From: Halovivax cerinus
GTDB lineage: Archaea > Halobacteriota > Halobacteria > Halobacteriales > Natrialbaceae
DNA length: 64,000 nt
Assembly (NCBI RefSeq): GCF_024498195.1
Contig: NZ_CP101824.1
Coordinates: forward strand, 3,782,001 to 3,846,000
Reading direction: 5' to 3'
How positions within the stretch are numbered: position 1 is the first letter of the stretch; every line of letters begins with the position of its first letter. Shown here piece by piece: positions 1 to 64,000 of the stretch. A program made the translations under genes and the position numbers. The notes under the pieces are model-generated. The model saw only the letters and a list, made by a program, of their open reading frames with translations. It made no database searches and was not told the DNA's origin.

Positions 1-1
1 G

Positions 2-577
2 AGCGTGGTACTCCACGACGCGACCGACGTCACCGGCGAGGAGGCTCGTGCGATCGGGTCGGTCTACATCCGCGTCGTGGAGACGATCGAGGTTCTCTCG
101 CCGTCGAAGGTCATCGAACTCGTCCCGGTCGAAGAGATCGAAGCGTCCCCCGATCACGACTTCGACTTCGAGGCGTCGGACCGGGACATGCGAGCCGCCT
201 ATCGTGACCGGTTCACCGGCGGATATCCCGTCGTTCGTCCGATCGACGACCCCGATCGAGCGTCCTACGAGTTGCTAAACGGGCACAAGCGGATCGAAGC
301 GTGTCGCCGCGTCGGACTCGATTCGCACCCGGTCGAGATCGTCGAGGTGACCGACGAGGAGGCCAGAGAGCTGTTCGAACTCGCCCATCGCGAACAGACG
401 GCCTGCGAGGACACCGAGTCGTCTGTCCGGACCGATCCCGGGGCATCCGACGAGTGCGACCTCGCCAACGAGACCGGCGCGAACGACGACTCCACCGGAG
501 ACCCGGACACGGACGACGAAACGAACGACGGCCGAGACGACGGACGGACGACCCTCGAACACACCGACGGGGGCTGA
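2..577 (+). CDS. ParB/sulfiredoxin-like domain protein with acidic tail (probably 5'-truncated by the window edge)
   Basis: The first GTG in frame is at position 5, but the frame is open to the window edge, so the true start may lie upstream. A ParB N-terminal (ParB/Srx) fold is suggested by 'LVPVEEIEASP' near residue 38, then 'YPVVRPIDD' and the hallmark 'LLNGHKRIEACRRVG' near residue 90 (family pattern: variable G-H-R/K-R...A). Residues 130-190 are Asp/Glu/Thr-rich and look disordered. Haloarchaea carry several stand-alone ParB-like proteins. No ParA or helix-turn-helix partner is visible here, so a role in partitioning cannot be claimed. The domain call is moderately secure and the function is unknown. 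Confidence 0.6.
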   Translation, partial: SVVLHDATDVTGEEARAIGSVYIRVVETIEVLSPSKVIELVPVEEIEASPDHDFDFEASDRDMRAAYRDRFTGGYPVVRPIDDPDRASYELLNGHKRIEACRRVGLDSHPVEIVEVTDEEARELFELAHREQTACEDTESSVRTDPGASDECDLANETGANDDSTGDPDTDDETNDGRDDGRTTLEHTDGG

Positions 578-690
578 TCGGAACACACCGACAGGCACCG
601 AGACCGGACGGAACGGCGTCGAGACCGATCGGCGACAGGTACGAGCACCGCCGTGTCCCCCGGTTCCGAACCAGCATCACCCCGTCGCAC

Positions 691-876
691 TCACCGCCAC
701 TGAGCGTTCGCGAGGCAGTAGAGAATCGCGATCCACCCGACCACGAGGCCGGCAATCACGACGAGGAAGTCGGCCAGGCACGTCTCGAAGACCACGCAGT
801 AGCCGATCCCGATCGTCAGTAAGACGAGCGAGACCAGGATCAACAGGTGACACCGTCGCTCGGCCGCGGGTTCCAT
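691..876 (-). CDS. Small two-helix membrane protein, hypothetical
   Basis: A 61-residue reading frame starts at the ATG at 876 (a longer open frame upstream is low-complexity Arg-rich shadow sequence). Two hydrophobic stretches are clear: 'LLILVSLVLLTIGIGYCVVF' and 'FLVVIAGLVVGWIAILYCLA', separated by a short 'ETCLAD' loop. This gives a helical hairpin with a short charged N-terminus (MEPAAERR). It is divergent from the FAD oxidoreductase beginning at 1052. No family was recognised. The hydrophobicity pattern contrasts with the surrounding shadow frames, which supports it being a real gene. Confidence 0.5.
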   Translation of the reverse strand: MEPAAERRCHLLILVSLVLLTIGIGYCVVFETCLADFLVVIAGLVVGWIAILYCLANAQWR

Positions 877-1051
877 GGACCGGTCCACCACGATCGAGCG
901 CTTATATCCTCGTGTCGGATCGGATGACCGACATCGGTTCGTACGGTTTCGGTGGCGCCGCGGACGCCCGCGGGAACCACCTCGAACTGATGGACGCCCC
1001 CGCAGCGTGAACGCGGCTAACGCTATTGTCGTGGGGACCGTCCGTCGACGT

Positions 1052-2251
1052 ATGCACGTCGCGGTCCTCGGTGCGGGATACGCCGGCCTCGCGGTCGCCA
1101 GACGGCTCGAACACCTCCTGCCGACTGCGTGTGAGGTGACGATCGTCGCGGACTCGCCCGACCATATCGTCCGACACGAGCTCCACCGGGTGATCCGCCG
1201 ACCCACGGTCGCGAACGACATCGCGGTGTCGCTGCCATCGGTGTTGGATCGAGCGCGGGTTCGCGTCTCGACGGTCGAACGGGTCGACCGCGAGCAACGG
1301 GTCGTCCACCTCTCGAGGGGGTCGCTCGAGTACGACTACTGCGTGATCTGTCTGGGGACGGAGACGGCGTTTCACGGCCTCGACGACGTCCGCGAACGGG
1401 CGACGCCGCTGAAACGATTCTCCCACGCGTTCGTCATCCGGCGGGACGTTCTCGAGACGATCGATTCGACGACGGGAGCCGTCCGCGTCGTCGTCTGCGG
1501 TGCCGGACTGTCCGGAGTTCAGGTCGCCGGTGAACTCACAGCCCTCGCGGCGGAACGGGGTGTGGACGATCGGGTGGCCGTCACCCTCCTCGAACAGCGC
1601 GATCGCGTCGCTCCGGGGTTCCCCGAACCCTTCGGAGACGCCATCGAACGCGCCCTCACCGACGCCGGCGTCGACGTCGTGACGGGAACGAGGGTGACGG
1701 GAGCCGACGAGGCGTCGCTTCGGGTCTCAGGAACTGACGAGGCGTCGGTGACGGTCTCGGGAGACGACGCCGTTCGGTTCGATCAACTCGTCTGGACGGG
1801 CGGTATCCGCGGCCCCGACGCACTCGACGGCGACCGCACACCCGTCGGTCCCGACTTGCGACTCGACGCACACGCCTTCGGGTGTGGCGACGCCGTGACC
1901 GTGACGGACGCGAACGGAGCGACCGTCCCCGCGAGCGCGCAGTCGGCCCGCCGCGAGGCACGGGTCGCTGCAGCGAACGTTGCAACCCTCGTGGAACGAG
2001 ACCTGATGGGGCGGGCGGCCGCAGAACCCGCACTACGGAGATTTCGATTCGCCTCGCCGGGCTGGGTCGTCAGCGTCGGCGACGACGCGGTCGCGTGGAT
2101 CGGATCGCAGGTGCTAACCGGAACCTCAGCGAGAGCGGCGAAGGCGACGGTCGGAGCGACGTACCTGGCGAAACTCGGCGAACGACGACGGGCACTCTCG
2201 CTCCTCCGGACGGAACTGGGAGCGGACGTCGGTGGTTCGAACGACACGTGA
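1052..2251 (+). CDS. NAD(P)/FAD-dependent oxidoreductase, NDH-2-like
   Basis: The ATG at 1052 begins directly with the FAD-binding Rossmann motif 'VAVLGAGYAGLAVARRLE' (GxGxxG, residues 4-20). The open frame upstream to 875 is not protein-like, so 1052 is preferred; this gives 399 residues, usual for the family. A second dinucleotide-binding motif, 'VVVCGAGLSGVQVAGEL', lies near residue 150. Near residue 275, 'FGCGDAVTV' matches the conserved FAD-contacting 'GD' element. This is the class II disulfide reductase fold, as in type II NADH:quinone or sulfide:quinone oxidoreductases. No conserved SQR cysteine pair is evident, so NADH dehydrogenase-like is the safer reading. It is a single-gene unit. 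Confidence 0.8.
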   Translation: MHVAVLGAGYAGLAVARRLEHLLPTACEVTIVADSPDHIVRHELHRVIRRPTVANDIAVSLPSVLDRARVRVSTVERVDREQRVVHLSRGSLEYDYCVICLGTETAFHGLDDVRERATPLKRFSHAFVIRRDVLETIDSTTGAVRVVVCGAGLSGVQVAGELTALAAERGVDDRVAVTLLEQRDRVAPGFPEPFGDAIERALTDAGVDVVTGTRVTGADEASLRVSGTDEASVTVSGDDAVRFDQLVWTGGIRGPDALDGDRTPVGPDLRLDAHAFGCGDAVTVTDANGATVPASAQSARREARVAAANVATLVERDLMGRAAAEPALRRFRFASPGWVVSVGDDAVAWIGSQVLTGTSARAAKATVGATYLAKLGERRRALSLLRTELGADVGGSNDT

Positions 2252-2298
2252 CTGTCGATATCCCGAGCCGATCGTACCGACCGTTGTGATGGACTGCG

Positions 2299-2985
2299 TT
2301 ATCGCTCCGGTGGACACAACGGATTCGGAACGGACTCCAAGGCATAGTGGTGGGACCGGTCGGTGAGTCGCATCGTCGTCAGGCACTTGTAGTTCCACGT
2401 GGCGTCGTACAGGACGGTTTCGGCGTCGGCGACCCACTCGTCGGGGATCCCGTCCTGTCGCAACTCCGCCAATGTGTCGGCGACGATCTCGGAGAGAAGT
2501 GCCCAGCACCGGGATTCGTCGATCGACCGGTAGCGAACGAGAACCCGAACGAGCTCCGCGAGATGGTTCTGAAACAGTGCGTACGTCAGCTTGTCGTACG
2601 CCGGCTCCACCCCCTCGTCGACCGTGACCGAGCCAGGGTACGGTTCGAACTCGCATCCGTGTTCGGCGAGACGGTCCGTACACAGGCGGAGCCCGCCGTA
2701 ATCGCGGACGAGTACTCGCTTCGGTTTCCACTCGTCGAAGACGACGACGCAGTTTTGCAGGTGGGCCTCGAGCCCGACGCCATACGCGACGAGTAGCCGA
2801 AGTGCGTCGGGAACGATCGCCTCGGCGTATCGCCGAAGGAACGCTGCCGCTGCGTCCGCACCGCCCTCGGGGACCAGTGAATCGAGCAGTGGCCGATCGG
2901 TGAGCGGTCCGTGAGCAAGCAGGGCCGCCGCTCTCATCGGTAGTTCGCCGTCGTCGACGAAGTCGAGAGGGTTCCAGCGGAGCAA
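2299..2985 (-). pseudogene. Siderophore synthetase (IucA/IucC family), C-terminal fragment only
   Basis: The frame carries the C-terminal FhuF-like region of IucA/IucC synthetases: 'LLVAYGVGLEAHLQNCVVVF' near residue 65 (family E-x-H-x-QN motif) and 'RVLVRDYGGLRL' near residue 90 (family R-D-x-x-x-x-R). These enzymes are normally about 600 residues; only about 228 remain, opening at a TTG that is unlikely to be a true start. Residues just upstream in frame (H-V-R-A-K-H-L-A-A-L) still resemble the family, but within about 60 bases the frame becomes unrelated. The ATP-binding N-terminal domain is missing. I infer a decayed gene left by a deletion that also took the 5' half of the neighbouring MFS gene. 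Confidence 0.7.
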
Positions 2986-3099
2986 TGCAGCGAGATGTTT
3001 CGCGCGAACGTGACCGCGCCCGTCGGTGTGCGTCCGTCTGGATCGTGAAAGCAGGCACCCGCTGCCTCCGGGAGCCTCGGGAGCGCGTGGGTACTACGC

Positions 3100-3786
3100 G
3101 GTACCGACCTCGGTATCGACGGGCTCGATGCCGGTGACGGGATGAACGGGTACCGACAGCTCGTCGAGCAGCCCGCAATGCGCGGCCTTGCAGCATACCG
3201 GGTCGGGACCGGGTTCGCAAAAAGCGCCGTCAGAGTCTACCTCCCGATCTACGCCTATCTGGCCGTCTCGTTGTCGGGCCCCTAGGTCGGTGTCGTACTG
3301 ACGGCCCCTCGGATCGTCCGGGCGCTCTGCCAGGGGTATACCGGGACGCTCGCAGACACCGTCGGGCGCCGACCGCTACTCGGTGTCGCCGCGCTCTTGT
3401 ACGTCGCTGCAGCGGCGATCGTTCCGTTAACGACGTCGTTCTACCCACTGATCGCCTGTGCGCTCGTATTCGGTGTCGCCGACGCGTGTCGCGTCCCGGC
3501 AAGCGTCGCGCTCTTCACCGAGATTGGAACAGCGTCCCGAGCCCTCACCTCGCTGTCGCTTCGGAGTTTGCTCTGGAAACCTGGCGCCGTCCTCGCGCCG
3601 TTACTTGCCGGCCTCATCCACGATTACGCCACGATCGGGCTCGTCTTCTACGCGACCGCGGCAGTCGTGCTCGTGAGCGTGACTGTCGCCGCCTGGCTCG
3701 ACGCGTCCCAATCGATGGTTCGCTCCGCCTCTCCCTCAGTGATCGGCGGCCGTTCAACAGAGTATTATAGGTTTAGGTTGACCTAA
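3100..3786 (+). pseudogene. MFS transporter, C-terminal half with in-frame TAG
   Basis: The frame reads as the second half (about six membrane helices) of a major facilitator transporter: 'AAYRVGTGFAKSAVRVYLPI', then after a TAG at 3283-3285 'VGVVLTAPRIVRALCQGYTG', 'LADTVGRRPLL' (the MFS loop motif D-x-x-G-R-R), and further helices to 3786. The N-terminal six helices are absent and the reading frame is stopped, so it is called a pseudogene; internal starts such as 3397 give only 129 residues. Its place beside a siderophore synthetase fragment and a siderophore-binding protein suggests it once exported a siderophore. The final codons ACC-TAA lie inside the operator of the next gene. Confidence 0.75.
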
Positions 3787-3787
3787 A
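3764..3787 (+). promoter_or_regulatory. Promoter with DtxR-type (Idr/SirR-like) operator
   Basis: TTTAGGT-TG-ACCTAAA at 3772-3787 is a perfect inverted repeat of 7-base arms around TG. It lies just 3' of an AT-rich TATA-like stretch (TATTATAG, 3763-3770) and ends 4 bases before the ATG at 3792. A leaderless transcript would begin within or just after the box, so a bound repressor would block initiation. DtxR-family iron regulators of haloarchaea (Idr1/Idr2, SirR) bind palindromes of this TTAGG...CCTAA kind. A matching box stands at 15111-15126. Confidence 0.65.
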
Positions 3788-3791
3788 TATC

Positions 3792-4886
3792 ATGCGCCGA
3801 AGAACGTTCATTGCAGGGGCGACGGGTGTCGCATCAGGAATCGTCAGCGGCTGTCTCACCAAAGCCGGCGACGAGCCGGACGAAACGACCGGCTCCTACA
3901 CCGTCTCGATGGAACCGATGGGGACGGTATCGTTCGACGAACCGCCGGAAGACTGGGTCGCGCTATTGCCGAGCTACGCGGACATGGGAATAGCACTCGA
4001 CGTGGGCCAAACGCTCGGAATCCAGTTACCGTACCGCTACGCGTCGCACGTCTACGAGGAGTTGCCAGGCGTAGAGTACGATCCGGACGACGTGCGAACC
4101 CTCTATCAGAACGGCGTCGACAAGGAGCTCTTCTACGCGATGCAGGCCGACGTTCACTTCATGGAGCCAAAGCAGATGATTCAGTGGTACGGCTGGTCCA
4201 GAGCGGACGTTGCCGACATCGAGACCAACGTCGGTCCGTTCTTTGGGAACTTCATTCGACGGCGTAGCGACGACTGGCACGAGTACCGCTACTACTCCCT
4301 CTACGAAGCGTTCGAGAAGATAGCCAGCGTGTTCCAGCGCGAGGATCGCTTTCGGCAGTTCAAATCGTTCCACGACGACTTCCTCGCCGACATTCAGGAC
4401 CGACTGCCGAAGGATACACCCGAAGCTGCGCTCGTCTATCCGGCCGACGAACCACCCGAGCGGTTCTACCCATACGGGCTCAACGACGGGGGCGTCGGCA
4501 AGAAACAGTGGCGGGACCTGAACCTTCGGGACGCCTTCGAGGGAACCGACATCGGCCACTACGCGGGAGATACGACCCTCGAAGTCGGCTTCGAAGCGCT
4601 CCTCGATACCGATCCGGACGTACTCCTCGTGCGCGGCCAAGAGACGAAAGACCGCGCAGCCTTCGAGAAAACCATCGTCGAACATCTCGAAGACCACGCG
4701 GTTGCCAGCAAACTCACGGCCGTCCGAAACGGGGACGTCTATCAGGGCGGCTACCTCGACCAGGGGCCGATCATCAATCTCTTCCAGACCGAACAGGCAG
4801 CCAAACGGATCTTCGCCGACGAGTTCACCGAGGATGAACTCTTCGACCGACAGCAACTCGCAGACATCATCCTCGGCACCGCCTGA
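3792..4886 (+). CDS. Siderophore/iron(III) ABC transporter substrate-binding lipoprotein
   Basis: The N-terminus 'MRRRTFIAGATGVASGIVSGC' is a twin-arginine signal followed by a lipobox (SGC), so the mature protein is exported folded and lipid-anchored, as usual in haloarchaea. The 364-residue body has the FecB/FepB-type architecture: 'GTVSFDEPPEDWVALLPSYA' matches the opening strand of class III binding proteins, 'LLDTDPDVLLVRG' the second lobe, and 'LTAVRNGDVYQGG' the closing region. It follows two broken genes of siderophore synthesis and export and is preceded by an iron-type operator. No permease or ATPase is adjacent; the nearest iron-type ATPase is at 15134. Ligand: ferric siderophore, inferred. 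Confidence 0.8.
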   Translation: MRRRTFIAGATGVASGIVSGCLTKAGDEPDETTGSYTVSMEPMGTVSFDEPPEDWVALLPSYADMGIALDVGQTLGIQLPYRYASHVYEELPGVEYDPDDVRTLYQNGVDKELFYAMQADVHFMEPKQMIQWYGWSRADVADIETNVGPFFGNFIRRRSDDWHEYRYYSLYEAFEKIASVFQREDRFRQFKSFHDDFLADIQDRLPKDTPEAALVYPADEPPERFYPYGLNDGGVGKKQWRDLNLRDAFEGTDIGHYAGDTTLEVGFEALLDTDPDVLLVRGQETKDRAAFEKTIVEHLEDHAVASKLTAVRNGDVYQGGYLDQGPIINLFQTEQAAKRIFADEFTEDELFDRQQLADIILGTA

Positions 4887-4982
4887 GACGACGCCGCACG
4901 GAGCGGGCGTTCCGATCGGTTCTGGATACCGCATCACCGCCATTCGTTCGACCTCGGGCAATACGGCTCTCGAATTCGGGTG

Positions 4983-5966
4983 TTACGACGTCCAACGGTC
5001 GAGCCCCGACTGCACAAGCGAGTCTTCGATCCGTTCGAACCCACGGGCGACCTCGTCGGCGTCGACGTCCCACTCCCCACAGACGTAGTCGCGGGCCGCC
5101 TCGACGTCCGGATCGAGGTCGGTCGTGAACTCGTAGGCGTCGGTCACGTTCGGATCGCGAAACAGCTGGCGTACTCGGTCGCCGTACTCGACGTGATCAC
5201 CGCGGGCCTCCAGGGCGCTCCAGAGGTCACCGTATTCACCGATCAACGAGAGCGCCGTCTTCGGACCGATCCCGTCGACGCCACCGTTGAAGTCCGTCCC
5301 GATCATGATCGCGACGTCGATCAGCTGTTCGAGCGTGAGGTCGTGATCGTCGAGGGTCGCCTGGAGGTCCATCAGTTCCGGGTCACCGTTGCTGGTGAGC
5401 TGGCGTAGCGTTCGAGGCGAGCCAAAGAGCAACGCGTCGTAGTCTTCCGATCCGACGTAGTCGGCATCGCCGTTCCGGACGATATTCGCCGCCTGCGCTT
5501 CGCCTTCGGCCGGCGCCTCGACCACCGGAACGTCGAGCAACCTGAGGAGTTCGCGGCTCGTCTCCTGGATCGTCGGAGTGAGTCGCTGCGTGTAGGACTC
5601 GAGCTGTGCGATGGCGACCTGGTCGCCTTCCTCGCGAGCGATTTCGAGCTGTTCCTCGTAGGACTCGCGTTGTTCGCGGCGAGATTCGATCTCGTCAGTT
5701 TTGAGTTCGGAGGGACCGCCGTCGAATACCATCACCGGAACGATGTCGTGTTCGAAGAACTTCGGGAGCCCCTGGACCATGCCCACGAGGTTCGCGACCT
5801 CCGTCCCGTCCGCCGTCGTGTAGACGTCCGAGTTCGTCCACTTCACCGTCGTCGTCAGGTACCGGTAGAGCCAGTTGTGCGCGTCGACCGCGACGACCGA
5901 TCCCCCGAGTTCGTCGAACGCGATCGGCTCGATCGACGCGATGTCTCGAAGTGCTGCGTTTCCCAT
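4983..5966 (-). CDS. fen: Flap endonuclease 1
   Basis: This 327-residue protein is full length for archaeal FEN1, the structure-specific nuclease that removes 5' flaps during Okazaki fragment maturation and repair. The start is the ATG at 5966 (M-G-N-A-A-L-R-D), matching the N-terminus of the family, where the free end enters the active site; the longer upstream frame is discarded. Metal-binding acidic residues are visible in '[13 protein letters not shown]', 'PVMVFDGG', '[10 protein letters not shown]', '[11 protein letters not shown]' and '[19 protein letters not shown]' (the last with the helix-hairpin-helix). The extreme C-terminus 'QSGLDRWTS' fits a PCNA-interacting box (Q-x-x-L-x-x-W) with a weak final position. 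Confidence 0.95.
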
Positions 5967-6105
5967 TGGCCGTCCCTTCGAACGGCCGGGATTTGAGCGT
6001 TGGCCTCCCGGACGACGCCCGCACGGACGATACAACGAGGCGACCCACCGAACGAGGGCGATGGGAGGGCACGAGCCGATCGTCCAGCACCCCGAATCGG
6101 CCAGG

Positions 6106-6678
6106 TTACGAGCGTTCGGCGACCGACGGTTCGGGACGGCCGCGCTCGAGGCGGGTAGCAACGAACGACCGCTCTTCCTCGGTGAGATCGCGCGCTCGAA
6201 ACAGCTCGAGACCGTCACGGTACCGCTCGTCCGGCGTGGCTGGTAGCGGATGCGTGAGAACGAGCTCTGCGATCCCCGTCTCTTCGCCGGTAAAGCCGAA
6301 ACCGGCCCGATGGAGGGCCTCGTAGGCGTAGGGGTTGTTCACGGCGATCTTGAGCCGGTCGAACTCGCGTTCGAGGGCCCGGTCCCGGACGTACGCACAG
6401 AGTCGCGGACCGATCCCCGAAGCCCGGCTATCCCGTCTGACGGTGACGTAACGGAGCCAGCAGACGGCCGCGTCGGTTCGATCGGCGTTGAACGCGACAG
6501 CCGCGACCACCTCACCGTCGTCCCGTACGACCGCCTTTCCCGTCGACGACATGACGAACTTCCCGGCGTACGCGAAGCGTTCGTGATCGAGTCTGAGGGT
6601 CGGACCGTCGGCCGGCCACCCGAGCAGTTCGAACTCCACGGCCCGACGGACGGTACACGGAGGGAAAACGTCACCCAT
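6106..6678 (-). CDS. GNAT-family N-acetyltransferase
   Basis: A 190-residue acetyltransferase starting at the ATG at 6678 (M-G-D-V-F-P-P). The open frame continues upstream to 6780 but crosses the AT-rich promoter island, so the later start is chosen. GNAT motif A is seen as '[20 protein letters not shown]' (acetyl-CoA pyrophosphate loop, R-x-x-G-x-G/A-like) near residue 90, followed by '[20 protein letters not shown]', the typical N-x-x-A...Y-x-x-x-G-F closing motif. The substrate cannot be predicted. It lies upstream of fen on the same strand, about 140 bases away, and may share a transcript. Confidence 0.85.
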
Positions 6679-6725
6679 CGGTCGCTGGCGACGGATGCCA
6701 GTGTGAGAATCGTGGATCCGTGCCC

Positions 6726-6793
6726 ACATTTGTATTGATAATTTCCACAAATGTCTTCTTCCCGCGCAGAATTTCTCCAATAGAAAGGTATAA
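6726..6793. promoter_or_regulatory. AT-rich intergenic island with inverted repeat and TATA box
   Basis: Between two divergent genes lies an AT-rich stretch. It holds an 8-base inverted repeat ACATTTGT (6726-6733) / ACAAATGT (6747-6754) and a TATA box, TATAA at 6789-6793, 26 bases before the ATG at 6819. The repeat lies well upstream of that box and could serve either direction. The function of the repeat is unknown. Confidence 0.45.
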
Positions 6794-6818
6794 CACGGTT
6801 AGCTTCCAAAGATTCATC

Positions 6819-7019
6819 ATGGCAACCACCGACGACGCCTTCGACGGGCTCACCGAGTACTGTCAGGAGTGCGACCTCGACACCCTTCACGAGGTCTCCG
6901 TCCAGCTGCGCACCGAGAGCACGAAGACCGAAAACGCGGCGTTCTCCCGTGAGCCCTACCGCGTGACCGAGTGTCAGCGCTGTGGCCACCGTGCCAGCCA
7001 GCGCATGAACAACGCCTGA
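6819..7019 (+). CDS. Small zinc-finger protein of haloarchaea
   Basis: A 66-residue acidic microprotein with two CxxC pairs, 'YCQECDLDTLHEV' near residue 15 and 'TECQRCGHRASQR' near residue 51, which can bind one zinc as a single ribbon. The ATG at 6819 is 26 bases after a TATA box, fitting a leaderless transcript; the longer frame starting at 6720 runs through the promoter and is rejected. Small one-domain zinc-ribbon proteins of this layout are widespread in haloarchaea (I recall a DUF7835-type family, unchecked). The role is unknown, but mutants of similar Haloferax microproteins affect swarming and biofilm growth. Transcript end: T-tract at about 7079. Confidence 0.75.
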   Translation: MATTDDAFDGLTEYCQECDLDTLHEVSVQLRTESTKTENAAFSREPYRVTECQRCGHRASQRMNNA

Positions 7020-7078
7020 CTGGGGTCACAACCGACGCCGATCGCGGTGCCCGTCACGTTCCCGCTCGCGTCGTCGAG

Positions 7079-7087
7079 TATTTTTTA
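7079..7087 (+). terminator. T-tract terminator
   Basis: The run TATTTTTTA lies about 60 bases past the stop of the zinc-finger gene in a GC-rich setting. Archaeal RNA polymerase terminates on such oligo-T stretches. The convergent HTTM gene ends at 7155. Confidence 0.4.
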
Positions 7088-7154
7088 CCGAACTCGCTCC
7101 TCGATACCGCGTGGTCCAGACGATCTCGACAGCGGACTATCTCTAGGGACCACC

Positions 7155-8669
7155 TCACCGGCAGGACCGGGTAGCGAGTTCGTGGGGTATCGGCGCTCCA
7201 ACGGGGCCGTTCGCATCGACGGATTGATCGACGCGATAGAGCGTCACCGACTCGACGTCTGACGGCGCTCGATCGCAGGCGTACGCTACCGCCGCGCCCG
7301 CGACCGCGTCTCCGGCTCCCCTGGCTTTCGAGCCGTACCGCCGCCAGAGCGTGGACGGGTACCGGTCCATGGCGTCGGCCGGTCGATCGAACGTGGCCGG
7401 ATCGCCGGTCACGAGATCGACGGTCGCCCCTGACGACGTCGTCGCGGAGGCGACGTACCAGTGTGAGGTCGACTGCGGGTTCGGTGCGAAGAACGCCCAG
7501 CTCGCACTGGCGAGTGGCCCCTCGTCGTCGACCGCCGGCGTCTCGACGACGTCCGCCGCGACGAGTTGCCAGCCGCCGACGACGACGAGCGAACTGACGA
7601 GCGCGGCGGCCGTCGCCACCCTGGCACCCGTGTGAACGGCGGGTGGGAGGTCGGGACTCGGTACTCGCCGCGATCGGGGGGTCCCTCCCTCCCGGTCGGT
7701 GATCGTCCCGAGTCCGGTGTTTTGGATTCGATCACTGACGAACCGATCGACGGGGTCCCAGACGCCAGACGGCAGATACGGACACACCGCGACGATCATC
7801 ACGAACGGGAAGGCCCCGAGTTGCATGGTCAGCGCCATGCCGAGGTGGGCACCGACGTACGCGCCGACGATCGCGATTCGGAGGCGTCCAGTGAAGACGA
7901 TCAGCCCCACCGACGCCGTAAGCGTCCCGATCCAGAGCCAGTTGATCACCGTGAGTACACCGGGGGACGCCGCGAGGGCTGGCCCGAGCAGGTAGACCAG
8001 CTCCGCCAGTCCGAAGATCTGGCGGACGGCGACGCCGCGCATCCAGGCGTCGCTCTGGAATTTGAGTGCGGCGTTGATCGCGTAGATCACGACGACGTGG
8101 ACCAGCAACACGGCCGTCGCCGTCGAGACGTATCGGTTCGAACCAGCCGAGAACCGATCGGTCGGTCGCGGGCCGCGAGGACGCACGGCCCATCGACCGT
8201 CGAGCGGGAGGAACGCGGCGAGCGCCAGCAGCGAGATCAACACGGTGTCGCCGCCGTTGACCAGGTACGGGTTCCGCGCGTACATCGAGATCAGGAGTGA
8301 AGCCAGGAGGACCGACGCGATCCGCGAGCGGTATCCGACGAGGACACAGCCGGCCACGAGCACCGTGATACCCATCAACACCGCCTGGACCCACGCAGCG
8401 CCGCTCACCGCGTGGAGTGACCAGCGGACGAGCGCCGGTGACACCTCGGCGAGGGTCGACCGCGGGAGCACACCCCGATCCGTGTAGAAGGTCCCGATCC
8501 CCGGAACGCGAAAGACGAGCAGGTCGAACAGCGCGACCAGCCCGAGACCGATGCGATAGGCCGCGATAGCCCGGATGTCGATCCCGAGCCGAGCGGTCAC
8601 TGCAGAGGGGACGCGCGATCGGACACTCGCCCCGACGTCGAACCACCCATCGGACTGAATGCCCGCCAT
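7155..8669 (-). CDS. HTTM domain membrane protein (vitamin K carboxylase-like membrane domain)
   Basis: A 504-residue polytopic protein. The cytosolic start 'RLGIDIRAIAAYRIGLGLVA' followed by 'GTFYTDRGVLPRS' is characteristic of HTTM proteins, which share the membrane part of vitamin-K-dependent gamma-carboxylase. Several helices follow (for example 'VLLVHVVVIYAINAALKFQS', with the conserved W-x-x-G-V-A/R-Q after it). A soluble region with 'WAFFAPNPQSTSHWYVASA' sits in the last third; 'FAPNP' is common in this family. Whether it carboxylates anything is not known in archaea. It is transcribed away from the tRNA array and ends convergent with the zinc-finger gene. Confidence 0.8.
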   Translation of the reverse strand: MAGIQSDGWFDVGASVRSRVPSAVTARLGIDIRAIAAYRIGLGLVALFDLLVFRVPGIGTFYTDRGVLPRSTLAEVSPALVRWSLHAVSGAAWVQAVLMGITVLVAGCVLVGYRSRIASVLLASLLISMYARNPYLVNGGDTVLISLLALAAFLPLDGRWAVRPRGPRPTDRFSAGSNRYVSTATAVLLVHVVVIYAINAALKFQSDAWMRGVAVRQIFGLAELVYLLGPALAASPGVLTVINWLWIGTLTASVGLIVFTGRLRIAIVGAYVGAHLGMALTMQLGAFPFVMIVAVCPYLPSGVWDPVDRFVSDRIQNTGLGTITDREGGTPRSRRVPSPDLPPAVHTGARVATAAALVSSLVVVGGWQLVAADVVETPAVDDEGPLASASWAFFAPNPQSTSHWYVASATTSSGATVDLVTGDPATFDRPADAMDRYPSTLWRRYGSKARGAGDAVAGAAVAYACDRAPSDVESVTLYRVDQSVDANGPVGAPIPHELATRSCR

Positions 8670-8747
8670 GGTGACGTGTGATCGAGGAGACGGTTTGCAG
8701 GCAGCCTATATGTGTTTTCCCGTTCCCGGCCGAAGATTGTCGACATC

Positions 8748-9366
8748 GCGGACCGGGATTTGAACCCGACTGTGAGATGGTCGCTCACTGCGTTCGCGCT
8801 GCGACTCGCGTGCTTCAAATCCCGTTATCGAGCACGTTCTCCTCCCTACGCTCTCGAAAAGTGCGCGGACCGGGATTTGAACCACGTCCAGACGTTCCGG
8901 GTCGTTCGCTCCGCTCACGTCCCGGGCTGCGACTGGTCTGATTCGAATCCCGTTGTCGAGTACTTTCTCCTCGCCTTCGCTCGTCGAAAAGTACGCGGAC
9001 CGGGATTTGAACCGAAATCAGACGTTCGTGCTCGCTTCGCTGCGCGCGCTGCGACTGATAGGGCACAAATCCCTCCGTCACCCATTCGCTCCTCACGTCC
9101 GTTCGTCGCAGAATGCGCGGACCGGGATTTGAACCACGTCCAGACGTTCCGGGTCGTTCGCTCCGCTCACGTCCCGGGCTGCGACTGGTCTGATTCAAAT
9201 CCCGTTGTCGAGCACGTTCTCCTCCCTACGCTCTCGAAAAGTGCGCGGACCGGGATTTGAACCGAAATCAGACGTTCGTGCTCGCTTCGCTGCGCGCGCT
9301 GCGACTGATAGGGCACAAATCCCTCCGTCACCCATTCGCTCCGCACGTCCGTTCGTCGCCGAATGC
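8748..9366 (-). repeat. Tandem array of tRNA-Gly 3'-end copies with internal inverted repeats
   Basis: The 19-base 3' part of the adjacent tRNA-Gly gene (plus-strand GCGGACCGGGATTTGAACC, some copies ending AC-C-A or AC-C-G) recurs at 8748, 8865, 8995, 9117 and 9245, then in the tRNA itself at 9367. Spacings are 117, 130, 122, 128 and 122 bases. The units alternate: type A at 8865 and 9117, type B at 8995 and 9245, the two AB dimers being nearly identical; 8748 is a third type. In every unit the leading GGGATTTG(AA) is answered by an inverted (TT)CAAATCCC about 55-65 bases later (8814, 8942 with one change, 9066, 9194, 9316). All copies are downstream of the tRNA and in its orientation. No protein gene is supported here. 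Confidence 0.85.
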
Positions 9367-9434
9367 GCGGACCGGGATTTGAACCCGGGCCATGAGCTTG
9401 GAAGGCTCAGGTCCTGCCACTAGACCATCCGCGC
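9364..9434 (-). tRNA. tRNA-Gly (anticodon UCC)
   Basis: On the minus strand the 71-base sequence begins GCGCGGA (5' acceptor), continues with D-arm TGGTCTAGTGGCAGGA, anticodon stem TGAGC/GCTCA with loop CTTCCAA (anticodon TCC, plus-strand 9400-9402), T-arm CCGGGTTCAAATCCCGG and ends TCCGCGC plus A. All stems pair. CCA is not encoded, as usual in haloarchaea. A TTAA-containing stretch about 26-35 bases upstream (near 9462-9470) could be its TATA element. Its 3' end seeds the repeat array at 8748-9366. Confidence 0.95.
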
Positions 9435-9616
9435 TCCACCAGCGGGTTGTCGGTACTCGGTTAAGAGACTTCTCTTTTCTGGGAGCGGGCGGGCGTCGGT
9501 ACGCCGGCGCCGCTTCGACTCTCGGTCCCTCCCGAACGGCCGGCGGCCGACCGACGGGAGCGATGACCGTCACGGTGTCGCACACTGGACGGGACGCCGT
9601 CGGCCCCGAGGCCGGT

Positions 9617-10285
9617 TCACGGAGCGCCCGCGACTCGGGCATAGCAGTTGCCGCTCGACACCTCCCACTCGCGGAGCTGGAGGTCGCTCTCCGCGAGGTC
9701 CGATTCGAACGCTGCGGGCGCGTAGACGTGGTAGAACCGATCGACGGTCTCGCCGCCAGGAAGCGTCCACTCGATCGATGTATCGAAGCCGCTCTCGTCG
9801 GACGCCGACGCGTCCTCGAACCGGTCGTGGGCGGTGCTCCAGGCGCTCACCAGGGCGCGGCCGTCCGACGTGAGAACGCGTGCGAGTTCGTCGAGACTGC
9901 GACGGCGGAGGGTTCGCGTCGGCAGGTGATGCAGCGTCGCGACGTAGACGGCCAGATCGACCGCGTCGGTCCGGAGCGCCAGCGACGCAGCGTCGCCCTG
10001 GACGGGTGACAGAGTATCCAGAAAGTCGTTGGTCCGCGCGCGTTCACGACCGGCGTCTAGCAACGCGCGACTCGCGTCGACCCCGACGACACGGTCGACG
10101 TGACCGGCGAGTACCTCGGCGTGGCGGCAGTTGCCACACCCGAGATCGAGACCGCGATCGAACGTCCGTTCGCGCGTCACGTCCGCGACGAAGTCGTCGA
10201 CCTCGGGCCAGGCGTACTCGCGCGTCGTCGCGAAGTGGCTCCCGATGCGTTCGTACGTGTCGCGGACGTCGCGCCGGTGTGGCAT
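9617..10285 (-). CDS. Class I SAM methyltransferase, Trm9/ALKBH8-like
   Basis: A 222-residue protein. The N-terminus 'TYERIGSHFATTREYAWPEV' closely follows the Trm9 signature (Y-x-x-I-A-x-H-F-x-x-T-R...W-P), and 'GLDLGCGNCRHAEVL' is the SAM-binding motif I. 'VVGVDASRALLDAGRER' gives motif II, and 'VDLAVYVATLHHLPTRTLRR' resembles the Trm9 'hHi...RR' element. Eukaryotic Trm9 methylates the side chain of wobble uridine (mcm5U) in tRNA and needs Trm112; a Trm112 homologue is encoded at 26562. An archaeal wobble-uridine role is inferred. It sits directly upstream of the tRNA-Gly(UCC) gene on the same strand. Confidence 0.75.
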   Translation of the reverse strand: MPHRRDVRDTYERIGSHFATTREYAWPEVDDFVADVTRERTFDRGLDLGCGNCRHAEVLAGHVDRVVGVDASRALLDAGRERARTNDFLDTLSPVQGDAASLALRTDAVDLAVYVATLHHLPTRTLRRRSLDELARVLTSDGRALVSAWSTAHDRFEDASASDESGFDTSIEWTLPGGETVDRFYHVYAPAAFESDLAESDLQLREWEVSSGNCYARVAGAP

Positions 10286-10360
10286 GCGATTGCTCTCTCC
10301 GCGTGCATTCGGGGAAAATCGTTCGATCCGTCGATGGCGAGCCGGACTCGAGGCTGTGAG

Positions 10361-12490
10361 TCAGAGGAAGAGCGTAAAGAGCACGAAGCCGACGAGCGTC
10401 ATCACCGTGGCGTGCTTCGCCCCAGATCGGAGGTCTCCCGAGGCGAGTTGACCGGCGACGAACCCGGACGTGGCGCCCTGGATTACCGTCGCGTGGTAGA
10501 AGAGCGTCATGTAGACGTCGGTGTCCGTGCTCCCGAGCGCGGAGAGCGGCCCGTCCACCTGCTGGCCCGTCGCCGACGACACGGACTCCGTGGGAAGGCT
10601 CGGGAGGAGGTACGCGGAGAGGACGGCGATGATGAACACGAACACGAGAAACGAGACGTAGACGACGACCATGTACTCGGTCATCACCTGCTTGCGCTCG
10701 CGGTCGAGCCGAAGGTCCGCTTGTGCCTGTCGCGAGGCGATGCGCAACACCGTCGCGAGGTCGCCGCTCGCGTTCATCGCCTCGGTCAGCAACGTCACCA
10801 TTCGCGAGACGGCACGCGTCCGCACACGGCGCTCGAAGCGCCAGAGCGCCGTCTGGAGATCGGCGCCCCAGCGGACGTCCGCCCACAGGCGATCGAGTTC
10901 GTCGTCCAGGACGCCGAGGTCTGACTGTCGAACCCGTCGTATCGAGGCGATCACCGACATTCCGGCTTCGTTCACGCTTGAGAGTCGATCCAGCAGGTCC
11001 GGTACGGACCGCTCGATCGCGTCGATTCGGTACCGGTGGCGCTCGTAGACGATCGCGTACGTCCCCATCACGAACAGGGCGGCCAGCACGGCCACGTCCT
11101 CGATCGCGGTGACGCCCGCCGCCAGCCCACGGGGCACCTGGGAAGCAACGACGAGCGCGGCGATCGGAATCGTGATCCAGAGCAGTCGATCCGGGCGTTC
11201 GACGAGCGTCCGAAGGGGGCTCACGAGCCACGTCCTGAATCGCCGGATCCGACGATAGAGCGACAGCCGGTGTCGGATCGGCGATCGGTCGGGGCCAATC
11301 GCCGTCGGTTCGACGGATTCGCCGTGGACGCCCTCGTCGAGAGTGTCCTCGGCCGTCGCGACGGTCCCACCGTCCGTCATCCCGGATCCCGACGAACGGC
11401 CGGCACTGGCTGGACCGTCGACCGACGGCTCCGTCGACGAGCCGGGATTGATCGAATCCGTCACGGTGCTCAGGTAGACCACAAACGCGAGGTTGCCGAA
11501 CGGCAGAACGACGTAGATGAGCGCGCGGAGTGAGTCGGCCGTATCGCCCACCGAGAAGCCGATCACGACGAGGATCGTGATGAGAAAGAGCGGGCCAGCG
11601 ACCAGCACCGTGACGTAGGCTTCCGCCAGCGTCGCGAGGAGACTCAGGATGCTCTCTTGCTGTGATTCGGCTTCCTCCTGGAACTCGTGGTACTGCCGTT
11701 CGAGAAAGGACGAGAGGCTGTGCCCGCTCTGGAGGACGCTGACCAGGTTCTCCGTGAACTCGCGGAACTGGGGGCTCGCGGTGCGCCGACCCATCAGCTG
11801 CAACGAGGCGGTGACGTCCGCGCCGAAGGCGTCCATGTTCCTGACTGCGACGTCGAACTCGGCGGCCGCCTGGCCGTAGGCGTCGCCGTTGCGGGCGACG
11901 ATGCGGATCACCTCTGTGAACTCCATTCCGCTGCGCGAGAGGGCGAAACAAAACGCCACGGTCGACGGGAGGGACGCTTCGATCGCCCGTGCGCGACGCG
12001 AGGCGACGTAGCCCGGGTACCACCAGCGAAGCCAGTACGTCAGTCCGCCGACGATGACGCCGAGCGTGATCGAGGCGAGGGCGAAGAGGGCGAGAAGCGT
12101 CGCCGGCGACGCGTCGGGAACCGTCGCGAGGGCCGAGACCGGTTCGAGGAGCGTCGGTACCGAGGCCCGGAGCGTGGCCTCGTCGATTCCGAGTACCACG
12201 AGGACGCCCCACAGGAGGTAAACCCCGGAGACGCTCCCGACGACCCCCGCGACGATCGCGTATACGAACGACATGGCGCCGTACTCCCGGTAGGTGGCCG
12301 TCGCGTGGGCGGCTCGCAACCCGGCCTGTCGGCGGGGATGCTCGCTCCGGAACTCGTCGACGTACTGGCCGAACGCGACCATCGACAATCGCGTCAGGAC
12401 CCGATCGGCCGGCTCGGACACCTGGGCCAGCACGAACGGAAGGACCCCCAGCGCTACCGCGGCGAGCGGGAGGAACGGAGCGATCGTCAT
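10361..12490 (-). CDS. pilC: Type IV pilus platform protein, PilC/TadC (T2SSF) family
   Basis: A 709-residue inner-membrane platform protein with two GspF/T2SSF domains. The first lies around residues 150-300 ('AIEASLPSTVAFCFALSRSG', '...FRSEHPRR' upstream) and the second around 470-610 ('AIERSVPDLLDRLSSVNEAG'). Each is followed by membrane helices, and a Ser/Gly/Asp-rich linker (about residues 350-400) joins them. The GTG/ATG start overlaps the pilB stop by four bases (12487-12490), indicating translational coupling. Haloarchaeal PilC proteins anchor the pilus or adhesin assembly machine. No pilin gene is adjacent, so the substrate is unknown; several PilB/PilC pairs usually coexist in one genome. 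Confidence 0.85.
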   Translation of the reverse strand: MTIAPFLPLAAVALGVLPFVLAQVSEPADRVLTRLSMVAFGQYVDEFRSEHPRRQAGLRAAHATATYREYGAMSFVYAIVAGVVGSVSGVYLLWGVLVVLGIDEATLRASVPTLLEPVSALATVPDASPATLLALFALASITLGVIVGGLTYWLRWWYPGYVASRRARAIEASLPSTVAFCFALSRSGMEFTEVIRIVARNGDAYGQAAAEFDVAVRNMDAFGADVTASLQLMGRRTASPQFREFTENLVSVLQSGHSLSSFLERQYHEFQEEAESQQESILSLLATLAEAYVTVLVAGPLFLITILVVIGFSVGDTADSLRALIYVVLPFGNLAFVVYLSTVTDSINPGSSTEPSVDGPASAGRSSGSGMTDGGTVATAEDTLDEGVHGESVEPTAIGPDRSPIRHRLSLYRRIRRFRTWLVSPLRTLVERPDRLLWITIPIAALVVASQVPRGLAAGVTAIEDVAVLAALFVMGTYAIVYERHRYRIDAIERSVPDLLDRLSSVNEAGMSVIASIRRVRQSDLGVLDDELDRLWADVRWGADLQTALWRFERRVRTRAVSRMVTLLTEAMNASGDLATVLRIASRQAQADLRLDRERKQVMTEYMVVVYVSFLVFVFIIAVLSAYLLPSLPTESVSSATGQQVDGPLSALGSTDTDVYMTLFYHATVIQGATSGFVAGQLASGDLRSGAKHATVMTLVGFVLFTLFL

Positions 12491-14397
12491 CGATCCGACT
12501 CCGGTCGATCCGTGAGCGAATCACCGCGTGTCGGACTGGAGGACGGTTCGTCGCGTGCGTCGTCGGCCGGTGCATCGCCAGTCGACCACGAGACGCCGCC
12601 GTCGGTCAGTCCATCACCCGACAGCGCCGGACCGTCGGGCGGTTCGTCGAGTTCGTCGGCGTCACGATCGGTCTCGTTGGCCCGACCGGGTTCGTCGGTC
12701 TCGTCGCCGCTCCGTTCGGTACGGCCGGCCGGGCTCTCGTCGACGGCGTCACCACGACCGATGCGATCGAGAACGGCGGCTTTGTCCGCGTAGTACTCGT
12801 TGACGAGGGCGGTGAACCGACGATAATCGGAGAGACCACGTTCGTGGACGTACTCGAGGAACGCCTCTCGGTTGCGCCGTTCGACGCGCAGTTCGCGCTC
12901 GCTCCAGCCGCGTTGCGTTCGAATCTCCTCTAGGACGGAGCTCCCCGCCTCGGCGAAGGTGTCCGTATCGCCGTCCCAGGTGTAGGCCGTCGAGTAGTCG
13001 AGTTCGCCGGTTCGCTGGTCGATGCCCTCGATCTCGGCGATGACCTCGTTCCGCCTGACGCGTTCGCCGTCCTGGAGCCGCGTGAGCGTCTGGACGGCGA
13101 GGATATCGAGGCTCTGGACCATCGAGCGGGGGACGTTGATCGGCTCGTTCTCGAGGCGATTGATGACCGTCTGGACGGAATCCGCGTGCATCGTCGAGTA
13201 CGTCGTGTGCCCGGTGTTCATCGCCTGGAAGAGGGTGATAGCCTCCTCGCCGCGGACCTCGCCGACGGCGATGTACTCGGGACGGTGGCGAAGTGCCGAA
13301 CGCAGGAGGTCGTACATGGTCACGTCGGTCCCCTCGTGGATGCGTTCCCGGGTGACAGACGAGAGCCAGTTGTCGTGGTACAGTTGCAGTTCCTGGGTGT
13401 CCTCGATCGTGAGGATCTTCGAGCGTGGTGGGATGAACATGGAGACGGCGTTCATGCTCGTCGTCTTCCCGGAGGCCGTCCCGCCGGCGAAGATCAGGCT
13501 CTTGTTGTGCTCGATCCCCAGCCAGAGGTACGCGAGTTGGGCGACGTCGAACGTGCCATACTCGATGAGGTCGACGGGCGTGAACGGTTCGTCGGCGTAC
13601 TTTCGGATAGTGAACGCGGAGCCCCGTGGTGTCACTTCCTGGCCAAGTGCGAGTTCACCCCGCGATCCATCGGGAAGCGTCGTCTCGACCATCGGGTCCC
13701 CGATCGAAATGTGGCGACCTGATCGCTGGGCCAGTCGGACGACGAACTGGTCGAGCGACGCCTGGCCGAACGAGACGGTCGTCTCGACGTCGGTGTAGGC
13801 ATCGTGGTAGACGAAGATCGGCAGGTCGTACCCGTCACAGGAGATATCCTCGACGTGGGGATCGTGCATGATCGGGTCGAGCTTCCCGTAGCCGAGGAAA
13901 TCGCGGTGTGCGTAGTAGAACAGTCGGTAGAACGATTCGACCGAGACATCGACGCCGTATCGTTCGAGCAGTTCACAGAGCGCGTCCCGGAGGCGAGTTT
14001 CGGGATCGACATCGTCGTGATCTCGGTAGATGAGTGGATCACGAATATCCTCGAGGACGGTGTCGAGGAGCGCGCGTTCGTCCGTCGAGAGCGACGGCTC
14101 CACCGCGTGATACCGGGTTTCGTTGCGATCTGGATCGTCCAGAATCGCGACGAAGGAAAACGGCGCGTTCACCCAGTACCGTTCGCGCTCGACGGTTCCC
14201 TCGACGCCGTCGAACGCCACGAGTGGTTCGTGACGCGTCGGATCGTACGGGTCGATGTCGAGGCTGGTACCCCGGAGTACGTCGCCGAACGCCGAAAGCG
14301 ACCGTCGGACGGCGGCCAGACGATCCCCCAGCACGCCGCGGGCCGCAGCGGCTCCCTGCTCGTCGTCTGCGTCCTGGTGGGGGTCGGATGTCGTCAT
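12487..14397 (-). CDS. pilB: Type II/IV secretion assembly ATPase PilB
   Basis: A 636-residue ATPase of the GspE/PilB/FlaI superfamily that powers pilus assembly. Walker A is 'FAGGTASGKTTSMNAV' (about residue 305), the Asp box 'ILTIEDTQELQL' follows at about 330, and Walker B/His-box elements are 'YIAVGEVRGEEAITLFQAMNTGH'. The N-terminal domain ('YGKLDPIMHDPHVEDISCDG') is typical of archaeal PilB. The last 110 residues are acidic, Ser-rich and disordered, as in many halophilic ATPases. It is first in a two-gene operon with pilC (four-base overlap). A 209-base gap separates it from the divergent gene at 14607. Confidence 0.9.
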   Translation of the reverse strand: MTTSDPHQDADDEQGAAAARGVLGDRLAAVRRSLSAFGDVLRGTSLDIDPYDPTRHEPLVAFDGVEGTVERERYWVNAPFSFVAILDDPDRNETRYHAVEPSLSTDERALLDTVLEDIRDPLIYRDHDDVDPETRLRDALCELLERYGVDVSVESFYRLFYYAHRDFLGYGKLDPIMHDPHVEDISCDGYDLPIFVYHDAYTDVETTVSFGQASLDQFVVRLAQRSGRHISIGDPMVETTLPDGSRGELALGQEVTPRGSAFTIRKYADEPFTPVDLIEYGTFDVAQLAYLWLGIEHNKSLIFAGGTASGKTTSMNAVSMFIPPRSKILTIEDTQELQLYHDNWLSSVTRERIHEGTDVTMYDLLRSALRHRPEYIAVGEVRGEEAITLFQAMNTGHTTYSTMHADSVQTVINRLENEPINVPRSMVQSLDILAVQTLTRLQDGERVRRNEVIAEIEGIDQRTGELDYSTAYTWDGDTDTFAEAGSSVLEEIRTQRGWSERELRVERRNREAFLEYVHERGLSDYRRFTALVNEYYADKAAVLDRIGRGDAVDESPAGRTERSGDETDEPGRANETDRDADELDEPPDGPALSGDGLTDGGVSWSTGDAPADDARDEPSSSPTRGDSLTDRPESDR

Positions 14398-14606
14398 CGG
14401 TTGCTAGGGGCCGTCTCGGGTGACTGTCCACGATATGGGAGCGGGGTCGGCTTAAATCGGATGGCCGGTCCCGGCGTCGGGCGGTGCCGGACGGTCACGT
14501 TCGGTGACCGGTCGCATGGTGTGACCGATCAGCAGGTAGTCGGATTCGTTTCGGGGTCCGTGGGCGTTACGTTCATACCGTCGGGGCACCAACATCGTGA
14601 TATCGA

Positions 14607-15077
14607 ATGAGGCGCGAACACCTCACGCTTTCCGTCGACGACGTCGACTGGGTCGACACGGACGGTGAACCCCGCAGACCGTCGGTCACCATCGACTGTT
14701 CGGAAGACGGCCCCGATTTGCGTGACCGCCTCACGGGTCCGGACGGCGAGTTGCTCGCGGCCGACGAGACGGACGTAGCGCTACGCCTGCAGGGGCCCGT
14801 CGACGCCGACACCGACGGCGTCGTCAGCGTAACCGACCGCCTGACCGGAGACTTCGTCCTCGAACTCAACGTCGACGCCGACGACGTACTCACGTTCATC
14901 ACGGCCGCCCGCCACTACGGCGAGCGGACGAGCGAGGAGGACGGACGCTACGAGGTCACCATCCGGATCGACGGCGACCACCTGATCACCTACGAGAAGC
15001 AAACCTTCCTCGTCTACGACGACGAAGGGAGCCTCCTCCGCCAGCGCAGTCTCATTCCCGGCGGCGTTGAACTCTAA
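14607..15077 (+). CDS. Conserved haloarchaeal protein, possibly DUF5793 family
   Basis: A 156-residue, very acidic, soluble protein without membrane segments or signal. It begins 'MRREHLTLSVDDVDWVDTDG' and has a beta-rich pattern with 'LTFITAARHYGERTSEEDGR' as its only helical segment and 'VTIRIDGDHLITYEKQTFLVYDD' near the end. I associate this layout with a small halobacterial family of unknown function (DUF5793, from memory). It is divergent from pilB. The intergenic TATA/Idr box for the next gene begins 25 bases after its stop, so it is not in an operon with the ABC ATPase. Confidence 0.6.
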   Translation: MRREHLTLSVDDVDWVDTDGEPRRPSVTIDCSEDGPDLRDRLTGPDGELLAADETDVALRLQGPVDADTDGVVSVTDRLTGDFVLELNVDADDVLTFITAARHYGERTSEEDGRYEVTIRIDGDHLITYEKQTFLVYDDEGSLLRQRSLIPGGVEL

Positions 15078-15101
15078 CCCAGCCGAACCGCAACCGGCAG
15101 C

Positions 15102-15126
15102 TATAAGTGGTTTAGGGCCGCCTAAA
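15102..15126 (+). promoter_or_regulatory. Promoter with DtxR-type (Idr/SirR-like) operator
   Basis: TATAA at 15102-15106 is followed by TTTAGG-GCCG-CCTAAA at 15111-15126, a palindrome with perfect 6-base arms; the ATG is at 15134. The layout (TATA, box, start within 8 bases) is the same as at 3764-3787. A DtxR-family iron regulator bound here would block initiation. Confidence 0.65.
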
Positions 15127-15133
15127 TAGACGA

Positions 15134-16348
15134 ATGCCGGTACCAGGTGGCCGGGATACCGTGGCCCGGGAAACGGTCAGTCCCGAACACGTAGAGAGCC
15201 TCGGCGAAAGCGTCCAGACTCACGAGCGAGCGCCGGACACGACGACCGACACGGTACACGACGAACCCGTTCTGGCACTCGACGGAGTCGAGCACCGGTA
15301 CGGCTCCGAGTGCGTCGTCGAGGACTACACGCTCGACGTCTACGACGGCGAGATTCTCACGCTTCTCGGACCCTCGGGCTGCGGTAAGACGACGACGCTC
15401 CGCCTCATCGCCGGCCTGGAGACGCCCGAAACCGGAGAGATCCGGCTTCACGGTGACGTCGTGGCCGACGACGATCGGTTCGTCCCACCCGAAGACCGTG
15501 GCGTCGGCGTCGTGTTCCAGGACTTCGCGCTCTTCCCCCACATGACGGCCGCCGAGAACGTCGCGTTCGGCCTGACCGACTGGTCCGCCGACGAGCGCGA
15601 CGAGCGCGTCGCGACGTTGCTCGAACTCGTGGGGCTCGACGACCAGGCCGACGCCTATCCCGGCGAACTCTCGGGCGGCCAACAACAGCGGATCGCCCTC
15701 GCCCGATCGATCGCACCGGAGCCGGACCTCCTCTTGCTCGACGAACCCTTCTCGAACCTGGACGTCGATCTCAGAGTCGAGATGCGCGAGGAGGTCCGCC
15801 GGATCATCAAGGAGACCGGTGTGACCGCCATCTCGGTGACGCACGACCAGGAGGAAGCGCTCTCGATATCGGACCGCGTCGCCGTCATGTACGACGGTCA
15901 GCTAGAGCAGATCGGCGTCCCGGAGGAGGTCTTCCAGGAACCGACGTCGCGCTTCGTCGCCGGCTTTCTCGGCCACGCGAGTTTCCTCTCGGGGACGGTC
16001 ACGGGCGATCACGTCGAGACGGCTCTGGGTCGCGTCCTCCGGGCGGACGTCGGCGGACTCACGGCGGCCTACGACGGCACCGAGATCGACCTCCTCGTCC
16101 GTCCAGACGACGTGACCGCCTACCCGGCCACCGGCGAGGAGACCGACGGTGAGGTGATCTACCGGCGCTATCTCGGGCCGACCGTCCTCTACCGGGTCGA
16201 GCTCGACGGCGGCGAGACGATCGAGTGCATGCACAACCACGCCGATCGACTCCAGCTCGGCGATCGCGTCAGGGTCCGCGTCACGGCCGACCACGAACTG
16301 GCCTGGTTCCCGGCGAGCCACCGGACGGCTGCCGAAACGGCCGAGTGA
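15134..16348 (+). CDS. Iron(III)-type ABC transporter ATP-binding protein (FbpC/PotA-like)
   Basis: A 404-residue ATPase with Walker A 'LLGPSGCGKTTTLRL' (about residue 78), Q-loop 'VVFQDFALFPHM', signature 'LSGGQQQRIALARS' (about 178), Walker B 'LLLLDEPFSNLD' and switch 'ISVTHDQEEAL'. A C-terminal TOBE region (about residues 300-390, 'DLLVRPDDVTAYPA', 'ECMHNHADRLQLGDRVRVRV') places it with Fe3+, spermidine or sugar importers of the CUT1/FbpC group. About 50 extra N-terminal residues are low-complexity; a later start is possible but no better candidate is in phase with the promoter. There is no permease or binding protein next to it. The operator argues for iron. Confidence 0.85.
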   Translation: MPVPGGRDTVARETVSPEHVESLGESVQTHERAPDTTTDTVHDEPVLALDGVEHRYGSECVVEDYTLDVYDGEILTLLGPSGCGKTTTLRLIAGLETPETGEIRLHGDVVADDDRFVPPEDRGVGVVFQDFALFPHMTAAENVAFGLTDWSADERDERVATLLELVGLDDQADAYPGELSGGQQQRIALARSIAPEPDLLLLDEPFSNLDVDLRVEMREEVRRIIKETGVTAISVTHDQEEALSISDRVAVMYDGQLEQIGVPEEVFQEPTSRFVAGFLGHASFLSGTVTGDHVETALGRVLRADVGGLTAAYDGTEIDLLVRPDDVTAYPATGEETDGEVIYRRYLGPTVLYRVELDGGETIECMHNHADRLQLGDRVRVRVTADHELAWFPASHRTAAETAE

Positions 16349-16612
16349 TCCGTGTGCTGGCACCCGGTCGATCCATCGCTATCTGTTTCGACCCGGCCCT
16401 CGATCGATTCTGACTCGACTCATCGACGTGGTTCGATCACACCCATCGGTCGGTGACGTTGACCCGAGCCGCTCTGGGGCGTCCACGGGATTCCATCACG
16501 ACCGATCGCACCGCTTCGAGCGGTGTGTCGGTCGCCCACGGATCCGTCTGGTGACTGACGAGAGGGGCGAAACGGCCCGTCAGTTCAAGGAGGGGCGGCC
16601 GAAGTGGTTCGT

Positions 16613-17251
16613 ATGGTCGATCGACGACGGATCGCGACGAACTGTGGACTCGTGGCACCGGCCGTCGCGGTAGGTGCGATCGTCCTCGCGACGGTCGTGG
16701 CACCTCCGGAGACGTTCACCTGGCGCGGGCGAGCGCTCTCAGACATGGGTCGGCCGGGGACGACGACGTTCGCGCTCTTCAACGGCGGACTGATCGCCGC
16801 CGGAGCACTCGGCGGCCCCTTCGTCTGGCGGGTCTGGATCGAGACGCGAAACGGACTCCAGCGCGCCGGCGCCGTCGCCCTCGGCGCGTCGCTCGTCGGC
16901 ATGATCGGTGTCGGCGTCTTCTTTCTCGAGCATACCGAGTACTACCTCTCGACGTCGCTGCACGCACCGGCCGCGCTGCTCACGTTCGGTGCGGGCCCGA
17001 TCGCCGCGCTCCTGTACGGCCTCGGTGCGCTACGGGCTGGCGAGAATCGGCTGGCCGCCAGTTCGATACTCTCGGCGGCGATTCCCGTCGGCACCTGGAT
17101 CGGCTGGGTCGCGTTTCTTCGAACGCTCGCCGCCGAGCCAGGGGTCTGGTTCGCCGTCCCCGAATTCGTCGCAGCATCGTGTCTCGGTGGGTGGGTCGTC
17201 GTGCTCGCGATCGCGTATCGAACGCGAGAGACTGTCGTCAGTCGGCCCTGA
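16613..17251 (+). CDS. DUF998-like integral membrane protein
   Basis: A 212-residue protein with six hydrophobic segments, for example 'GLVAPAVAVGAIVLATVVAP', 'LFNGGLIAAGALGG' and 'VVLAIAYR'. The DUF998 hallmark 'LSDMGRP' after the first helix ('TWRGRALSDMG') and the 'SLHAPAALLTFGAGPIAALL' helix are seen. An ATG at 16613 is preferred over the GTG at 16604. The family's function is unknown. The 264 bases before it hold no gene that I can support. Confidence 0.75.
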   Translation: MVDRRRIATNCGLVAPAVAVGAIVLATVVAPPETFTWRGRALSDMGRPGTTTFALFNGGLIAAGALGGPFVWRVWIETRNGLQRAGAVALGASLVGMIGVGVFFLEHTEYYLSTSLHAPAALLTFGAGPIAALLYGLGALRAGENRLAASSILSAAIPVGTWIGWVAFLRTLAAEPGVWFAVPEFVAASCLGGWVVVLAIAYRTRETVVSRP

Positions 17252-17310
17252 GACGCTGTCCGCCTCCCTCGGCGCACAACGCTTAACAGGAGACCGTTCG
17301 TAGCGACCGT

Positions 17311-17589
17311 ATGCACAAGGACGAGCTCCTCGAACTGCACGCGGAACTGGTCGTCATCATGGAGTACTTCTCCGAGCGGGAGGAGGTCAAAGACGATCTC
17401 TTCGACGCCTACCACCAGATCGACGTCGATCCGGACGACGCACACAAATCGAAGAGCGAGCACAAGCACGCCGTCTTCGTCCTCGGAAACTCCCTGGCCA
17501 ACGCGATGAGCGAAGACGAGTTCTCGAGTGCCGGCCGTATCGGCAAACGCATGCAGGAACTCGCCGAAGACGCCGAGTCGAAGATTTAG
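17311..17589 (+). CDS. UPF0058 family protein
   Basis: A 92-residue, all-helical acidic protein: 'MHKDELLELHAELVVIMEYF' opens it, then 'HKSKSEHKHAVFVLGNSLAN' and 'AMSEDEFSSAGRIGKRMQEL'. These segments match the small UPF0058 family found across Euryarchaeota. The function is unknown; the compact helical fold suggests a protein-interaction or DNA-associated role, but nothing here decides. A TTAA element about 28 bases before the ATG indicates a leaderless single-gene transcript. Confidence 0.85.
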   Translation: MHKDELLELHAELVVIMEYFSEREEVKDDLFDAYHQIDVDPDDAHKSKSEHKHAVFVLGNSLANAMSEDEFSSAGRIGKRMQELAEDAESKI

Positions 17590-17791
17590 GCCCGTCGACG
17601 GCTGGAACCCACCGAGGTGGTGGACTCGACGCGTCGGCGCAGCGCCGGTCGGGACGAGTATCGCCCTCGACCGCCGCTCGATCGCCGGAGCACCGGCGTG
17701 GTACCTATCGAAACACGGGACGCGTACCCATCGAAACGCGTGACACTACGCTAGGCGAAACGGTTATAGTCGGGTTTCCGTTTGTGTGGGT

Positions 17792-20197
17792 ATGGACCCG
17801 CGCACGAAAGAGCGCGTCGAGCGATGGGAGTCGCGGCCGTTCTCGGGCGGAGAGGACGCGCTCGCGACGCTCGCCGACGATGCGTTCTCCGGAGCCGTCA
17901 CCGCCGCCGGCGTCTGGGTGTTCATGCTCAACGGTCGCATCGTCGGCGTCGTCGACGGCTCGATCGACGCCGTCGCTGGCACCTCCGGAACCATCTACGA
18001 GGCCCCCGCCGCCGTGCTTCCCCTGCTCTCGGCCATGCTCGAACAGGGCGGCGACCCACGAGGACGCTACTACACCAACGATACGCCCCTCGCAGCGGTC
18101 GATCGGAAACTCCAGCAAGGATCGTTCACCGGCTACGTGGAACTGAGCGAGCAGGTGTTGAGCGGCGACTATTACCTCGTCTACTACGGGGGCCGTCGCA
18201 TGTCGGCCGCCTACATCGGCAACGCCGAGCGCCTCGAGACCGGGGAGGTGGCGTTCGAACGCGCCGACGACGAGATCGGCATCTACGAAGTCGTCGACGT
18301 CGACGTCGACGTGTCTGACGTTCCCGGCCGCGAGACCGCCGACGAGAGCCAGGCGGACGAACCCGCGACCGGCTCGACGCTTGGGTCACAGGGAGCAGAC
18401 GATACACCCGACGGCCCGTCGTCGGCCGCGGGTTCGTCGACTACCGAATCCTCGACCGGCGGACCCGATCCGGCGGGCTCGGCCGATGCCGCTGGCCCGG
18501 CGGGCAGCGACGGCCGTCCAGGCTCGACTCCGGCGGGCGATACGGCCGCGGCCCACTCGGCGGGACCGGACGGTTCGTCCACCGCCCAGAACAGCTCCCG
18601 CGCTACCGATAGCGAGACGGACGGAGATCGCCACGGTGATTCGACGGCTCAGTCCGGTCCGCCGACCGCCGATCGGACCGACTCAGAGACGGAAGTGAAC
18701 TACAGGGAGGATTCGAACGGTTCGGCCGAGTCGTCGCAGACTCCCGACGACGGAGTACCGTCGTCGGCGGACACCGCGCAGTCGTCGAGCGGCGCGACGG
18801 ACGAACACGACAGCATCACGACGTCGGGCGAAACCCACGAACCCCAGTCCGACGGGATCACCACTTCAGGGACCGACGCGTCCACCGCCGATCGGTCGGA
18901 TCTGACGACAACAGCGTCCGATGCCGGCACGTCCGGCGCGAACGCACGCCAGGACGAGTCGGCCGAATCCGACGCGCCCGACGAACGGTTCAAAGAAGAA
19001 GAGCGCTGGCGAGAGACGCGACAGATCCCGTCGATCGACCCCGAGTCCTCGGGGGAGCAGTCGTCCGCCGGCCACGGATCCGCGGACGGCGGGTCTCGGT
19101 CGAAGACCGAACGGTCGACGGCGAGAGACCGGCCGAGCCCCGCAGACGTCGCCTCGACCGAACAGGCGCTTCGGTCCGACATGCTCGAACGCGAAGACAA
19201 GATCGACCACCTCACGCAGCGTGTGACCGAACTCGAGGAGAAACGCAAACAACTCGTTCGGGAACGCGACGAACTGGCGAGCGAGAACGACGACCTCACG
19301 GAGCGAGTCTCTCGATTACAGTCACGCATCGAGGAGCTCGAACGCGACCTCGAACGGGCCCAGTCCGCGTCGGAACCGGACGCAACTGGCGGGAAGTCTG
19401 GTGGCGCGACCGACGCGGCACGGACTGGCGGCCGAGAGGCACAGTCGGTCGGCAGAACGGACCAGGGCGGGACGACCATCTCGCCCACACGAGCGCTCCA
19501 GGAGACGAACGTGTTCGTCCGGTACGCGTCGAAGAGCCAGCCGACGCTCGAATCGGCCCACGAGGGTGAGGGATCGCGGGGCGACCTGGAACGAAACCTG
19601 CGGCTCGAGCGTCACACGCAATTCGACGCCGAGACCGCCGTCGTCGACGGCGAACCCTACGACGCATTCGTTGAGGGCTCGATGCAGTATCGATTCGTCG
19701 AGTGGCTCGTCGGCACCTGCCTCTTCGAGATCAGGGAGACTGGCAACGCGGCCGACCTCGCCGATCTCTACGACGCCATCCCGCGGATCGACCGCGTCGA
19801 ACTCTCCGCGACAGTCTCCCTCGAGGACGACGACACGGAGAACGTTCCCGACCAGGTAACCTTCGACGTCGGCGCGTTCGACAAACGGGGGACGCCCCTG
19901 GTCGTCGCGAACTGCAACGACTCGCGCGACCCCGCGACGCAGGGCATGCTCGAGGAACTCGAAGCCGACGCGTCCTCGGTCTGTGCGAACTACCCCGATC
20001 TGGCTGCCGCCGTCGTCGTCACGTCGAGTTTCTTCGATCCCGGCGCGCTCGAACTCGCCGAGGAGATCACGACGAGCGGCTTCCTCAGCCGGAGTTCGAA
20101 GGTGAGCTACGTCAACCTCAGTCGGAAACAGGGCTATCACTGCTGCCTCGTCGAATCGCGAAGCGGCGGCTTTCACCTGACCGTTCCGGAACTGTAA
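17792..20197 (+). CDS. Large halobacterial protein: N-terminal domain, disordered linker, coiled coil, C-terminal nuclease-like domain
   Basis: An 801-residue protein starting at the ATG at 17792, 27 bases after a TATA-like GGTTATAG (17762); the upstream in-frame GTG at 17786 is less likely. Four parts are visible. Residues 1-175 form a folded alpha/beta domain ('GVWVFMLNGRIVGVVDGSID'). Residues 175-450 are Ser/Thr/Asp/Gly-rich and disordered. Residues 465-530 are a coiled coil ('KIDHLTQRVTELEEKRKQLV'). Residues 570-801 fold as alpha/beta ('VTFDVGAFDKRGTPLVVANC'), reminiscent of the PD-(D/E)xK core but with the lysine position not preserved. I recall similar haloarchaeal proteins as DUF7527-type, unchecked. 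The function is unknown; the shape suggests a scaffold. Confidence 0.6.
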   Translation: MDPRTKERVERWESRPFSGGEDALATLADDAFSGAVTAAGVWVFMLNGRIVGVVDGSIDAVAGTSGTIYEAPAAVLPLLSAMLEQGGDPRGRYYTNDTPLAAVDRKLQQGSFTGYVELSEQVLSGDYYLVYYGGRRMSAAYIGNAERLETGEVAFERADDEIGIYEVVDVDVDVSDVPGRETADESQADEPATGSTLGSQGADDTPDGPSSAAGSSTTESSTGGPDPAGSADAAGPAGSDGRPGSTPAGDTAAAHSAGPDGSSTAQNSSRATDSETDGDRHGDSTAQSGPPTADRTDSETEVNYREDSNGSAESSQTPDDGVPSSADTAQSSSGATDEHDSITTSGETHEPQSDGITTSGTDASTADRSDLTTTASDAGTSGANARQDESAESDAPDERFKEEERWRETRQIPSIDPESSGEQSSAGHGSADGGSRSKTERSTARDRPSPADVASTEQALRSDMLEREDKIDHLTQRVTELEEKRKQLVRERDELASENDDLTERVSRLQSRIEELERDLERAQSASEPDATGGKSGGATDAARTGGREAQSVGRTDQGGTTISPTRALQETNVFVRYASKSQPTLESAHEGEGSRGDLERNLRLERHTQFDAETAVVDGEPYDAFVEGSMQYRFVEWLVGTCLFEIRETGNAADLADLYDAIPRIDRVELSATVSLEDDDTENVPDQVTFDVGAFDKRGTPLVVANCNDSRDPATQGMLEELEADASSVCANYPDLAAAVVVTSSFFDPGALELAEEITTSGFLSRSSKVSYVNLSRKQGYHCCLVESRSGGFHLTVPEL

Positions 20198-20504
20198 CAG
20201 ACCGAGAGACAGTCGCACGAACCGGTCCGTGTGGCGCTGGGTCCGCGGCCGGAAACGGTTCGGCGATCGCGGTTCGCTGCACACGCCTCCGTTCGCACGA
20301 GGCAGTTCCTCCTGTCGAGATAAACGCGTCTCGTCTCGCCGAGTTGCGATCGGCACCAACGGTGCTCGCCGGCCAGCACGGTTCTACTCGCAAACAAGCG
20401 CGGCCCTACACACCGGCCAACACGGCCCTACAGCCACGGCGTGCAAAAAGAGATCACGACGATCGAATCGCTCGGGCCCTCGGTCGGCGAAACCGGAGAC
20501 GACC
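20198..20504. other. Intergenic region without a supported gene
   Basis: These 307 bases separate two convergent genes. Open frames here are shadows. A short imperfect direct repeat built on CGGCCCTACA is visible near 20402-20435. A run of A's (GCAAAAAG at about 20443) reads as a T-tract on the minus strand. Nothing else was recognised. Confidence 0.4.
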
Positions 20505-20810
20505 TTAGCTCTCCGCTTCGGCGGCGCCCTCGATCTTCATCCGCTCTAGGGTCTCCGAGATCGTATCGATCTTCCCGTCGAGATCGGCGACGAATTCCTC
20601 GGTCTCTTCGGTCTTGATCGCCCCCTGGCTGGACGGTTCGATGAGATTCTCCTCTTCGAGAACGCGAAGCGAGTATCGCACTTTGTGGTGTGGGTAGCCG
20701 GTCTCGTTCGACATCTTCACGATCCCGATCGGTTCGTTCTCCAGAACCATTTTCAGGACCTGCAAATGTCGTTCCAGCATGTCTACTTCCTTCTCCAGTC
20801 GGTCTATCAT
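20505..20810 (-). CDS. Winged-helix transcriptional regulator-like protein
   Basis: A 101-residue protein starting at the ATG at 20810; a longer frame upstream crosses the promoter. It opens with a helix/coiled coil ('MIDRLEKEVDMLERHLQVLK') and then has a winged helix: 'IGIVKMSNETGYPHHKVRYS' (recognition helix) and 'LRVLEEENLIEPSSQGAIKT' (wing). It ends in a second amphipathic helix. Haloarchaea encode many such small wHTH proteins that probably act as dimers. A strong TATA, TTTTAAAA on the minus strand at about 20837-20844, lies about 30 bases upstream. It is divergent from purA across a 369-base region carrying tandem repeats. Its target is unknown. Confidence 0.75.
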   Translation of the reverse strand: MIDRLEKEVDMLERHLQVLKMVLENEPIGIVKMSNETGYPHHKVRYSLRVLEEENLIEPSSQGAIKTEETEEFVADLDGKIDTISETLERMKIEGAAEAES

Positions 20811-20951
20811 GGCATTTGTTAACTTGTCTTTGCTCCTTTTAAAACTTTTCCTCGATCGCACCGACTGCCGGCAGTTCCATCTCGAACGTGCCAGGGGTTA
20901 ACACTTCTGGTCGCTGGGTGCGAACCGATCGACGTCGGTCGGAACGATCCG

Positions 20952-21071
20952 ACGGCCACGGCGACTGCCGGCATCGTTCGAACGGCCACGGCGACTGCCG
21001 GCATCGTTCGAACGGCTGCGGCGACTGCCGACATCGTTCGAACGGCCCCGACGACCGTCGACGTCGTTTCA
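20952..21071. repeat. Four tandem copies of a 30-base repeat upstream of purA
   Basis: The unit begins ACGGCCACGGCGACTGCC and continues GGCATCGTTCGA; copies lie at 20952, 20982, 21012 and 21042. Copies 1 and 2 are identical, copy 3 has three changes and copy 4 has many. The array fills much of the purA upstream region but stops about 75 bases before its TATA. It ranges into no supported gene. Confidence 0.85.
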
Positions 21072-21179
21072 GCGACGGTGGGCCGTCCGATGGCGCAGTC
21101 CCGTCGATGGGTGCAGTTCGAGGCCACAGACTGCGGGATCGTAATCGGTTTATCGACCGGGAAAGAAGCCGTCGCTGTC

Positions 21180-22556
21180 ATGACCGTTACAATCGTCGGG
21201 TCACAGCTCGGCGACGAAGGGAAGGGCGGCGTCGTCGACATCTACGGCGACGGAGCGGACGTCGTCGTCCGGTATCAGGGTGGAGACAACGCGGGTCACA
21301 CCGTCGTCTCCGACGGCGAAACGTACAAGCTCTCGCTCGTTCCCTCCGGTGCCGTTCGCGGCAAGATCGGCGTCCTCGGGAACGGGTGCGTCGTCAACCC
21401 CGAGACGCTGTTCGACGAACTCGACGAACTCCGAGATCGCGGTCTCGATCCGGACGTCCGCGTCGCCGCCCGCGCGCACGTCATCATGCCCTACCACCGC
21501 GTCCTCGACGGAATCGAAGAAACGGAGAAGGACGACCTCGCCGCGGGAACCACCAAGCGAGGAATCGGCCCGACGTACGAGGACAAGGCGGGTCGACGGG
21601 GCGTTCGCATCGGCGACCTGCTCGACCCCGAGACGCTCCGGTCGCGTCTCGAGTACGTCGTGCCACAGAAACGGGCCCTCGCCGGCGACGTCTACGGCGC
21701 CGAACTCGACGAGGCGTTCGACATCGACGCGCTGTACGAACGGGCGCTCGAGTACGGCGACCGACTCGCGGACGAGGAGATGGTCGTAGACTGCGGCGCA
21801 TTCCTCGCGGACCGGCTCGACGCCGGCGACGAGGTGATGTTCGAGGGCGCCCAGGGGACGGCGCTGGACATCGACTACGGCGTCTACCCCTACGTCACTT
21901 CCTCGAACCCGACCGCCGGCGGCGTCGCCGTCGGTGCCGGCGTCCCGCCCTCGGTCGTCGGCGATGGCGAAGTGATCGGTATCGTCAAGGCCTACCTCTC
22001 GCGCGTCGGAACGGGACCGCTCCCGACCGAGCTCGGCGGCGTCGAGGGGCAGACGCCCGACTACGAGCCGGGGAGCGTCCCCGACGACGAGGCGGAACTC
22101 GCCACCTGGATCCGCGATCAGGGCGGCGAGTACGGAACCGTCACCGGCCGACCGCGCCGCGTCGGCTGGCTCGACATGCCCATGCTCCGTCACGCCGCCC
22201 GCACGAGCGGCTTCACCGGAATCGTCGTCAACCACGTCGACACGCTCGCCGGACTCGACGAGGTCAAGGTGGGCCACGCGTACACGATGACCACGCTCGA
22301 CGGCGACACCGTCGAGCGCGACGTCGTGCCCCCGACGACCGAACAGTGGGGTCGATGCGACGCACGGCTGAAGACGTTCGATGGCTGGCCCGACGTCGAC
22401 TGGAAGGCCGTCGCCGACGACGGCTGGGACGCACTCCCCGAAGCTGCACGGACGTATCTCGCGTACATAGCGGACGAGCTCGACGTCCCCGTGTACGCCG
22501 TCGGTGTCGGTCCCGGACGCGACGAAACCGTCGTCCGTGTCGACCCCTTCGCCTGA
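21180..22556 (+). CDS. purA: Adenylosuccinate synthetase
   Basis: A 458-residue enzyme of AMP synthesis, forming adenylosuccinate from IMP, aspartate and GTP in the cytosol. The N-terminal P-loop 'VGSQLGDEGKGG' and 'YQGGDNAGHTVV' carry the catalytic Asp and His; 'GTTKRGIGPTYEDKAGRRGV', 'EGAQGTALDIDYGVYPYVTS' and 'TGRPRRVGWLD' match the family throughout. The ATG at 21180 lies 28 bases after a TTTATC element (about 21149), suggesting a leaderless start; an upstream frame to 21078 runs into the 30-base repeats and is rejected. The length is close to bacterial and archaeal orthologues, and it is complete. Confidence 0.95.
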   Translation: MTVTIVGSQLGDEGKGGVVDIYGDGADVVVRYQGGDNAGHTVVSDGETYKLSLVPSGAVRGKIGVLGNGCVVNPETLFDELDELRDRGLDPDVRVAARAHVIMPYHRVLDGIEETEKDDLAAGTTKRGIGPTYEDKAGRRGVRIGDLLDPETLRSRLEYVVPQKRALAGDVYGAELDEAFDIDALYERALEYGDRLADEEMVVDCGAFLADRLDAGDEVMFEGAQGTALDIDYGVYPYVTSSNPTAGGVAVGAGVPPSVVGDGEVIGIVKAYLSRVGTGPLPTELGGVEGQTPDYEPGSVPDDEAELATWIRDQGGEYGTVTGRPRRVGWLDMPMLRHAARTSGFTGIVVNHVDTLAGLDEVKVGHAYTMTTLDGDTVERDVVPPTTEQWGRCDARLKTFDGWPDVDWKAVADDGWDALPEAARTYLAYIADELDVPVYAVGVGPGRDETVVRVDPFA

Positions 22557-22580
22557 CCGTCGTCGAGCGAGTCGGCCGCG

Positions 22581-24656
22581 TCAGGCGATCGGGTAGAGGA
22601 GCCGGTGCTGTTCGTCCGGGAGGTAGACGCCGTCGTCGGTGAGGAGGACCTGCGTGTTGTGCAGGAAGTGTTCGTCGAACTGCGGCGGATCGATGGAGTA
22701 GGCGTACGACGACGGCATGAGGTGTATCCCCGTGTCGTAGTCGGGTCGCCAGTGCGCGCCGACCGGGTCGACCGAGAACGGGACGGTCGTGATCGAGAGC
22801 GAGCCGTCGTCGCGCGGCGTGACCGTCTGGATCGGCGTCGGTTTCCACGTCGCGACGAATCGGTGAGATCCATCGCCGGTGACGGTGACCGACGGATCCG
22901 ACGTCACCAGCCGACGGCAGCGAACGGCGGTCGCGACACTCTGCCCGTAGAGCACCAGCGTTCCCACGATCGGATCGGGATCGCCCGGCCCGTCACGGGA
23001 GACGACTGCGACCGCACCCGCGGAGACGAACGCGTCGACGAGCGTCCGTGCGTCGGTCCCGTCTAGCTGTACGATCGACGCGTCCAGTTCGTCCACCGTT
23101 CCCGGGTGGACACGTCCGTCGCGACAGGCGAGGCCGTCGGAACAGGAACCGACGTAGTGAAGGTAGTCGACACCGGTCGATAGCGTCCGGCGCACCGACT
23201 CACACGTGGGTTCGACGAGCGTTTCGACGATCGTCGAGACGGTCTCGTCCCGATCGGTGTAGGCGGCAGCGAGTTCCTCGGCCAGTGCAGGATCGATGGC
23301 GGGACCGGTGGCGACGACGACCGACGTCGTCTCACAGTCCCGTTCGATCGACTGGAGTCGGTTCTCGTACGACTCCAGGCGGGCCTCGAAGTCCGCCGAT
23401 CGGTCGACCGAGCCGAGCGAACCGTGCAGTTCCATCGCACCCCGCAGGCGCTCGGTTGCGGATCGCTCGGTGCCTGCCCGAGCATGGCTCGCCGCTCCGG
23501 GCCCGGAGGCGGTCTCCGGGCTGTCGATCGCCGCCAGATCTTCGAGGAGGTGTGGAATCGCGGACACCGAGGACGGCGTCGACTCGATCGTCATGCGGTA
23601 GGGCCAGTCTGGGAGGACGTCGTCGACGGGATCGGACGGGAACTCGAGATAGGTCCCGACCCGCTCTGCGAGCGGTCGGTCGCGACAGCCGTCGAGGTCG
23701 ATCCCCGCGGATCGGAGACTGGTGTGTGCTTCGACGGTCGGAGCGTCGGGTTCGATCCAGTCGACGAGGAGTTCGAGGAAGAACGTTCGCCGGAGGATCG
23801 ACAGGATCCCGTCTGCGAACGACCGGTCGGTCCGTATCTCGTAGGTCGCGTCGGGATCGTGCGTGACGAGTCGGGGAGTTCGTCCGTTCGTGGGGACGAG
23901 CCGTGCGCCGAGGAAGTACGCAACTGGTGCGGCCGTGTAGACTGCTCCGAGCGCCTTCGGGACGACGAGTTCGATACCCGTCTCCGGACGCGACGCTCGA
24001 ATCGAGTCCGGTATCGTGGTCTCGGAGCCGAGTTCGATTCGCGGCGGATACCCCCGGTAGTTCCGGTGGACGCGAGACGTCCCGGTAGTCCGAAGGGATG
24101 CCGACAGGTGACTGATCCCCCTCGCGACGGCGGAAACGGACGGTTCGACCGTCAACCGGGCTTGCGGGATCTCGACGGGAGACTTCCCGGCGATGGTCAG
24201 GGGTGTCGGGTGCGGGAACGTGATCGAGAACCGACCGTGCGATCGGTTGCGCACGGTCGCCTCGCCGTCGAATCGAATGCGGGTGAACAGATCGCAATCA
24301 CACAGGCAAAAGTACTCGCCGGCCGGCAGGTGATACGTCGCGTCGTCGTCGAAACCGACGGCGAGATGGCCCTCAGACACCGGGCGTTCGTCGCCGGCGA
24401 GACACAGGTCGCCGTCGAGGCGTTCGATAGCAACGGCGTTACGGAGATCGTAGTGCATCTCCGAGACGCGACCGGTCACAACGGCGTCCATCGGTTCTTC
24501 GATCTCGTGAGACCAGGAGAGCGGATTCCAGCCGGTGAGATCGAACGTCATCGCGTTCCCGGCGACGTCCGTCATCCGGAGTGTCGTCCCGTGATGTGAG
24601 ACGTCGATCACTCCGGCGTCGGACGTGCACTCGGGATCGGTGTGGGTGTCGGTCAT
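22581..24656 (-). CDS. Large haloarchaeal protein with degenerate CHAT-like C-terminal domain
   Basis: A 691-residue soluble protein starting at the ATG at 24656, whose first codon overlaps the stop of the histidine kinase (ATGA, 24653-24656). The first 450 residues are mainly beta structure and unassigned. Around residues 485-640 the order resembles a CHAT (caspase-like) domain: 'VDYLHYVGSCSDGLACRDG' resembles the CHAT 'LHFxGH...L' strand, 'ASIVQLDGTDARTLVDAFVS' the 'vvLSAC' strand, and 'AGAVAVVSRDG' the closing 'GAxAVV' strand. The second His and the catalytic Cys positions are Ser and Asp, so it would be an inactive pseudo-protease. Its coupling to a sensor kinase suggests a signalling function, which is inference. 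Confidence 0.55.
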   Translation of the reverse strand: MTDTHTDPECTSDAGVIDVSHHGTTLRMTDVAGNAMTFDLTGWNPLSWSHEIEEPMDAVVTGRVSEMHYDLRNAVAIERLDGDLCLAGDERPVSEGHLAVGFDDDATYHLPAGEYFCLCDCDLFTRIRFDGEATVRNRSHGRFSITFPHPTPLTIAGKSPVEIPQARLTVEPSVSAVARGISHLSASLRTTGTSRVHRNYRGYPPRIELGSETTIPDSIRASRPETGIELVVPKALGAVYTAAPVAYFLGARLVPTNGRTPRLVTHDPDATYEIRTDRSFADGILSILRRTFFLELLVDWIEPDAPTVEAHTSLRSAGIDLDGCRDRPLAERVGTYLEFPSDPVDDVLPDWPYRMTIESTPSSVSAIPHLLEDLAAIDSPETASGPGAASHARAGTERSATERLRGAMELHGSLGSVDRSADFEARLESYENRLQSIERDCETTSVVVATGPAIDPALAEELAAAYTDRDETVSTIVETLVEPTCESVRRTLSTGVDYLHYVGSCSDGLACRDGRVHPGTVDELDASIVQLDGTDARTLVDAFVSAGAVAVVSRDGPGDPDPIVGTLVLYGQSVATAVRCRRLVTSDPSVTVTGDGSHRFVATWKPTPIQTVTPRDDGSLSITTVPFSVDPVGAHWRPDYDTGIHLMPSSYAYSIDPPQFDEHFLHNTQVLLTDDGVYLPDEQHRLLYPIA

Positions 24657-26404
24657 GTCGATTCGGATGGGGAGGACTCGACCAGATCGAACGCCGGTTC
24701 CCCGGTGACGAACTCGAATCGGGCGCCACCCGTCGCGCTCGTTCCGACTGACGCCGTCCAACCGTGAGCCTCCCGAATCTGGTCGACGATCGCGAGTCCG
24801 AGGCCCGTGTTGTCGGGCCCGGTCGTGTATCCAGACTCGAAGATCCGCTCTCGATCGGCCGGCGGGATCCCCGGACCGTCGTCTTCGACGACGAATCCCT
24901 CGTCGGTCGCGCGGACGCACACCGAGACGCCAGATTCATGGTCTGACCCTGCAGGATCCGCGTGGTGGTCCGGCGGCGTGTGGTGATCGGGTCCGGGTGC
25001 GTCCGGCCAGGGTTCCGACGGTGTGTCGGCGTCGAGTCCGGACGCATCCGAACTGCGTTCCGACGGTGTGTCGGCGTCGATCTCGGGGAGATCGGGTCCC
25101 GGACGGCGATCGGCCTCGGACCACCGGTCCCCGTGAGAGTCTGCCGTCCCGTGTTCGACACAGTTCCTGAACAGGTTCTCGAACAACTGGAGCAACTGGC
25201 CGGGATCGGCTTCGACGATCGCATCCCCGTCGACGTCGAGTGTCGCGTCAGGAGTCGAGACGTTGCCCCAGGCCTCCCGCACGATCGTTCCGAGGTGGAC
25301 GGGCTGGACCGCCTCGACGGTGTCACCCGCTCTGGCCAGCGAGAGGAGGTCGTCGATGAGACGCTCCATGCGGCCGTGTGCGCGGCCGATCTCCCGGAGT
25401 TCGACGCAGTCGGTTCGTTCCCTGGCCAGGTCCAGGTACCCCGCTGCGACGTTGAGCGGGTTCCGGAGGTCGTGGCTCACCATGCTGGCGAACTGATCGA
25501 GTCGTTCGTTTTTCCGTTCCAGTTCGCGCTCGCGGGCTTTCAGCGCGTGCAGATCGGTGTAGATCAGGTAGCCCCGGATCGAGTCGTCGTCCGACCGCAT
25601 CGGAACGTTTCGAAGGAGGAAGGGGCGAGGCCCGTCAGGGGTCCGTCTGGTCACCTCGACGTCCGTCCATCGACTGATTTCGTCCATCGACAGCCGATCC
25701 GGTTCGGTTGCGGACGGTGGTGGTCGAACCACCGCCGAGACGGGTGAGCCAACGACGTCCGCCCCGTGTTCGCCGAACGTACCGACGAACGACGAGTTGA
25801 CTGACGTCACGATCGGCGTTCCGTCCTCCACACGATACGACAGCGCGGCGTCTGGAACGTTCTCGAAGAGGGCGGCGAACTGATCTCGCTCACGGTTGCG
25901 TGCGCGCTCTTGTTCGACACGACCGAGCGCGTTGGTCACCGTCGAGACGAGGAGTTCCCCGATCTCGAGATCGAGTGGCGAGAACGCGTCGGGTCCGCTG
26001 GCGTGAAACTGCACGACGCCGTCGTCGGCGAGCGGGAGAGAGACGACAGATCGGTAGTGACCGGTCGGCGCGGCGTCGTCGACACTCCGGACGTCCGAAA
26101 CGAGTATCGGTTCGCCTGCCTCGACGGTTCGGCCCGCGATGCCGTCGCCGGCCGGAAGTGGATCAGCCGGCCGCAGCGTTTCTGCGTACGCCGCCTTCGG
26201 AACGAACACTCCGTCCGAAACGGTACAGACGATCGCTGCGTCGAAGTCGAGGACGTGACCGTCCGGCGACACCGTCCGCTGATAGATCTCGTCGGCCGAC
26301 TCGCAGGTCTCGAGGGTGGCGGCCACCTCGCCGAGGAGTGTAACGCGCTCAGACAACTGCTCCCTGGAGAGCCCGTCGAGATCAGAGTCTGTGCCATCCG
26401 CCAT
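24653..26404 (-). CDS. GAF-PAS sensor histidine kinase
   Basis: A 583-residue cytosolic kinase without membrane segments. Residues about 20-170 are a GAF domain ('GDGIAGRTVEAGEPILVSDV'), and 185-300 a PAS domain ('FAALFENVPDAALSYRVEDG'). The HisKA phospho-acceptor is His near residue 311 in 'MVSHDLRNPLNVAAGY', and the ATPase has N-box 'LFENLFRNCVEHG', G1 'VEDDGPGIP' and G2 'TGLGLAIV'. About 50 acidic residues with a repeated D-A-D-T-P-S-E motif are inserted between the N-box and G1 box. It is first in an operon with the CHAT-like protein. No response regulator is adjacent. A TATA-like TTATATTTAT (minus strand, about 26431-26441) lies 27-37 bases upstream. Confidence 0.85.
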   Translation of the reverse strand: MADGTDSDLDGLSREQLSERVTLLGEVAATLETCESADEIYQRTVSPDGHVLDFDAAIVCTVSDGVFVPKAAYAETLRPADPLPAGDGIAGRTVEAGEPILVSDVRSVDDAAPTGHYRSVVSLPLADDGVVQFHASGPDAFSPLDLEIGELLVSTVTNALGRVEQERARNRERDQFAALFENVPDAALSYRVEDGTPIVTSVNSSFVGTFGEHGADVVGSPVSAVVRPPPSATEPDRLSMDEISRWTDVEVTRRTPDGPRPFLLRNVPMRSDDDSIRGYLIYTDLHALKARERELERKNERLDQFASMVSHDLRNPLNVAAGYLDLARERTDCVELREIGRAHGRMERLIDDLLSLARAGDTVEAVQPVHLGTIVREAWGNVSTPDATLDVDGDAIVEADPGQLLQLFENLFRNCVEHGTADSHGDRWSEADRRPGPDLPEIDADTPSERSSDASGLDADTPSEPWPDAPGPDHHTPPDHHADPAGSDHESGVSVCVRATDEGFVVEDDGPGIPPADRERIFESGYTTGPDNTGLGLAIVDQIREAHGWTASVGTSATGGARFEFVTGEPAFDLVESSPSEST

Positions 26405-26429
26405 CTGGAAGTCCTTATCGGACGGGAGT

Positions 26430-26442
26430 CATAAATATAACC
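26430..26442 (-). promoter_or_regulatory. TATA-box promoter of the kinase/CHAT-like operon
   Basis: The plus-strand CATAAATATAACC reads GGTTATATTTATG on the minus strand, about 27-38 bases before the kinase ATG at 26404. This is a strong TATA element in a GC-rich region and fits a leaderless transcript. No operator-like repeat was seen beside it. Confidence 0.5.
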
Positions 26443-26561
26443 GATAGACAATCGCATCGAGTCGGTCGATCGGCGCCGGCCCACGGCGTGTCGGTGGTAC
26501 GAACGGGCGGGACAATCGTCGTTCCCGAAACCTTTTGGCCTCTGCCATCAGGTGTTGAGGC

Positions 26562-26753
26562 ATGAAGGAGTCACTCCTCGACATTCTCTGCTGTCCGCTG
26601 GACAAACACGACCTCGATCTCGAAGACGCGTCCGGCGAAGACGAGATCGAGTCCGGGACGCTCGTCTGCACCGAGTGCGGCGAGCGCTATCCCATCGAGG
26701 ACGGCATCCCGAACCTGCTTCCGCCGGACATGCGCGAAGAGACCCCAGCCTGA
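26562..26753 (+). CDS. trm112: Trm112 family methyltransferase activator
   Basis: A 63-residue zinc protein with the Trm112 pattern: 'LLDILCCPLDKHDLDL' supplies C-C-P and 'LVCTECGERYPIEDGIPNLL' supplies the second C-x-x-C and the conserved Y-P-I-x-D-G-I-P. Trm112 forms complexes with and stabilises class I methyltransferases acting on tRNA, rRNA and release factor; in Haloferax it binds several such enzymes. A Trm9-like candidate partner is encoded at 9617 in this window. A CTTTT element about 29 bases upstream may be its promoter. The next gene starts 12 bases after its stop, suggesting co-transcription. Confidence 0.9.
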   Translation: MKESLLDILCCPLDKHDLDLEDASGEDEIESGTLVCTECGERYPIEDGIPNLLPPDMREETPA

Positions 26754-26765
26754 GGTGTCGACGCC

Positions 26766-27371
26766 GTGCCCGAGTCGATCACCGTCCACGTCAATCGGTC
26801 CGAACGCGGTGCGATCGAGGTGGACCGACCGTCGATCGAAACCGACCGGGCCTTCGAGGTGCGCGTGAAGAATCACGGCGAACCGCTCCACCTCTTCGTT
26901 CGAGCGAGCGACGAAATCGCCGAGGCGCTCACCGTCGAAGAGACGAATCCATACGTGGCAGCCGGGGACTCGACCGTCGTACCGGTGACCGTCCACGCTC
27001 ACTCGGGTCCGTCGACTGGGGCCGTCCGCCTCGAGACGGGATTCGGCGCCAACGCGACCGACGTCGCCGTCACACTCACCGGCGGCGTCGGCGACGACCA
27101 TCGCGTCGACGTGGACGAACGACTCGCGACGCCCGCGACCGACGAAGACATGGACGGGTCCACGGTCGACGCCCTGTTCTCCGGAGTCGGCGTCGACGGC
27201 CTGGCGGTCGGTGGGCTCGTCGCCCTCGCGCTCCTCGTCGGCACCGCCACGGCGGCGACGATCCGTGGACCGGTCGGAGCCCTCAGTCTCGTACTCGTCC
27301 TCGGCGGCATCGCGGTCGGGCTCGCGTTGCTTCTCCGCGACCGGGTCGACACTGAGAATCAGAGCGAGTGA
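26766..27371 (+). CDS. Haloarchaeal protein with beta-rich domain and two C-terminal membrane helices
   Basis: A 201-residue protein beginning with GTG at 26766, 12 bases after trm112. Residues 1-115 form beta strands without signal peptide ('TVHVNRSERGAIEVDRPSIE', 'VKNHGEPLHLFVRASDE'), like a CARDB or Ig-type module. Two membrane helices follow ('GLAVGGLVALALLVGTATAA' and 'ALSLVLVLGGIAVGLALLL') and a short charged tail ends it. The folded part may face either side. I recognise it only as a conserved haloarchaeal neighbour of trm112 and cannot assign a role. Confidence 0.65.
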   Translation: MPESITVHVNRSERGAIEVDRPSIETDRAFEVRVKNHGEPLHLFVRASDEIAEALTVEETNPYVAAGDSTVVPVTVHAHSGPSTGAVRLETGFGANATDVAVTLTGGVGDDHRVDVDERLATPATDEDMDGSTVDALFSGVGVDGLAVGGLVALALLVGTATAATIRGPVGALSLVLVLGGIAVGLALLLRDRVDTENQSE

Positions 27372-27549
27372 CTGCCAGTCGGCCACCCGCTAACCGTTCG
27401 CGACCGTGACCGCTTCGCCGACGCCGATCGACAGCTCGATAGCGGTCGGTAGACCGCGCCACACGGGCGGGAACGACGCGGTGTCGTCGGTTCCCATCGT
27501 GTGAGAATCACCGAAACCACGAGGCATCGTCGACGCCAACCCGTCCGCG

Positions 27550-27675
27550 ATGGCACTCGCCGAATTTCTGGATGGAGAATCGTTGACCGGGAAACAGGCG
27601 GCCGCGATCTTCTTCGGCTGGCTCGGACTCGTCGTACTCGCGGGCCTGGCGCTCGTCCTGAGCCTACCCGTCTGA
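27550..27675 (+). CDS. 41-residue single-helix membrane protein
   Basis: An ATG at 27550 opens 'MALAEFLDGESLTGKQAAAI' followed by a long hydrophobic helix ('FFGWLGLVVLAGLALVLSLPV') and a TGA at 27673-27675. It has a charged, soluble N-terminus and a C-terminal helix, as in tail-anchored microproteins. It fills an otherwise empty gap between two plus-strand genes. Codon choice (GC-rich third positions) matches coding sequence, but there is no homology evidence from my reading. Confidence 0.5.
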   Translation: MALAEFLDGESLTGKQAAAIFFGWLGLVVLAGLALVLSLPV

Positions 27676-27823
27676 TCGAAACGGTTCTCACGTCGCCCGA
27701 CACGGCCCCTGCTCGATGGAGCGCACGCTCTGGTCGACACGCCTCACCCGTTGACACGAGACGTGACCGGCGAGGCACTCGGATCACCCACCGTTATTGT
27801 CCTCGCCGTCCCGCTCGAAATCG

Positions 27824-28831
27824 ATGACAGAACTCGATTATTTCGCAGACGTCGCTCACTTCGATCGACCGCGATCGATCGCCGAACGCGCCGCTCGCGC
27901 GGAGGAACTGGGGTATCGGACGATAACGGTCGGCGAGACGACCGGCTGGAACGTCGTGACGCCACTCTCGTTGATCGCCGAGCGAACCGACGAGATTGCG
28001 CTCGGGACGGCGGTCCTCTCACCGTACGGACGGTCGCCGGCGCTGCTGGCCCAGACCGCGCTCACCCTCGCCGACGCCTCCGACGGGCGCTTTCGGCTCG
28101 GTCTCGGCCCGAGTTCGCCGGCGATCACCGAGCGGTGGCACGGTCGCTCGTTCGACCGACCGCTCAGACGGCTCCGCGAAACCGTAGAGGCCGTCCGAAC
28201 GGTCACCACTGAGGGGACGTCCAAATACCACGGCGACGTGATCGACGCCGACGGACTCGGATACGAACGGGAGCGACCGGCGACGCCGCCACCGATCGAC
28301 CTCGCCACGCTCGGCCCCACGGCGACGGAACTCGCCGGCCGGTTCGGCGACGGCTGGATACCCCAGCTGTTCACCCGCGACGGGCTCGAATCGAGACTCG
28401 GGGACCTTCGCCGCGGTGCCGAGCTCGGCGGCAGAACCGTCGACGACATCCGCGTCTCCCCGATGGTCAGGTGTGTCGTCGACGAGGATCGAGACCGGGC
28501 GCGCTCGCTCGCCCGATCCGCAGTCGCGTTCATGCTCGGCGCGTACGGGCCGTTCTACGGCGATTCAGTTGCGAAGCAGGGGTATCCGGACGTCGTGGCA
28601 GATATCAGGGACGCCTGGGCGGAACGCGACGCTGACGCGATGACGGCCGCGCTGCCAGACGTGCTGCTCGACGAACTCGCGGCCACGGGCAGCGCCGACG
28701 AGGTTCGCGAGTGGGTCGCCGACTACGCCGCGATCGACGGCGTCGACGCGGTGGCGGTCACGTTCGTGCGAGGGATGGACGACGAGGATCGCGACCGAAC
28801 CATGACCGCGCTGGCCGAACTGATGGACTGA
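27824..28831 (+). CDS. LLM-class F420-dependent oxidoreductase
   Basis: A 335-residue TIM-barrel flavin/F420 enzyme of the luciferase-like monooxygenase group. The opening 'ARAEELGYRTITVGETTGWN' and 'TDEIALGTAVLSPYGRSPAL' are the conserved A-x-x-x-G-x-D and T-x-I-x-L-G-T strands, then 'LTLADASDGRFRLGLGPSSP' (family: A-T-L-d-x-L-S-x-G-R-x-x-L-G-x-G) and 'LAGRFGDGWIPQLF' (G-x-x-A-D-G-W). Haloarchaea make F420, so this cofactor is likely; the substrate is unknown. The ATG at 27824 follows TTATTG about 29 bases upstream. It is a single gene followed by a 21-base tandem repeat. Confidence 0.85.
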   Translation: MTELDYFADVAHFDRPRSIAERAARAEELGYRTITVGETTGWNVVTPLSLIAERTDEIALGTAVLSPYGRSPALLAQTALTLADASDGRFRLGLGPSSPAITERWHGRSFDRPLRRLRETVEAVRTVTTEGTSKYHGDVIDADGLGYERERPATPPPIDLATLGPTATELAGRFGDGWIPQLFTRDGLESRLGDLRRGAELGGRTVDDIRVSPMVRCVVDEDRDRARSLARSAVAFMLGAYGPFYGDSVAKQGYPDVVADIRDAWAERDADAMTAALPDVLLDELAATGSADEVREWVADYAAIDGVDAVAVTFVRGMDDEDRDRTMTALAELMD

Positions 28832-28909
28832 GAACCGACGGACCGCCGCGGCGTGTTGCGTCGACGCCGGCTCGCGACTCGGTGTCACGTTCGGCGACTC
28901 GGGTCCCTG

Positions 28910-29045
28910 TTCCACGGCTCGGTCGTCCGATTCCGCGGCTCGGTCGTCCGGTTCCACGGCTCTGTCGTCCGGTTCCACGGCTCGATCGTCCGATTCCACG
29001 GCTCGGTCGTCCGGTTCCACGGCTCGGTCGTCCGGTTCCGCGGGT
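28910..29045. repeat. Six-and-a-half tandem copies of a 21-base repeat
   Basis: Units start at 28910, 28931, 28952, 28973, 28994, 29015 and (partial) 29036; each begins TTCCACGGCTCGGTCG and ends TCCGG or TCCGA. The length is a multiple of three, and on the minus strand the array would encode repeated E-P-D-D-R-A-V. It directly abuts the stop codon of the acetyltransferase at 29045, so it now lies in its 3' region. It lies between two convergent genes. Confidence 0.85.
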
Positions 29046-29668
29046 CAGCCCTCGAACTCGGCGGCCGGTTCGGTCCGGTTTTCGGCCCACTCTTCGCTGG
29101 AGACGGTGTACCGGCGGACGTCGACCGGTTCGTCGCCGTAGGTGTCCCAGTTCCGGAGCATTCCCTCCTCGCGGCCGCCGTGGGCCTCGACGTACCGCTG
29201 GATCGCCCGGTTCGACTTCTCGTTGTCGACGTGTGCGGTCACCGCGACGACGTCGAGGTCCAGCCGGTCGAACGCCAGTTGCATCATCGCCGCCGCGCGT
29301 TCGCCGGAGTACCGGCGCCCCCAGAACGGTTTGCGGAGCCAGGTACCGAGCGTCATCGTCCGGCGGTTCCAATGGACGGTCGCTCCGGCGACGCCGGCGA
29401 ACTCGCCGGCGCTGTCTTCGCCGTCGCGCGGCCGAATCACGTACGTGGCACCGTCTCCCGATTCGTACTTCTCGCCGACGTGCGCGACGAAGTCGAACGT
29501 CTCCTTCGGCGTGTCGTGTGGGTCCCAGGTGAGGTAGCGGGTGACGTCTTCGATGTCGGGATCGTTCCCCGCGTGCTCGTAGAACTCGAAGAGATCGACG
29601 GTCTCTGGAGTGACGAGTTCCAACCGGAGCCTGTCCGTTCGAATCGTCTCGGGAAAGAGTGATGTCAT
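29045..29668 (-). CDS. GNAT acetyltransferase, RimJ/RimL type
   Basis: A 207-residue protein. 'LFPETIRTDRLRLELVTPET' is the usual RimJ/RimL opening (x-T-x-R-L-x-L), 'TWLRKPFWGRRYSGERAAAM' is the acetyl-CoA loop (W-G-x-x-Y/G-x-x-E), and 'VTAHVDNEKSNRAIQRYVEA' is the closing N-x-x-S-x-x-x-x-E motif. RimJ/RimL-type enzymes acetylate protein N-termini or small molecules; the substrate is unknown here. It is closely similar to the next gene upstream on the same strand (29733-30341), so the two probably arose by tandem duplication. A 21-base repeat array begins at its stop codon. Confidence 0.85.
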   Translation of the reverse strand: MTSLFPETIRTDRLRLELVTPETVDLFEFYEHAGNDPDIEDVTRYLTWDPHDTPKETFDFVAHVGEKYESGDGATYVIRPRDGEDSAGEFAGVAGATVHWNRRTMTLGTWLRKPFWGRRYSGERAAAMMQLAFDRLDLDVVAVTAHVDNEKSNRAIQRYVEAHGGREEGMLRNWDTYGDEPVDVRRYTVSSEEWAENRTEPAAEFEG

Positions 29669-29732
29669 CGTTCGAATACGTGGACGGATCGTTTCTCGAA
29701 CGACGAAATAAACGTTGGGGACGCCCGGTGGG

Positions 29733-30341
29733 TCACTCGGCGTCGCCGGTCGCCGACCGGTACTCGGTCAGCGAGACCGAGAAGCGATGGAGGTCGACCG
29801 GTTCCCCGTCGATCGCGTGTGCGTGGCGGAATCGGCCGTCGTACCGACCGCCGTGTGCGTCGACGTACGTCTCGATTGCGCGTTTCGAACGGTCGTTCCC
29901 GGCGACGCAGGACACCTCGAAGTGAGACAGGTCGAGCCGATCGAACGCCAGGTCGAGCAGGGCGCCGGCCCGCTCGCCGGAGTACCCGCGGCCCCAGAAG
30001 GGTTTGCGGAGGAGGATCGACGAGGAGGCCGTCTCGCGGTCCCACTCGGCGAACAGCGTCGTCGTCCCGGCGAGCGTACCGGCCCCGTCCTCGCCGGCTT
30101 TCGGACGGAGTGCGTAGGTGATCGCTCGTCCCTCCGCTCGATTCGACCCGACGTGGTCGACGAACGAGCGCGAGTCGGCGGGCGTCGCGGGCGGCGAGAG
30201 CGGCACGTACTCGTAGACCGTCTCCGGGTCGGGGTCGTCGACGAACGCCTCGTAGTGTTCGAAGACGACGCTGTCGACCGGTTCGACCGCGGTTAACTCG
30301 AGGCGGTCGGTTTCGAGTGTGGCCGGGAACAGGTCGGTCAC
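29733..30341 (-). CDS. GNAT acetyltransferase, RimJ/RimL type (paralogue)
   Basis: About 202 residues from a GTG at 30341; alignment of its opening 'VTDLFPATLETDRLELTAVE' with 'MTSLFPETIRTDRLRLELVT' of the neighbour decides this start over the longer frame to 30563. Motifs match the paralogue: 'ILLRKPFWGRGYSGERAGAL' and 'VSCVAGNDRSKRAIETYVDA'. It lies 64 bases upstream of the paralogue and probably shares its transcript. Divergence between the two is moderate, so the duplication is not recent. The substrate is unknown. Confidence 0.8.
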   Translation of the reverse strand: MTDLFPATLETDRLELTAVEPVDSVVFEHYEAFVDDPDPETVYEYVPLSPPATPADSRSFVDHVGSNRAEGRAITYALRPKAGEDGAGTLAGTTTLFAEWDRETASSSILLRKPFWGRGYSGERAGALLDLAFDRLDLSHFEVSCVAGNDRSKRAIETYVDAHGGRYDGRFRHAHAIDGEPVDLHRFSVSLTEYRSATGDAE

Positions 30342-30591
30342 GGGCGCGATAACGGACGCAATCGGCAAAACCGTACCGGGACCGCGCAGTGGACGGTACC
30401 ACACACCGTCGAACGAATCCGAGGGGGAATTCAGTGCGTCAAGTTGATAGGGCGACCACCCTACTGATCGATCAGCACCCGTGACTACTTCGGACGCGAT
30501 CCACTCAGGAGCCCCGACGCTGACGCGAAACGGTCTCGACGCGCTGGATCCGGGGAGCGTCACCCTCGCCGCAGCGGACGCCTCCGCGACG

Positions 30592-31506
30592 ATGGGCGCG
30601 TCCGACTACCTCGCGTGGCTCTCGATCGCGGCGTTCGTCCTGGCGATCGGCCTCGAGTGGCGCGACGAGGTCGACGCGGCGCGCTACGTGGCCGCCGGCG
30701 CGAGCGCGCTCTTTGGCATCTTCTGGCTCACGATGGTTCCACACTACTGGTACGAGATGCGGAGTCCGCTAGAGACGCTGCTCGCCCTGGCGGCGCTCCC
30801 GCTGTGTCTGTACGCGGCGTTCCTCCTCGTCCGGGGCCGGGAGTCGATGCTGATCCTCGTCCGGGCCGTCGCCGTCATGGGGATCATCTACCTGCCGGTG
30901 GAGACCATCCCGATAGCCCGGGAGTGGCTCATCGAGACGACGGCCTACCAGACGCACCTCGCGATGGATCTCGTCGCGGAGAGTCCCGGTCTAGAGACCG
31001 GCGACAACGGCTACCGCAGCCGGTTCGCGTTCGATCCGGACCAGACGGCGACCGGGTGGACGACCTACATCGTCCTCGCGTGCACCGGCATCGGGAGTAT
31101 GGCCATCTTCGGCGGCCTGATCGCCTCGGTCCGCGCTCCGTTGCGTCGGAAAGCCGTCGGCTTCGTCGCCGCCGTGGGCGTCATCTGGTTCCTGAACCTC
31201 GTTCGCAACGTCATCATCTCGCTCGCGACGCCGCACGGCTGGTTCCAGCACGACGTCTTCGTCTACGTCGCGACCGAGTGGATGGGCGGCGTCGAACCCC
31301 AGACCTCGTTCCTCATCTCCCACAACGTCCTCTTCCAGCCCGGTTCCGTGATCGCACTGATCGGAATCGCCTACGTCGTCATCACCATCGTCCCCGAGGT
31401 GGTCGAACCCCTCGAAGAGGTCCTGTACGTCCTCACCGGCTCCGAGTACGACCTCTCGGCTGCCCTCGGGGCCGAACCCGAAACGGGGAAGGCCGCGGGC
31501 GACTGA
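30592..31506 (+). CDS. artA: Archaeosortase A
   Basis: A multi-spanning membrane cysteine protease/transpeptidase that processes PGF-CTERM proteins at the cell surface. Catalytic triad residues are visible: Cys in 'YIVLACTGIGSMAIFGGL', Arg in 'FLNLVRNVIISLATPHG' and His in 'SFLISHNVLFQPGSV'. About eight hydrophobic helices are present. The ATG at 30592 gives 304 residues with the first helix at once ('DYLAWLSIAAFVLAIG'), close to the usual length; a GTG at 30481 would add a non-helical 37-residue leader. A PGF-CTERM substrate is encoded at 58963-64000. In haloarchaea ArtA also handles the S-layer glycoprotein, coupling removal of the C-terminal helix to lipid anchoring. Confidence 0.9.
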   Translation: MGASDYLAWLSIAAFVLAIGLEWRDEVDAARYVAAGASALFGIFWLTMVPHYWYEMRSPLETLLALAALPLCLYAAFLLVRGRESMLILVRAVAVMGIIYLPVETIPIAREWLIETTAYQTHLAMDLVAESPGLETGDNGYRSRFAFDPDQTATGWTTYIVLACTGIGSMAIFGGLIASVRAPLRRKAVGFVAAVGVIWFLNLVRNVIISLATPHGWFQHDVFVYVATEWMGGVEPQTSFLISHNVLFQPGSVIALIGIAYVVITIVPEVVEPLEEVLYVLTGSEYDLSAALGAEPETGKAAGD

Positions 31507-31515
31507 CGGACGGTG

Positions 31516-32256
31516 ATGCCCCCACCGGCGATCCGCACGCTCTCGTTCGCCGAACGCGCCGTCTACGTCGAGTCCGCCGAGACGCTCGTCCTCGCCGACC
31601 CACACCTGGGCCGCGGAGTCGCGTCGGCGGTCGACGCACCGATCGACGCTGCAGACGAGACTGTCGGACGCGTCGCGACACTCCTCGATCGGTTCGATCC
31701 GCAAACGGTGGTCGTCGCCGGCGATCTGCTCCACTCGTTCTCGCACGTTCCGACCGACGTTCGCGAGACCGTCGAGACGCTCCGGCGGACGCTCGATCGC
31801 ACCGGCGTTTCTCTCGTCTGTACACCGGGAAACCACGACACGATGCTCGCCGACATCTTCGACGGCGAGACGGCCGACGCGTACCGACTCGACGACGGGG
31901 AAACGCTCGTCTGTCACGGGCACGAGCGACCGATTCCCGGGCGTGAATCCGCCGACGGTGCACCCCCGGCGCTGTACGTGATCGGCCACGACCACCCCGC
32001 GCTCTCGGTGGACGGGCGAAAGCACCCCTGTTTTCTGTTCGTGCCGCCGGCTGGAGCCGCGGTCGACGCCGCGGTGCTCGTCCTCCCGGCGTTCTCGCGT
32101 CTCGCGCGCGGAACGACGATCAACACGCGCCGCGCGCGGGACTTTCAGTCGCCGCTGGTGACGGACGTCGACGGTGCGTCACCGGTCGTCAGAGACGTCG
32201 CTGGCGAGGAGACGCTCCGGTTCCCGCCACTCGGCGAGTGTCGCCACGCCCTCTGA
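31516..32256 (+). CDS. Metallophosphoesterase (calcineurin-like)
   Basis: A 246-residue phosphoesterase with the full metal motif series: 'LVLADPHLGRG' (D-x-H), 'VVVAGDLLHSF' (G-D), 'LVCTPGNHDTM' (G-N-H-D), 'LVCHGHE' and 'YVIGHDHPAL' (G-H-x-H). It belongs to the DNA-ligase-associated or YkuE-like small phosphoesterases. It starts 9 bases after artA (GTG at 31513 or ATG at 31516) on the same strand, so it is probably co-transcribed, though no functional link to surface processing is known. Confidence 0.85.
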   Translation: MPPPAIRTLSFAERAVYVESAETLVLADPHLGRGVASAVDAPIDAADETVGRVATLLDRFDPQTVVVAGDLLHSFSHVPTDVRETVETLRRTLDRTGVSLVCTPGNHDTMLADIFDGETADAYRLDDGETLVCHGHERPIPGRESADGAPPALYVIGHDHPALSVDGRKHPCFLFVPPAGAAVDAAVLVLPAFSRLARGTTINTRRARDFQSPLVTDVDGASPVVRDVAGEETLRFPPLGECRHAL

Positions 32257-32290
32257 CCGCCAGGGCCCTCACCCCGAATCGAGAGCCGGG

Positions 32291-32731
32291 TTATCGCGGT
32301 TCGAACGTCGGGAGCGTCACCGTCTCGGACACCTGTTCGAACGCGACCGACACCGGCATCCCCCGCTCGACCGTGTCGGGCTCGCACCCGACGAGCCTCG
32401 TGAACAGTCGCGGTCCCTCCTCGAGTGTCACGTACGCGGTGACGTAGGGAACCGTCTCGCGGAACGCGGGGTTCGAAACCGGTCGGCGGATCACCGTGTG
32501 ACTGAACACCGTTCCGAGCCCGGACGCTTCGATCCACTCGACCGACCCCCCGCACGTCCCACACCGCGGTCGCGGAAAGTACTGCATCCTGGCGCAGGTC
32601 TCACACCGCTGAACGACCAGTCGCCCCTCTGTCGCGGCGTCCCAGAACTCGCGCGCGTACGGTGTCTCTTCGAGCGACGGGAGCGGCCGCGACTCCGCGA
32701 CGACTCTCCGCGACTCCGTCGGCTCACTCAC
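32291..32731 (-). CDS. DUF35 Zn-ribbon/OB-fold protein (thiolase partner)
   Basis: A 146-residue protein with an N-terminal rubredoxin-like zinc ribbon, 'QRCETCARMQYFPRPRCGTC' (two CxxC), then an OB fold with 'GLGTVFSHTVIRRPVSNPAF'. DUF35 proteins are obligate partners of thiolase-superfamily enzymes: they bridge HMG-CoA synthase and thiolase in archaea and pair with SCP2-thiolases and steroid aldolases. Its ATG overlaps the stop of the thiolase-like gene by four bases (32728-32731), supporting such a complex. It is the downstream gene of the pair. Confidence 0.85.
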   Translation of the reverse strand: MSEPTESRRVVAESRPLPSLEETPYAREFWDAATEGRLVVQRCETCARMQYFPRPRCGTCGGSVEWIEASGLGTVFSHTVIRRPVSNPAFRETVPYVTAYVTLEEGPRLFTRLVGCEPDTVERGMPVSVAFEQVSETVTLPTFEPR

Positions 32732-33927
32732 GACCGATCACCCCGCTCTACCACGAGTACGGAACAGTGCCGAAGGGGTTTCCCGTAGGCCACGCCGCCC
32801 GCCCCGGTGACGACGCCACGGGTCGCCCCCGGAACCTGTCTGGTACCGGCCTCGCGCTGGAGCTGCCGGATCCCCTCGACGAGCTGGACGAAGCCGGCCG
32901 CCATCCCCGGCTGCCCGGCCGAGAGTTGCCCGCCGGACGTGTTCAGGGGAACGTCGCCGTCGTATCCGAGGTCCGTGCCGGCGACGAACGGCCCGCCGTC
33001 ACCCTTTGGACAGAGCCCGAGGTCCTCTACCTGCATCGCGACGATGATCGGGTAATCGTCGTACAGTTGCCAGCAGTCGATCGCGTCGGGACCGATGCCT
33101 GCGCGACGGAACGCCTCCCGACCGGCGACGGCGACGCCCGTCGTCGTGACGGCCGGAGACCGCGAGTCTCCGTGGTTCGAACACTCGCCGAAACCGGCGA
33201 TTTCGATGGGGTCGACGTCCAGCTCCGAGGCACGCTCGGCCGACGTGAGGAGCACGCCGAACCCCCCGTTGACCGGGATCACGCAGTCGAGCAGGCCGAT
33301 CGGATCGGCGATCGGCGTGGCGTCCAGGTACGCGTCCAGGTCTATCGGGTCGTCGAACCACGCGCGTGAGTTCAGTGTCGCGTGGCGCCGCTGGGCGACG
33401 GCGACGTGGCCCAGTTGCTCGCGAGTCGTGCCGTACTCGTCGGCGTGAACGGCCTGGACGTGGGCGAGTCGGGAGTTCGGCCCCTGGGTACCCAACGGGT
33501 CCATGTAGTTTCTGACGTATCCCCTGGGGTCGCGCCCGAACAGTCCTGCCGATGGGTCCGTCGGATCGACGGGCGTGTCGGCACCGAGCCCGAGGAACGT
33601 CTCGACGATGCCGGCGTCGATCGCCAGCGCCCCCTGCAGCACCAGCGAGATCGCGTTCGCGCCGCCGACGTCAGCCGTCGTCGTCCACCGGACGGTCTCG
33701 AAGCCGAGCGTCTCGACGAGGTGGCCGACGAAGTTAGCCGGGGTATCGACCCCGGATCGAACGACGCCGACACCGTCGACCGCTGCGTGCGGGAGACCGG
33801 CGGACCGGAGCGTCGTCGCGGCCGCATCCGCGTACAGCCGTTCGAGACTTCGCAGTTCGGCTGGATCGTCCGGTCGACGAGTCGCCGTCTCGCCGACACC
33901 GACGATCGCCACGTCCTCGAACGGCAT
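32728..33927 (-). CDS. SCP2/thiolase-like enzyme lacking the canonical nucleophile
   Basis: A 399-residue protein with the two-halved thiolase fold: 'MPFEDVAIVGVGETATRRPD' at the start, 'LGLGADTPV', 'NHGDSRSPAV' and the C-terminal 'LNTSGGQLSAGQPGMAAGFV' (family: N-x-x-G-G...G-H-P-x-G-x-x-G). Where thiolases have a nucleophilic Cys (C-A-S-G) it has 'TTADVGGANAIS', and the His of G-H-P is Gln. It is therefore unlikely to be a standard acetyl-CoA acetyltransferase. Cys-less thiolase homologues paired with DUF35 include Ltp2-type aldolases. The substrate is unknown. It is translationally coupled to the DUF35 gene. Confidence 0.75.
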   Translation of the reverse strand: MPFEDVAIVGVGETATRRPDDPAELRSLERLYADAAATTLRSAGLPHAAVDGVGVVRSGVDTPANFVGHLVETLGFETVRWTTTADVGGANAISLVLQGALAIDAGIVETFLGLGADTPVDPTDPSAGLFGRDPRGYVRNYMDPLGTQGPNSRLAHVQAVHADEYGTTREQLGHVAVAQRRHATLNSRAWFDDPIDLDAYLDATPIADPIGLLDCVIPVNGGFGVLLTSAERASELDVDPIEIAGFGECSNHGDSRSPAVTTTGVAVAGREAFRRAGIGPDAIDCWQLYDDYPIIVAMQVEDLGLCPKGDGGPFVAGTDLGYDGDVPLNTSGGQLSAGQPGMAAGFVQLVEGIRQLQREAGTRQVPGATRGVVTGAGGVAYGKPLRHCSVLVVERGDRS

Positions 33928-34101
33928 CGGTCACGGACAACGGGCCCTGCGATCGCGTTCCATCTGTTCTCGAGCGTGCAGTTCACCGGCCAGCGAGATA
34001 AAACGCTGGTGAGCGACCGGCCTGGAACCGTCGCCGACCGGTCGGACGCCAACGACGGTGGCGATGGATAGGAATTTGGCCGCGGAAGCGAACACCACGG
34101 T

Positions 34102-35295
34102 ATGGAGACCACCGAGGCGTTCACCGGACTGGAGTGTCGGGCCTGCGATCGGTTCTACGACCCACAGACGGGGACCCATCGCTGTGTGGAGTGTGGCGGC
34201 ATTCTCGATCCGACCTACGACTACGACGCGGTCGCGGTCGACCGGACGACGTTCGCCGACCGGCCGTTCGATTCGCTGTGGCGGTACGCCGAACTGCTCC
34301 CGTTCGAGCGCGACGTCGCGGTGACGATGGACGAGGGCGCGACGCCGACGGTCGAGTGCCCGACGTTGGCCGACGAACTCGGCGTTGGCGAGCTCGTCAT
34401 AAAAGACGAGGGACGCAATCCGACGGGCACGTTCAAGGATCGCGGTGCGACGGTGGCGGTCACGGCGGCCGTCCAGCACGGCGCGAGCGACGTCGTCCTG
34501 CCGTCGGCGGGCAACGCCGGACAGGCCGCCGCGGCCTACGCCGGTCGCGCCGGGCTCGACTCGCACGTCTACCTCCCATCACGGTCGAGTTTCACGACGA
34601 AGGCGATGGTGAACGTCCACGGGGGCGACCTGACAGTCAGCGGCGGCCGCATCGGTGACGCCGGCGCCGCCGCGGCCGACGGCATGGAAGAACACGACGA
34701 CTGGTACCCGCTGTCGTCGTTCGTCACACCGTACCGTCACGAAGGGAAGAAGACGATGCTGTACGAACTCGTAGAACAGCGCGAGTGGGACGTGCCGGAC
34801 GCGGTCGTCTACCCGACCGGTGGCGGCGTCGGGCTCGTCGGCATGTACAAGGCCGCCCGCGAGTGGGAAGCGCTCGGGCTGATCGACGAGATACCCTCGT
34901 TCTACGCCGCCCAGGCCACCGGGTGTGCGCCGATCGTCGAGGCGTTCGAGGACGGGCGCGAAGAACACGAGCCGATCGAGCATCCGGACACCATCTGCGG
35001 CGGTATCGAGATTCCTGACCCCGGCGCGAGCCGGTGGATTCTCTCGGCGCTTCGCGAGAGCGGTGGCGGCGCCGTCGCGACCGACGACGACGAGATCTTA
35101 GACGCCGCCGTCGCTGTCGCCCAACACGAGGGGGTCGAGATGGCGCCGACCGCGGCCGCAGCGGCGAGCGGCGCCTGGGCGCTCACTGAGGCAGGAGAGT
35201 TCGGCGACGAGGACACCGTCGCCATCGTCAACACCGGCGCCGGCACCAAGAACGCGGACGTGCTGCGAAGTCACCTCATGGGGCAGGGGATCTGA
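34102..35295 (+). CDS. Threonine synthase-like PLP-dependent enzyme
   Basis: A 397-residue fold-type II PLP enzyme. The N-terminus has a small zinc-ribbon-like part ('ECRACDRFYDPQTGTHRCVE' region, four Cys), as in many archaeal threonine synthases. 'NPTGTFKDRGATVAVTAA' carries the PLP lysine, 'LPSAGNAGQAAAAYAGRAG' the phosphate-side loop (family: S-S-G-N-x-x), 'VYPTGGGVGLVGMYKAAREW' the glycine-rich phosphate cup. Threonine synthase converts O-phosphohomoserine to threonine. 'SAGNAG' in place of 'SSGNAA' allows a different activity, so the exact reaction is inferred. It is a single gene and a complete protein. Confidence 0.8.
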   Translation: METTEAFTGLECRACDRFYDPQTGTHRCVECGGILDPTYDYDAVAVDRTTFADRPFDSLWRYAELLPFERDVAVTMDEGATPTVECPTLADELGVGELVIKDEGRNPTGTFKDRGATVAVTAAVQHGASDVVLPSAGNAGQAAAAYAGRAGLDSHVYLPSRSSFTTKAMVNVHGGDLTVSGGRIGDAGAAAADGMEEHDDWYPLSSFVTPYRHEGKKTMLYELVEQREWDVPDAVVYPTGGGVGLVGMYKAAREWEALGLIDEIPSFYAAQATGCAPIVEAFEDGREEHEPIEHPDTICGGIEIPDPGASRWILSALRESGGGAVATDDDEILDAAVAVAQHEGVEMAPTAAAAASGAWALTEAGEFGDEDTVAIVNTGAGTKNADVLRSHLMGQGI

Positions 35296-35413
35296 GCTCG
35301 GCGGGTCGCAGACGGCCCAAACCGCGGGACGGCCCTCGGCGATGACGTCGACGGCGTAGGCTGAGGGGCCACATCCGTGGATCGAATACACTCGCAAGTC
35401 GTCTCGACAGTCG

Positions 35414-36133
35414 TCAGGCGTCGGCCACGTCTGCTCCGTCTTCACTATCGGGGGCTCCGCCGTCACCGGGTGGGCTCTCCTCACCAGGTGGTCCCCCGTC
35501 GTCCGGTGGGCCACCCGAACTACCGTTTCCCGGGCCACCACCGGACCCGCGACTTCCGTTGCCCTGGCCGCGGTCAGTCGGATCGTCACGCAGACCCGGC
35601 GGGTTCACACCCGCGAGCCCCCGTGCGATCTCTGCGATCTCCGGCCCGCTCAACTCGGATGCGTTCGTTCGCAGGCGGTCGAGCCGCTCGGTATCGACAC
35701 CGACCGCACGCGCGTGGCGTTCCGTCTCTTCGATCGAGGTGTTGAACGAGTCGAGTCGAACCGCGAGGCGTGTGAGTTCGGCCCGGCGGGCCGGTTCCGA
35801 ACTCGATTCGTTCGATTCGAGCGACGCGGAGCGGTTTCGAAGGGTGTCGTACTCGGCCTCCAGCTCGGCGATCCGATCCCTGAGGGCGGCCTCCTTGTCG
35901 GGTGCGTTTTCGAGCGATTCATCGAATAGACCGCGGTCGATGCTGTCGTCGGTTGCAACAGTACTCGTTTGCATGAAATCCCCGATCTGTGCACCCATCG
36001 TCGACTCGTTCGCTGCGGCGTCGACGGCGGGCTCGGTTGGGGACGTGTCCTCTATCGCGACGACTCCCATCGAGGCCACCACCAGGCCGACACCGATTAC
36101 GACGGCGATACCCGTAATCCCGTACCCGTTCAT
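35414..36133 (-). CDS. Membrane-anchored coiled-coil protein with Gly/Pro-rich tail
   Basis: A 239-residue protein. The N-terminal helix 'YGITGIAVVIGVGLVVASMG' is a signal anchor, so most of it is outside the cell. Residues about 75-110 form a coiled coil ('DKEAALRDRIAELEAEYDTL'), followed by helices containing 'RLDRLRTNASELSGPEIAEI'. The last 65 residues are Gly/Pro/Ser/Asp-rich ('GSRGSGGGPGNGSSGGPPDD'), a disordered surface-exposed tail. Similar haloarchaeal proteins are known only as hypothetical. It could sense or tether envelope components, but no function is supported. Confidence 0.6.
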   Translation of the reverse strand: MNGYGITGIAVVIGVGLVVASMGVVAIEDTSPTEPAVDAAANESTMGAQIGDFMQTSTVATDDSIDRGLFDESLENAPDKEAALRDRIAELEAEYDTLRNRSASLESNESSSEPARRAELTRLAVRLDSFNTSIEETERHARAVGVDTERLDRLRTNASELSGPEIAEIARGLAGVNPPGLRDDPTDRGQGNGSRGSGGGPGNGSSGGPPDDGGPPGEESPPGDGGAPDSEDGADVADA

Positions 36134-36414
36134 CGAGCTACTCTAGCGGGGACGTCCATAAAAGGGTGAATCTTCGTTCGGAGCGTTCAGACCGTTCGAC
36201 CGACCGTTTACGCCCGTCGAACCCGTTTCAGTCGAGCGGTATTCGATATCCATCGCGCCTCTCCATACCCATCCGCAACGATCGACGGTTTCGCTGTCAC
36301 CAGTGCAATCGGCCCCGACGTCACCATCAGTCTCGGTGACGGGGGTCGTCACGCTGTCGTGGACCGACAGAGCGGTCTGAAAGCCCTCCACCTAAAGGTA
36401 CCGACACAACTGTT

Positions 36415-36840
36415 ATGAGTGATCGACCCTTGCTACCAAGTGGCATGTTCGAGCGGTTCTCGCAGAGCTATTACCTGGGTCGACTCTACGTGACCCCGAC
36501 CGAGACCGATCAGGTCACGATGGAACGAGCACAACACGAGCGGGTGAACGAACAGCTGTACGCCACCGGCGACGGCGTCGAACGGCTGGACACACCGCTC
36601 GTAATGAAACTAGACGCCCAGCACTTCCCGGTCCACGGCAGCTCGTCGATCCCGGCGAACACGCTCGCCGTTCCGGCTGACGTCCTCGAGAACACGGACA
36701 TCGAGAACCCGCCGACGGTGTCGTCGGTGTTCCTCGCCAGCCGCGAGCGGGCGCGGCAGTTACTCCAGTTCGCCGGCTGGAACCCCGACGAACCGCTATC
36801 GGGCACCGATGGCGAGATCGATCCCGCCGCAGGCATGTAA
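36415..36840 (+). CDS. Conserved haloarchaeal protein, possibly DUF5802
   Basis: A 141-residue soluble protein: 'MFERFSQSYYLGRLYVTPTE' begins the conserved part, then 'QHERVNEQLYATGDGVERLD', 'LVMKLDAQHFPVHGSSSIPA' and 'PPTVSSVFLASRERARQLLQ'. No membrane helix and no metal motif. I associate it with a small halobacterial family (DUF5802 from memory). The start at 36415 gives ten residues before the conserved block; the ATG at 36445 is an alternative. The 281 bases upstream contain nothing that I can support. Confidence 0.65.
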   Translation: MSDRPLLPSGMFERFSQSYYLGRLYVTPTETDQVTMERAQHERVNEQLYATGDGVERLDTPLVMKLDAQHFPVHGSSSIPANTLAVPADVLENTDIENPPTVSSVFLASRERARQLLQFAGWNPDEPLSGTDGEIDPAAGM

Positions 36841-36913
36841 CCGGTTCACTCGCGGTCTCTCCGTTCGGCACCCGTCGGAACCTAGAAGTGGCCACACCGC
36901 CCGGGTTCGATCG

Positions 36914-37834
36914 ATGTCGAAGCTCGACGAGTGGCTGGGCCGGGCCTCGCTCAGAGATCGGATCGACGAGCTCGAAACCGAGTGTGACCGGCTCCGCGAG
37001 CGATACGAAGCCGAGTCCGAACGGCGTCGCGACGCCGTCAGCGCGCGCCAGGATGCCGAAGAACGGGTCAATCGTCTCGAAGATCGGATCGCTCAACTGG
37101 AGGGTGCGCTCGAACGACGTGACGACGCGAGCGACGACCTGCGGTATCGCCGTCGAGAGCGGCTTCGGGGGAACCGACTGGAAGAGGTCGTATCCCGCCT
37201 CCAGTCGCTCCGCGCGGGCCCGGAGTCCGTTTTGACGGCGTCGGTCGAAGCGAACGGTGCTCCGGAGGCGGTGGCGTCGGCCCTCGACGATCGAGCGCGA
37301 CTCGCCGAGGAGGCCGCACCCTGTCTCGTCGTCGTCGACGACGCCGGCCTCGTCTCGATCGCACTCGACGGCCCGCTCGCCACCGACGTCGAGCCGACCT
37401 GGAGCGACCGCGTCGAACTCGATCCGGCACAGTTCCAGCCGACGGGCCCACACCTCCTGGCGCTCGCCAGAGCGGATCTCTTCGCGATCGGCCGATACGA
37501 TGGGACCGATCGCGTCCAGTACGCCGGGTTCGAGAGCGACGTCAAGGGCGCACACTCGAAAGGCGGGTTCTCGCAGGCACGGTTCGAACGAATTCGGGCG
37601 GAACAGATCGACGACCACGTCGCCCAGGCGACGGCGGCGATCGAGGACGTCCGCGACGAGGCCGCCGACCTGCCCCTCTACCTCGTCGGCCAGCGCGACG
37701 TACTCGACGACCTCGCCGACGAACTGGACCAGCGGCCCGACGCGATCGCGACCGTCGACGCCACCGGCGACCCGGAGAGCGCCCTCGAAGACGCACACCG
37801 GGCGTTCTGGACGACCGAGTTGCTCGGATTGTAG
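36914..37834 (+). CDS. Vms1-like release factor (VLRF1) peptidyl-tRNA hydrolase family protein
   Basis: A 306-residue protein. Residues about 10-75 are a coiled coil ('LRDRIDELETECDRLRERYE'). The rest is an eRF1-like domain with the VLRF1 hallmark 'GAHSKGGFSQARFERIRAEQ', including the Gln that in yeast Vms1/human ANKZF1 replaces the GGQ function when cleaving peptidyl-tRNA on stalled 60S subunits. 'LYLVGQRDVLDDLADEL' follows as in eRF1 domain 3-like folds. A role in ribosome quality control is inferred from the family. The ATG at 36914 is 73 bases after the previous stop; the longer frame is discarded because it overlaps that gene. Confidence 0.85.
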   Translation: MSKLDEWLGRASLRDRIDELETECDRLRERYEAESERRRDAVSARQDAEERVNRLEDRIAQLEGALERRDDASDDLRYRRRERLRGNRLEEVVSRLQSLRAGPESVLTASVEANGAPEAVASALDDRARLAEEAAPCLVVVDDAGLVSIALDGPLATDVEPTWSDRVELDPAQFQPTGPHLLALARADLFAIGRYDGTDRVQYAGFESDVKGAHSKGGFSQARFERIRAEQIDDHVAQATAAIEDVRDEAADLPLYLVGQRDVLDDLADELDQRPDAIATVDATGDPESALEDAHRAFWTTELLGL

Positions 37835-37966
37835 TTACTTTCCCGGTACGAAGTGGACGACAGCACTGCTGCGAGCGAGGGCGCATGGAACGGCGCCTAC
37901 GTCCTGTCGGGTGTCACAGCCCACCGCATCTCGAACGCCTAAGTACCGGGTCCACCATGTCCCAGT

Positions 37967-38983
37967 ATGCGCGTTGCACTCCTCGCCCACGAGCAGTTTC
38001 CCGACCGGGCCAAGACCGCCCAGGGAATTCTCCGGTACGCGGACTACGACGTGGTGGCCGTCCTCGATCGCGCCAGCGCGGGCGACCGCGTCGCCGAGCA
38101 CGTCACCGACGTCCAGGACGCCCCGATCGTCGCAGGGATGGACGACGTCGACGAGTCGATCGACGCCCTGGTGATCGGTATCGCCCCGATCGGCGGCGGC
38201 TTCGAGGAGTCCTGGCGGCCGGACGTCCGCGCCGCCCTCGAACGCGGCTGCGACGTCGTCTCCGGGCTCCACTACTTCCTCGCCGAAGACGAGGCGTTCG
38301 ACGCCCTCGCCGACGAGCACGGCGGCGAGATCTGGGACGTCAGGCAGCCGCCCGAAAACCTCACGGTCAGCGAGGGGGTCGCCGCGGACGTCGACGCCAA
38401 GATCGTCTGTACGGTCGGCACCGACTGCTCGGTGGGGAAGATGACGGCCACCATGGAACTCGTCGAGGCCGCTCGCGAGGCGGGCCACGACGCGGCCGTC
38501 ATCCCGACGGGTCAGACCGGTATCGTGGTCGAGGGCTGGGGCAATCCCGTCGATCGCGTGATCAGTGACTTCACCGCCGGCGCCGTCGAGCAGATGATCC
38601 TGGAGAAGGGCGACGACCACGACCTGCTCGTCGTCGAGGGCCAGGGAAGTATCGTCCACCCGGCCTACTCGGCTGTCACCTGCGGCATCCTCCACGGCGC
38701 GATGGCCGACCGGCTCGTCCTCTGTCACGAGGCCGGCCGCGAGCGGATCCACGGCTACGAGTCGTTCGCCCTCCAGCCGATCCCGACGTACGTGGACCTC
38801 TACGAGTCACTCGCTGCACCGGTGAACGAGGCCGAGGTGGTCGCGGGGATGCTCAACACGCGGAGCGTCGACGGCGACGACGCGGCCCGGGAGGCGATCG
38901 ACGCCTTCGCAAACGAGCTGGGCGGGCCCGCAACCGACCCCATCCGCTTCGACGCGGCCGAGGTCCTGGAGGCGATCGTATGA
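37967..38983 (+). CDS. dgcN: DUF1611 family protein, DgcN-like (D-glutamate N-acyltransferase)
   Basis: A 338-residue protein with an N-terminal Rossmann-like part and a P-loop domain: 'CTVGTDCSVGKMTATMELVE' (about residue 146) and 'DLLVVEGQGSIVHPAYSAVT' are the DUF1611 signatures. In a marine Pseudoalteromonas, DgcN acetylates D-glutamate and its neighbour DgcA epimerises the product to the L form, a route of D-glutamate use. Here the ATG of the epimerase overlaps this stop by four bases (38980-38983). A CTAAGTA element 25-31 bases before the ATG fits a leaderless start. The assignment rests on the gene pair; substrate not shown. Confidence 0.8.
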   Translation: MRVALLAHEQFPDRAKTAQGILRYADYDVVAVLDRASAGDRVAEHVTDVQDAPIVAGMDDVDESIDALVIGIAPIGGGFEESWRPDVRAALERGCDVVSGLHYFLAEDEAFDALADEHGGEIWDVRQPPENLTVSEGVAADVDAKIVCTVGTDCSVGKMTATMELVEAAREAGHDAAVIPTGQTGIVVEGWGNPVDRVISDFTAGAVEQMILEKGDDHDLLVVEGQGSIVHPAYSAVTCGILHGAMADRLVLCHEAGRERIHGYESFALQPIPTYVDLYESLAAPVNEAEVVAGMLNTRSVDGDDAAREAIDAFANELGGPATDPIRFDAAEVLEAIV

Positions 38984-40020
38984 GCCTCGAGACGAGTTTC
39001 GAACGGGTCTCGCTGCCCCTCGAGTTTCCCTTTACCATCACGCGAGGGACGCAGACGGCGGCCGAGAACGTGATCGTCCGGGTCGAGGACGACGAGGGGC
39101 GCGTCGGGATCGGCGGCGCCGCGCCGTCGTCACACTACGGCGAAACGGCGGCGACCGTCGAGGCCGTACTTCCCTCGCTGCTCGCGGTCGTCGAAGACGT
39201 TGGCGACCCCCACCAACTCGGCCGGATCGAGCGCCGGATGCGCGCGGAGATCGAAGACAACCCGGCTGCCCGGTGTTCGGTGAGTATCGCCCTGCACGAC
39301 CTCGTCGGAAAGCGCCTCGACGTCCCGCTGTATCGCTACTGGGGACTCGATCCGACCGAGACCGTCACCTCATCCTACACCATCGGTATCGACGACACCG
39401 AGCGGATGCGCGAGAAGACAGAGATCGCGCTCGATCGCGGCCACGACACGCTGAAGGTCAAACTCGGGACCGACAGAGACGTCGAGATCGTCGAGACCAT
39501 CCGCGACGTCGCGCCCGACGTCCGCCTCTACGTCGACGCGAACGAGGCCTGGACGCCGAAGGAGGCCGTCCGCACGATCGAACGGCTCGCCGCCTACGAT
39601 CTGGCGTTCGTCGAACAACCCGTGCCTGCCGAGAACCCGGAGGGCCTTCGATACGTCTCCGAACACAGCCCACTCCCGATCGCGGCCGACGAGTCGCTCA
39701 TCACGGCCGACGACGTCCCCCGGGTCGCCGATCGCTGCGACGTCGCGAACCTGAAGCTAATGAAGTGCGGCGGCCTCCGGGAGGCGAAGCGAATCGTCCA
39801 CGCCGCCCGCGCCCACGGGCTCCAGGTGATGTGCGGGTGCATGACCGAGTCGAACGCCTCGATCGCCGCGGCCTGTCACTTCGCGCCGCTGCTCGACTAC
39901 GCCGACCTGGACGGCTCGCTCCTGCTCGACGACGATCCCTACGACGGCGTCCCGCTGCCCGGTGGTCGGATCGACCTCGAAGCGATGGATCGACCGGGGA
40001 CCGGCGTCGGGACGCAGTAG
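38980..40020 (+). CDS. dgcA: Enolase-superfamily epimerase, DgcA-like
   Basis: A 346-residue enzyme of the dipeptide epimerase/muconate lactonizing group. Catalytic residues are all present: 'TLKVKLGTD' (K-x-K), 'LYVDANEAW' (metal Asp), 'AFVEQPVPAEN' (Glu), 'PIAADESLITADD' (Asp), and 'ANLKLMKCGG' (second Lys). 'VTSSYTIGID' and 'PLYRYWGL' are typical of Ala-Glu epimerase relatives. It is coupled to the DgcN-like gene. Together they should convert D-glutamate through an N-acyl intermediate to the L form; a dipeptide epimerase is the alternative. Confidence 0.85.
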   Translation: MSLETSFERVSLPLEFPFTITRGTQTAAENVIVRVEDDEGRVGIGGAAPSSHYGETAATVEAVLPSLLAVVEDVGDPHQLGRIERRMRAEIEDNPAARCSVSIALHDLVGKRLDVPLYRYWGLDPTETVTSSYTIGIDDTERMREKTEIALDRGHDTLKVKLGTDRDVEIVETIRDVAPDVRLYVDANEAWTPKEAVRTIERLAAYDLAFVEQPVPAENPEGLRYVSEHSPLPIAADESLITADDVPRVADRCDVANLKLMKCGGLREAKRIVHAARAHGLQVMCGCMTESNASIAAACHFAPLLDYADLDGSLLLDDDPYDGVPLPGGRIDLEAMDRPGTGVGTQ

Positions 40021-40061
40021 GCCAGTTTCGGCGTCGATCTTCCAACTGCGACCGCGCACTG

Positions 40062-40225
40062 GGACACCACACCGTGCCACCAAGTTCGACACGGCACGAT
40101 GACACCGCAGAGCGACACCACACAGTACCACCACGTGCGACACCGCACCGTGCCACCACAGTACGACATCGTCGCGCGACACCGCACCGTGCCACCACAG
40201 TACGACATCGTCGCGCGACACCGCA
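40062..40225. repeat. 39-base tandem repeats before the gene at 40259
   Basis: Two perfect copies of a 39-base unit that begins GCGACACCGCACCGTGCCAC lie at 40137-40175 and 40176-40214, and the first 11 bases recur at 40215-40225. Degenerate related blocks (CACCACACCGTGCCACCA and similar) reach back to about 40062. The array runs straight into the TATA element (TTTTATG, 40226-40232) of the next gene. Confidence 0.85.
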
Positions 40226-40258
40226 TTTTATGCCGACGCAGGCGGAACCTGGTCGCTG

Positions 40259-40501
40259 ATGAGTGATCTCACAGCCGACCTGCGATCTGCCTACGAAGCC
40301 GCCGGCTACGACGTCAGCGAGGTAACCACGAACCGCGACCTCGTCAGGATCGTCCTCGCCGAGGACGCGGGCGCCGAGGCGGTTCGGTCGATCGTCACGA
40401 AGACACTCGACGAGGAACCACGGTTCGGCGTCGACGTCGCCACGGAGTCCGTCGACGGCCAGGACGGCGTGTCGACGGTCGTCTCGTTCCGGGACCGGTA
40501 G
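40259..40501 (+). CDS. Small conserved haloarchaeal protein
   Basis: An 80-residue acidic protein with a ferredoxin-like alpha/beta rhythm: 'LRSAYEAAGYDVSEVTTNRD', 'VRIVLAEDAGAEAVRSIVTK' and 'STVVSFRDR'. No metal ligands and no membrane helix. The ATG lies 28-33 bases after a TTTTATG box, giving a leaderless transcript. The promoter is immediately preceded by the 39-base repeats. Function unknown. Confidence 0.65.
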   Translation: MSDLTADLRSAYEAAGYDVSEVTTNRDLVRIVLAEDAGAEAVRSIVTKTLDEEPRFGVDVATESVDGQDGVSTVVSFRDR

Positions 40502-40516
40502 GGCGTCGTCCGCCGA

Positions 40517-41515
40517 TCAGTTGGTCTGTTCCGACTCGCGAAGGATGAACGGCCCCATCGCGAGTGTTCGCTTGGCGACCGTGACGATGCGAACGATGAA
40601 CGTGATGAAGATGACGAACGGCGAAACCCCGACCACGACGCCGGCGCTGACGACCCAGACCAGGTGGGAAATGCCAAGCGTCGATCCGACGAACGTGCCC
40701 GCGTCGACGTACATGATGAACATCGCCATCACCGCAAGCGCCGGAATCGAGGCGTACAACAGCGCGCGCGAGAGGTTGATCAACTCCCACTGGAAGTAAA
40801 GCGTCTTGAAGTGCTCGCGAGTCGGCCCGAAGAACGTCAACAGGTCGACGGCGGCATCGATTTCGGCGTCGACGTCGTCGGGCAGTTCGTGTTCGTCACG
40901 GAGCGACCGCCCCTGGTGGATCAGCCGCGAGTACTCGAAGTGCATCATCACCCAGATGACGTCGAACGTGCCGAACTGTGCGGAGTCTAACATTTCGTGT
41001 ACCTGGTCGGCCACGTCGCGCAGCGTCGTCGCGTAGGCGTCGATGTCGTCACGGGCGTCCGCATCCGCGCTCGAACCAACCGCCTGAAGCGTCTCGGCCT
41101 GATCGCTGATCCCGGCGAGGAGTTCCCTGACGAAGACCGACGGCTCCGGTTCGGTGATGGCGATCCCGATCGCCTCCTCGACGTCCCGCTGAAACGTCAT
41201 CGCCGCGTCCATCCGGTCGCGCTGATCGCCGACCGCGCCGAGTTCCTGCGAGAGGACCAGCTGATTGATCGTGACGACGATGGACGTGCCGGTGATGATC
41301 GCCCCGATAAACGCGGTGAAGAAGTAACCCATCCCACCCTGGGCCTCGTTGATCTGCCGGAGCGGCGTGACGCCGAGGCGACTCGTCAGCACGAGTGCCG
41401 CGTAGACGAGGAGGAGAATTACGGCCGAGAGGAGCCAGCGATTCATCCGAAGCAACAGGTACTCTCTGAGCGCGCGCAGGCGGCCGCCGTTCCGATCCTC
41501 AGCAGTCGAGACCAT
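40517..41515 (-). CDS. Haloarchaeal membrane protein with four helices (paralogue of 42238-43329)
   Basis: A 332-residue protein with two N-terminal helices ('LLSAVILLLVYAALVLTSRL' and 'FFTAFIGAIITGTSIVVTIN'), a soluble central region of about 150 residues and two C-terminal helices ('LLYASIPALAVMAMFIMYV' and 'WVVSAGVVVGVSPFVIFITF'). The marks 'VVTINQLVLSQELG' after helix 2 and 'REHFKTLYFQWEL' before helix 3 recur in the protein at 42238-43329 ('VVSINQLILSREFV', 'REHFKTTYLQREL'). The layout resembles a channel or its regulator. It is third in a minus-strand cluster with an HPP protein. Function unknown. Confidence 0.7.
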   Translation of the reverse strand: MVSTAEDRNGGRLRALREYLLLRMNRWLLSAVILLLVYAALVLTSRLGVTPLRQINEAQGGMGYFFTAFIGAIITGTSIVVTINQLVLSQELGAVGDQRDRMDAAMTFQRDVEEAIGIAITEPEPSVFVRELLAGISDQAETLQAVGSSADADARDDIDAYATTLRDVADQVHEMLDSAQFGTFDVIWVMMHFEYSRLIHQGRSLRDEHELPDDVDAEIDAAVDLLTFFGPTREHFKTLYFQWELINLSRALLYASIPALAVMAMFIMYVDAGTFVGSTLGISHLVWVVSAGVVVGVSPFVIFITFIVRIVTVAKRTLAMGPFILRESEQTN

Positions 41516-41658
41516 GGTCAGTACGAGGATACCGGCGTGCCGGCCGGTCCCCTCTGGATACGACGGCTACGATCAAAATACCCGGACCCGACGTGCGTGG
41601 CACCGTACTCACCGTCGTATGCGCCACTGGCCATATCACCAACAAAACATCCACACAC

Positions 41659-42183
41659 CTACCGTGGATCCGTCGGTTCGACTCCGTAGCGCTCTTGCAC
41701 TCGTTCGACGACAACCTCGTGGAAGGCGACGAGGATCGCGACCGAGACGACGATGACGACGACCGAGATCGGCGACGACATGAGCCCCAGGGCGACGATG
41801 AGCGTCGTCGCGCAGGCGGCCGGATGGTTGGTATTCGACCAGAGCATGCCGATCGTCGTCAGTACCATCGCGACGAGCCCCGAGAGGACCAGCCGCCCCA
41901 CGGCTGGTGAGAACGGCGTCCCCGCTTCGAACGCGTCCACTGAGACGAGGCCATCGGCGATGACGACGTACGTGGCCAGGCCGGCGACCGCCGCGATGGC
42001 GTGACCCCCGACGACGTGATAGGCACCCTCCGCTCGCGGGTTCTCGCCCGTCGCGAGCAGGTAGGCCGACGGACCCAGACTCGGAAAGAGGATCGGCTGC
42101 CCGGTCACCCATGCCAGTCCGCCGAGCATCGTGAAGTGTAGCGCGACGTTGATTCCCGCGCTGACGTCGTCTCTGAGCCCCAT
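41659..42183 (-). CDS. HPP family integral membrane protein
   Basis: A 174-residue four-helix protein starting at the ATG at 42183. The HPP family features are present: 'GQPILFPSLGPSAYLLATG' (family: P-x-x-A-P-x-G-A/P-S) and, in the fourth helix region, 'SNTNHPAACATTLIVALG' (family: H-P-P-A-x-A). Plant and cyanobacterial HPP proteins move nitrite into plastids; the archaeal substrate is unknown. It lies 54 bases after the paralogue-type membrane gene at 42238-43329 and is followed by the other paralogue, so the three are probably one operon. Confidence 0.85.
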   Translation of the reverse strand: MGLRDDVSAGINVALHFTMLGGLAWVTGQPILFPSLGPSAYLLATGENPRAEGAYHVVGGHAIAAVAGLATYVVIADGLVSVDAFEAGTPFSPAVGRLVLSGLVAMVLTTIGMLWSNTNHPAACATTLIVALGLMSSPISVVVIVVSVAILVAFHEVVVERVQERYGVEPTDPR

Positions 42184-42237
42184 CCGGCGCGTCGACGACA
42201 CGCGACAGGAAAAGTAGGGAGTGGGTACGCACCGCAC

Positions 42238-43329
42238 TCAGAGCCGATCACCGTCCGATACGGACACTCGGCCGTCCTCCGAATCGGTCACGTCGAAGGG
42301 GCCCTCCTCCGCCGCCTTCGTCGGCAGCATCGGCCCCGTCGAAGCGGTTCGGCGCGTGATCGTCGCCGTCCGCAGGATGTAGGCGGCCAGCAGCGCCACC
42401 GGCGCGATGGCGATCGTCACGATGACGCTCACGACCGCCGGCAGCGCGGTGTAAGAGAGGGTCGGCCCCGCCGCGTCGGCGTACGTGACGCCGAGAAACA
42501 CGGCGGCGAGGATCGACGGGACACCGAAGCCGATCGTCAACTGGGAGAATCGCGTCAGTTCTCGCTGGAGGTACGTCGTCTTGAAGTGTTCCCTGGCGAC
42601 GGCGAACAGTCGCAACGCCGAGCGCACGTCTTCGAGGGCGGCCGTCGCCCCTGGTTCGAGGGACTCCTCGTGTGCGTTCAGCAGGTGTTCCCCCGCGTAC
42701 CGGTACCAGTCGTCGTCGAAGCGGGCGGCGAGCGACAGCGTGTCGAACGCGTCGAACGAGGTCGCGTCCAGCGCATCGTCGAGTCGGGCCGTGTCCCGCT
42801 GTACCTCCACAGCGTACCGCTGAACCGGTGTCTTCACCGACGCGTCGCCCGAGCCGACGGCGGATTCGAGCGCCACCGCCCGACGGTTCATCGTCTCGGC
42901 CAGGACCTCGAGGAGCGCCGCAGGCGCCGCCGGGGCCGCGGGGACGTCGGCGAGGTCGGCGATGTCGGTGCGGACGGACTCGACGCCCTCGAGCCGGTCT
43001 TCGGCTGTCCCTGCGGCGACGAACTCCCGCGAAAGGATCAACTGGTTGATCGAGACGACGACCGTCACGAGCGAGAACGTCCCGGCTATCAGCCCGCTCG
43101 CGACCCGCGTCATCGAACTCGGGCTGGTGAACGAAATGACCCCGGTCGTCTCGAGGACGAGCGTCGCCAGGAAGACGACGAGGACGAACACCGTCGCGAC
43201 CACGAGGCGGTTTCCCTCTAGCACCACCCACTCCAGGGACCGATCGAACGGGTTCGCGCCGTCGGCGAGCGACGAATCGGCGCCGATCGTCCGGTCGGTC
43301 GACTCGCCATCGTCAGCGTCCGCTGCCAT
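42238..43329 (-). CDS. Haloarchaeal membrane protein with four helices (paralogue of 40517-41515)
   Basis: A 363-residue protein from the ATG at 43329; the open frame reaches further upstream but overlaps the divergent promoter. It has helix pairs at both ends ('LVVATVFVLVVFLATLVLET', 'LTIGFGVPSILAAVFLGVTY', 'VIVTIAIAPVALLAAYILRT') and a soluble middle of about 170 residues. 'VVSINQLILSREFV' and 'REHFKTTYLQREL' match the protein at 40517-41515, so the two are paralogues. It is first in the cluster with HPP. The family function is unknown. Confidence 0.7.
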   Translation of the reverse strand: MAADADDGESTDRTIGADSSLADGANPFDRSLEWVVLEGNRLVVATVFVLVVFLATLVLETTGVISFTSPSSMTRVASGLIAGTFSLVTVVVSINQLILSREFVAAGTAEDRLEGVESVRTDIADLADVPAAPAAPAALLEVLAETMNRRAVALESAVGSGDASVKTPVQRYAVEVQRDTARLDDALDATSFDAFDTLSLAARFDDDWYRYAGEHLLNAHEESLEPGATAALEDVRSALRLFAVAREHFKTTYLQRELTRFSQLTIGFGVPSILAAVFLGVTYADAAGPTLSYTALPAVVSVIVTIAIAPVALLAAYILRTATITRRTASTGPMLPTKAAEEGPFDVTDSEDGRVSVSDGDRL

Positions 43330-43463
43330 CGACGGACGCTTCGGTGGACGGCCGCAAAAGGGTCGGCGTTGCGATTCGCGCAGTCGCCGGCTATCGACCC
43401 GGACGCGGGTCGTCCGGCGGGGGCAGGCTATAGAGTGAAATGGAACCGCGACGTCGACGGCGT

Positions 43464-44003
43464 ATGCCCAACGGGGAGTCGTCGATATCCGCGGGGGAGT
43501 CGCCGATGTCCACGGAGGAGTCGTGGCGACCCGGGAGACGTCGCTGGCTGTCCGCCGTCGGCGGAAGCGTCGTCGGGGCCGCACTCGCAGGGTGCCTCGG
43601 TACCGGCGGTCCCGCGTACGAATCCGGGTCGATTCCGGCCGTCAACGGGAGTACTCGAACCGCCCGCCAACAGGCCGCAGCGGCGACGGGCGCGATCACG
43701 AGCACCGCCGATGGCGTCTCGCCGCTCGAATCGCTCTCGCTCACCGACCACTCGTTCGTCTACGAGGGCGGCTATCAGGGAGCGACGGTACAGGGAACCG
43801 CCAGGAACGGTGGGGACAGACCGGTTCAACTCGTCGAGGTCCGCACCAGAGTGTACGACGACGCGGGCGCCCAGCTCGGGCAGTATATGGCCCGAACCGG
43901 CGATCTCGCCGGCGATACGTCCTGGTCGTTCACCGTCATCGTCCTGGAGCGTCCGTCGACGCTCGCTCGCTACGACATCACCGTCCTCGGGGTTCCCGGG
44001 TGA
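43464..44003 (+). CDS. Tat lipoprotein with FxLYD-type domain
   Basis: About 179 residues. The signal 'PGRRRWLSAVGGSVVGAALA' followed by GC is a twin-arginine plus lipobox leader, so the protein is a lipid-anchored surface protein. The C-terminal 90 residues are the FxLYD beta-sandwich: 'ATVQGTARNGGDRPVQLVEV' and 'VRTRVYDDAGAQLGQYMART' match the family pattern V-x-G-x-V-x-N...V-x-V-x-x-x-F/Y-x-D. The start is chosen at 43464; a CTATAGAG element at about 43428-43435 supports it, though 43506 is possible. A function is not assigned; such domains are widespread in surface proteins of archaea. Confidence 0.75.
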   Translation: MPNGESSISAGESPMSTEESWRPGRRRWLSAVGGSVVGAALAGCLGTGGPAYESGSIPAVNGSTRTARQQAAAATGAITSTADGVSPLESLSLTDHSFVYEGGYQGATVQGTARNGGDRPVQLVEVRTRVYDDAGAQLGQYMARTGDLAGDTSWSFTVIVLERPSTLARYDITVLGVPG

Positions 44004-44082
44004 TCGTCACCACCGTTTCTGGATGAGTCGGTAGCGGGCGGGAAATATCGCGAGAAGCTGACGCCGTCAGTTTGAGACGGCG

Positions 44083-44829
44083 TTACTCCGTAACGGTTAC
44101 TTCGAGTGTGTCAGTGTGGATACTTGACTCGAGATCGTTGTGGAGGTCGTATGGCCCGTAGTCACTCGGAAGCGTTCCTCTGACACCTCCCTTTACCGCA
44201 TAGGTGCCGGGTTCGTCGAACGACGTTTCAAACGTCGGTTCGAGCTCGCCCCACTGAGGGTCACCATCCACAAACCAGCTGTAGAAGGTGATATCACCGT
44301 ATTCCATGGTAGACGAGTGAAGATCGAACGTTACGGATTCCCCCGACCGTACCCTCGTAGGCCCGGAAACGACCGGTTCCGGTAACGCTCCGATCGAACC
44401 ATCATCGACGAAGAAGTTACGATACGCAGAGACCCCGGGACCAGTTTCGGGCATGGCCCACCCGCGCAGGCGATAGAACCCGGGTTCATCGTACGAACGA
44501 TCCCACACGTAATCTTCCTTCCAAACGTTGACTCTCTCTGGATCGGTACACTCCCAGTCACTCACACCATCACACCGTTCGAGTTTGATCACCGCCTCGT
44601 CGTAATCGTCTCCCGATGCCGACAGTATAAAGTCAGTCTTCTCCCCCGAAGCGAGTAACGACGGCTCGGCAGCGAAATAGTCGATCTCGACATCCTTTTC
44701 ACTCCCCTGACTAGCCGTGCGGCCTGCTGAACCGGACACACCGCCAGCGATCGCGCCGATAGATACGGCACCGGCGCCAACTCGTCTGAGCACGGTTCGT
44801 CTCGTCGATCGGTCGCTGTCGTGCGACAT
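44083..44829 (-). CDS. Tat-exported protein with PKD-like beta domains
   Basis: A 248-residue protein from the ATG at 44829. The signal 'RSTRRTVLRRVGAGAVSIGA' has the twin arginines and a hydrophobic core without a lipobox Cys, so the product is probably released or wall-bound. Two Ig/PKD-like modules follow; the second shows 'ITFYSWFVDGDPQWGELEPT' and 'FDEPGTYAVKGGV' (PKD pattern W-x-F-G-D...Y-x-V). The gene and its flanks are clearly lower in GC than their neighbours, which suggests recent transfer. The promoter carries a 13-base palindrome (44861-44873). Function unknown. Confidence 0.65.
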   Translation of the reverse strand: MSHDSDRSTRRTVLRRVGAGAVSIGAIAGGVSGSAGRTASQGSEKDVEIDYFAAEPSLLASGEKTDFILSASGDDYDEAVIKLERCDGVSDWECTDPERVNVWKEDYVWDRSYDEPGFYRLRGWAMPETGPGVSAYRNFFVDDGSIGALPEPVVSGPTRVRSGESVTFDLHSSTMEYGDITFYSWFVDGDPQWGELEPTFETSFDEPGTYAVKGGVRGTLPSDYGPYDLHNDLESSIHTDTLEVTVTE

Positions 44830-44850
44830 CAGCAGATCGTTCAAACGGAT

Positions 44851-44873
44851 TGATAATAACTGTGGCCGCCACA
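44851..44873 (-). promoter_or_regulatory. Promoter with palindrome abutting the TATA element
   Basis: On the minus strand, GTTATTATCA (44851-44860) is a TATA-like stretch about 25-30 bases before the ATG at 44829. It is directly preceded by TGTGGC-C-GCCACA (44861-44873), a perfect palindrome around one base, in the place where TFB contacts DNA. It is a plausible operator; the regulator is unknown. Confidence 0.5.
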
Positions 44874-44883
44874 ATCAACGTAA

Positions 44884-44914
44884 GATAATAAAAGAAAACT
44901 ATAATTAAATAGTT
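44884..44914 (-). terminator. Hairpin plus T-tract terminator after pspA
   Basis: Read on the minus strand, AACTAT-TTAATT-ATAGTT (44914 to 44897) can form a short hairpin and runs on into TTTCTTTTATTATC. It lies about 90 bases downstream of the pspA stop and in an AT-rich stretch. It has the layout of an intrinsic terminator. It also separates pspA from the exported gene. Confidence 0.45.
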
Positions 44915-45000
44915 CAGTTAGCTGTGTCAGCAAGTGGTTGTATCGAACAAAATGGCAATCAGCGATAGCAGCGACAAAGTATCTAACCGACGGTCAGGTA

Positions 45001-45813
45001 CTATCCATCCTCGTCCTGCATCTCTGAGAGCTCCGCCTCGACGTCGGGATCGACCGCTTCGGTCGATTCGGACTCAGTCGCCGATTCTGCGCTCGTCGAC
45101 GTGGTGCCCGACGACTCGCCGTCCACTTCGGACTTCAGCGTCTCCAGTTCCGCTTCGACGCCGCTGTCGGTCGCCAGGTCGTCCAGCTCCTGGTCGATCT
45201 GGTCCTTGTCGGTGAGAACGTCCTCGAACGCACCCGTCTCGCGGAGTTCGTCCATCGCGGCCGAGCGCGCCTCCATGTCCTGCGTGCGCTCTTCGGCCCG
45301 TTCGATCGCGCGGCCGACGTCCTCGAACTCCTCGCCGGTCGCCGTCATAGCCTCGTTGACCGTCGTACTCGCCTCGGCGGCCGAGTATCGGGCCTTCATC
45401 GTCTCCTTCTTCGTGCGGAACTCCTCGATGCGCGTCTGGAGGGTGTCCTTCTGCTCCACCAGCTGGTCCTGCTGGTTCTGCAGGTTCGAGATCTGGCGGT
45501 CGAGTTCCTCGATCTGGTTCATCTTGGCCTTCTTCTTCTCTAAGGCCTTGCGCGCTAGATCCTCGCGGTCCTGCTTGACGGCGGTTCGCGCCTGTTCGTT
45601 GTGCTTCTCGACGTTCTCCTCGAGGCGACGTTTCTGCATCTCCAGGCGCTTTTTCTGCGTCGTCAGGTCCGCGATGCCGCGTTTGACCTGCTGGAGCTGA
45701 TCGCGCATCTGCTCGTAGGAGTAATCGAGCGTCTCGGTCGGATCCTCGGCCCGATTGAGGATCGAGTTGAGCTTCGACTTTATGATGTAGGATGTCCGCG
45801 AGAGGATGCCCAT
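45001..45813 (-). CDS. pspA: PspA/IM30 family membrane-remodelling protein
   Basis: A 270-residue protein with the PspA/ESCRT-III-like helical fold: 'MGILSRTSYIIKSKLNSILN' (helix alpha0/1), 'YEQMRDQLQQVKRGIADLTT' and a long coiled coil to about residue 205, with 'AMTATGEEFEDVGRAIERAE' in the middle. PspA family proteins polymerise on membranes under stress and keep them sealed; haloarchaeal ones are known stress-induced proteins. The last 60 residues are acidic and disordered. A minus-strand TTTTTAAGTAA element (about 45835-45845) lies about 25 bases before the ATG. A hairpin/T-tract terminator lies downstream. Confidence 0.9.
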   Translation of the reverse strand: MGILSRTSYIIKSKLNSILNRAEDPTETLDYSYEQMRDQLQQVKRGIADLTTQKKRLEMQKRRLEENVEKHNEQARTAVKQDREDLARKALEKKKAKMNQIEELDRQISNLQNQQDQLVEQKDTLQTRIEEFRTKKETMKARYSAAEASTTVNEAMTATGEEFEDVGRAIERAEERTQDMEARSAAMDELRETGAFEDVLTDKDQIDQELDDLATDSGVEAELETLKSEVDGESSGTTSTSAESATESESTEAVDPDVEAELSEMQDEDG

Positions 45814-46066
45814 ACACGTACCTGTTGTTCCCGTTACTTAAAAACATCTCACACGCTACAGGCGCGCTGGCACTTCGAGCGGCGCCACGTTCCACCCGTG
45901 ACGAGTACCCAGTACAATGGGTTCCGCCGGGACGACGAACGACCGGTGAGACCTGACGGTGACGCGGCGGTCAGCGGGCTCGCGAACCCGAGCCGTCGGT
46001 TCGCCGAGTAGCGGGGTGTCGAACACGAACGACCGGATTCAAGGCGACGAGTGACCGAGCGGGGGT

Positions 46067-46684
46067 ATGAGCGATGCACCGTCGACGTCGACGACCGACG
46101 TACTGATTCCGGGCGCACGAGACGTTCGTGGAAGCCTCGACGGGCCGGACGACGGCGATCGGCTCGTCGTCGCCTGCCCGCCACACCCCCAGCACGGCGG
46201 GTCGCGCACCGATACGCGGCTGCGAGCGGCCTCGACAGCGCTGGCCGACCGCGGCGTCAGCTGTGTTCGCATCGATTACGGCCCGTGGGACGAGGGGTAC
46301 GGCGAGCGCGAGGACGTGCGCAACGCGCTCCGATGGGCGCACGAACGGGCCGCGACCGTCGCCTGCTTCGGGTTCAGCTTCGGCGCCTCGGAGGCGATCC
46401 TGGCGAGTGCGTCCGTCGACGTGCCCGTCGATCGCGTCTCCGCGCTGGCTCCGGCCGCGAGACTCGCCCCCGATCTCGACGTGCCGGACGCGGTCACGTC
46501 GCTCGGCGACGTCCCGCTACAGGTCGTCTACGGCACCCGCGACGACACCGCCGACTGGGAACCCGTCCGCGACGCCGCGGCCGATAGGGGTGCAGCGGTG
46601 ATCGAGTGGTCGGCCGACCACTTCTTCGTCGGGCAGGAGGAGGCGGTCGCCACCGAAGTCGCGGACTTCCTCACGGGTGTGTGA
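46067..46684 (+). CDS. Alpha/beta hydrolase
   Basis: A 205-residue small alpha/beta hydrolase. 'LVVACPPHPQHGGSRTDTRL' is the family opening strand with an oxyanion-type loop (P-P-H-P...G-G), 'VACFGFSFGASEAILAS' is the nucleophile elbow (G-F-S-F-G), 'LQVVYGTRDDTADW' holds the acidic residue, and 'VIEWSADHFFVGQEE' the catalytic His. Closest in layout to the KANL3/Tex30 or YheT-like hydrolases that appear in archaea. Substrate unknown. It is a single gene. The 253 bases between pspA and this gene hold nothing that I can support. Confidence 0.8.
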   Translation: MSDAPSTSTTDVLIPGARDVRGSLDGPDDGDRLVVACPPHPQHGGSRTDTRLRAASTALADRGVSCVRIDYGPWDEGYGEREDVRNALRWAHERAATVACFGFSFGASEAILASASVDVPVDRVSALAPAARLAPDLDVPDAVTSLGDVPLQVVYGTRDDTADWEPVRDAAADRGAAVIEWSADHFFVGQEEAVATEVADFLTGV

Positions 46685-46804
46685 CCGATCGGGTCGACCG
46701 AACCGGAATCGCGCCCGACGTCGATAGGCCCGTCTGCCCGACCCTGCTTCGGATCGGTCTCCCGTACTTCGACGCACGGATTCGAACCGGTCACCCCACC
46801 GTCG

Positions 46805-47848
46805 TCAGGGATCCGGCCGGCGCCGCGCTCGTCGGTCCGTGAGGACACGCGTGATCCGCTTGCCGGGACCGCCCTCGATCGGCCAGTCCCGCGACCGCCA
46901 GGCCGGCGGCTCTGGTTCGAAGTGCGGGCAATCGCCGGCACACTCCCGTGCCGTCTGCTGGCGATCCTTCGCCCGACAGTATGGCAGGAGCTGCCCGTCG
47001 GTACGGGGTTCGAAGTGCCTGCAGTCGGGACGCATCGTGTCGATCCACGACCGCCAGCCGCGCTCGTAGGCGCGTTCGGCGATCTCTAGCCGTCCGGCAC
47101 GTTTCTCGTCCGCCTCCACGTAGGCGAATCTGGCGGCCGACGCATCGCGGTCGCCGCCGTCCGGACGCTCGACGATCTGCGTCCCCGGTCGATCGACGGC
47201 CAGTGCACGTGGGTACCACGCCACCTCGGCCGAGAGCGCGTCCGGATCGACCTCGAGGATCCCGACCTCCACCGGGACGTCCTCGAAGAGGGCCGCCGAA
47301 ACGTGATCGTCGCCGCATTCGGTCGCGATCCAGACCTCGTCTGCAATCCCGAGGGCCACGTCCCGCTCTACCTGGTCCGATAGCGCACGAGCGGCGCTCG
47401 CGTCGAGATCGGGTTTGTTCTCGACGGCGACGAGTCGATCGACCCAGTCCGGATACGGCCACCGACGACGGATCTCGATTCGGTTTCCCGTCCGGCGCGT
47501 CTCGAGGATCCCTCTCTCGTCGGCCCGGTGGATGGACTCGCGAACGTAGCGCCACGGGTAGCCCGGATCCGGGAGCGCATCGCGGTAGTACGCCCACTCC
47601 GCGGGTGCGTACCTGAGTACGTCCAGCAAGTCGCCGTCTAGCCGTTCCGCGCCGAATCGGGCTCGCCGACGGAGTCCCACCGGATCACACTCCACGACGA
47701 TGGTGTCCCAGCGACGGCCCGCGGTCCCGAGTTGCCGAGCCACGAGGATCGGACCCGCGGTCTCGCCGTCGGGCGGCCAGTGACGCTCCGCCCACCGGCA
47801 CACCCGCAACTCGAACGCGAACTCGCTCGTCTCGTCGACCACGCCCAC
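46805..47848 (-). CDS. DUF5787-like haloarchaeal protein, nuclease-like core with C-terminal Cys cluster
   Basis: A 347-residue protein. N-terminal 'FAFELRVCRWAERHWPP', 'WDTIVVECDPVGLRRRARFG' and 'WVDRLVAVENKPDLDASAAR' show the order E...D/E-(x)-E-x-K expected of a PD-(D/E)xK nuclease core, with a winged-helix-like insert between ('ADERGILETRRTGNRIEIRR'). The C-terminal 80 residues hold five Cys in 'RPDCRHFEPRTDGQLLPYCR' and 'ARECAGDCPHFEP', which could bind zinc or an Fe-S cluster. I recall the family as DUF5787. The nuclease reading is inference. It is a single gene, convergent with the hydrolase. Confidence 0.65.
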   Translation of the reverse strand: MGVVDETSEFAFELRVCRWAERHWPPDGETAGPILVARQLGTAGRRWDTIVVECDPVGLRRRARFGAERLDGDLLDVLRYAPAEWAYYRDALPDPGYPWRYVRESIHRADERGILETRRTGNRIEIRRRWPYPDWVDRLVAVENKPDLDASAARALSDQVERDVALGIADEVWIATECGDDHVSAALFEDVPVEVGILEVDPDALSAEVAWYPRALAVDRPGTQIVERPDGGDRDASAARFAYVEADEKRAGRLEIAERAYERGWRSWIDTMRPDCRHFEPRTDGQLLPYCRAKDRQQTARECAGDCPHFEPEPPAWRSRDWPIEGGPGKRITRVLTDRRARRRPDP

Positions 47849-47943
47849 GCTTCGAACCCGACAGCGAAAGGCTTGCGGGTGTCACGAAACAGTGACTCCC
47901 GAGAGAGTGAGTAAGTGAGTGAGTAAGAGAGTGTGAGAGAACG

Positions 47944-48729
47944 TTAGAGCCAGGAGACGGTTCGGTCGTCGATCGACTCGACCACGGCCGGATCCAGCGC
48001 GCGGTCGACGGCGTAGGCGTAGCGTCGCGTCGCGACGACGGTCGCCAGGAAGACGACGGCCGGGACGAGGACGAGCCCGAACACCGTGACGAGCAGCATG
48101 AGCGTCGTCGCACCGGCCGTGAACGCGAAGAGGATCGCCTGCAGCGTCGCGACGACGTAGTCGCGGCTGGATGCGATCGTCGCCATGGCGCTCACGCGAG
48201 CGGACACTCGGTGACCGGGAGCCGACGACTGAGGCAACCGCCTCCGGGCGTCGGTGTGGTCTGTCGAGTCCGCGTCCACGCGCGGTCGTGATCGACCGCT
48301 TACAGCCAGCGTCGCCGGCGTCAGGTACAGGCCGGCCGCGAGCACGACTGCGGCGATCGTCGCCGCGATCAGTTCGGAGACGGCTGGCGAAAATGGACTC
48401 GCCTCCGCCCACAGGGCGGCGACGACGCTACCCCCAGGAATGACGACGAGCAACGTCACGACCGACGCGCCGACCGCAGCCGACTGGACCAGTGGGACCA
48501 CGTCACCCGGTGATGGAAGGGAAGGCTCCCCGACAGAGGCCAGGAGGATACGGCGTCCGTAGCCGACGAGTAGTAGCACGCCGAGGACGCCGATGGGAAC
48601 AGCCAGCGTCGGGTCGATGGCGACCCCAATCGCGATGGACGCGACGAACGGAAGCGCGAGAAACCACCCGACGGTGGTTCGGTGCTCCCAGTCCTCGTCG
48701 AGGGCGTCGAAGACGCTGGCCTCTAGCAT
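47944..48729 (-). CDS. Haloarchaeal integral membrane protein
   Basis: A 261-residue protein with about six hydrophobic segments ('TVGWFLALPFVASIAIGVAI', 'VPIGVLGVLLLVGYGRRIL', 'AVGASVVTLLVVIPGGSVVA', 'IAATIAAVVLAAGLYLTPAT', 'LFAFTAGATTLMLLVTVFGL'). A basic loop of about 45 residues lies between helices 4 and 5. The layout recalls the DUF4013 group of haloarchaeal proteins, where 'LTPA' and 'GATTLMLL' type segments occur, but I am not certain. Function unknown. The 95 bases after it carry a GTGA/GTAA-rich simple repeat (about 47903-47935). Confidence 0.65.
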   Translation of the reverse strand: MLEASVFDALDEDWEHRTTVGWFLALPFVASIAIGVAIDPTLAVPIGVLGVLLLVGYGRRILLASVGEPSLPSPGDVVPLVQSAAVGASVVTLLVVIPGGSVVAALWAEASPFSPAVSELIAATIAAVVLAAGLYLTPATLAVSGRSRPRVDADSTDHTDARRRLPQSSAPGHRVSARVSAMATIASSRDYVVATLQAILFAFTAGATTLMLLVTVFGLVLVPAVVFLATVVATRRYAYAVDRALDPAVVESIDDRTVSWL

Positions 48730-48976
48730 TCACGTTCGAGAAGGACCAACGGAAGTAAAGTCCTTACGAGGTCGTCGGCGTGCCCGGTCGACGGCCCGAT
48801 TCGAACGGTTTCGAGGATCGAGACTGCGGCGACGCGGCAGTCTCGTCACTCGACAAATCTCGCCACTCGACGCTCGTCGGGTCGAGGAGGCGAATCGGCC
48901 GATTCAGAATCGATAGCGGAGTCGATCGATCGACGCGTCGCTTCGGAGCCACGGTGGCGGGGCGGGCGCCGCGAGG

Positions 48977-49414
48977 TCAGTGTTCCTGTTCTTCTTCCAG
49001 TTGGTCGATGTGTTCGTGTGCTCGCTCCAGGATCTCGCGCGGGCCGTCTTGCGTGACGGTGTTGATCGCCTGCTCGTAATCGCGCCACTGGAGATCGCGG
49101 TGCTCGTTCGACAGCTCCGCGCTCGCTTCGAACGAACGCGCGATGAACAGGTGGACCGTCTTGTGGATGGTGTTCCCGTTCGCCTCGAAGACGTAACTGT
49201 AGTCCTCGCGAAAACCGTCGAGTAGTCTGAACTCCTCTATCCCTGCCTCTTCTTTGACTTCGCGGATCGCCGTCTGCTGTAGTTCTTCGTCTCCCTCGAC
49301 GCCGCCCTTTGGAAACTCCCAGTCACCCGGGCGACTCTTGAGCAGAAGATACTCGCGCCGGCCCCGCGTGTCGCGGAAGAGGATCGCGCCTGCGCTCGTA
49401 GCTTCGACTGCCAT
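48977..49414 (-). CDS. NUDIX hydrolase, diadenosine tetraphosphatase-like
   Basis: A 145-residue NUDIX protein. The box is complete: Gly-x5-Glu in 'PKGGVEGDEELQQTA' and R-E-x-x-E-E-x-G in 'IREVKEEAGIEEF'. The opening 'VEATSAGAILFRDTRGRREY' and 'LLLKSRPGDWEFPKGG' are typical of bis(5'-nucleosyl)-tetraphosphatases, which cleave Ap4A. The ATG at 49414 is chosen because the earlier in-frame codons at 49531 precede a non-conserved extension. It is a single gene; the 247 bases before 48977 hold nothing that I can support. Confidence 0.85.
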   Translation of the reverse strand: MAVEATSAGAILFRDTRGRREYLLLKSRPGDWEFPKGGVEGDEELQQTAIREVKEEAGIEEFRLLDGFREDYSYVFEANGNTIHKTVHLFIARSFEASAELSNEHRDLQWRDYEQAINTVTQDGPREILERAHEHIDQLEEEQEH

Positions 49415-49654
49415 TGTGGGCTGTACCGGCCGAGCCGTAATGAGAATATCGGACGAGCGATCGATTTCGAGCCCCACCGATCGAGCGGTCGGGTGAGAAC
49501 ACCTATCGGCCGAGGGATCGCTCCGAGACACTACCAGCCGAACGAACGCAGTCGGGTTCGATCGGTCATCCGGCCGACGCGTCCGGTCGGCGAGCCGCCC
49601 GCGATTCCATCTCGGGAGATATTTAGGCGCACCCGGCGGACTAGGCGAGTATCT

Positions 49655-49984
49655 ATGACCTTCGTCACCTCTCTCACGCTACAAAGCGGTGATCGGGCCG
49701 CCCTCGACGGCGTGGTCGGCGACATCAAGCGCACCGCCGAACGGAAGGGCGTCGCACTGAAGGGGCCACACACGCACCCACCCGAACGATTCTCGATCCC
49801 GCAGTACCAGCGCCTCCACGCGGACGACGATCGCCGGCTGGAACCCTGGTCCTACACGGTATTCACCCGGGAACTCGAGATCCACGGCTACCAGGAATTC
49901 GCCCGTTCCGTCGCCGGACGCTCGCTCCCCGACTCGGTCCACGTCGAAATCGAGATCGAACAGATTCACGGCGCTGGACGGTAG
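49655..49984 (+). CDS. uS10-like ribosomal protein family member
   Basis: A 109-residue protein with the small-subunit protein S10 fold: 'MTFVTSLTLQSGDRAALDGV', 'KRTAERKGVALKGPHTHPPE' (family: G-P-x-P-L/P-P-T), 'SYTVFTRELEIHGYQEFARS' (family: R-x-x-x-I-x-x-x). The canonical archaeal uS10 is usually beside EF-1alpha, which is absent here, and the sequence is divergent, so it is probably the second uS10/mL48-type paralogue found in haloarchaea. The ATG at 49655 begins the homologous region. A 240-base gap before it holds nothing else. Confidence 0.75.
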   Translation: MTFVTSLTLQSGDRAALDGVVGDIKRTAERKGVALKGPHTHPPERFSIPQYQRLHADDDRRLEPWSYTVFTRELEIHGYQEFARSVAGRSLPDSVHVEIEIEQIHGAGR

Positions 49985-50096
49985 CGTCGGGGCGCGACGG
50001 AGAGAGACTACCCGCACCCGCTGTCGACCGTCTCGATCTATCGATCCCTTCGCCGGAGTCGGCACGATTTTACGCGCCTCGCTCGTCGGTACCGGT

Positions 50097-51371
50097 ATGA
50101 CCACGATCGATCCAGTCAGCCTTCGCCGCGAACTCCACCGTCACCCGGAACCGGCCTGGCGCGAGTTCGAGACGACCGCCCGCATCGTCGACCGCCTCCA
50201 GGACGTCGATCTCGACGCGCTGTACGTCGGACCCGACGCGATCGACGGGGAGAGCCGCCTCGCCGTCCCCGACGACGCCGAACTCGATCGGTGGTTCGAC
50301 CGCGCTCGCGACGCCGGCGCCGATCCCGACGTCCTCGATCAGCTCGAGGGAGGCTACACGGGCGCCGTCGCGGTGGTCGAACGTGGCGACGGGCCGACGG
50401 TCGGGCTCCGCGTCGACGTCGACGGGCTCCCGCGCGAGGAATCCGACGCCGACGATCACCTGCCCGCCGCCGAGGGCTTTCGCTCCGAAACTGGCGAGTC
50501 GATGCACGCCTGCGGCCACGACGCCCACGCCGCGATCGGCGTCGGCGTGGCCGAAGCGATCGCCGAGAGCGACGACTTCCGGGGCACGCTGAAGGTCTTC
50601 TTCCAGCCCGCCGAGGAGGTCATCGGCGGCGGGAAGTCGATGGCCAAGAGTGAGCACATTCGGGACGTCGACTACCTGCTCGCGACGCACGTCGGACTCG
50701 ACCACCCCACCGGCACCGTCGTCGCCGGCGTCGAGGACTTCCTCGCCGTGCGCCACCTCGAGGCGACGTTCACCGGCGAGCCAGCCCACGCGGGTGCGGA
50801 ACCGGAAGCGGGTCGCAACGCCATCCAGGCACTCGGCGCCGCGATTCAGAACGCCTACGCGATCCCGCGTCACTCCGACGGCCCGACGCGAGTCAACATC
50901 GGCGTCGTCGAGGGCGGGACCGCGGCCAACATCGTCGCCGAGGAGGTCAGACTCGTCGCCGAAGTGCGCGGCCAGACGACCGACCTCATGCACTACATGA
51001 GCGACAGCGTCGAGCGTGTCTTCCACTCGGCCGCCGACATGCACGACTGCGAGGTCGAGATCGAGGTCGGCGCCGAAGCCCCCAGCGCGGAGAGCGACGA
51101 CGAACTCCGCGAGATCGTCGGGTCGGTCGCCGAGACGGTCGAGGGCGTCGACCGCGTCGTCGACGAGGCCGGTCTCGGCGGCAGCGAGGACGCCACCTTC
51201 CTCATGAAAGAGGTCCAGGAAAACGGCGGCCTCGCCGCCTACGTCGGCGTCGGTACCGACCACCCCGGCGGCCACCACACCGCGACCTTCGACGTGGACG
51301 AACCCACGATCGAACACGGGATCGACACGCTGGCTGGGGCGATCGAAGAGATCGCAACACGGAACGTCTGA
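50097..51371 (+). CDS. M20 family amidohydrolase/peptidase
   Basis: A 424-residue zinc enzyme of the IAA-amino-acid hydrolase/aminoacylase group. 'SLRRELHRHPEPAWREFETT' is the usual start, 'LRVDVDGLPREESDADDHLP' and 'SMHACGHDAHAAIGVGVAEA' contain metal His/Asp residues, 'KVFFQPAEEVIGGGKSM' the Glu pair, and 'THVGLDHPTGTV' and 'VGTDHPGGHH' the remaining ligands. About 50 extra residues around positions 40-85 ('ALYVGPDAIDGESRLAVPDD') are an insertion relative to bacterial members. Likely substrate: N-acylated or conjugated amino acids. Single gene, complete. Confidence 0.85.
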   Translation: MTTIDPVSLRRELHRHPEPAWREFETTARIVDRLQDVDLDALYVGPDAIDGESRLAVPDDAELDRWFDRARDAGADPDVLDQLEGGYTGAVAVVERGDGPTVGLRVDVDGLPREESDADDHLPAAEGFRSETGESMHACGHDAHAAIGVGVAEAIAESDDFRGTLKVFFQPAEEVIGGGKSMAKSEHIRDVDYLLATHVGLDHPTGTVVAGVEDFLAVRHLEATFTGEPAHAGAEPEAGRNAIQALGAAIQNAYAIPRHSDGPTRVNIGVVEGGTAANIVAEEVRLVAEVRGQTTDLMHYMSDSVERVFHSAADMHDCEVEIEVGAEAPSAESDDELREIVGSVAETVEGVDRVVDEAGLGGSEDATFLMKEVQENGGLAAYVGVGTDHPGGHHTATFDVDEPTIEHGIDTLAGAIEEIATRNV

Positions 51372-51437
51372 CTGTCACGGAATCCGTGGCTGGTGTGTGA
51401 CTCGAAACCGCTTTTCACGCCGCGATGCTGAGCTGTG

Positions 51438-52145
51438 ATGATGCCGATCGCCCGTCCCGCCTTCGACCGACTCGCCGCCGGGTACGACCGCATCGGCGAC
51501 ACGAAACCGTCCAACGCGTCTCTCGAACGCCCGGCGACCACCTCGATGCTTTCCGATGTCGACGACGAGTTCGTCCTCGACGCCGGGTGCGGAGTTGGAC
51601 ACCTCACCGAGGAGTTGATCGGGCGTGGCGCGCGCGTCATTGGCCTGGACGTAAGCGTCGAAATGCTCGAATACGCCAGAGATCGAGCGCCAGCAGCCGA
51701 CTTCGTCGCGGCGGATCTGGGAACGACGCTCCCGTTCACGCCGAACTCCTTCGACGGCGTAGCGAGTTCGCTCGCGTTCCACTACGTCGAGGAGTGGGAC
51801 CCGCTCTTTCGCGAACTGGCGCGGGTGCTCCGCCCGGACGGCTGGCTCGTGTTCTCGGTGCAGCACCCGCATGCAGACTTCGAGGAGTACGACGACGCGA
51901 CGAATTATCACGAGGGAGAACGAGTCTCGGCGACGTGGGACTCATTTGGGACGACGGTCGACGTGCCGACGTACCGCCGTCCGCTTTCAGCAGTCCTTTC
52001 TCCCGCGCTTGGCGCCGGGTTCACCCTCGAGCAATCGCTCGAACCCACGCCGACGGAGGAGTACCGTCGGGCGAACCCCGAGCGATACGCCTACGAAGCG
52101 ACACACCCGAACTTCCTGTGCCTCCGCTTTACAGCCCAGGAGTAA
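51438..52145 (+). CDS. Class I SAM-dependent methyltransferase
   Basis: A 235-residue enzyme; the ATG at 51438 is followed by two more Met codons, so the exact start is uncertain by a few residues. Motif I is 'FVLDAGCGVGHLTEELIGRG', then 'VIGLDVSVEMLEYARDRAPA' (motif II), 'FDGVASSLAFHYVEEWDPLF' and 'LARVLRPDGWLVFSVQHPHA'. This layout is shared with UbiE/BioC-type enzymes. 'QHPHADF' is also frequent in uncharacterised relatives. Substrate unknown. It begins 66 bases after the M20 gene and may be co-transcribed with it. Confidence 0.85.
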   Translation: MMPIARPAFDRLAAGYDRIGDTKPSNASLERPATTSMLSDVDDEFVLDAGCGVGHLTEELIGRGARVIGLDVSVEMLEYARDRAPAADFVAADLGTTLPFTPNSFDGVASSLAFHYVEEWDPLFRELARVLRPDGWLVFSVQHPHADFEEYDDATNYHEGERVSATWDSFGTTVDVPTYRRPLSAVLSPALGAGFTLEQSLEPTPTEEYRRANPERYAYEATHPNFLCLRFTAQE

Positions 52146-52151
52146 TCCTGC

Positions 52152-52973
52152 TCACGAGTACGTCCGATTCGCCTCGAACCAGTCGACCGCGAAGTCGACC
52201 AGCGCTCGCTGGGAGAGTCGTTTCGCCTCGCCGACGCCGACGGTCCCGGTTTCGAACGCGTCCGGCCGTTTGCGCTCGAACGCCGCTCCACAGTCGGGGA
52301 AGTCCTCGTCGGTGACATCTCTGTCCGTCCACTCGACCCACTCGCGCTCGCCGTCCCGGAGAATCGCACTCTGTGACGTCGCGGTCCCGAGATCGAGATC
52401 GGCACGGTACTCCGCGAGGTGCAGTGACGTGTTCGTCGCGTGGGTCGTCCCGAGAAACAGGACGTCGCCGTCGAGCTCGTAGACCCGTGCCAGCGGGGAG
52501 TTCTCGCCGAGCGAGATCTCTAAGGCGTGATCGTCGGTTACGTATTCGGCCTCCGCGCCCCACGCGGCGAAGGAGTGTTGCGGGTGGTCGCTGCGCAGGA
52601 CGTCGGGATAGTTTCGGAAGCACTCTGCAATCGCGCCCATCCCCTGCGTCGGTGTCGATTCGGGTCGGTACGGCGGCATCTGCTCGCGGATCGTCTCGTA
52701 CCACGACTCGGGGACCGGCGGACTCCCCATGTTGGCCGGGTTCATGTTCCCCGGCGAGTGCGTCGGCATCACGATCGTGCCGTCCTCGCCAACGACGCGC
52801 TGGAGGGCGTCGACGACGGCCTGCGGGCCGCCACAGACCCAGCCGAGTTCCGAGAGGGAGCCGTGGACGAGTATCGTTTTGCCCACCTGGACACCCAGTT
52901 CCTGGAGGTCCGCCGCCATCGACTCGACGGTGATCGGCTCCGGGGAACGATCTTCGGGGAGCGTCTCGTTCAT
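52152..52973 (-). CDS. AAC(3)-family N-acetyltransferase
   Basis: A 273-residue protein of the aminoglycoside 3-N-acetyltransferase fold. 'KTILVHGSLSELGWVCGGPQ' (family: H-S-S-L-S...G-W-V-x-G-G), 'GTIVMPTHSPGN', 'FRNYPDVLRSDHPQHSFAAW' (family: R-S-x-H-P-x-x-S-x-x-A) and 'VLFLGTTHATNTSLHLAEYR' cover the catalytic core. Archaeal members more likely acetylate a cellular amine than a drug; the family also includes FrbF and YokD. The start is the ATG at 52973. It is convergent with the methyltransferase at only six bases. Confidence 0.85.
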   Translation of the reverse strand: MNETLPEDRSPEPITVESMAADLQELGVQVGKTILVHGSLSELGWVCGGPQAVVDALQRVVGEDGTIVMPTHSPGNMNPANMGSPPVPESWYETIREQMPPYRPESTPTQGMGAIAECFRNYPDVLRSDHPQHSFAAWGAEAEYVTDDHALEISLGENSPLARVYELDGDVLFLGTTHATNTSLHLAEYRADLDLGTATSQSAILRDGEREWVEWTDRDVTDEDFPDCGAAFERKRPDAFETGTVGVGEAKRLSQRALVDFAVDWFEANRTYS

Positions 52974-53089
52974 GTCGTCGGGTTGGTGATACCGGGCATA
53001 AACCTGGTGAATTCGGGGGATGGACAGGGTCGAACCCGATTGTCGTTGGACCCGTGAAACCGGCGAGCAGTACCGACGCCATTTCCCCG

Positions 53090-53979
53090 TCAGGTGTCGG
53101 CTCTCACCCGCCGGAGCACCAGAACTCCCAGCCGGAGTGCGAGCGTCGCGACCCCGGCCGCGATGAACAGACGCCGATATCCGGTCTGGGTGGCCAGTCC
53201 GGTGAACAGAATCGGCCCGGAGGCTCGCCCCAGGCCGGTCGCGCTGTTGCGCAGGCTCATCGCACTCGCGTCATGAGGGTCCCGAAGACGACCGTCTCCG
53301 CGAGGATCGTCGCCCCGTACAGTCCGGTCGTGCGCCGAACGGAGAGTTCTCCGATCGCACGTCGAATTGTCGCCGGTTCGGGCGATACGTCCCCACCCGC
53401 CGATTCCTCGAACGTCCGCGCGACGAACAGGGCGGTGCCGACGGCGAGCAGGTAACACGCGAACGGCACCTTCCACCCGTACAACGCGAGCGTCCCGCCG
53501 AGGACGGGATACAGGGTGCGTCCGGTCGAGAGGATCGCGACGTTGATTCCGAAGACGGTGTTACGCTGTGGGCCTTCGAAGGCGTCCGCGACGATCGTCA
53601 CGGTCGTCACGAAGATGCCCGCGGCGGCCACACCCTGCCCGAGTCGCGCTCCCAGGACGAGCGTGAAGTCGCCGAGAAACGGGACGAGCGCACCGACGAC
53701 CCCGAACGAGACGAGACTACCGAGGAGGACGGGACGACGTCCGACACGGTCCAGCAGGCGTCCGATCAGCGGCGAGAGGACGATCCCCGGGAGGAAGTAG
53801 ATGCTGAGCACCTAACCAGCTCGCACGTCCGACACCGCGAACGCGTCCCGCACGAGCGGCAACAGCGAACTCACGAGCGCCACGCCCAGCGGAACGACGA
53901 CGGTGCTCGCGAGCACCGTCCAGAACACCCGTGACCGCCACGGAACGCCGCTTCGCTCGCGACCGGCCGACGGGTCCAT
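53090..53979 (-). pseudogene. MFS transporter broken by TAG and an internal deletion
   Basis: The frame begins at an ATG at 53979 (Arg-rich leader, then a first helix 'FWTVLASTVVVPLGVALVSS'), is stopped by TAG at 53814-53812, and resumes in phase at 53811 with 'LSIYFLPGIVLSPLIGRLLD', 'RVGRRPVLLGS' and five more helices to a TGA at 53257. A second frame (about 53268-53090) supplies 'AMSLRNSATGLGRASGPILF' and the last helix. Between 'ETVVFGTLMT' and 'AMSLRNSATG' about 130-150 residues expected of an MFS protein are missing, so a deletion with frameshift has occurred. Substrate unknown. Confidence 0.8.
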
Positions 53980-54085
53980 CTGTTGGGAGTACGCGAAGCT
54001 GGATCGTATAACCTGACACGGCGAGTCGTACCGGACGTTCCAACATTGCCCCAGTGCCCGCTCGCGCCGAGCACCCCGCTCGCCG

Positions 54086-54883
54086 TTACCCTGCGAGGAA
54101 GATCGGGGCGATGCCGGAGACGAAGAGGAAGACGGGAAGTGAGACGGCGGCGACGACGATACCTTTCGCGAGCGCTTTCACCAGGCCGTGCTTGCGCTCG
54201 GCGAGGATCGTTTCGGGCACCTTGTTCGAGAGGAACGGCTCCGGGGCGTCCGCTCCGGCTGCGACGCGCTTTCTGGCGTGATAGTCGGTCGGTCGGTTTC
54301 CCTCCGGCGTCGCCGCCGTCGTGTCGGGTTCGACGCGCCCGTATAGGTAGATCTCGTCCCCCGGTTCGATCCAGCTGAGTTCGTACGTCCGGTCGAACGT
54401 CATCCCGCGAGACGGCAGGTTCCGATCGCGTTCGAACCTCGCGACGGGAGCTGGCGACTCCTCGAAGCTCTTGACTTCCAGGTCCCGCTGGCGATCGACG
54501 GTGAGATCGACGTCCGCCTCGACCATGGCGTCTGCGGTCACACGAACTGTGTCTGACTCGTCCCGAAGTGCGAACGAGACGTGCCGTCGTTCTTCGCAGG
54601 GCGTTCGGGTCGAGCCGGCGCCCGCGTCGGAGACCGTCAGCTCGTACGCGACGCACGGCCGTTCGACGATCGGCACGACGAGCGGTCGACTGGTCGGCTC
54701 CACCGTACCGCTGACGGCCGCCGGGCCCGTCGCGACCGAGTCGAGTTTCGAGGCCGGCGTGTCTGCGATCAGGACCGCCTGCCGGTAGCGTTTGAACCCG
54801 TTCAGGACGACGACGATCCCGTAGAAGATGCCGAGGAACGAGAAGACGAGGATCGCCACGTAGACGAAGATGCCGAGAATCAC
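54086..54883 (-). CDS. GIDE-domain membrane protein (MULAN-like, no RING finger)
   Basis: A 265-residue protein: N-terminal helix 'LGIFVYVAILVFSFLGIFYG', a central GIDE (E3 Ubiquitin ligase-type) beta domain ('AVLIADTPASKLDSVATGPA', 'VSGTVEPTSRPLVVPIVERP', 'CVAYELTVSD', 'VKSFEESPAPVARF', 'ELSWIEPGDEIYLYGRVE') and a C-terminal helix 'IVVAAVSLPVFLFVSGIAPI'. In eukaryotic MULAN the same domain is followed by a RING; none is present here. The start is 6 bases after the LemA stop, so LemA-GIDE form an operon. LemA plus GIDE-like pairs recur in archaea and bacteria. Role unknown, probably membrane-associated stress or proteolysis. Confidence 0.75.
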   Translation of the reverse strand: MILGIFVYVAILVFSFLGIFYGIVVVLNGFKRYRQAVLIADTPASKLDSVATGPAAVSGTVEPTSRPLVVPIVERPCVAYELTVSDAGAGSTRTPCEERRHVSFALRDESDTVRVTADAMVEADVDLTVDRQRDLEVKSFEESPAPVARFERDRNLPSRGMTFDRTYELSWIEPGDEIYLYGRVEPDTTAATPEGNRPTDYHARKRVAAGADAPEPFLSNKVPETILAERKHGLVKALAKGIVVAAVSLPVFLFVSGIAPIFLAG

Positions 54884-54889
54884 GACCGG

Positions 54890-55588
54890 TCACCCTGAGT
54901 CGGGGTCGTCGGCGTTCGACGGTGATTCGTCCGAATCGACTGGCTGCCTGTCGGGGGTGGACTCGTCACCGTCACCTGCCGTCGCGCGTGGCTGGATCGA
55001 CACGTCGAAGCGATCGCGGATGTCGACGCGCTCGTGTGCCCGGTCGGACGCGCGGAACGGTTCGCGCGGTTCGAGTCCGTGGCGCGACGCGGCGAAGCGT
55101 TCCGGAAACCGGGCGATCCGCACGTTGTAGGCGGCGACCGCCTCGTTGTAGTGCTCGCGGCGATTCTCGAGGCGGCGCTCGATCGAGGTGAGGCTGTCGC
55201 GAATCTCGTCGAATCGATCGGCCGACTGTAACGATGGGACCGCGTCGGCCGTCGAGAACAGTTCGGCGAGTGCCTCCCGGACCTCGATGCTCGCGTCGGC
55301 GGCTTCGGCGGGTTGCTGGGCCTCGAGGGCGCGTTCGCGCGCGTCGAGTACCTGCTGGAGCACGGCCTGTTCGTGTCCTGCGTGTTCGGCGGCGAGGTCA
55401 ACCAGCGAGCCAACTTCGTCGGCGCGCCGTTCGAGGAGGACTTCGACGTTCGCCCACGCCCGCTCGCAGCGCTCGTCGGCTTCGAGAACGTGTTGCTCGA
55501 CGTGGCCCGCGTACCTGACGCCGCTGTAGGCCACGATGAGTCCCACGAATCCACCGACAATCGTCGTCAATCCCACCATTACTTCCAC
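54890..55588 (-). CDS. LemA family protein
   Basis: A 232-residue protein with one N-terminal membrane helix ('VGLTTIVGGFVGLIVAYSGV') and a long helical body: 'ADERCERAWANVEVLLERRA' (family: N-x-L-V-x-x-x-x-x-W-x-x-V-x-x-x-x-x-R-R), 'DEVGSLVDLAAEHAGHEQAV' and 'HYNEAVAAYNVRIARFPERF' (family: Y-N-x-x-V-x-x-Y-N-x-x-I-x-x-F-P). The tail (about 45 residues) is acidic and disordered. A later Met at 55579 is possible. It is first in an operon with the GIDE-domain gene. LemA function is unresolved, often linked to envelope stress and to the TPM/HtpX group. Confidence 0.85.
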   Translation of the reverse strand: MEVMVGLTTIVGGFVGLIVAYSGVRYAGHVEQHVLEADERCERAWANVEVLLERRADEVGSLVDLAAEHAGHEQAVLQQVLDARERALEAQQPAEAADASIEVREALAELFSTADAVPSLQSADRFDEIRDSLTSIERRLENRREHYNEAVAAYNVRIARFPERFAASRHGLEPREPFRASDRAHERVDIRDRFDVSIQPRATAGDGDESTPDRQPVDSDESPSNADDPDSG

Positions 55589-55708
55589 TGGTTCAGCCGA
55601 ACTAGTTAGTAATATCGAAATTCTTCCCGCCAGTAGTTTTAGAAATAACGATCTCCGACGGCCACCAGCAGACCGGTTCCGGAAGCCGACGACCGGACCG
55701 GGCGGACC

Positions 55709-56797
55709 CTACGACCGGGCCAGGACGCTGCGCCCGCGTCTCACCCACCGACGCGCCGTCCGCTGGCCGTAGTACCCGATTATGGCGGCGCCGACGAGCA
55801 TCCCCCAGATGACGGCGGTCGACGGCTCTGACCCCACCAGACGAACGTATAGCTCCAGTTCGACCAGAAGGCCGAGGAGGGCGAAGCTGGCGAAACAGAG
55901 GATCAACGCCCAGACGCGGGCGTACCTGTAGATGCCGTGGACCGGACGGCGAAGGGCGTCCGGAAGTCGCGAATCGGGTGCCACCGACTGACCGGCGGAC
56001 GATCGGCGTCGGTCGACGGTCGCGGACTGCCGGCGGTCGGGCGCCGAGGCACCGACCTCGGTACGGTCGTCTATCACGGCCGCCATCTCCTCGTCAGTCA
56101 CGGGTGTAGCGGATTCGTCGACCTCGATCGCCGCAGATTCGTCAGTCGTCGGTGCCGTCCTCTCTTCGGTTTCGTTTGCGGAAACGGTGGGGGCGTCACC
56201 GCCCGCGATCTCGCGATACGCGTGGGTGTCCCTGACGAACCAGTCCGGCGACTTCGGGCTGGTCGCAGGGTTCGTGAGCCGATCGCGACACGACTCACAG
56301 AACGTCGGCGGCGTCTCGTCGAGACCGAAGACGGTCGACGTCTCCGCGAAGACGCACCCCTCGTGTGTAGCCTCGATGCCGAACAGGTGTCCGAGTTGCT
56401 TCGTCACCTGCTTTTCGACCCGGGAGTCGAAACGATCGTCGTCTCCGGTCAACGGATCGCTCGTAATCACCGACGCGGTGTCGCCGACGAGCGCGACCCC
56501 GAAGATCCCGGGCGTCCCGTCGAGGACGAGCGGCTCGGCCACGAGCCCGATCTCCCGATCGGCCTCGCTCGCGTCCGTCGTTGGGTCCAGAAGCGCCTCG
56601 ACGGGAAAGTACGTCGGCTCGTCCCAGCAGACCACCGGTTCCGCGTAGTGGTCGACGGATTCTACCCGTCGCACGCCGGGATCGATGCCGAACCGATCGT
56701 TGAGCGTTCGGCGGGCGATCGGCACCATCTCGGCCGGTTCGTCGCCGAAGACGACGAGATCGACCGTCGGACGACGCGTCGGCGGGAAAATAGTCAT
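55709..56797 (-). CDS. Degenerate archaemetzincin-like protein with C-terminal membrane domain
   Basis: A 362-residue protein starting at the ATG at 56797. Residues about 1-180 follow the archaemetzincin order: 'SVDHYAEPVVCWDEPTYFPV', 'VEKQVTKQLGHLFGIEATHE' and 'GLDETPPTFCESCRDRL'. Active enzymes have H-E-x-x-H-x-x-G-x-x-H-C-x4-C-x-M...C-x-x-C; here H-E is K-Q, the third His and following Cys are A-T, so catalytic zinc binding is lost, though F-C-x-x-C remains. A disordered linker (about 185-270) and two helices ('WALILCFASFALLGLLVEL', 'AVIWGMLVGAAIIGYYGQRT') follow. It lies 11 bases downstream of the geranylgeranyl reductase gene. Its function is unknown. Confidence 0.65.
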   Translation of the reverse strand: MTIFPPTRRPTVDLVVFGDEPAEMVPIARRTLNDRFGIDPGVRRVESVDHYAEPVVCWDEPTYFPVEALLDPTTDASEADREIGLVAEPLVLDGTPGIFGVALVGDTASVITSDPLTGDDDRFDSRVEKQVTKQLGHLFGIEATHEGCVFAETSTVFGLDETPPTFCESCRDRLTNPATSPKSPDWFVRDTHAYREIAGGDAPTVSANETEERTAPTTDESAAIEVDESATPVTDEEMAAVIDDRTEVGASAPDRRQSATVDRRRSSAGQSVAPDSRLPDALRRPVHGIYRYARVWALILCFASFALLGLLVELELYVRLVGSEPSTAVIWGMLVGAAIIGYYGQRTARRWVRRGRSVLARS

Positions 56798-56808
56798 TGG
56801 ACGGGGCG

Positions 56809-58218
56809 TCAGTACTTGGGGTCCGCACCGGTCGTCTCGTAGACCGACTCCATGAGTCGGTCGCGTTCTCGTTGCCAGGCGTCGAACGCGGCCGGCGAGT
56901 CGGGGTACTCCTCGTAGTGGGCGAGGAGTTCGTCGGCGCGCTGTTTGGTCTTGTAGAGGTTCCAGACGGTGCCGTAGTGGCCGCGGGCTTTGAGGAGCGC
57001 CTTGATCTTTAAGCCCCAGCCGAGGTTCGCGCTGCCGGAGTAGAGCGCTTCGGCGATCTGCTCGCCGGGCATGGCCGCGAGCAGACCCATGAGTTCGTCG
57101 ATGTCGACGGCGGTCGAGAGGATGTTGTAGACGTCGAGGGCGGCGTAGCGCGCGCCGAAGTGGTCCATGACGCGCTCGTTGTACCGCCAGAGGACGTCCT
57201 CGTCGACGGTTCCCTGCTCCATCGCCTCGATCGCCTGCTCGGCGGCGTACGTGCCGGCGTAGGCGGCGCCGGCGATGCCGCCGCCGGTCGTCGGGTTGAC
57301 GTGGCCCGCGGCGTCGCCGACGGCGACGAAGCCGGGGTGGACGGCCGAGTCGTAGGGGCGGCGCGTCGGGAGGGCGGCGCCGAGTTTGTCCTCGACGCGA
57401 GCGCCCTCGAACTCGGCCCGATTGCGAAGGTCCCGTTTGAGGTCCTCGACCAGGTGCATCGGCTCCTCGGTCATCTGAAAGCCCAGTCCGGCGTTGATCT
57501 CGGTCTCGGTGCGCGGGAAGTACCAGAGGTAGCCCGCGGCGCGCTCGGTCGGTTTGAAGACGAGTGCGTCTGACCACTCGACGGGTTCGTCGACGTGGAC
57601 GATCTCGCGGTACGCCGAACAGAACTGCGAGTAGGTGACGTTGGTGTCGAACGTCGAGTCGGCGAGGTCGGCCTTGTCCTGGAGGATCGAGAGCGAGCCG
57701 GCCCCGTCGACGACGATCTCGGCGTCGTAGGTCTGTGGATCACCCTTCCGGATCGCGTCGACGCCGATCACCGTGCCGTCGTCGCCCTGACGGACGTCCT
57801 GCACGACGGTGTCGTAGTGGAACGTCGCACCGGCGTTCGCCGCACCCTCGATCACCTTCCGGCCGTACTCCCAGCGATCGACGACCGCCAGCTCGCCGGG
57901 GACGGGGATCTCGAGCACGGTATCCTCCTGAGGAATCTCGAAGCGGCCGTGGTCGACGCCAGTGTTCGTAAACGCCGATTCGAGCTGCGATTTGGGGATC
58001 GCGTCGGGGAACGCGTTCGCGCCCTTCAACGCGTCGCCGCAGGCGATGTGACCCGCTTCCTCGGGCGATTTTCGCTCGAGGATGACCACGTCGTAGCCCG
58101 CGTTCGCGATCGTCGCCGCGGCGTAACAGCCGGCCGTGCCGGCACCCACGACCACCACGTCCCAGTCACCCCGGCCGAGTTCGGCCGCGCCGACCCCGGC
58201 GGCCTCCTGTGTACTCAT
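56809..58218 (-). CDS. Geranylgeranyl reductase family FAD enzyme
   Basis: A 469-residue flavoprotein. The N-terminus 'WDVVVVGAGTAGCYAAATIA' binds FAD (G-x-G-x-x-G), 'LERKSPEEAGHIACGDALKG' is the family's substrate-side loop, 'FVAVGDAAGHVNPTTGGGIA' is the conserved 'GDAAG...P...G-G-G-I' motif and 'YLWYFPRTETEINAGLGFQM' the active-site strand (family: Y-x-W-x-F-P). Such enzymes saturate the isoprenoid chains of archaeal membrane lipids or menaquinone. The ATG at 58218 gives a usual length. It is first in an operon with the archaemetzincin-like gene, and divergent from a ferredoxin that could be its electron donor. Confidence 0.9.
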   Translation of the reverse strand: MSTQEAAGVGAAELGRGDWDVVVVGAGTAGCYAAATIANAGYDVVILERKSPEEAGHIACGDALKGANAFPDAIPKSQLESAFTNTGVDHGRFEIPQEDTVLEIPVPGELAVVDRWEYGRKVIEGAANAGATFHYDTVVQDVRQGDDGTVIGVDAIRKGDPQTYDAEIVVDGAGSLSILQDKADLADSTFDTNVTYSQFCSAYREIVHVDEPVEWSDALVFKPTERAAGYLWYFPRTETEINAGLGFQMTEEPMHLVEDLKRDLRNRAEFEGARVEDKLGAALPTRRPYDSAVHPGFVAVGDAAGHVNPTTGGGIAGAAYAGTYAAEQAIEAMEQGTVDEDVLWRYNERVMDHFGARYAALDVYNILSTAVDIDELMGLLAAMPGEQIAEALYSGSANLGWGLKIKALLKARGHYGTVWNLYKTKQRADELLAHYEEYPDSPAAFDAWQRERDRLMESVYETTGADPKY

Positions 58219-58411
58219 ACCGACTCGTCGTCAGCGCGGGTAGAAAACGTTTTTCGTGCGACTCGGCAGGGTGATCCGGCAGATCGAGGGGGACGGAGTA
58301 TCGACCGGACGCCCGGGGTAGCGTCGATGCGGCCCCCGACCTGACGCTCGTACTCGAGGGACCGACCCCGACAAGCGAAGTATTTTGAGGGACTCATCCG
58401 TACGCGCCGGT

Positions 58412-58741
58412 ATGACCGAGTACACCGTCGAGTTCGTGGGGACGGGTGAGACGATCACCTGTTCCGACAAAGAGACGATCTTGAGCCGCTGTCTCGAGGA
58501 GGGTATCGCCCAGGAGTACTCCTGTCGGGTAGGGATGTGCCTCGCCTGCTCCGCAGAGATCGTCGAGGGGGAGGTGACCCAGCCAGCCGCCCGCGCGTTT
58601 ACCGAGGAAGAGGCGGAGAACTACGCGCTGACCTGCATGGCCCGACCGCAGTCGGATCTCAAACTCGAGCGCGGGACGTACCCGCCGAGCATCGAAGGCG
58701 ATGCGACGACGACGGCCGGCGAGGCGTTCGCCGACGACTGA
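58412..58741 (+). CDS. 2Fe-2S ferredoxin
   Basis: A 109-residue plant-type 2Fe-2S ferredoxin. The cluster loop is 'EYSCRVGMCLACSAEIVEG' (C-x4-C-x2-C) with the fourth ligand in 'ALTCMARPQSDL'. It lacks the long acidic N-terminal insertion of the main halobacterial ferredoxin, so it is a minor form. The ATG at 58412 lies about 27-31 bases after a TATTTTG element (58381), fitting a leaderless start. It is divergent from the geranylgeranyl reductase; the two could be functionally coupled. Confidence 0.85.
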   Translation: MTEYTVEFVGTGETITCSDKETILSRCLEEGIAQEYSCRVGMCLACSAEIVEGEVTQPAARAFTEEEAENYALTCMARPQSDLKLERGTYPPSIEGDATTTAGEAFADD

Positions 58742-58865
58742 TCGACTCGCACAACTGGATCGACGGGAACCGGACCGATCGAACGACGTGAACCGATCGA
58801 CCCACGGGGATCGACCGATCGGACTCGATTTCGAGTGCGTGACAGGTCGACGTCGAGGGGACGAA

Positions 58866-58894
58866 CGTGCGAGCCGCCAATTTTGGCTCGCACG
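58866..58894. terminator. Hairpin between two convergent genes
   Basis: CGTGCGAGCC (58866-58875) and GGCTCGCACG (58885-58894) form a perfect 10-base stem around the loop GCCAATTTT. It lies between the ferredoxin stop (58741) and the stop of the surface protein (58963), where both transcripts end. A bidirectional terminator or RNA-processing site is likely; a T-tract is lacking outside the stem. Confidence 0.5.
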
Positions 58895-58962
58895 CACTGG
58901 TTCGAATCCGACGGGATCGGGTGTCGGTCACGAACTGTTCACCAGCGGCTCCGGTCTACGCG

Positions 58963-61900
58963 TTAGCGATTCTGACGCCGCCACGCCGCGAGCGCTATCG
59001 CGAGGATGGCCGCGAGGAGCCCGAAGCCAGGGATACTGTCCGATCCGTCGGCCGCGGATTCGTCGCCGCCGGGTCCGGTGTTCTCGCCGTCGGTGCCGGA
59101 ACCGGCAGTCGAATCGTCACCATCACCGCCCGGTTCGTCGTCCGGGTCGTCACCCCCCGACGCCTCCGGGAGGACCTCGACGACCGACTCGTAGGGTCCC
59201 GCAGCGACCGTGTAGGTCCCTGGTTCGTCGAACGCGTAGGGCGTGGTGAACGTCGCAGTCGCGCCAGCCTCGACGGTGATGGGCTCCGATACGATCTCGT
59301 CGTCGCCGATCGCCAGGTCGACGGTGTGGTCGCCGCTTCCCGCGCCCGTGTTTTCGAGGTGGACTGTGACTGTCACCGGCTCACCCGGTTCCACGGTCGA
59401 CGGCTCGACCGAGAGATCGGACACCGATATGTCTGCGGACGGGGGTGGCGGCAGCGTCGGTGAGCCACCGCCAGTCTCCTCGCCTATCGAGAAGTCGATC
59501 GTCTCGGCGTGGACGTTCCCCGCGACGTCGGCGAGGACGACCTCGAAGGAGTGACTGGAGCCGTCCGTCAACCCGGTCGCTTCGTATTCGACGAACTCGC
59601 TCGTGATCGTCGCGGCGTCGTCGAACGTGACGAGCGTGTCGTCGAAGATGATCACGGTTTCGCTCGCATCCACGCCGCTTCCCGCGTCTTCGAACTCCAT
59701 CCGGAGCGTCGCCGCAGACGTGCCGGCCGCAAACTCGTTCCCGGCAGTCGGGTTCGTCTCGGTGACGCCTGGCGGCGTCGCGTCCGTCGCGATCGCGCCG
59801 TACGTCGAGAAGTGCGTCACGTTCGCCACCCAGTAGTCGCCGATCGTTCCGTCGGGAAGCGTGACGTTCTCGACGGTGGTCGGGACGGCAGACCACGTGT
59901 TGGTGTCGTCGTCGAAGTGCCGGATGGTCACGTCGTCGGCGTCGGTCCCCGACCCGAGAACCGCCCGATCGACCGGGACGCCGACGACGGCGTGGCTGAG
60001 GTTGTCGGCGAGACGGTTTTCGAGCGCCGCGTTCAGGAAGTTCACGCCCAGCTGGTCGGAATCCAGCGGCTTGAGTGGTGTCGTGCTCTCCGTCATCGTG
60101 ACGGACGTGTCGGTCACTGGCTGGTCCGTCGTGAACTCGACGAACAGCCCCGACGGCACCATCTTCAACAGTATAGTGTCGTTCCCGTCCGTCTCACCGG
60201 TCAGGAACCGGGCCGTGGCTTCGTCGGTCGCGCGATTCCCCGCGAGATCCAGCGCGGTCGCGGTGACGTTGTACTGGCCGTCTTCGGGCAGGGCGAAGGT
60301 CCCGGTCCAGGCATCGTTCGATCCGGTCACGGCGACCGTCTCGTTCGTTCCGTCGGGCCGTTCGAGCACGACAGACAGCGTGCCGTCCCGGAGCGGTTCG
60401 CTCGCGTCGACGGTGACGTTGCCGGTGGTCGCGTCCACGCGGTCGACGATCGCTGCGAGTTGAGGCGCGATCCGATCGACGACGACCTCGTCCGCCGCTG
60501 CGACCGTCACACGGTTGCCGCTGTCGTCGACCGCCTCGACCGAGACGTCGTACCGGCCGTCGGCGGCGATCGCGCCCGGGTCGAACGACGCGGTCCAGGT
60601 ACCGCTGGTCGCGTCGAACAGCGCGGTCTCGGTCCGCCGGGCCGGCGAAGCCCGTGCGTCCAGTTCGACCCGGACGGACTGGACCGATCCGAGCGCGTCG
60701 GTGACGGTCACCGAGACGTCGACGTCGGTCGTGCCGTTCGCGTAGACCGTCGCCCCGTCGCGTGCGGAACTCGCGACGTCGATCGCGTCGACGGTCGGCG
60801 CGTCGTCGTCGGAGCCGGAGCCGGCGAGCGACACGTCGACTGTCGGCTCGTCAGGGTCGTCGGAGTGGACCGTCACGGTGGCGTTCGCCGTCCCGAGTGC
60901 GGTCGGCGTGTACGCGACCGTGAAACCCTCGGTTTCGCCGTAGCCGAGTTCGGCCGTCCCGTTTCCGGCCGTGATCGCGAAGGCGTCCGCCTCGGGTCCG
61001 GCGAGCGTCACGTCCGAGAGCGTCAGATTCCGGTCGCCCACGTTGGCGACCGTGATCGTCTTCGTCCGGGTGCTTCCCACCGGCGTCGTCCCGAAGTCGA
61101 GCGTCCCCGGCGTCACCGAGATCTCCGCACCGACGGTGATGTCGGCGTCGACGACGGTGACCGTCACCGTCGAGTAGTCGGAGTAGGTTCCGTGTTCGTC
61201 GCGGATGCGGTAGTCGAAACTGTCGACACCGACGAACCCGGGGTCGGGCGTGTAGGTGACGCTCCCGTCCACAACACCGCTGGTCGTTCCGTGGGCGGGA
61301 CTCCCGGTGTTCGTCGTGATGAGATCGTCCCCGTCGAGATCGTAGTCGTTCGCGAGGCGACCGGGCGCGGCGACGTCGAGTGACTCACCCTGGAGCACTG
61401 CGAAGTGGTCCGGAACAGCGACCGGCGCCCGGTTGGGGTCCGGCGACACCTCGACAGTGACGGTCCCGTACGAGGAGTACGCACCGTGTTCGTCCCGCAT
61501 CAGGTAGACGAAACTGTCCGTTCCCGCGAAGTCTGGATCGGGCGTGTAGGTGAAGCTCCCGTCCACCACGCCGCTGACCGTGCCGTTGTCGGGACTGCCG
61601 GTGTTCGTCGTGGTTATCACGTCCCCGTCCGGATCGCGGTCGTTGGCGAGCCGTCCCGGCGCGTCGACGGTGAGCGTCTCTCCCTGGACCATCGAGTAGT
61701 AGTCGTCGACGGCGACCGGCGCCCGGTTTCCGTCCACGACCTCGACGGTGACGGTCCCGTACGTGGAGTACGTCCCCTGATCGTCGCGGATGAGGTACCG
61801 GAAGCTGTCGGTGCCGACGAATCCTGGATCGGGCGTGTAAGTGAAGCTCCCGTCCACCACGCCGCTCACCGTCCCGTTGTCGGGGCTGCCGGTGTTCGTC

Positions 61901-64000
61901 GTGGTGATGTCGTCCCCGTCGGGATCGTGATCGTTCGCGAGCCGTCCCGGCGCGTCGACGGTGAGCGCCTGTCCCTCGATCGTCGTGTAGTGGTCGTCGA
62001 CGGCGATCGGTGCCTGGTTCGGGTCGGGGAATACCTCGACGGTGACGGTCCCGTACGAGGAGTACGTCCCGTGTTCGTCTCGAATGATGTAGTCGAACGA
62101 GTCGGTTCCCGTGAACCCGGGGTCGGGCGTGTAGGTGAAGCTCCCGTCCACCACGCCAGAGACAGTGCCGTTGTCGGGACTGCCGGTGTTCGTCGTGGTG
62201 ATGTCGTCTCCCTCGGGATCGTAGTCGTTGGCCAACCGCCCGGGGGCATCGACGGTGAGCGCCTGTCCCTCGATCGTCGTGAAGTGGTCGTCGACGGCGA
62301 CCGGTGCCGTCCCGTTCGTGTCGAAGACCTCGACGGTGACGGTCCCGTACGAGGAGTACGTCTCGTGTTCGTCGCGGATGAGGTACCGGAAGCTATCGGT
62401 GCCGACGAATCCGGGGTCGGGTCTGTAGGTGAAGCTCCCGTCCACCACGCCGGAGACCGTCCCGTTGTCGGGACTGCCGGTGTTCGTCGTGGTGAGATCG
62501 TCCCCGTCTGGGTCGTAGTCGTTCGCAAGGCGACCGGGCGCGCTGACGGTCAGGTTCTCGCCTTTCGCGATCGAGTAGTAGTCGTCGACAGCGACCGGCG
62601 CCCGGTTTCCGTCGACGACTTCGACGATGACGGTCCCGTAGGAGGAGTACGCACCGTGTTCGTCCCGAATCAGGTATCGGAAGCTGTCCGTTCCCGCAAA
62701 GTCCGGGTCGGGTCTGTAGGTGAAGCTCCCGTCGACCACGCCACTGACCGTCCCGTTGTCGGGACTCCCGGTGTTCGTCGTGGTGATCGCATCACCGTCT
62801 GGGTCGTAGTCGTTCGCGAGGCGACCGGGCGCGCTGACGGTCAGATTCTCGCCTTTCGCGATCGAGTAGTGATCGTCGACCGCGATCGGTGCCTGGTTAG
62901 GGTCGGGGAGTACCTCGACGGTGACGGTCCCGTAGGAGGAATACGTCCCCTGATCGTCCCGAATGAGGTATCGGAAGCTGTCCGTTCCCGTGAACCCTGA
63001 ATCGGGCGTGTAGGTGAAGCTCCCGTCCACCACGCCGCTGACCGTCCCGTTGTCGGGGCTCCCCGTGTTCGTCGTGGTGATCGCATCACCGTCGGGATCG
63101 TAGTCGTTTGCCAGTCGACCGGGGGCGCTCACGTGGAGTGTCTCCCCCTCGTAGACGGAGTAGCTGTCCTGAACGGCGACCGGCGCCCGGTTTCCGTCCA
63201 CGACCTCGACGGTGACGGTCCCGTACGAGGAGTACGTCCCGTGTTCGTCGCGGATGAGGTACCGGAAGCTGTCGGTCCCGACGAATCCGGGATCGGGCGT
63301 GTAGGTGAAGCTCCCGTCGACCACGCTGGAAACCGTGCCGTTGTCGGGACTACCGGTGTTCGTCGTGGTTATCGCGTCCCCCTCGGGGTCGAGGTCGTTA
63401 GCGAGCCGCCCCGGCGCGTCGACGGTGAGCGTCTCTCCCACGCCCGTCGTGTAGTGATCGGCGACCGCGATCGGCGCGCGGTTCTGCGTCGTGATGGTCC
63501 CGTTCCCCGCCAGCGCGACGTCCACCGTCGGTTCGTCGGCGTCGTCGCTCGAGAGTGTAAGCGTCGCGTCAAGCTGACCGGTGGCCGCCGGCTCGAACTC
63601 GACGGTGACGTCGTGGGACCCTCCCGCCGCGATGCTCGTCGCCCCACCCCCGCTCGTGACGGTGTAGGCGCCCGCGTCGGCGCCGGTTAGCTGTGCGCCG
63701 TCGAAGGAGAGCGGTCCACCGCCGACGTTCGAGACGGCGATGGTGGTCGTCGCGTTCTCACCGACCTCGACGTCGCCGAAGTCGTGGTTCATCGGTGAGA
63801 CGTCTATCTCCGGCGGTCCGACGACCTCGGCCGTCAACGAGACGTTGAAGCGGGGTTCGTCGGGATCGTCGCTCTGGACCTGCAGTGTCGCCGTCTTCGT
63901 ACCGGCCGTCGTCGGTGCGGTGGAGACCCTGACGTAGCCCGAACCGCCCGGTGGGAGGTAGTCGTATTTGTTGGAATCGTCGGACGTGATGTCGAATTCG
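58963..64000 (-). CDS. Giant surface protein with tandem Ig/cadherin-like repeats and PGF-CTERM tail (5' end beyond window)
   Basis: The frame is open through 64000, so at least 1,678 residues are present and the signal peptide is outside. From N to C: choice-of-anchor D modules (two DPDEP-type copies, 64000-63490); eight cadherin/Ig-like repeats of about 95 residues (63485-61160; opening N-R/Q-A-P-V/I-A-V-D-D, then 'APGRLANDYDPDGD', 'TTTNTGSPDNGTVSGVVDG', 'FTYTPDPGFVGTDSFRY'); another anchor D module (to about 60800); Ig-like regions; a PGF-pre-PGF-type domain (about 60185-59790); a CARDB-like domain (about 59440-59180); an acidic/Gly linker; and PGF-CTERM (P-G-F-G, helix, then R-R-Q-N-R) at the end. 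ArtA at 30592 should process it. Likely an adhesin. Confidence 0.9.
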   Translation of the reverse strand, partial: EFDITSDDSNKYDYLPPGGSGYVRVSTAPTTAGTKTATLQVQSDDPDEPRFNVSLTAEVVGPPEIDVSPMNHDFGDVEVGENATTTIAVSNVGGGPLSFDGAQLTGADAGAYTVTSGGGATSIAAGGSHDVTVEFEPAATGQLDATLTLSSDDADEPTVDVALAGNGTITTQNRAPIAVADHYTTGVGETLTVDAPGRLANDLDPEGDAITTTNTGSPDNGTVSSVVDGSFTYTPDPGFVGTDSFRYLIRDEHGTYSSYGTVTVEVVDGNRAPVAVQDSYSVYEGETLHVSAPGRLANDYDPDGDAITTTNTGSPDNGTVSGVVDGSFTYTPDSGFTGTDSFRYLIRDDQGTYSSYGTVTVEVLPDPNQAPIAVDDHYSIAKGENLTVSAPGRLANDYDPDGDAITTTNTGSPDNGTVSGVVDGSFTYRPDPDFAGTDSFRYLIRDEHGAYSSYGTVIVEVVDGNRAPVAVDDYYSIAKGENLTVSAPGRLANDYDPDGDDLTTTNTGSPDNGTVSGVVDGSFTYRPDPGFVGTDSFRYLIRDEHETYSSYGTVTVEVFDTNGTAPVAVDDHFTTIEGQALTVDAPGRLANDYDPEGDDITTTNTGSPDNGTVSGVVDGSFTYTPDPGFTGTDSFDYIIRDEHGTYSSYGTVTVEVFPDPNQAPIAVDDHYTTIEGQALTVDAPGRLANDHDPDGDDITTTNTGSPDNGTVSGVVDGSFTYTPDPGFVGTDSFRYLIRDDQGTYSTYGTVTVEVVDGNRAPVAVDDYYSMVQGETLTVDAPGRLANDRDPDGDVITTTNTGSPDNGTVSGVVDGSFTYTPDPDFAGTDSFVYLMRDEHGAYSSYGTVTVEVSPDPNRAPVAVPDHFAVLQGESLDVAAPGRLANDYDLDGDDLITTNTGSPAHGTTSGVVDGSVTYTPDPGFVGVDSFDYRIRDEHGTYSDYSTVTVTVVDADITVGAEISVTPGTLDFGTTPVGSTRTKTITVANVGDRNLTLSDVTLAGPEADAFAITAGNGTAELGYGETEGFTVAYTPTALGTANATVTVHSDDPDEPTVDVSLAGSGSDDDAPTVDAIDVASSARDGATVYANGTTDVDVSVTVTDALGSVQSVRVELDARASPARRTETALFDATSGTWTASFDPGAIAADGRYDVSVEAVDDSGNRVTVAAADEVVVDRIAPQLAAIVDRVDATTGNVTVDASEPLRDGTLSVVLERPDGTNETVAVTGSNDAWTGTFALPEDGQYNVTATALDLAGNRATDEATARFLTGETDGNDTILLKMVPSGLFVEFTTDQPVTDTSVTMTESTTPLKPLDSDQLGVNFLNAALENRLADNLSHAVVGVPVDRAVLGSGTDADDVTIRHFDDDTNTWSAVPTTVENVTLPDGTIGDYWVANVTHFSTYGAIATDATPPGVTETNPTAGNEFAAGTSAATLRMEFEDAGSGVDASETVIIFDDTLVTFDDAATITSEFVEYEATGLTDGSSHSFEVVLADVAGNVHAETIDFSIGEETGGGSPTLPPPPSADISVSDLSVEPSTVEPGEPVTVTVHLENTGAGSGDHTVDLAIGDDEIVSEPITVEAGATATFTTPYAFDEPGTYTVAAGPYESVVEVLPEASGGDDPDDEPGGDGDDSTAGSGTDGENTGPGGDESAADGSDSIPGFGLLAAILAIALAAWRRQNR
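61160..63485 (-). repeat. Eight near-identical ~290-base coding repeats
   Basis: The eight Ig/cadherin-like units of the surface protein are also repeated at the DNA level; blocks such as GTGAAGCTCCCGTCCACCAC and TCGTCGTGGTGAT recur with few changes. Unit length is about 279-297 bases. Such homogenised coding repeats expand and contract by recombination. The least similar units are the first and last. Confidence 0.8.

Follow-up and report, generated by a model that had tools for sequence, protein, structure and literature searches.

Tandem repeats built on the 3' end of a tRNA gene have been described in tyrT/tyrV of E. coli, where 178-bp units lie directly behind the tRNA and each is closed by a copy of its 3' end. 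At tyrV, three end copies are found at 178, 356 and 534 nt, and the trailer gives an annotated small RNA, rttR. Integron attC arrays, such as the VCRs of about 125 bp, are made of imperfect-hairpin cassettes that are shuffled as whole units, and the REP/REPIN and MITE repeats are short, non-coding, palindromic, dispersed and presumably moved in trans. Furthermore, integration in archaea takes place mainly at tRNA 3' ends, where the haloarchaeal SNJ2 has a 13-bp att (PMC8371274). Elements targeted by integrases of the SSV, SNJ2 and pNOB8 types duplicate the tRNA 3' end and leave the tRNA intact.

The array described here lies behind a tRNA-Gly(UCC) gene in the window, that is, the whole stretch of 64,000 nucleotides that was analysed, and its units (called here cassettes) resemble each of these systems in part. 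They share the tandem plan of tyrT/tyrV, whereas the E. coli repeats are limited to a single operon without spread over isotypes, carry a 19-nt copy that includes the encoded CCA and have no closely matching inverted arm (2 mismatches in 9 at best); an identity with rtT was rejected on the copy and the arm, together with the lack of sequence or Rfam homology. With the SSV, SNJ2 and pNOB8-type elements they have in common the landing place, the duplicated end and the intact tRNA, but they are 100-180 bp long, bear neither integrase nor cargo, form a hairpin with tracking arms and have another block length. Unlike REP/REPIN and MITE repeats, they are confined to tRNA 3' ends, with outer arms of host sequence, a duplication of about 21 nt and fixed tRNA borders. 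The resemblance to integron arrays is one of behaviour, the cassette boundary being the host tRNA end and not a family-specific attC core, and neither an integron integrase nor a coding cassette lies between the copies in the arrays read. As the known families considered each depart from the cassettes in a defining property, the latter apparently form an undescribed family, and no earlier description of them was found in the openly accessible literature that was searched.

The array behind tRNA-Gly(UCC)

The tRNA-Gly(UCC) gene is encoded on the minus strand at 9364-9434 (ARAGORN; Rfam RF00005, 68.3 bits), so that the array (8745-9363) lies on its 3' side in transcription order. The first unit begins directly past the last tRNA base, on the same strand, and the 3' end of the gene, G53-N73, is the repeated block. 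The original prediction had listed five extra copies of this end, spaced by 117-130 nt, and five units of 122, 128, 122, 130 and 117 nt are indeed present, each closed by TTCAAATCCCGGTCCGCGCA with 0, 0, 1, 0 and 2 mismatches, respectively. The block itself had been given as 19 bases; the repeat is real, but its length had to be corrected to about 21 nt.

Unit 1 (9242-9363) has a type B core, with the tRNA-end copy at 9242-9261, a long hairpin, H2, at 9253-9322 and a short one, H1, at about 9323-9363; it is matched with E=5e-13 by R2, the covariance model of the unit hairpins used for genome searches. Unit 2 (9114-9241; copy 9114-9133, H2 9125-9202, R2 E=4.5e-12) has a type A core. Unit 3 (8992-9113; copy 8992-9011 with 1 mismatch, H2 9003-9072) is of type B and a near-duplicate of unit 1, as unit 4 (8862-8991; copy 8862-8881, H2 8873-8950), of type A, is of unit 2. 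Unit 5 (8745-8861; H2 8756-8822, E=2.3e-9) carries a third core type and the most diverged copy (8745-8764, 2 mismatches). All five units are on the minus strand. Read from the tRNA, the order is thus B-A-B-A followed by a diverged fifth unit: the alternation that had been predicted as A-B-A-B was recovered, but not its order, nor did it include the third core type. Repeats of 159 nt (96%) and 119 nt (95%), 250-252 nt apart, relate units 1 and 3 and units 2 and 4, which supports the proposed growth of the array by duplication of a dimer. Also as predicted, an inverted CAAATCCC is present in all units of the array and forms a long hairpin.

No genes are found within the units, and only chance ORFs cross 8745-9363. 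Open frames of 87, 182 and 127 codons (8678-9260, 8815-9198) cover the repeats on both strands; such chance frames may get annotated as proteins. In an Rfam scan of 8500-9700, the tRNA alone scored above the gathering threshold and rtT was not matched.

Anatomy and fold of the cassettes

Behind other tRNAs, the units follow the same plan: H1, then H2, composed of an inverted piece of the host tRNA, a shared core and a direct copy of the tRNA end, of about 21 nt (type I) or about 14 nt (type II). In 198 units, identity to the host tRNA rises from 0.30-0.36 at positions 49-51 to 0.79 at 52, 0.93 at 53 and about 0.97 at 54-73, the inner values being biased upward since this block served to pick the units. 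CCA is absent from the copied block. The base after the tRNA or the copy, which opens the unit ahead of H1, is a pyrimidine in 196 of the 198 units, mostly within CTT or TTT. Units measure 99-176 nt (5th-95th percentile), and 99-178 nt in the genome that contains the window.

H2 is a single long regular hairpin. Its outer stem, P1, joins the inverted T-arm to the tRNA-end copy; the middle stem, CCAG(T.T)CG/CG(T)CTGG, leads to a CAG/AC loop and a variable stem, and beyond a tandem GA/GA loop a GNA triloop closes the hairpin on two base pairs. The T-T mismatch is conserved, as are the two internal loops, CAG/AC and tandem GA/GA. Among 28 aligned hairpins, 90.9% of the cells are paired compared to 78.0% in shuffled alignments, and double changes are found in 78 cells compared to 23.7 after shuffling. 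For 150 model matches, in an alignment fitted to the model, these pairing values are 90.2% and 76.0%, with a covariation of 0.356 versus 0.142. Bases just beyond the tRNA-derived block, position 52 for example, are joined to the inverted side by pairs of several types, which indicates that the partner of this side is the unit's own copy and not the tRNA itself. Over the first eleven pairs of P1, read on the tRNA-sense strand, 106 G-T wobbles were counted versus 23 A-C mismatches, in an alignment that is fitted to the model and in which the tRNA copy fixes one of the two arms; this excess suggests that the tRNA-sense strand is the one that folds. Together with the conserved mismatches, the strong covariation indicates a selected single-strand structure on that strand, and part of the covariation could come from palindrome correction instead of selection. 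The H2 fold is also strong when computed as RNA; GNA triloops and tandem G-A pairs are known to be very stable in DNA. It should be noted that a reading of the hairpin as a C/D or H/ACA guide or a k-turn was set aside by eye only, the GA/GA loop being symmetric and no C/D boxes being seen.

The arms of H2 track the host tRNA whereas the core does not. Over 9 nt, the inverted arm is the perfect complement of its own copy in 62 of 166 units and differs by one mismatch in another 53, while perfect arms occurred in 2 of 2160 shuffled interiors (counted on 108 units). Rare T-loops are matched by their arms at Gly-CCC, Lys and Leu-CAA (TTCAATTCC/GGAATTGAA, TTCAAATCG/CGATTTGAA and TTCGATCCC/GGGATCGAA). 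Core segments, by contrast, are 88-96% identical behind different tRNAs, with the arms switched, as for Ser-UGA and Val-UAC (93%), Glu-UUC and Cys-GCA (96%) or Lys-UUU and Asp-GUC (94%). H1 segments are shared as well (Leu-UAG and Gly-CCC, 93%; Glu-UUC and Glu-CUC, 94%), and H1 and core re-assort within arrays, as seen at tRNA-Asp. The copied acceptor part, which lies outside the hairpin stem, is no less conserved than the stem part.

A second type of cassette was found at the tRNA-Arg(GCG) of Halorubrum, where a unit of about 96 nt has GTCCTGACG, the reverse complement of the acceptor end (CGTCAGGAC), as its inverted arm and is closed by a copy of about 14 nt. At Ala-CGC, Arg-CCU and Leu-UAA of other genera there are likewise units that end in a copy of the acceptor end, and these three have the core TCGCAAACNCTTCGNGTTTGCTCA in common; the inverted acceptor arm fits with 0-1 mismatches at Ala-CGC and Arg-CCU and only within 3 at Leu-UAA. 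Since type II tracks the acceptor strand, the combination of a shared core with host-derived arms is seen twice, on different tRNA segments.

Distribution and turnover

With the dimer as query, matches were obtained in 35 of 41 genomes (the window's own genome and relatives), at 23 places in the own genome, and all of the roughly 40 loci matched first lie behind tRNA genes. Units follow tRNAs for Gly, Ala, Ser, Val, Glu, Leu, Lys, Arg, Ile, Asp, Cys and Thr, and wherever copies were read the repeated end is that of the host tRNA. In the own genome, 43 units are carried by 24 of the 41 tRNA genes, or 29 when decayed and displaced units are included; two congeners have units at 21 of 43 and 20 of 40 tRNAs. 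The covariance model gave 43 good matches in the own genome, decayed units at Val-CAC and Arg-GCG among them. Forty of these are directly behind tRNAs and the remaining three behind tRNA ends displaced by inserted elements (Thr, 11 kb; Phe, 51 kb; Tyr, 18 kb), so that a scatter over unrelated intergenic sites, as for REPINs or MITEs, is not observed. The idea that these three were orphan units away from tRNAs was accordingly dropped, and two further matches (E about 0.9) were judged to be chance. In other genomes, all of the 30 best model matches adjoin a tRNA.

The original prediction had proposed to search haloarchaeal genomes with the units and a covariance model. Among 295 genomes of the phylum, this model recovered the family in 51 of the 53 belonging to the same order and in none of the 242 outside it. 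Halobacterium salinarum DSM 3754, with four sites, is among the carriers, as are Natrinema, Natrialba, Natronorubrum, Halorussus and Halorientalis. Chance is excluded as a source of the downstream copies, as only 2 copies (with up to 3 mismatches) were found in 250,640 positions upstream of tRNAs. About 30 tRNAs each in two non-haloarchaeal genomes and in one low-GC haloarchaeon without model matches showed no genuine copies, four apparent ones in control genome G048 being neighbouring whole tRNA genes. A tRNA-derived repeat family with a hairpin, which the original prediction had kept as its alternative, is thus supported by the many isotypes, the spread over the order and the strong covariation; the prediction would have been given up had the array proved to be slippage in one strain, neither conserved nor covarying, and both conservation and covariation were found.

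Some tRNAs are without units: none was found at tRNA-Ala(UGC), tRNA-Ser(GCU) or tRNA-Leu(CAG) in three congeners (G000, G001 and G004). As Ala(UGC) usually lies within the rRNA operon, co-transcribed or operon-internal tRNAs may be barred. One contig of Natrialba hulunbeirensis has two tRNA-Gly(UCC) loci with an N at the repeated tRNA/H1 segment of each, and both look like assembly artefacts caused by the repeats.

Whole cassettes appear, vanish and reorder faster than species split. At orthologous tRNAs of three congeners, the unit counts are 5, 2 and 0 for Gly-UCC and 3, 0 and 2 for Asp; the look at tRNA-Gly(UCC) in close relatives that had been proposed thus found units in one congener and none in the other. 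At Arg-UCG and Ala-CGC, the flank past the last copy of the filled locus aligns with the flank past the tRNA of the empty one, from 2-8 nt off the tRNA end, a comparison in which gain and precise loss look alike. At the Halorubrum tRNA-Arg(GCG), the cassette orders I, II, I-II, II-I and II-II are all present; a tree of 19 species shows 8 changes in the type of the first cassette, which differs in all four of the strongly supported sister groupings. Last copies carry more mismatches than first copies (1.89 versus 0.61, p=2e-5), and the inverted arm is nearer to the tRNA than to its own decayed copy.

Origin of the cassettes

Our explanation, held with confidence and doubt in about equal measure, places the array in a gene-less haloarchaeal family, the "tRNA-tail cassettes", which would probably be small non-autonomous mobile elements. 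The repeated tRNA ends may act as exchange points, and unequal recombination between them would duplicate, delete and reorder cassettes; the B-A-B-A array of the window could then be a duplication intermediate, as unequal exchange gives. For array growth, ordinary recombination is sufficient, whereas core transfer between isotypes needs a further step beyond exchange at the tRNA-end repeats. Now and then, a core might arrive at a different tRNA gene; it would probably move as a small, non-autonomous element with a tRNA-sense strand that folds, as RNA or single-stranded DNA, and is recognised by a putative recombinase. This recombinase would insert the element at tRNA 3' ends, duplicate G53-N73 and leave the tRNA intact. 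Neither such an enzyme nor a circular form nor a transfer from donor to target was observed. More tentatively, the cassette may be mobile and refit itself, both outer arms being templated from the target tRNA on insertion, so that one core could colonise every isotype, with the help of a putative recombinase or polymerase of haloarchaea that would work on the tRNA-sense strand in its folded state.

A functional trailer RNA would be just as compatible with the strong structure and the sense orientation. According to this alternative, which is possible although we would not expect it to prevail, the cassettes are read through as pre-tRNA trailers, H1 and H2 being RNA hairpins for processing, termination, decay protection or a small RNA, and both the fold and the match to the tRNA are maintained by selection. 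It would account for units that are always downstream and in sense orientation, for covariation and conserved internal loops, for the wobble bias on the tRNA-sense strand and for the presence in 51 of the 53 haloarchaeal genomes sampled, and the comparable tyrV trailer of E. coli is indeed the source of a small RNA. However, orthologous tRNAs of sister species often have no unit or another one, about 30-40% of the tRNAs of the own genome have none, and distal copies degenerate, with the inverted arm still matching the tRNA instead of its own copy; this rapid gain and loss and the distal decay argue against an essential trailer RNA. The conservation of the acceptor part outside the stem also speaks against it, and the searchable published transcriptome papers on H. 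volcanii do not mention such a class, which is an absence of mention only. A conditional RNA role of the cassettes is possible.

Palindromes are known to become perfect through template switching, and the cassettes might be a neutral by-product. They would then be short tandem duplications at the ends of tRNA genes, which recombination between the 20-nt repeats homogenises and in whose imperfect palindromes template switching keeps the inverted arm and the stems matched, with neither mobility nor function. We consider this improbable. The changes seen in arrays, which are duplications, losses and reorderings of whole units, agree with it, but mismatches would be erased by correction, whereas the T-T mismatch and both internal loops of H2 (CAG/AC and tandem GA/GA) have been kept, which argues against pure palindrome correction. 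Moreover, the core is homologous between isotypes and genera, and nothing similar is found behind the tRNAs of two other genomes of the phylum.

Integrated elements do occur at the same tRNAs. In the own genome (G000, contig C1), an element of about 18 kb with a tyrosine integrase gene near its right end splits tRNA-Tyr from its unit (2066000-2087000), and the flank past the empty tRNA-Tyr resembles that past the displaced unit, so that both allelic states seem present in one genome. At tRNA-Phe, an element of about 51 kb (1782864-1834251) has a repeated core of 13 nt, CCGGGAGGCGGCA, with T-loop-like inverted arms, GTTCAAATG and GGCATTTGAAC, near its two ends. At the tRNA-Gly(UCC) of Natrinema ejinorense, a 2.4-kb element with a fragmentary integrase-like frame and a tRNA repeat end of about 43 nt lies between the tRNA and the unit. 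These integrated elements leave repeats of 13 nt at tRNA-Phe and tRNA-Tyr, a 12-nt core in a longer match at tRNA-Thr and about 43 nt in N. ejinorense, and since they sit between tRNA and unit, the unit was there first. An equation of the 21-nt block with an attB of SNJ2 type was set aside as no more than a lead, as the T-loop-like inverted arms are present at the tRNA-Phe element only and missing at the Tyr and Thr ones. The cassettes themselves have the duplicated tRNA 3' end (G53-N73) at both borders and an intact tRNA, as integrative elements do, but with 99-178 nt and chance ORFs only they hold no recombinase gene, and they were not found as virus, plasmid or free element. The unit patterns and the query matched none of 2.9 million viral contigs and 50,697 phage records, and plasmid matches were found only beside a whole tRNA (Natronorubrum bangense) or a partial tRNA-Glu (Natrinema thermotolerans). 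The latter plasmid (CP031304.1, about 235.3 kb) carries the 3' part of tRNA-Glu followed by a complete unit, which indicates that units can travel with tRNA-derived attachment sites.

The reading first favoured, a row of att sites regenerated by small integrase elements, is therefore unsupported in its ordinary form, the units being gene-less, without viral or phage match and different in block length. That each copy is the trace of an integrase-bearing element that later lost its cargo is very unlikely: tRNA 3' ends are used by archaeal integrases, as for SNJ2, elements reside at these tRNAs and the plasmid joins a partial tRNA-Glu to a unit, but the units are uniform in size (99-176 nt), structured and repeated across isotypes, the blocks of real elements have other lengths (12-13 nt or 43 nt) and the units are older than the elements.

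If the cassettes are what we propose, nearly every haloarchaeal genome has very active, apparently undescribed repeats behind many of its tRNA genes, and Halobacterium salinarum and the other haloarchaea with such sites make this reading testable. They would offer a natural system in which to study cassette exchange at specific sites or insertion directed by a template. Pre-tRNA trailers may then be affected, as may the annotation of genes close to tRNAs (the array is crossed by ORFs of 80-180 codons), and the cassettes could bear on how tRNA ends turn into hot spots of genome change.
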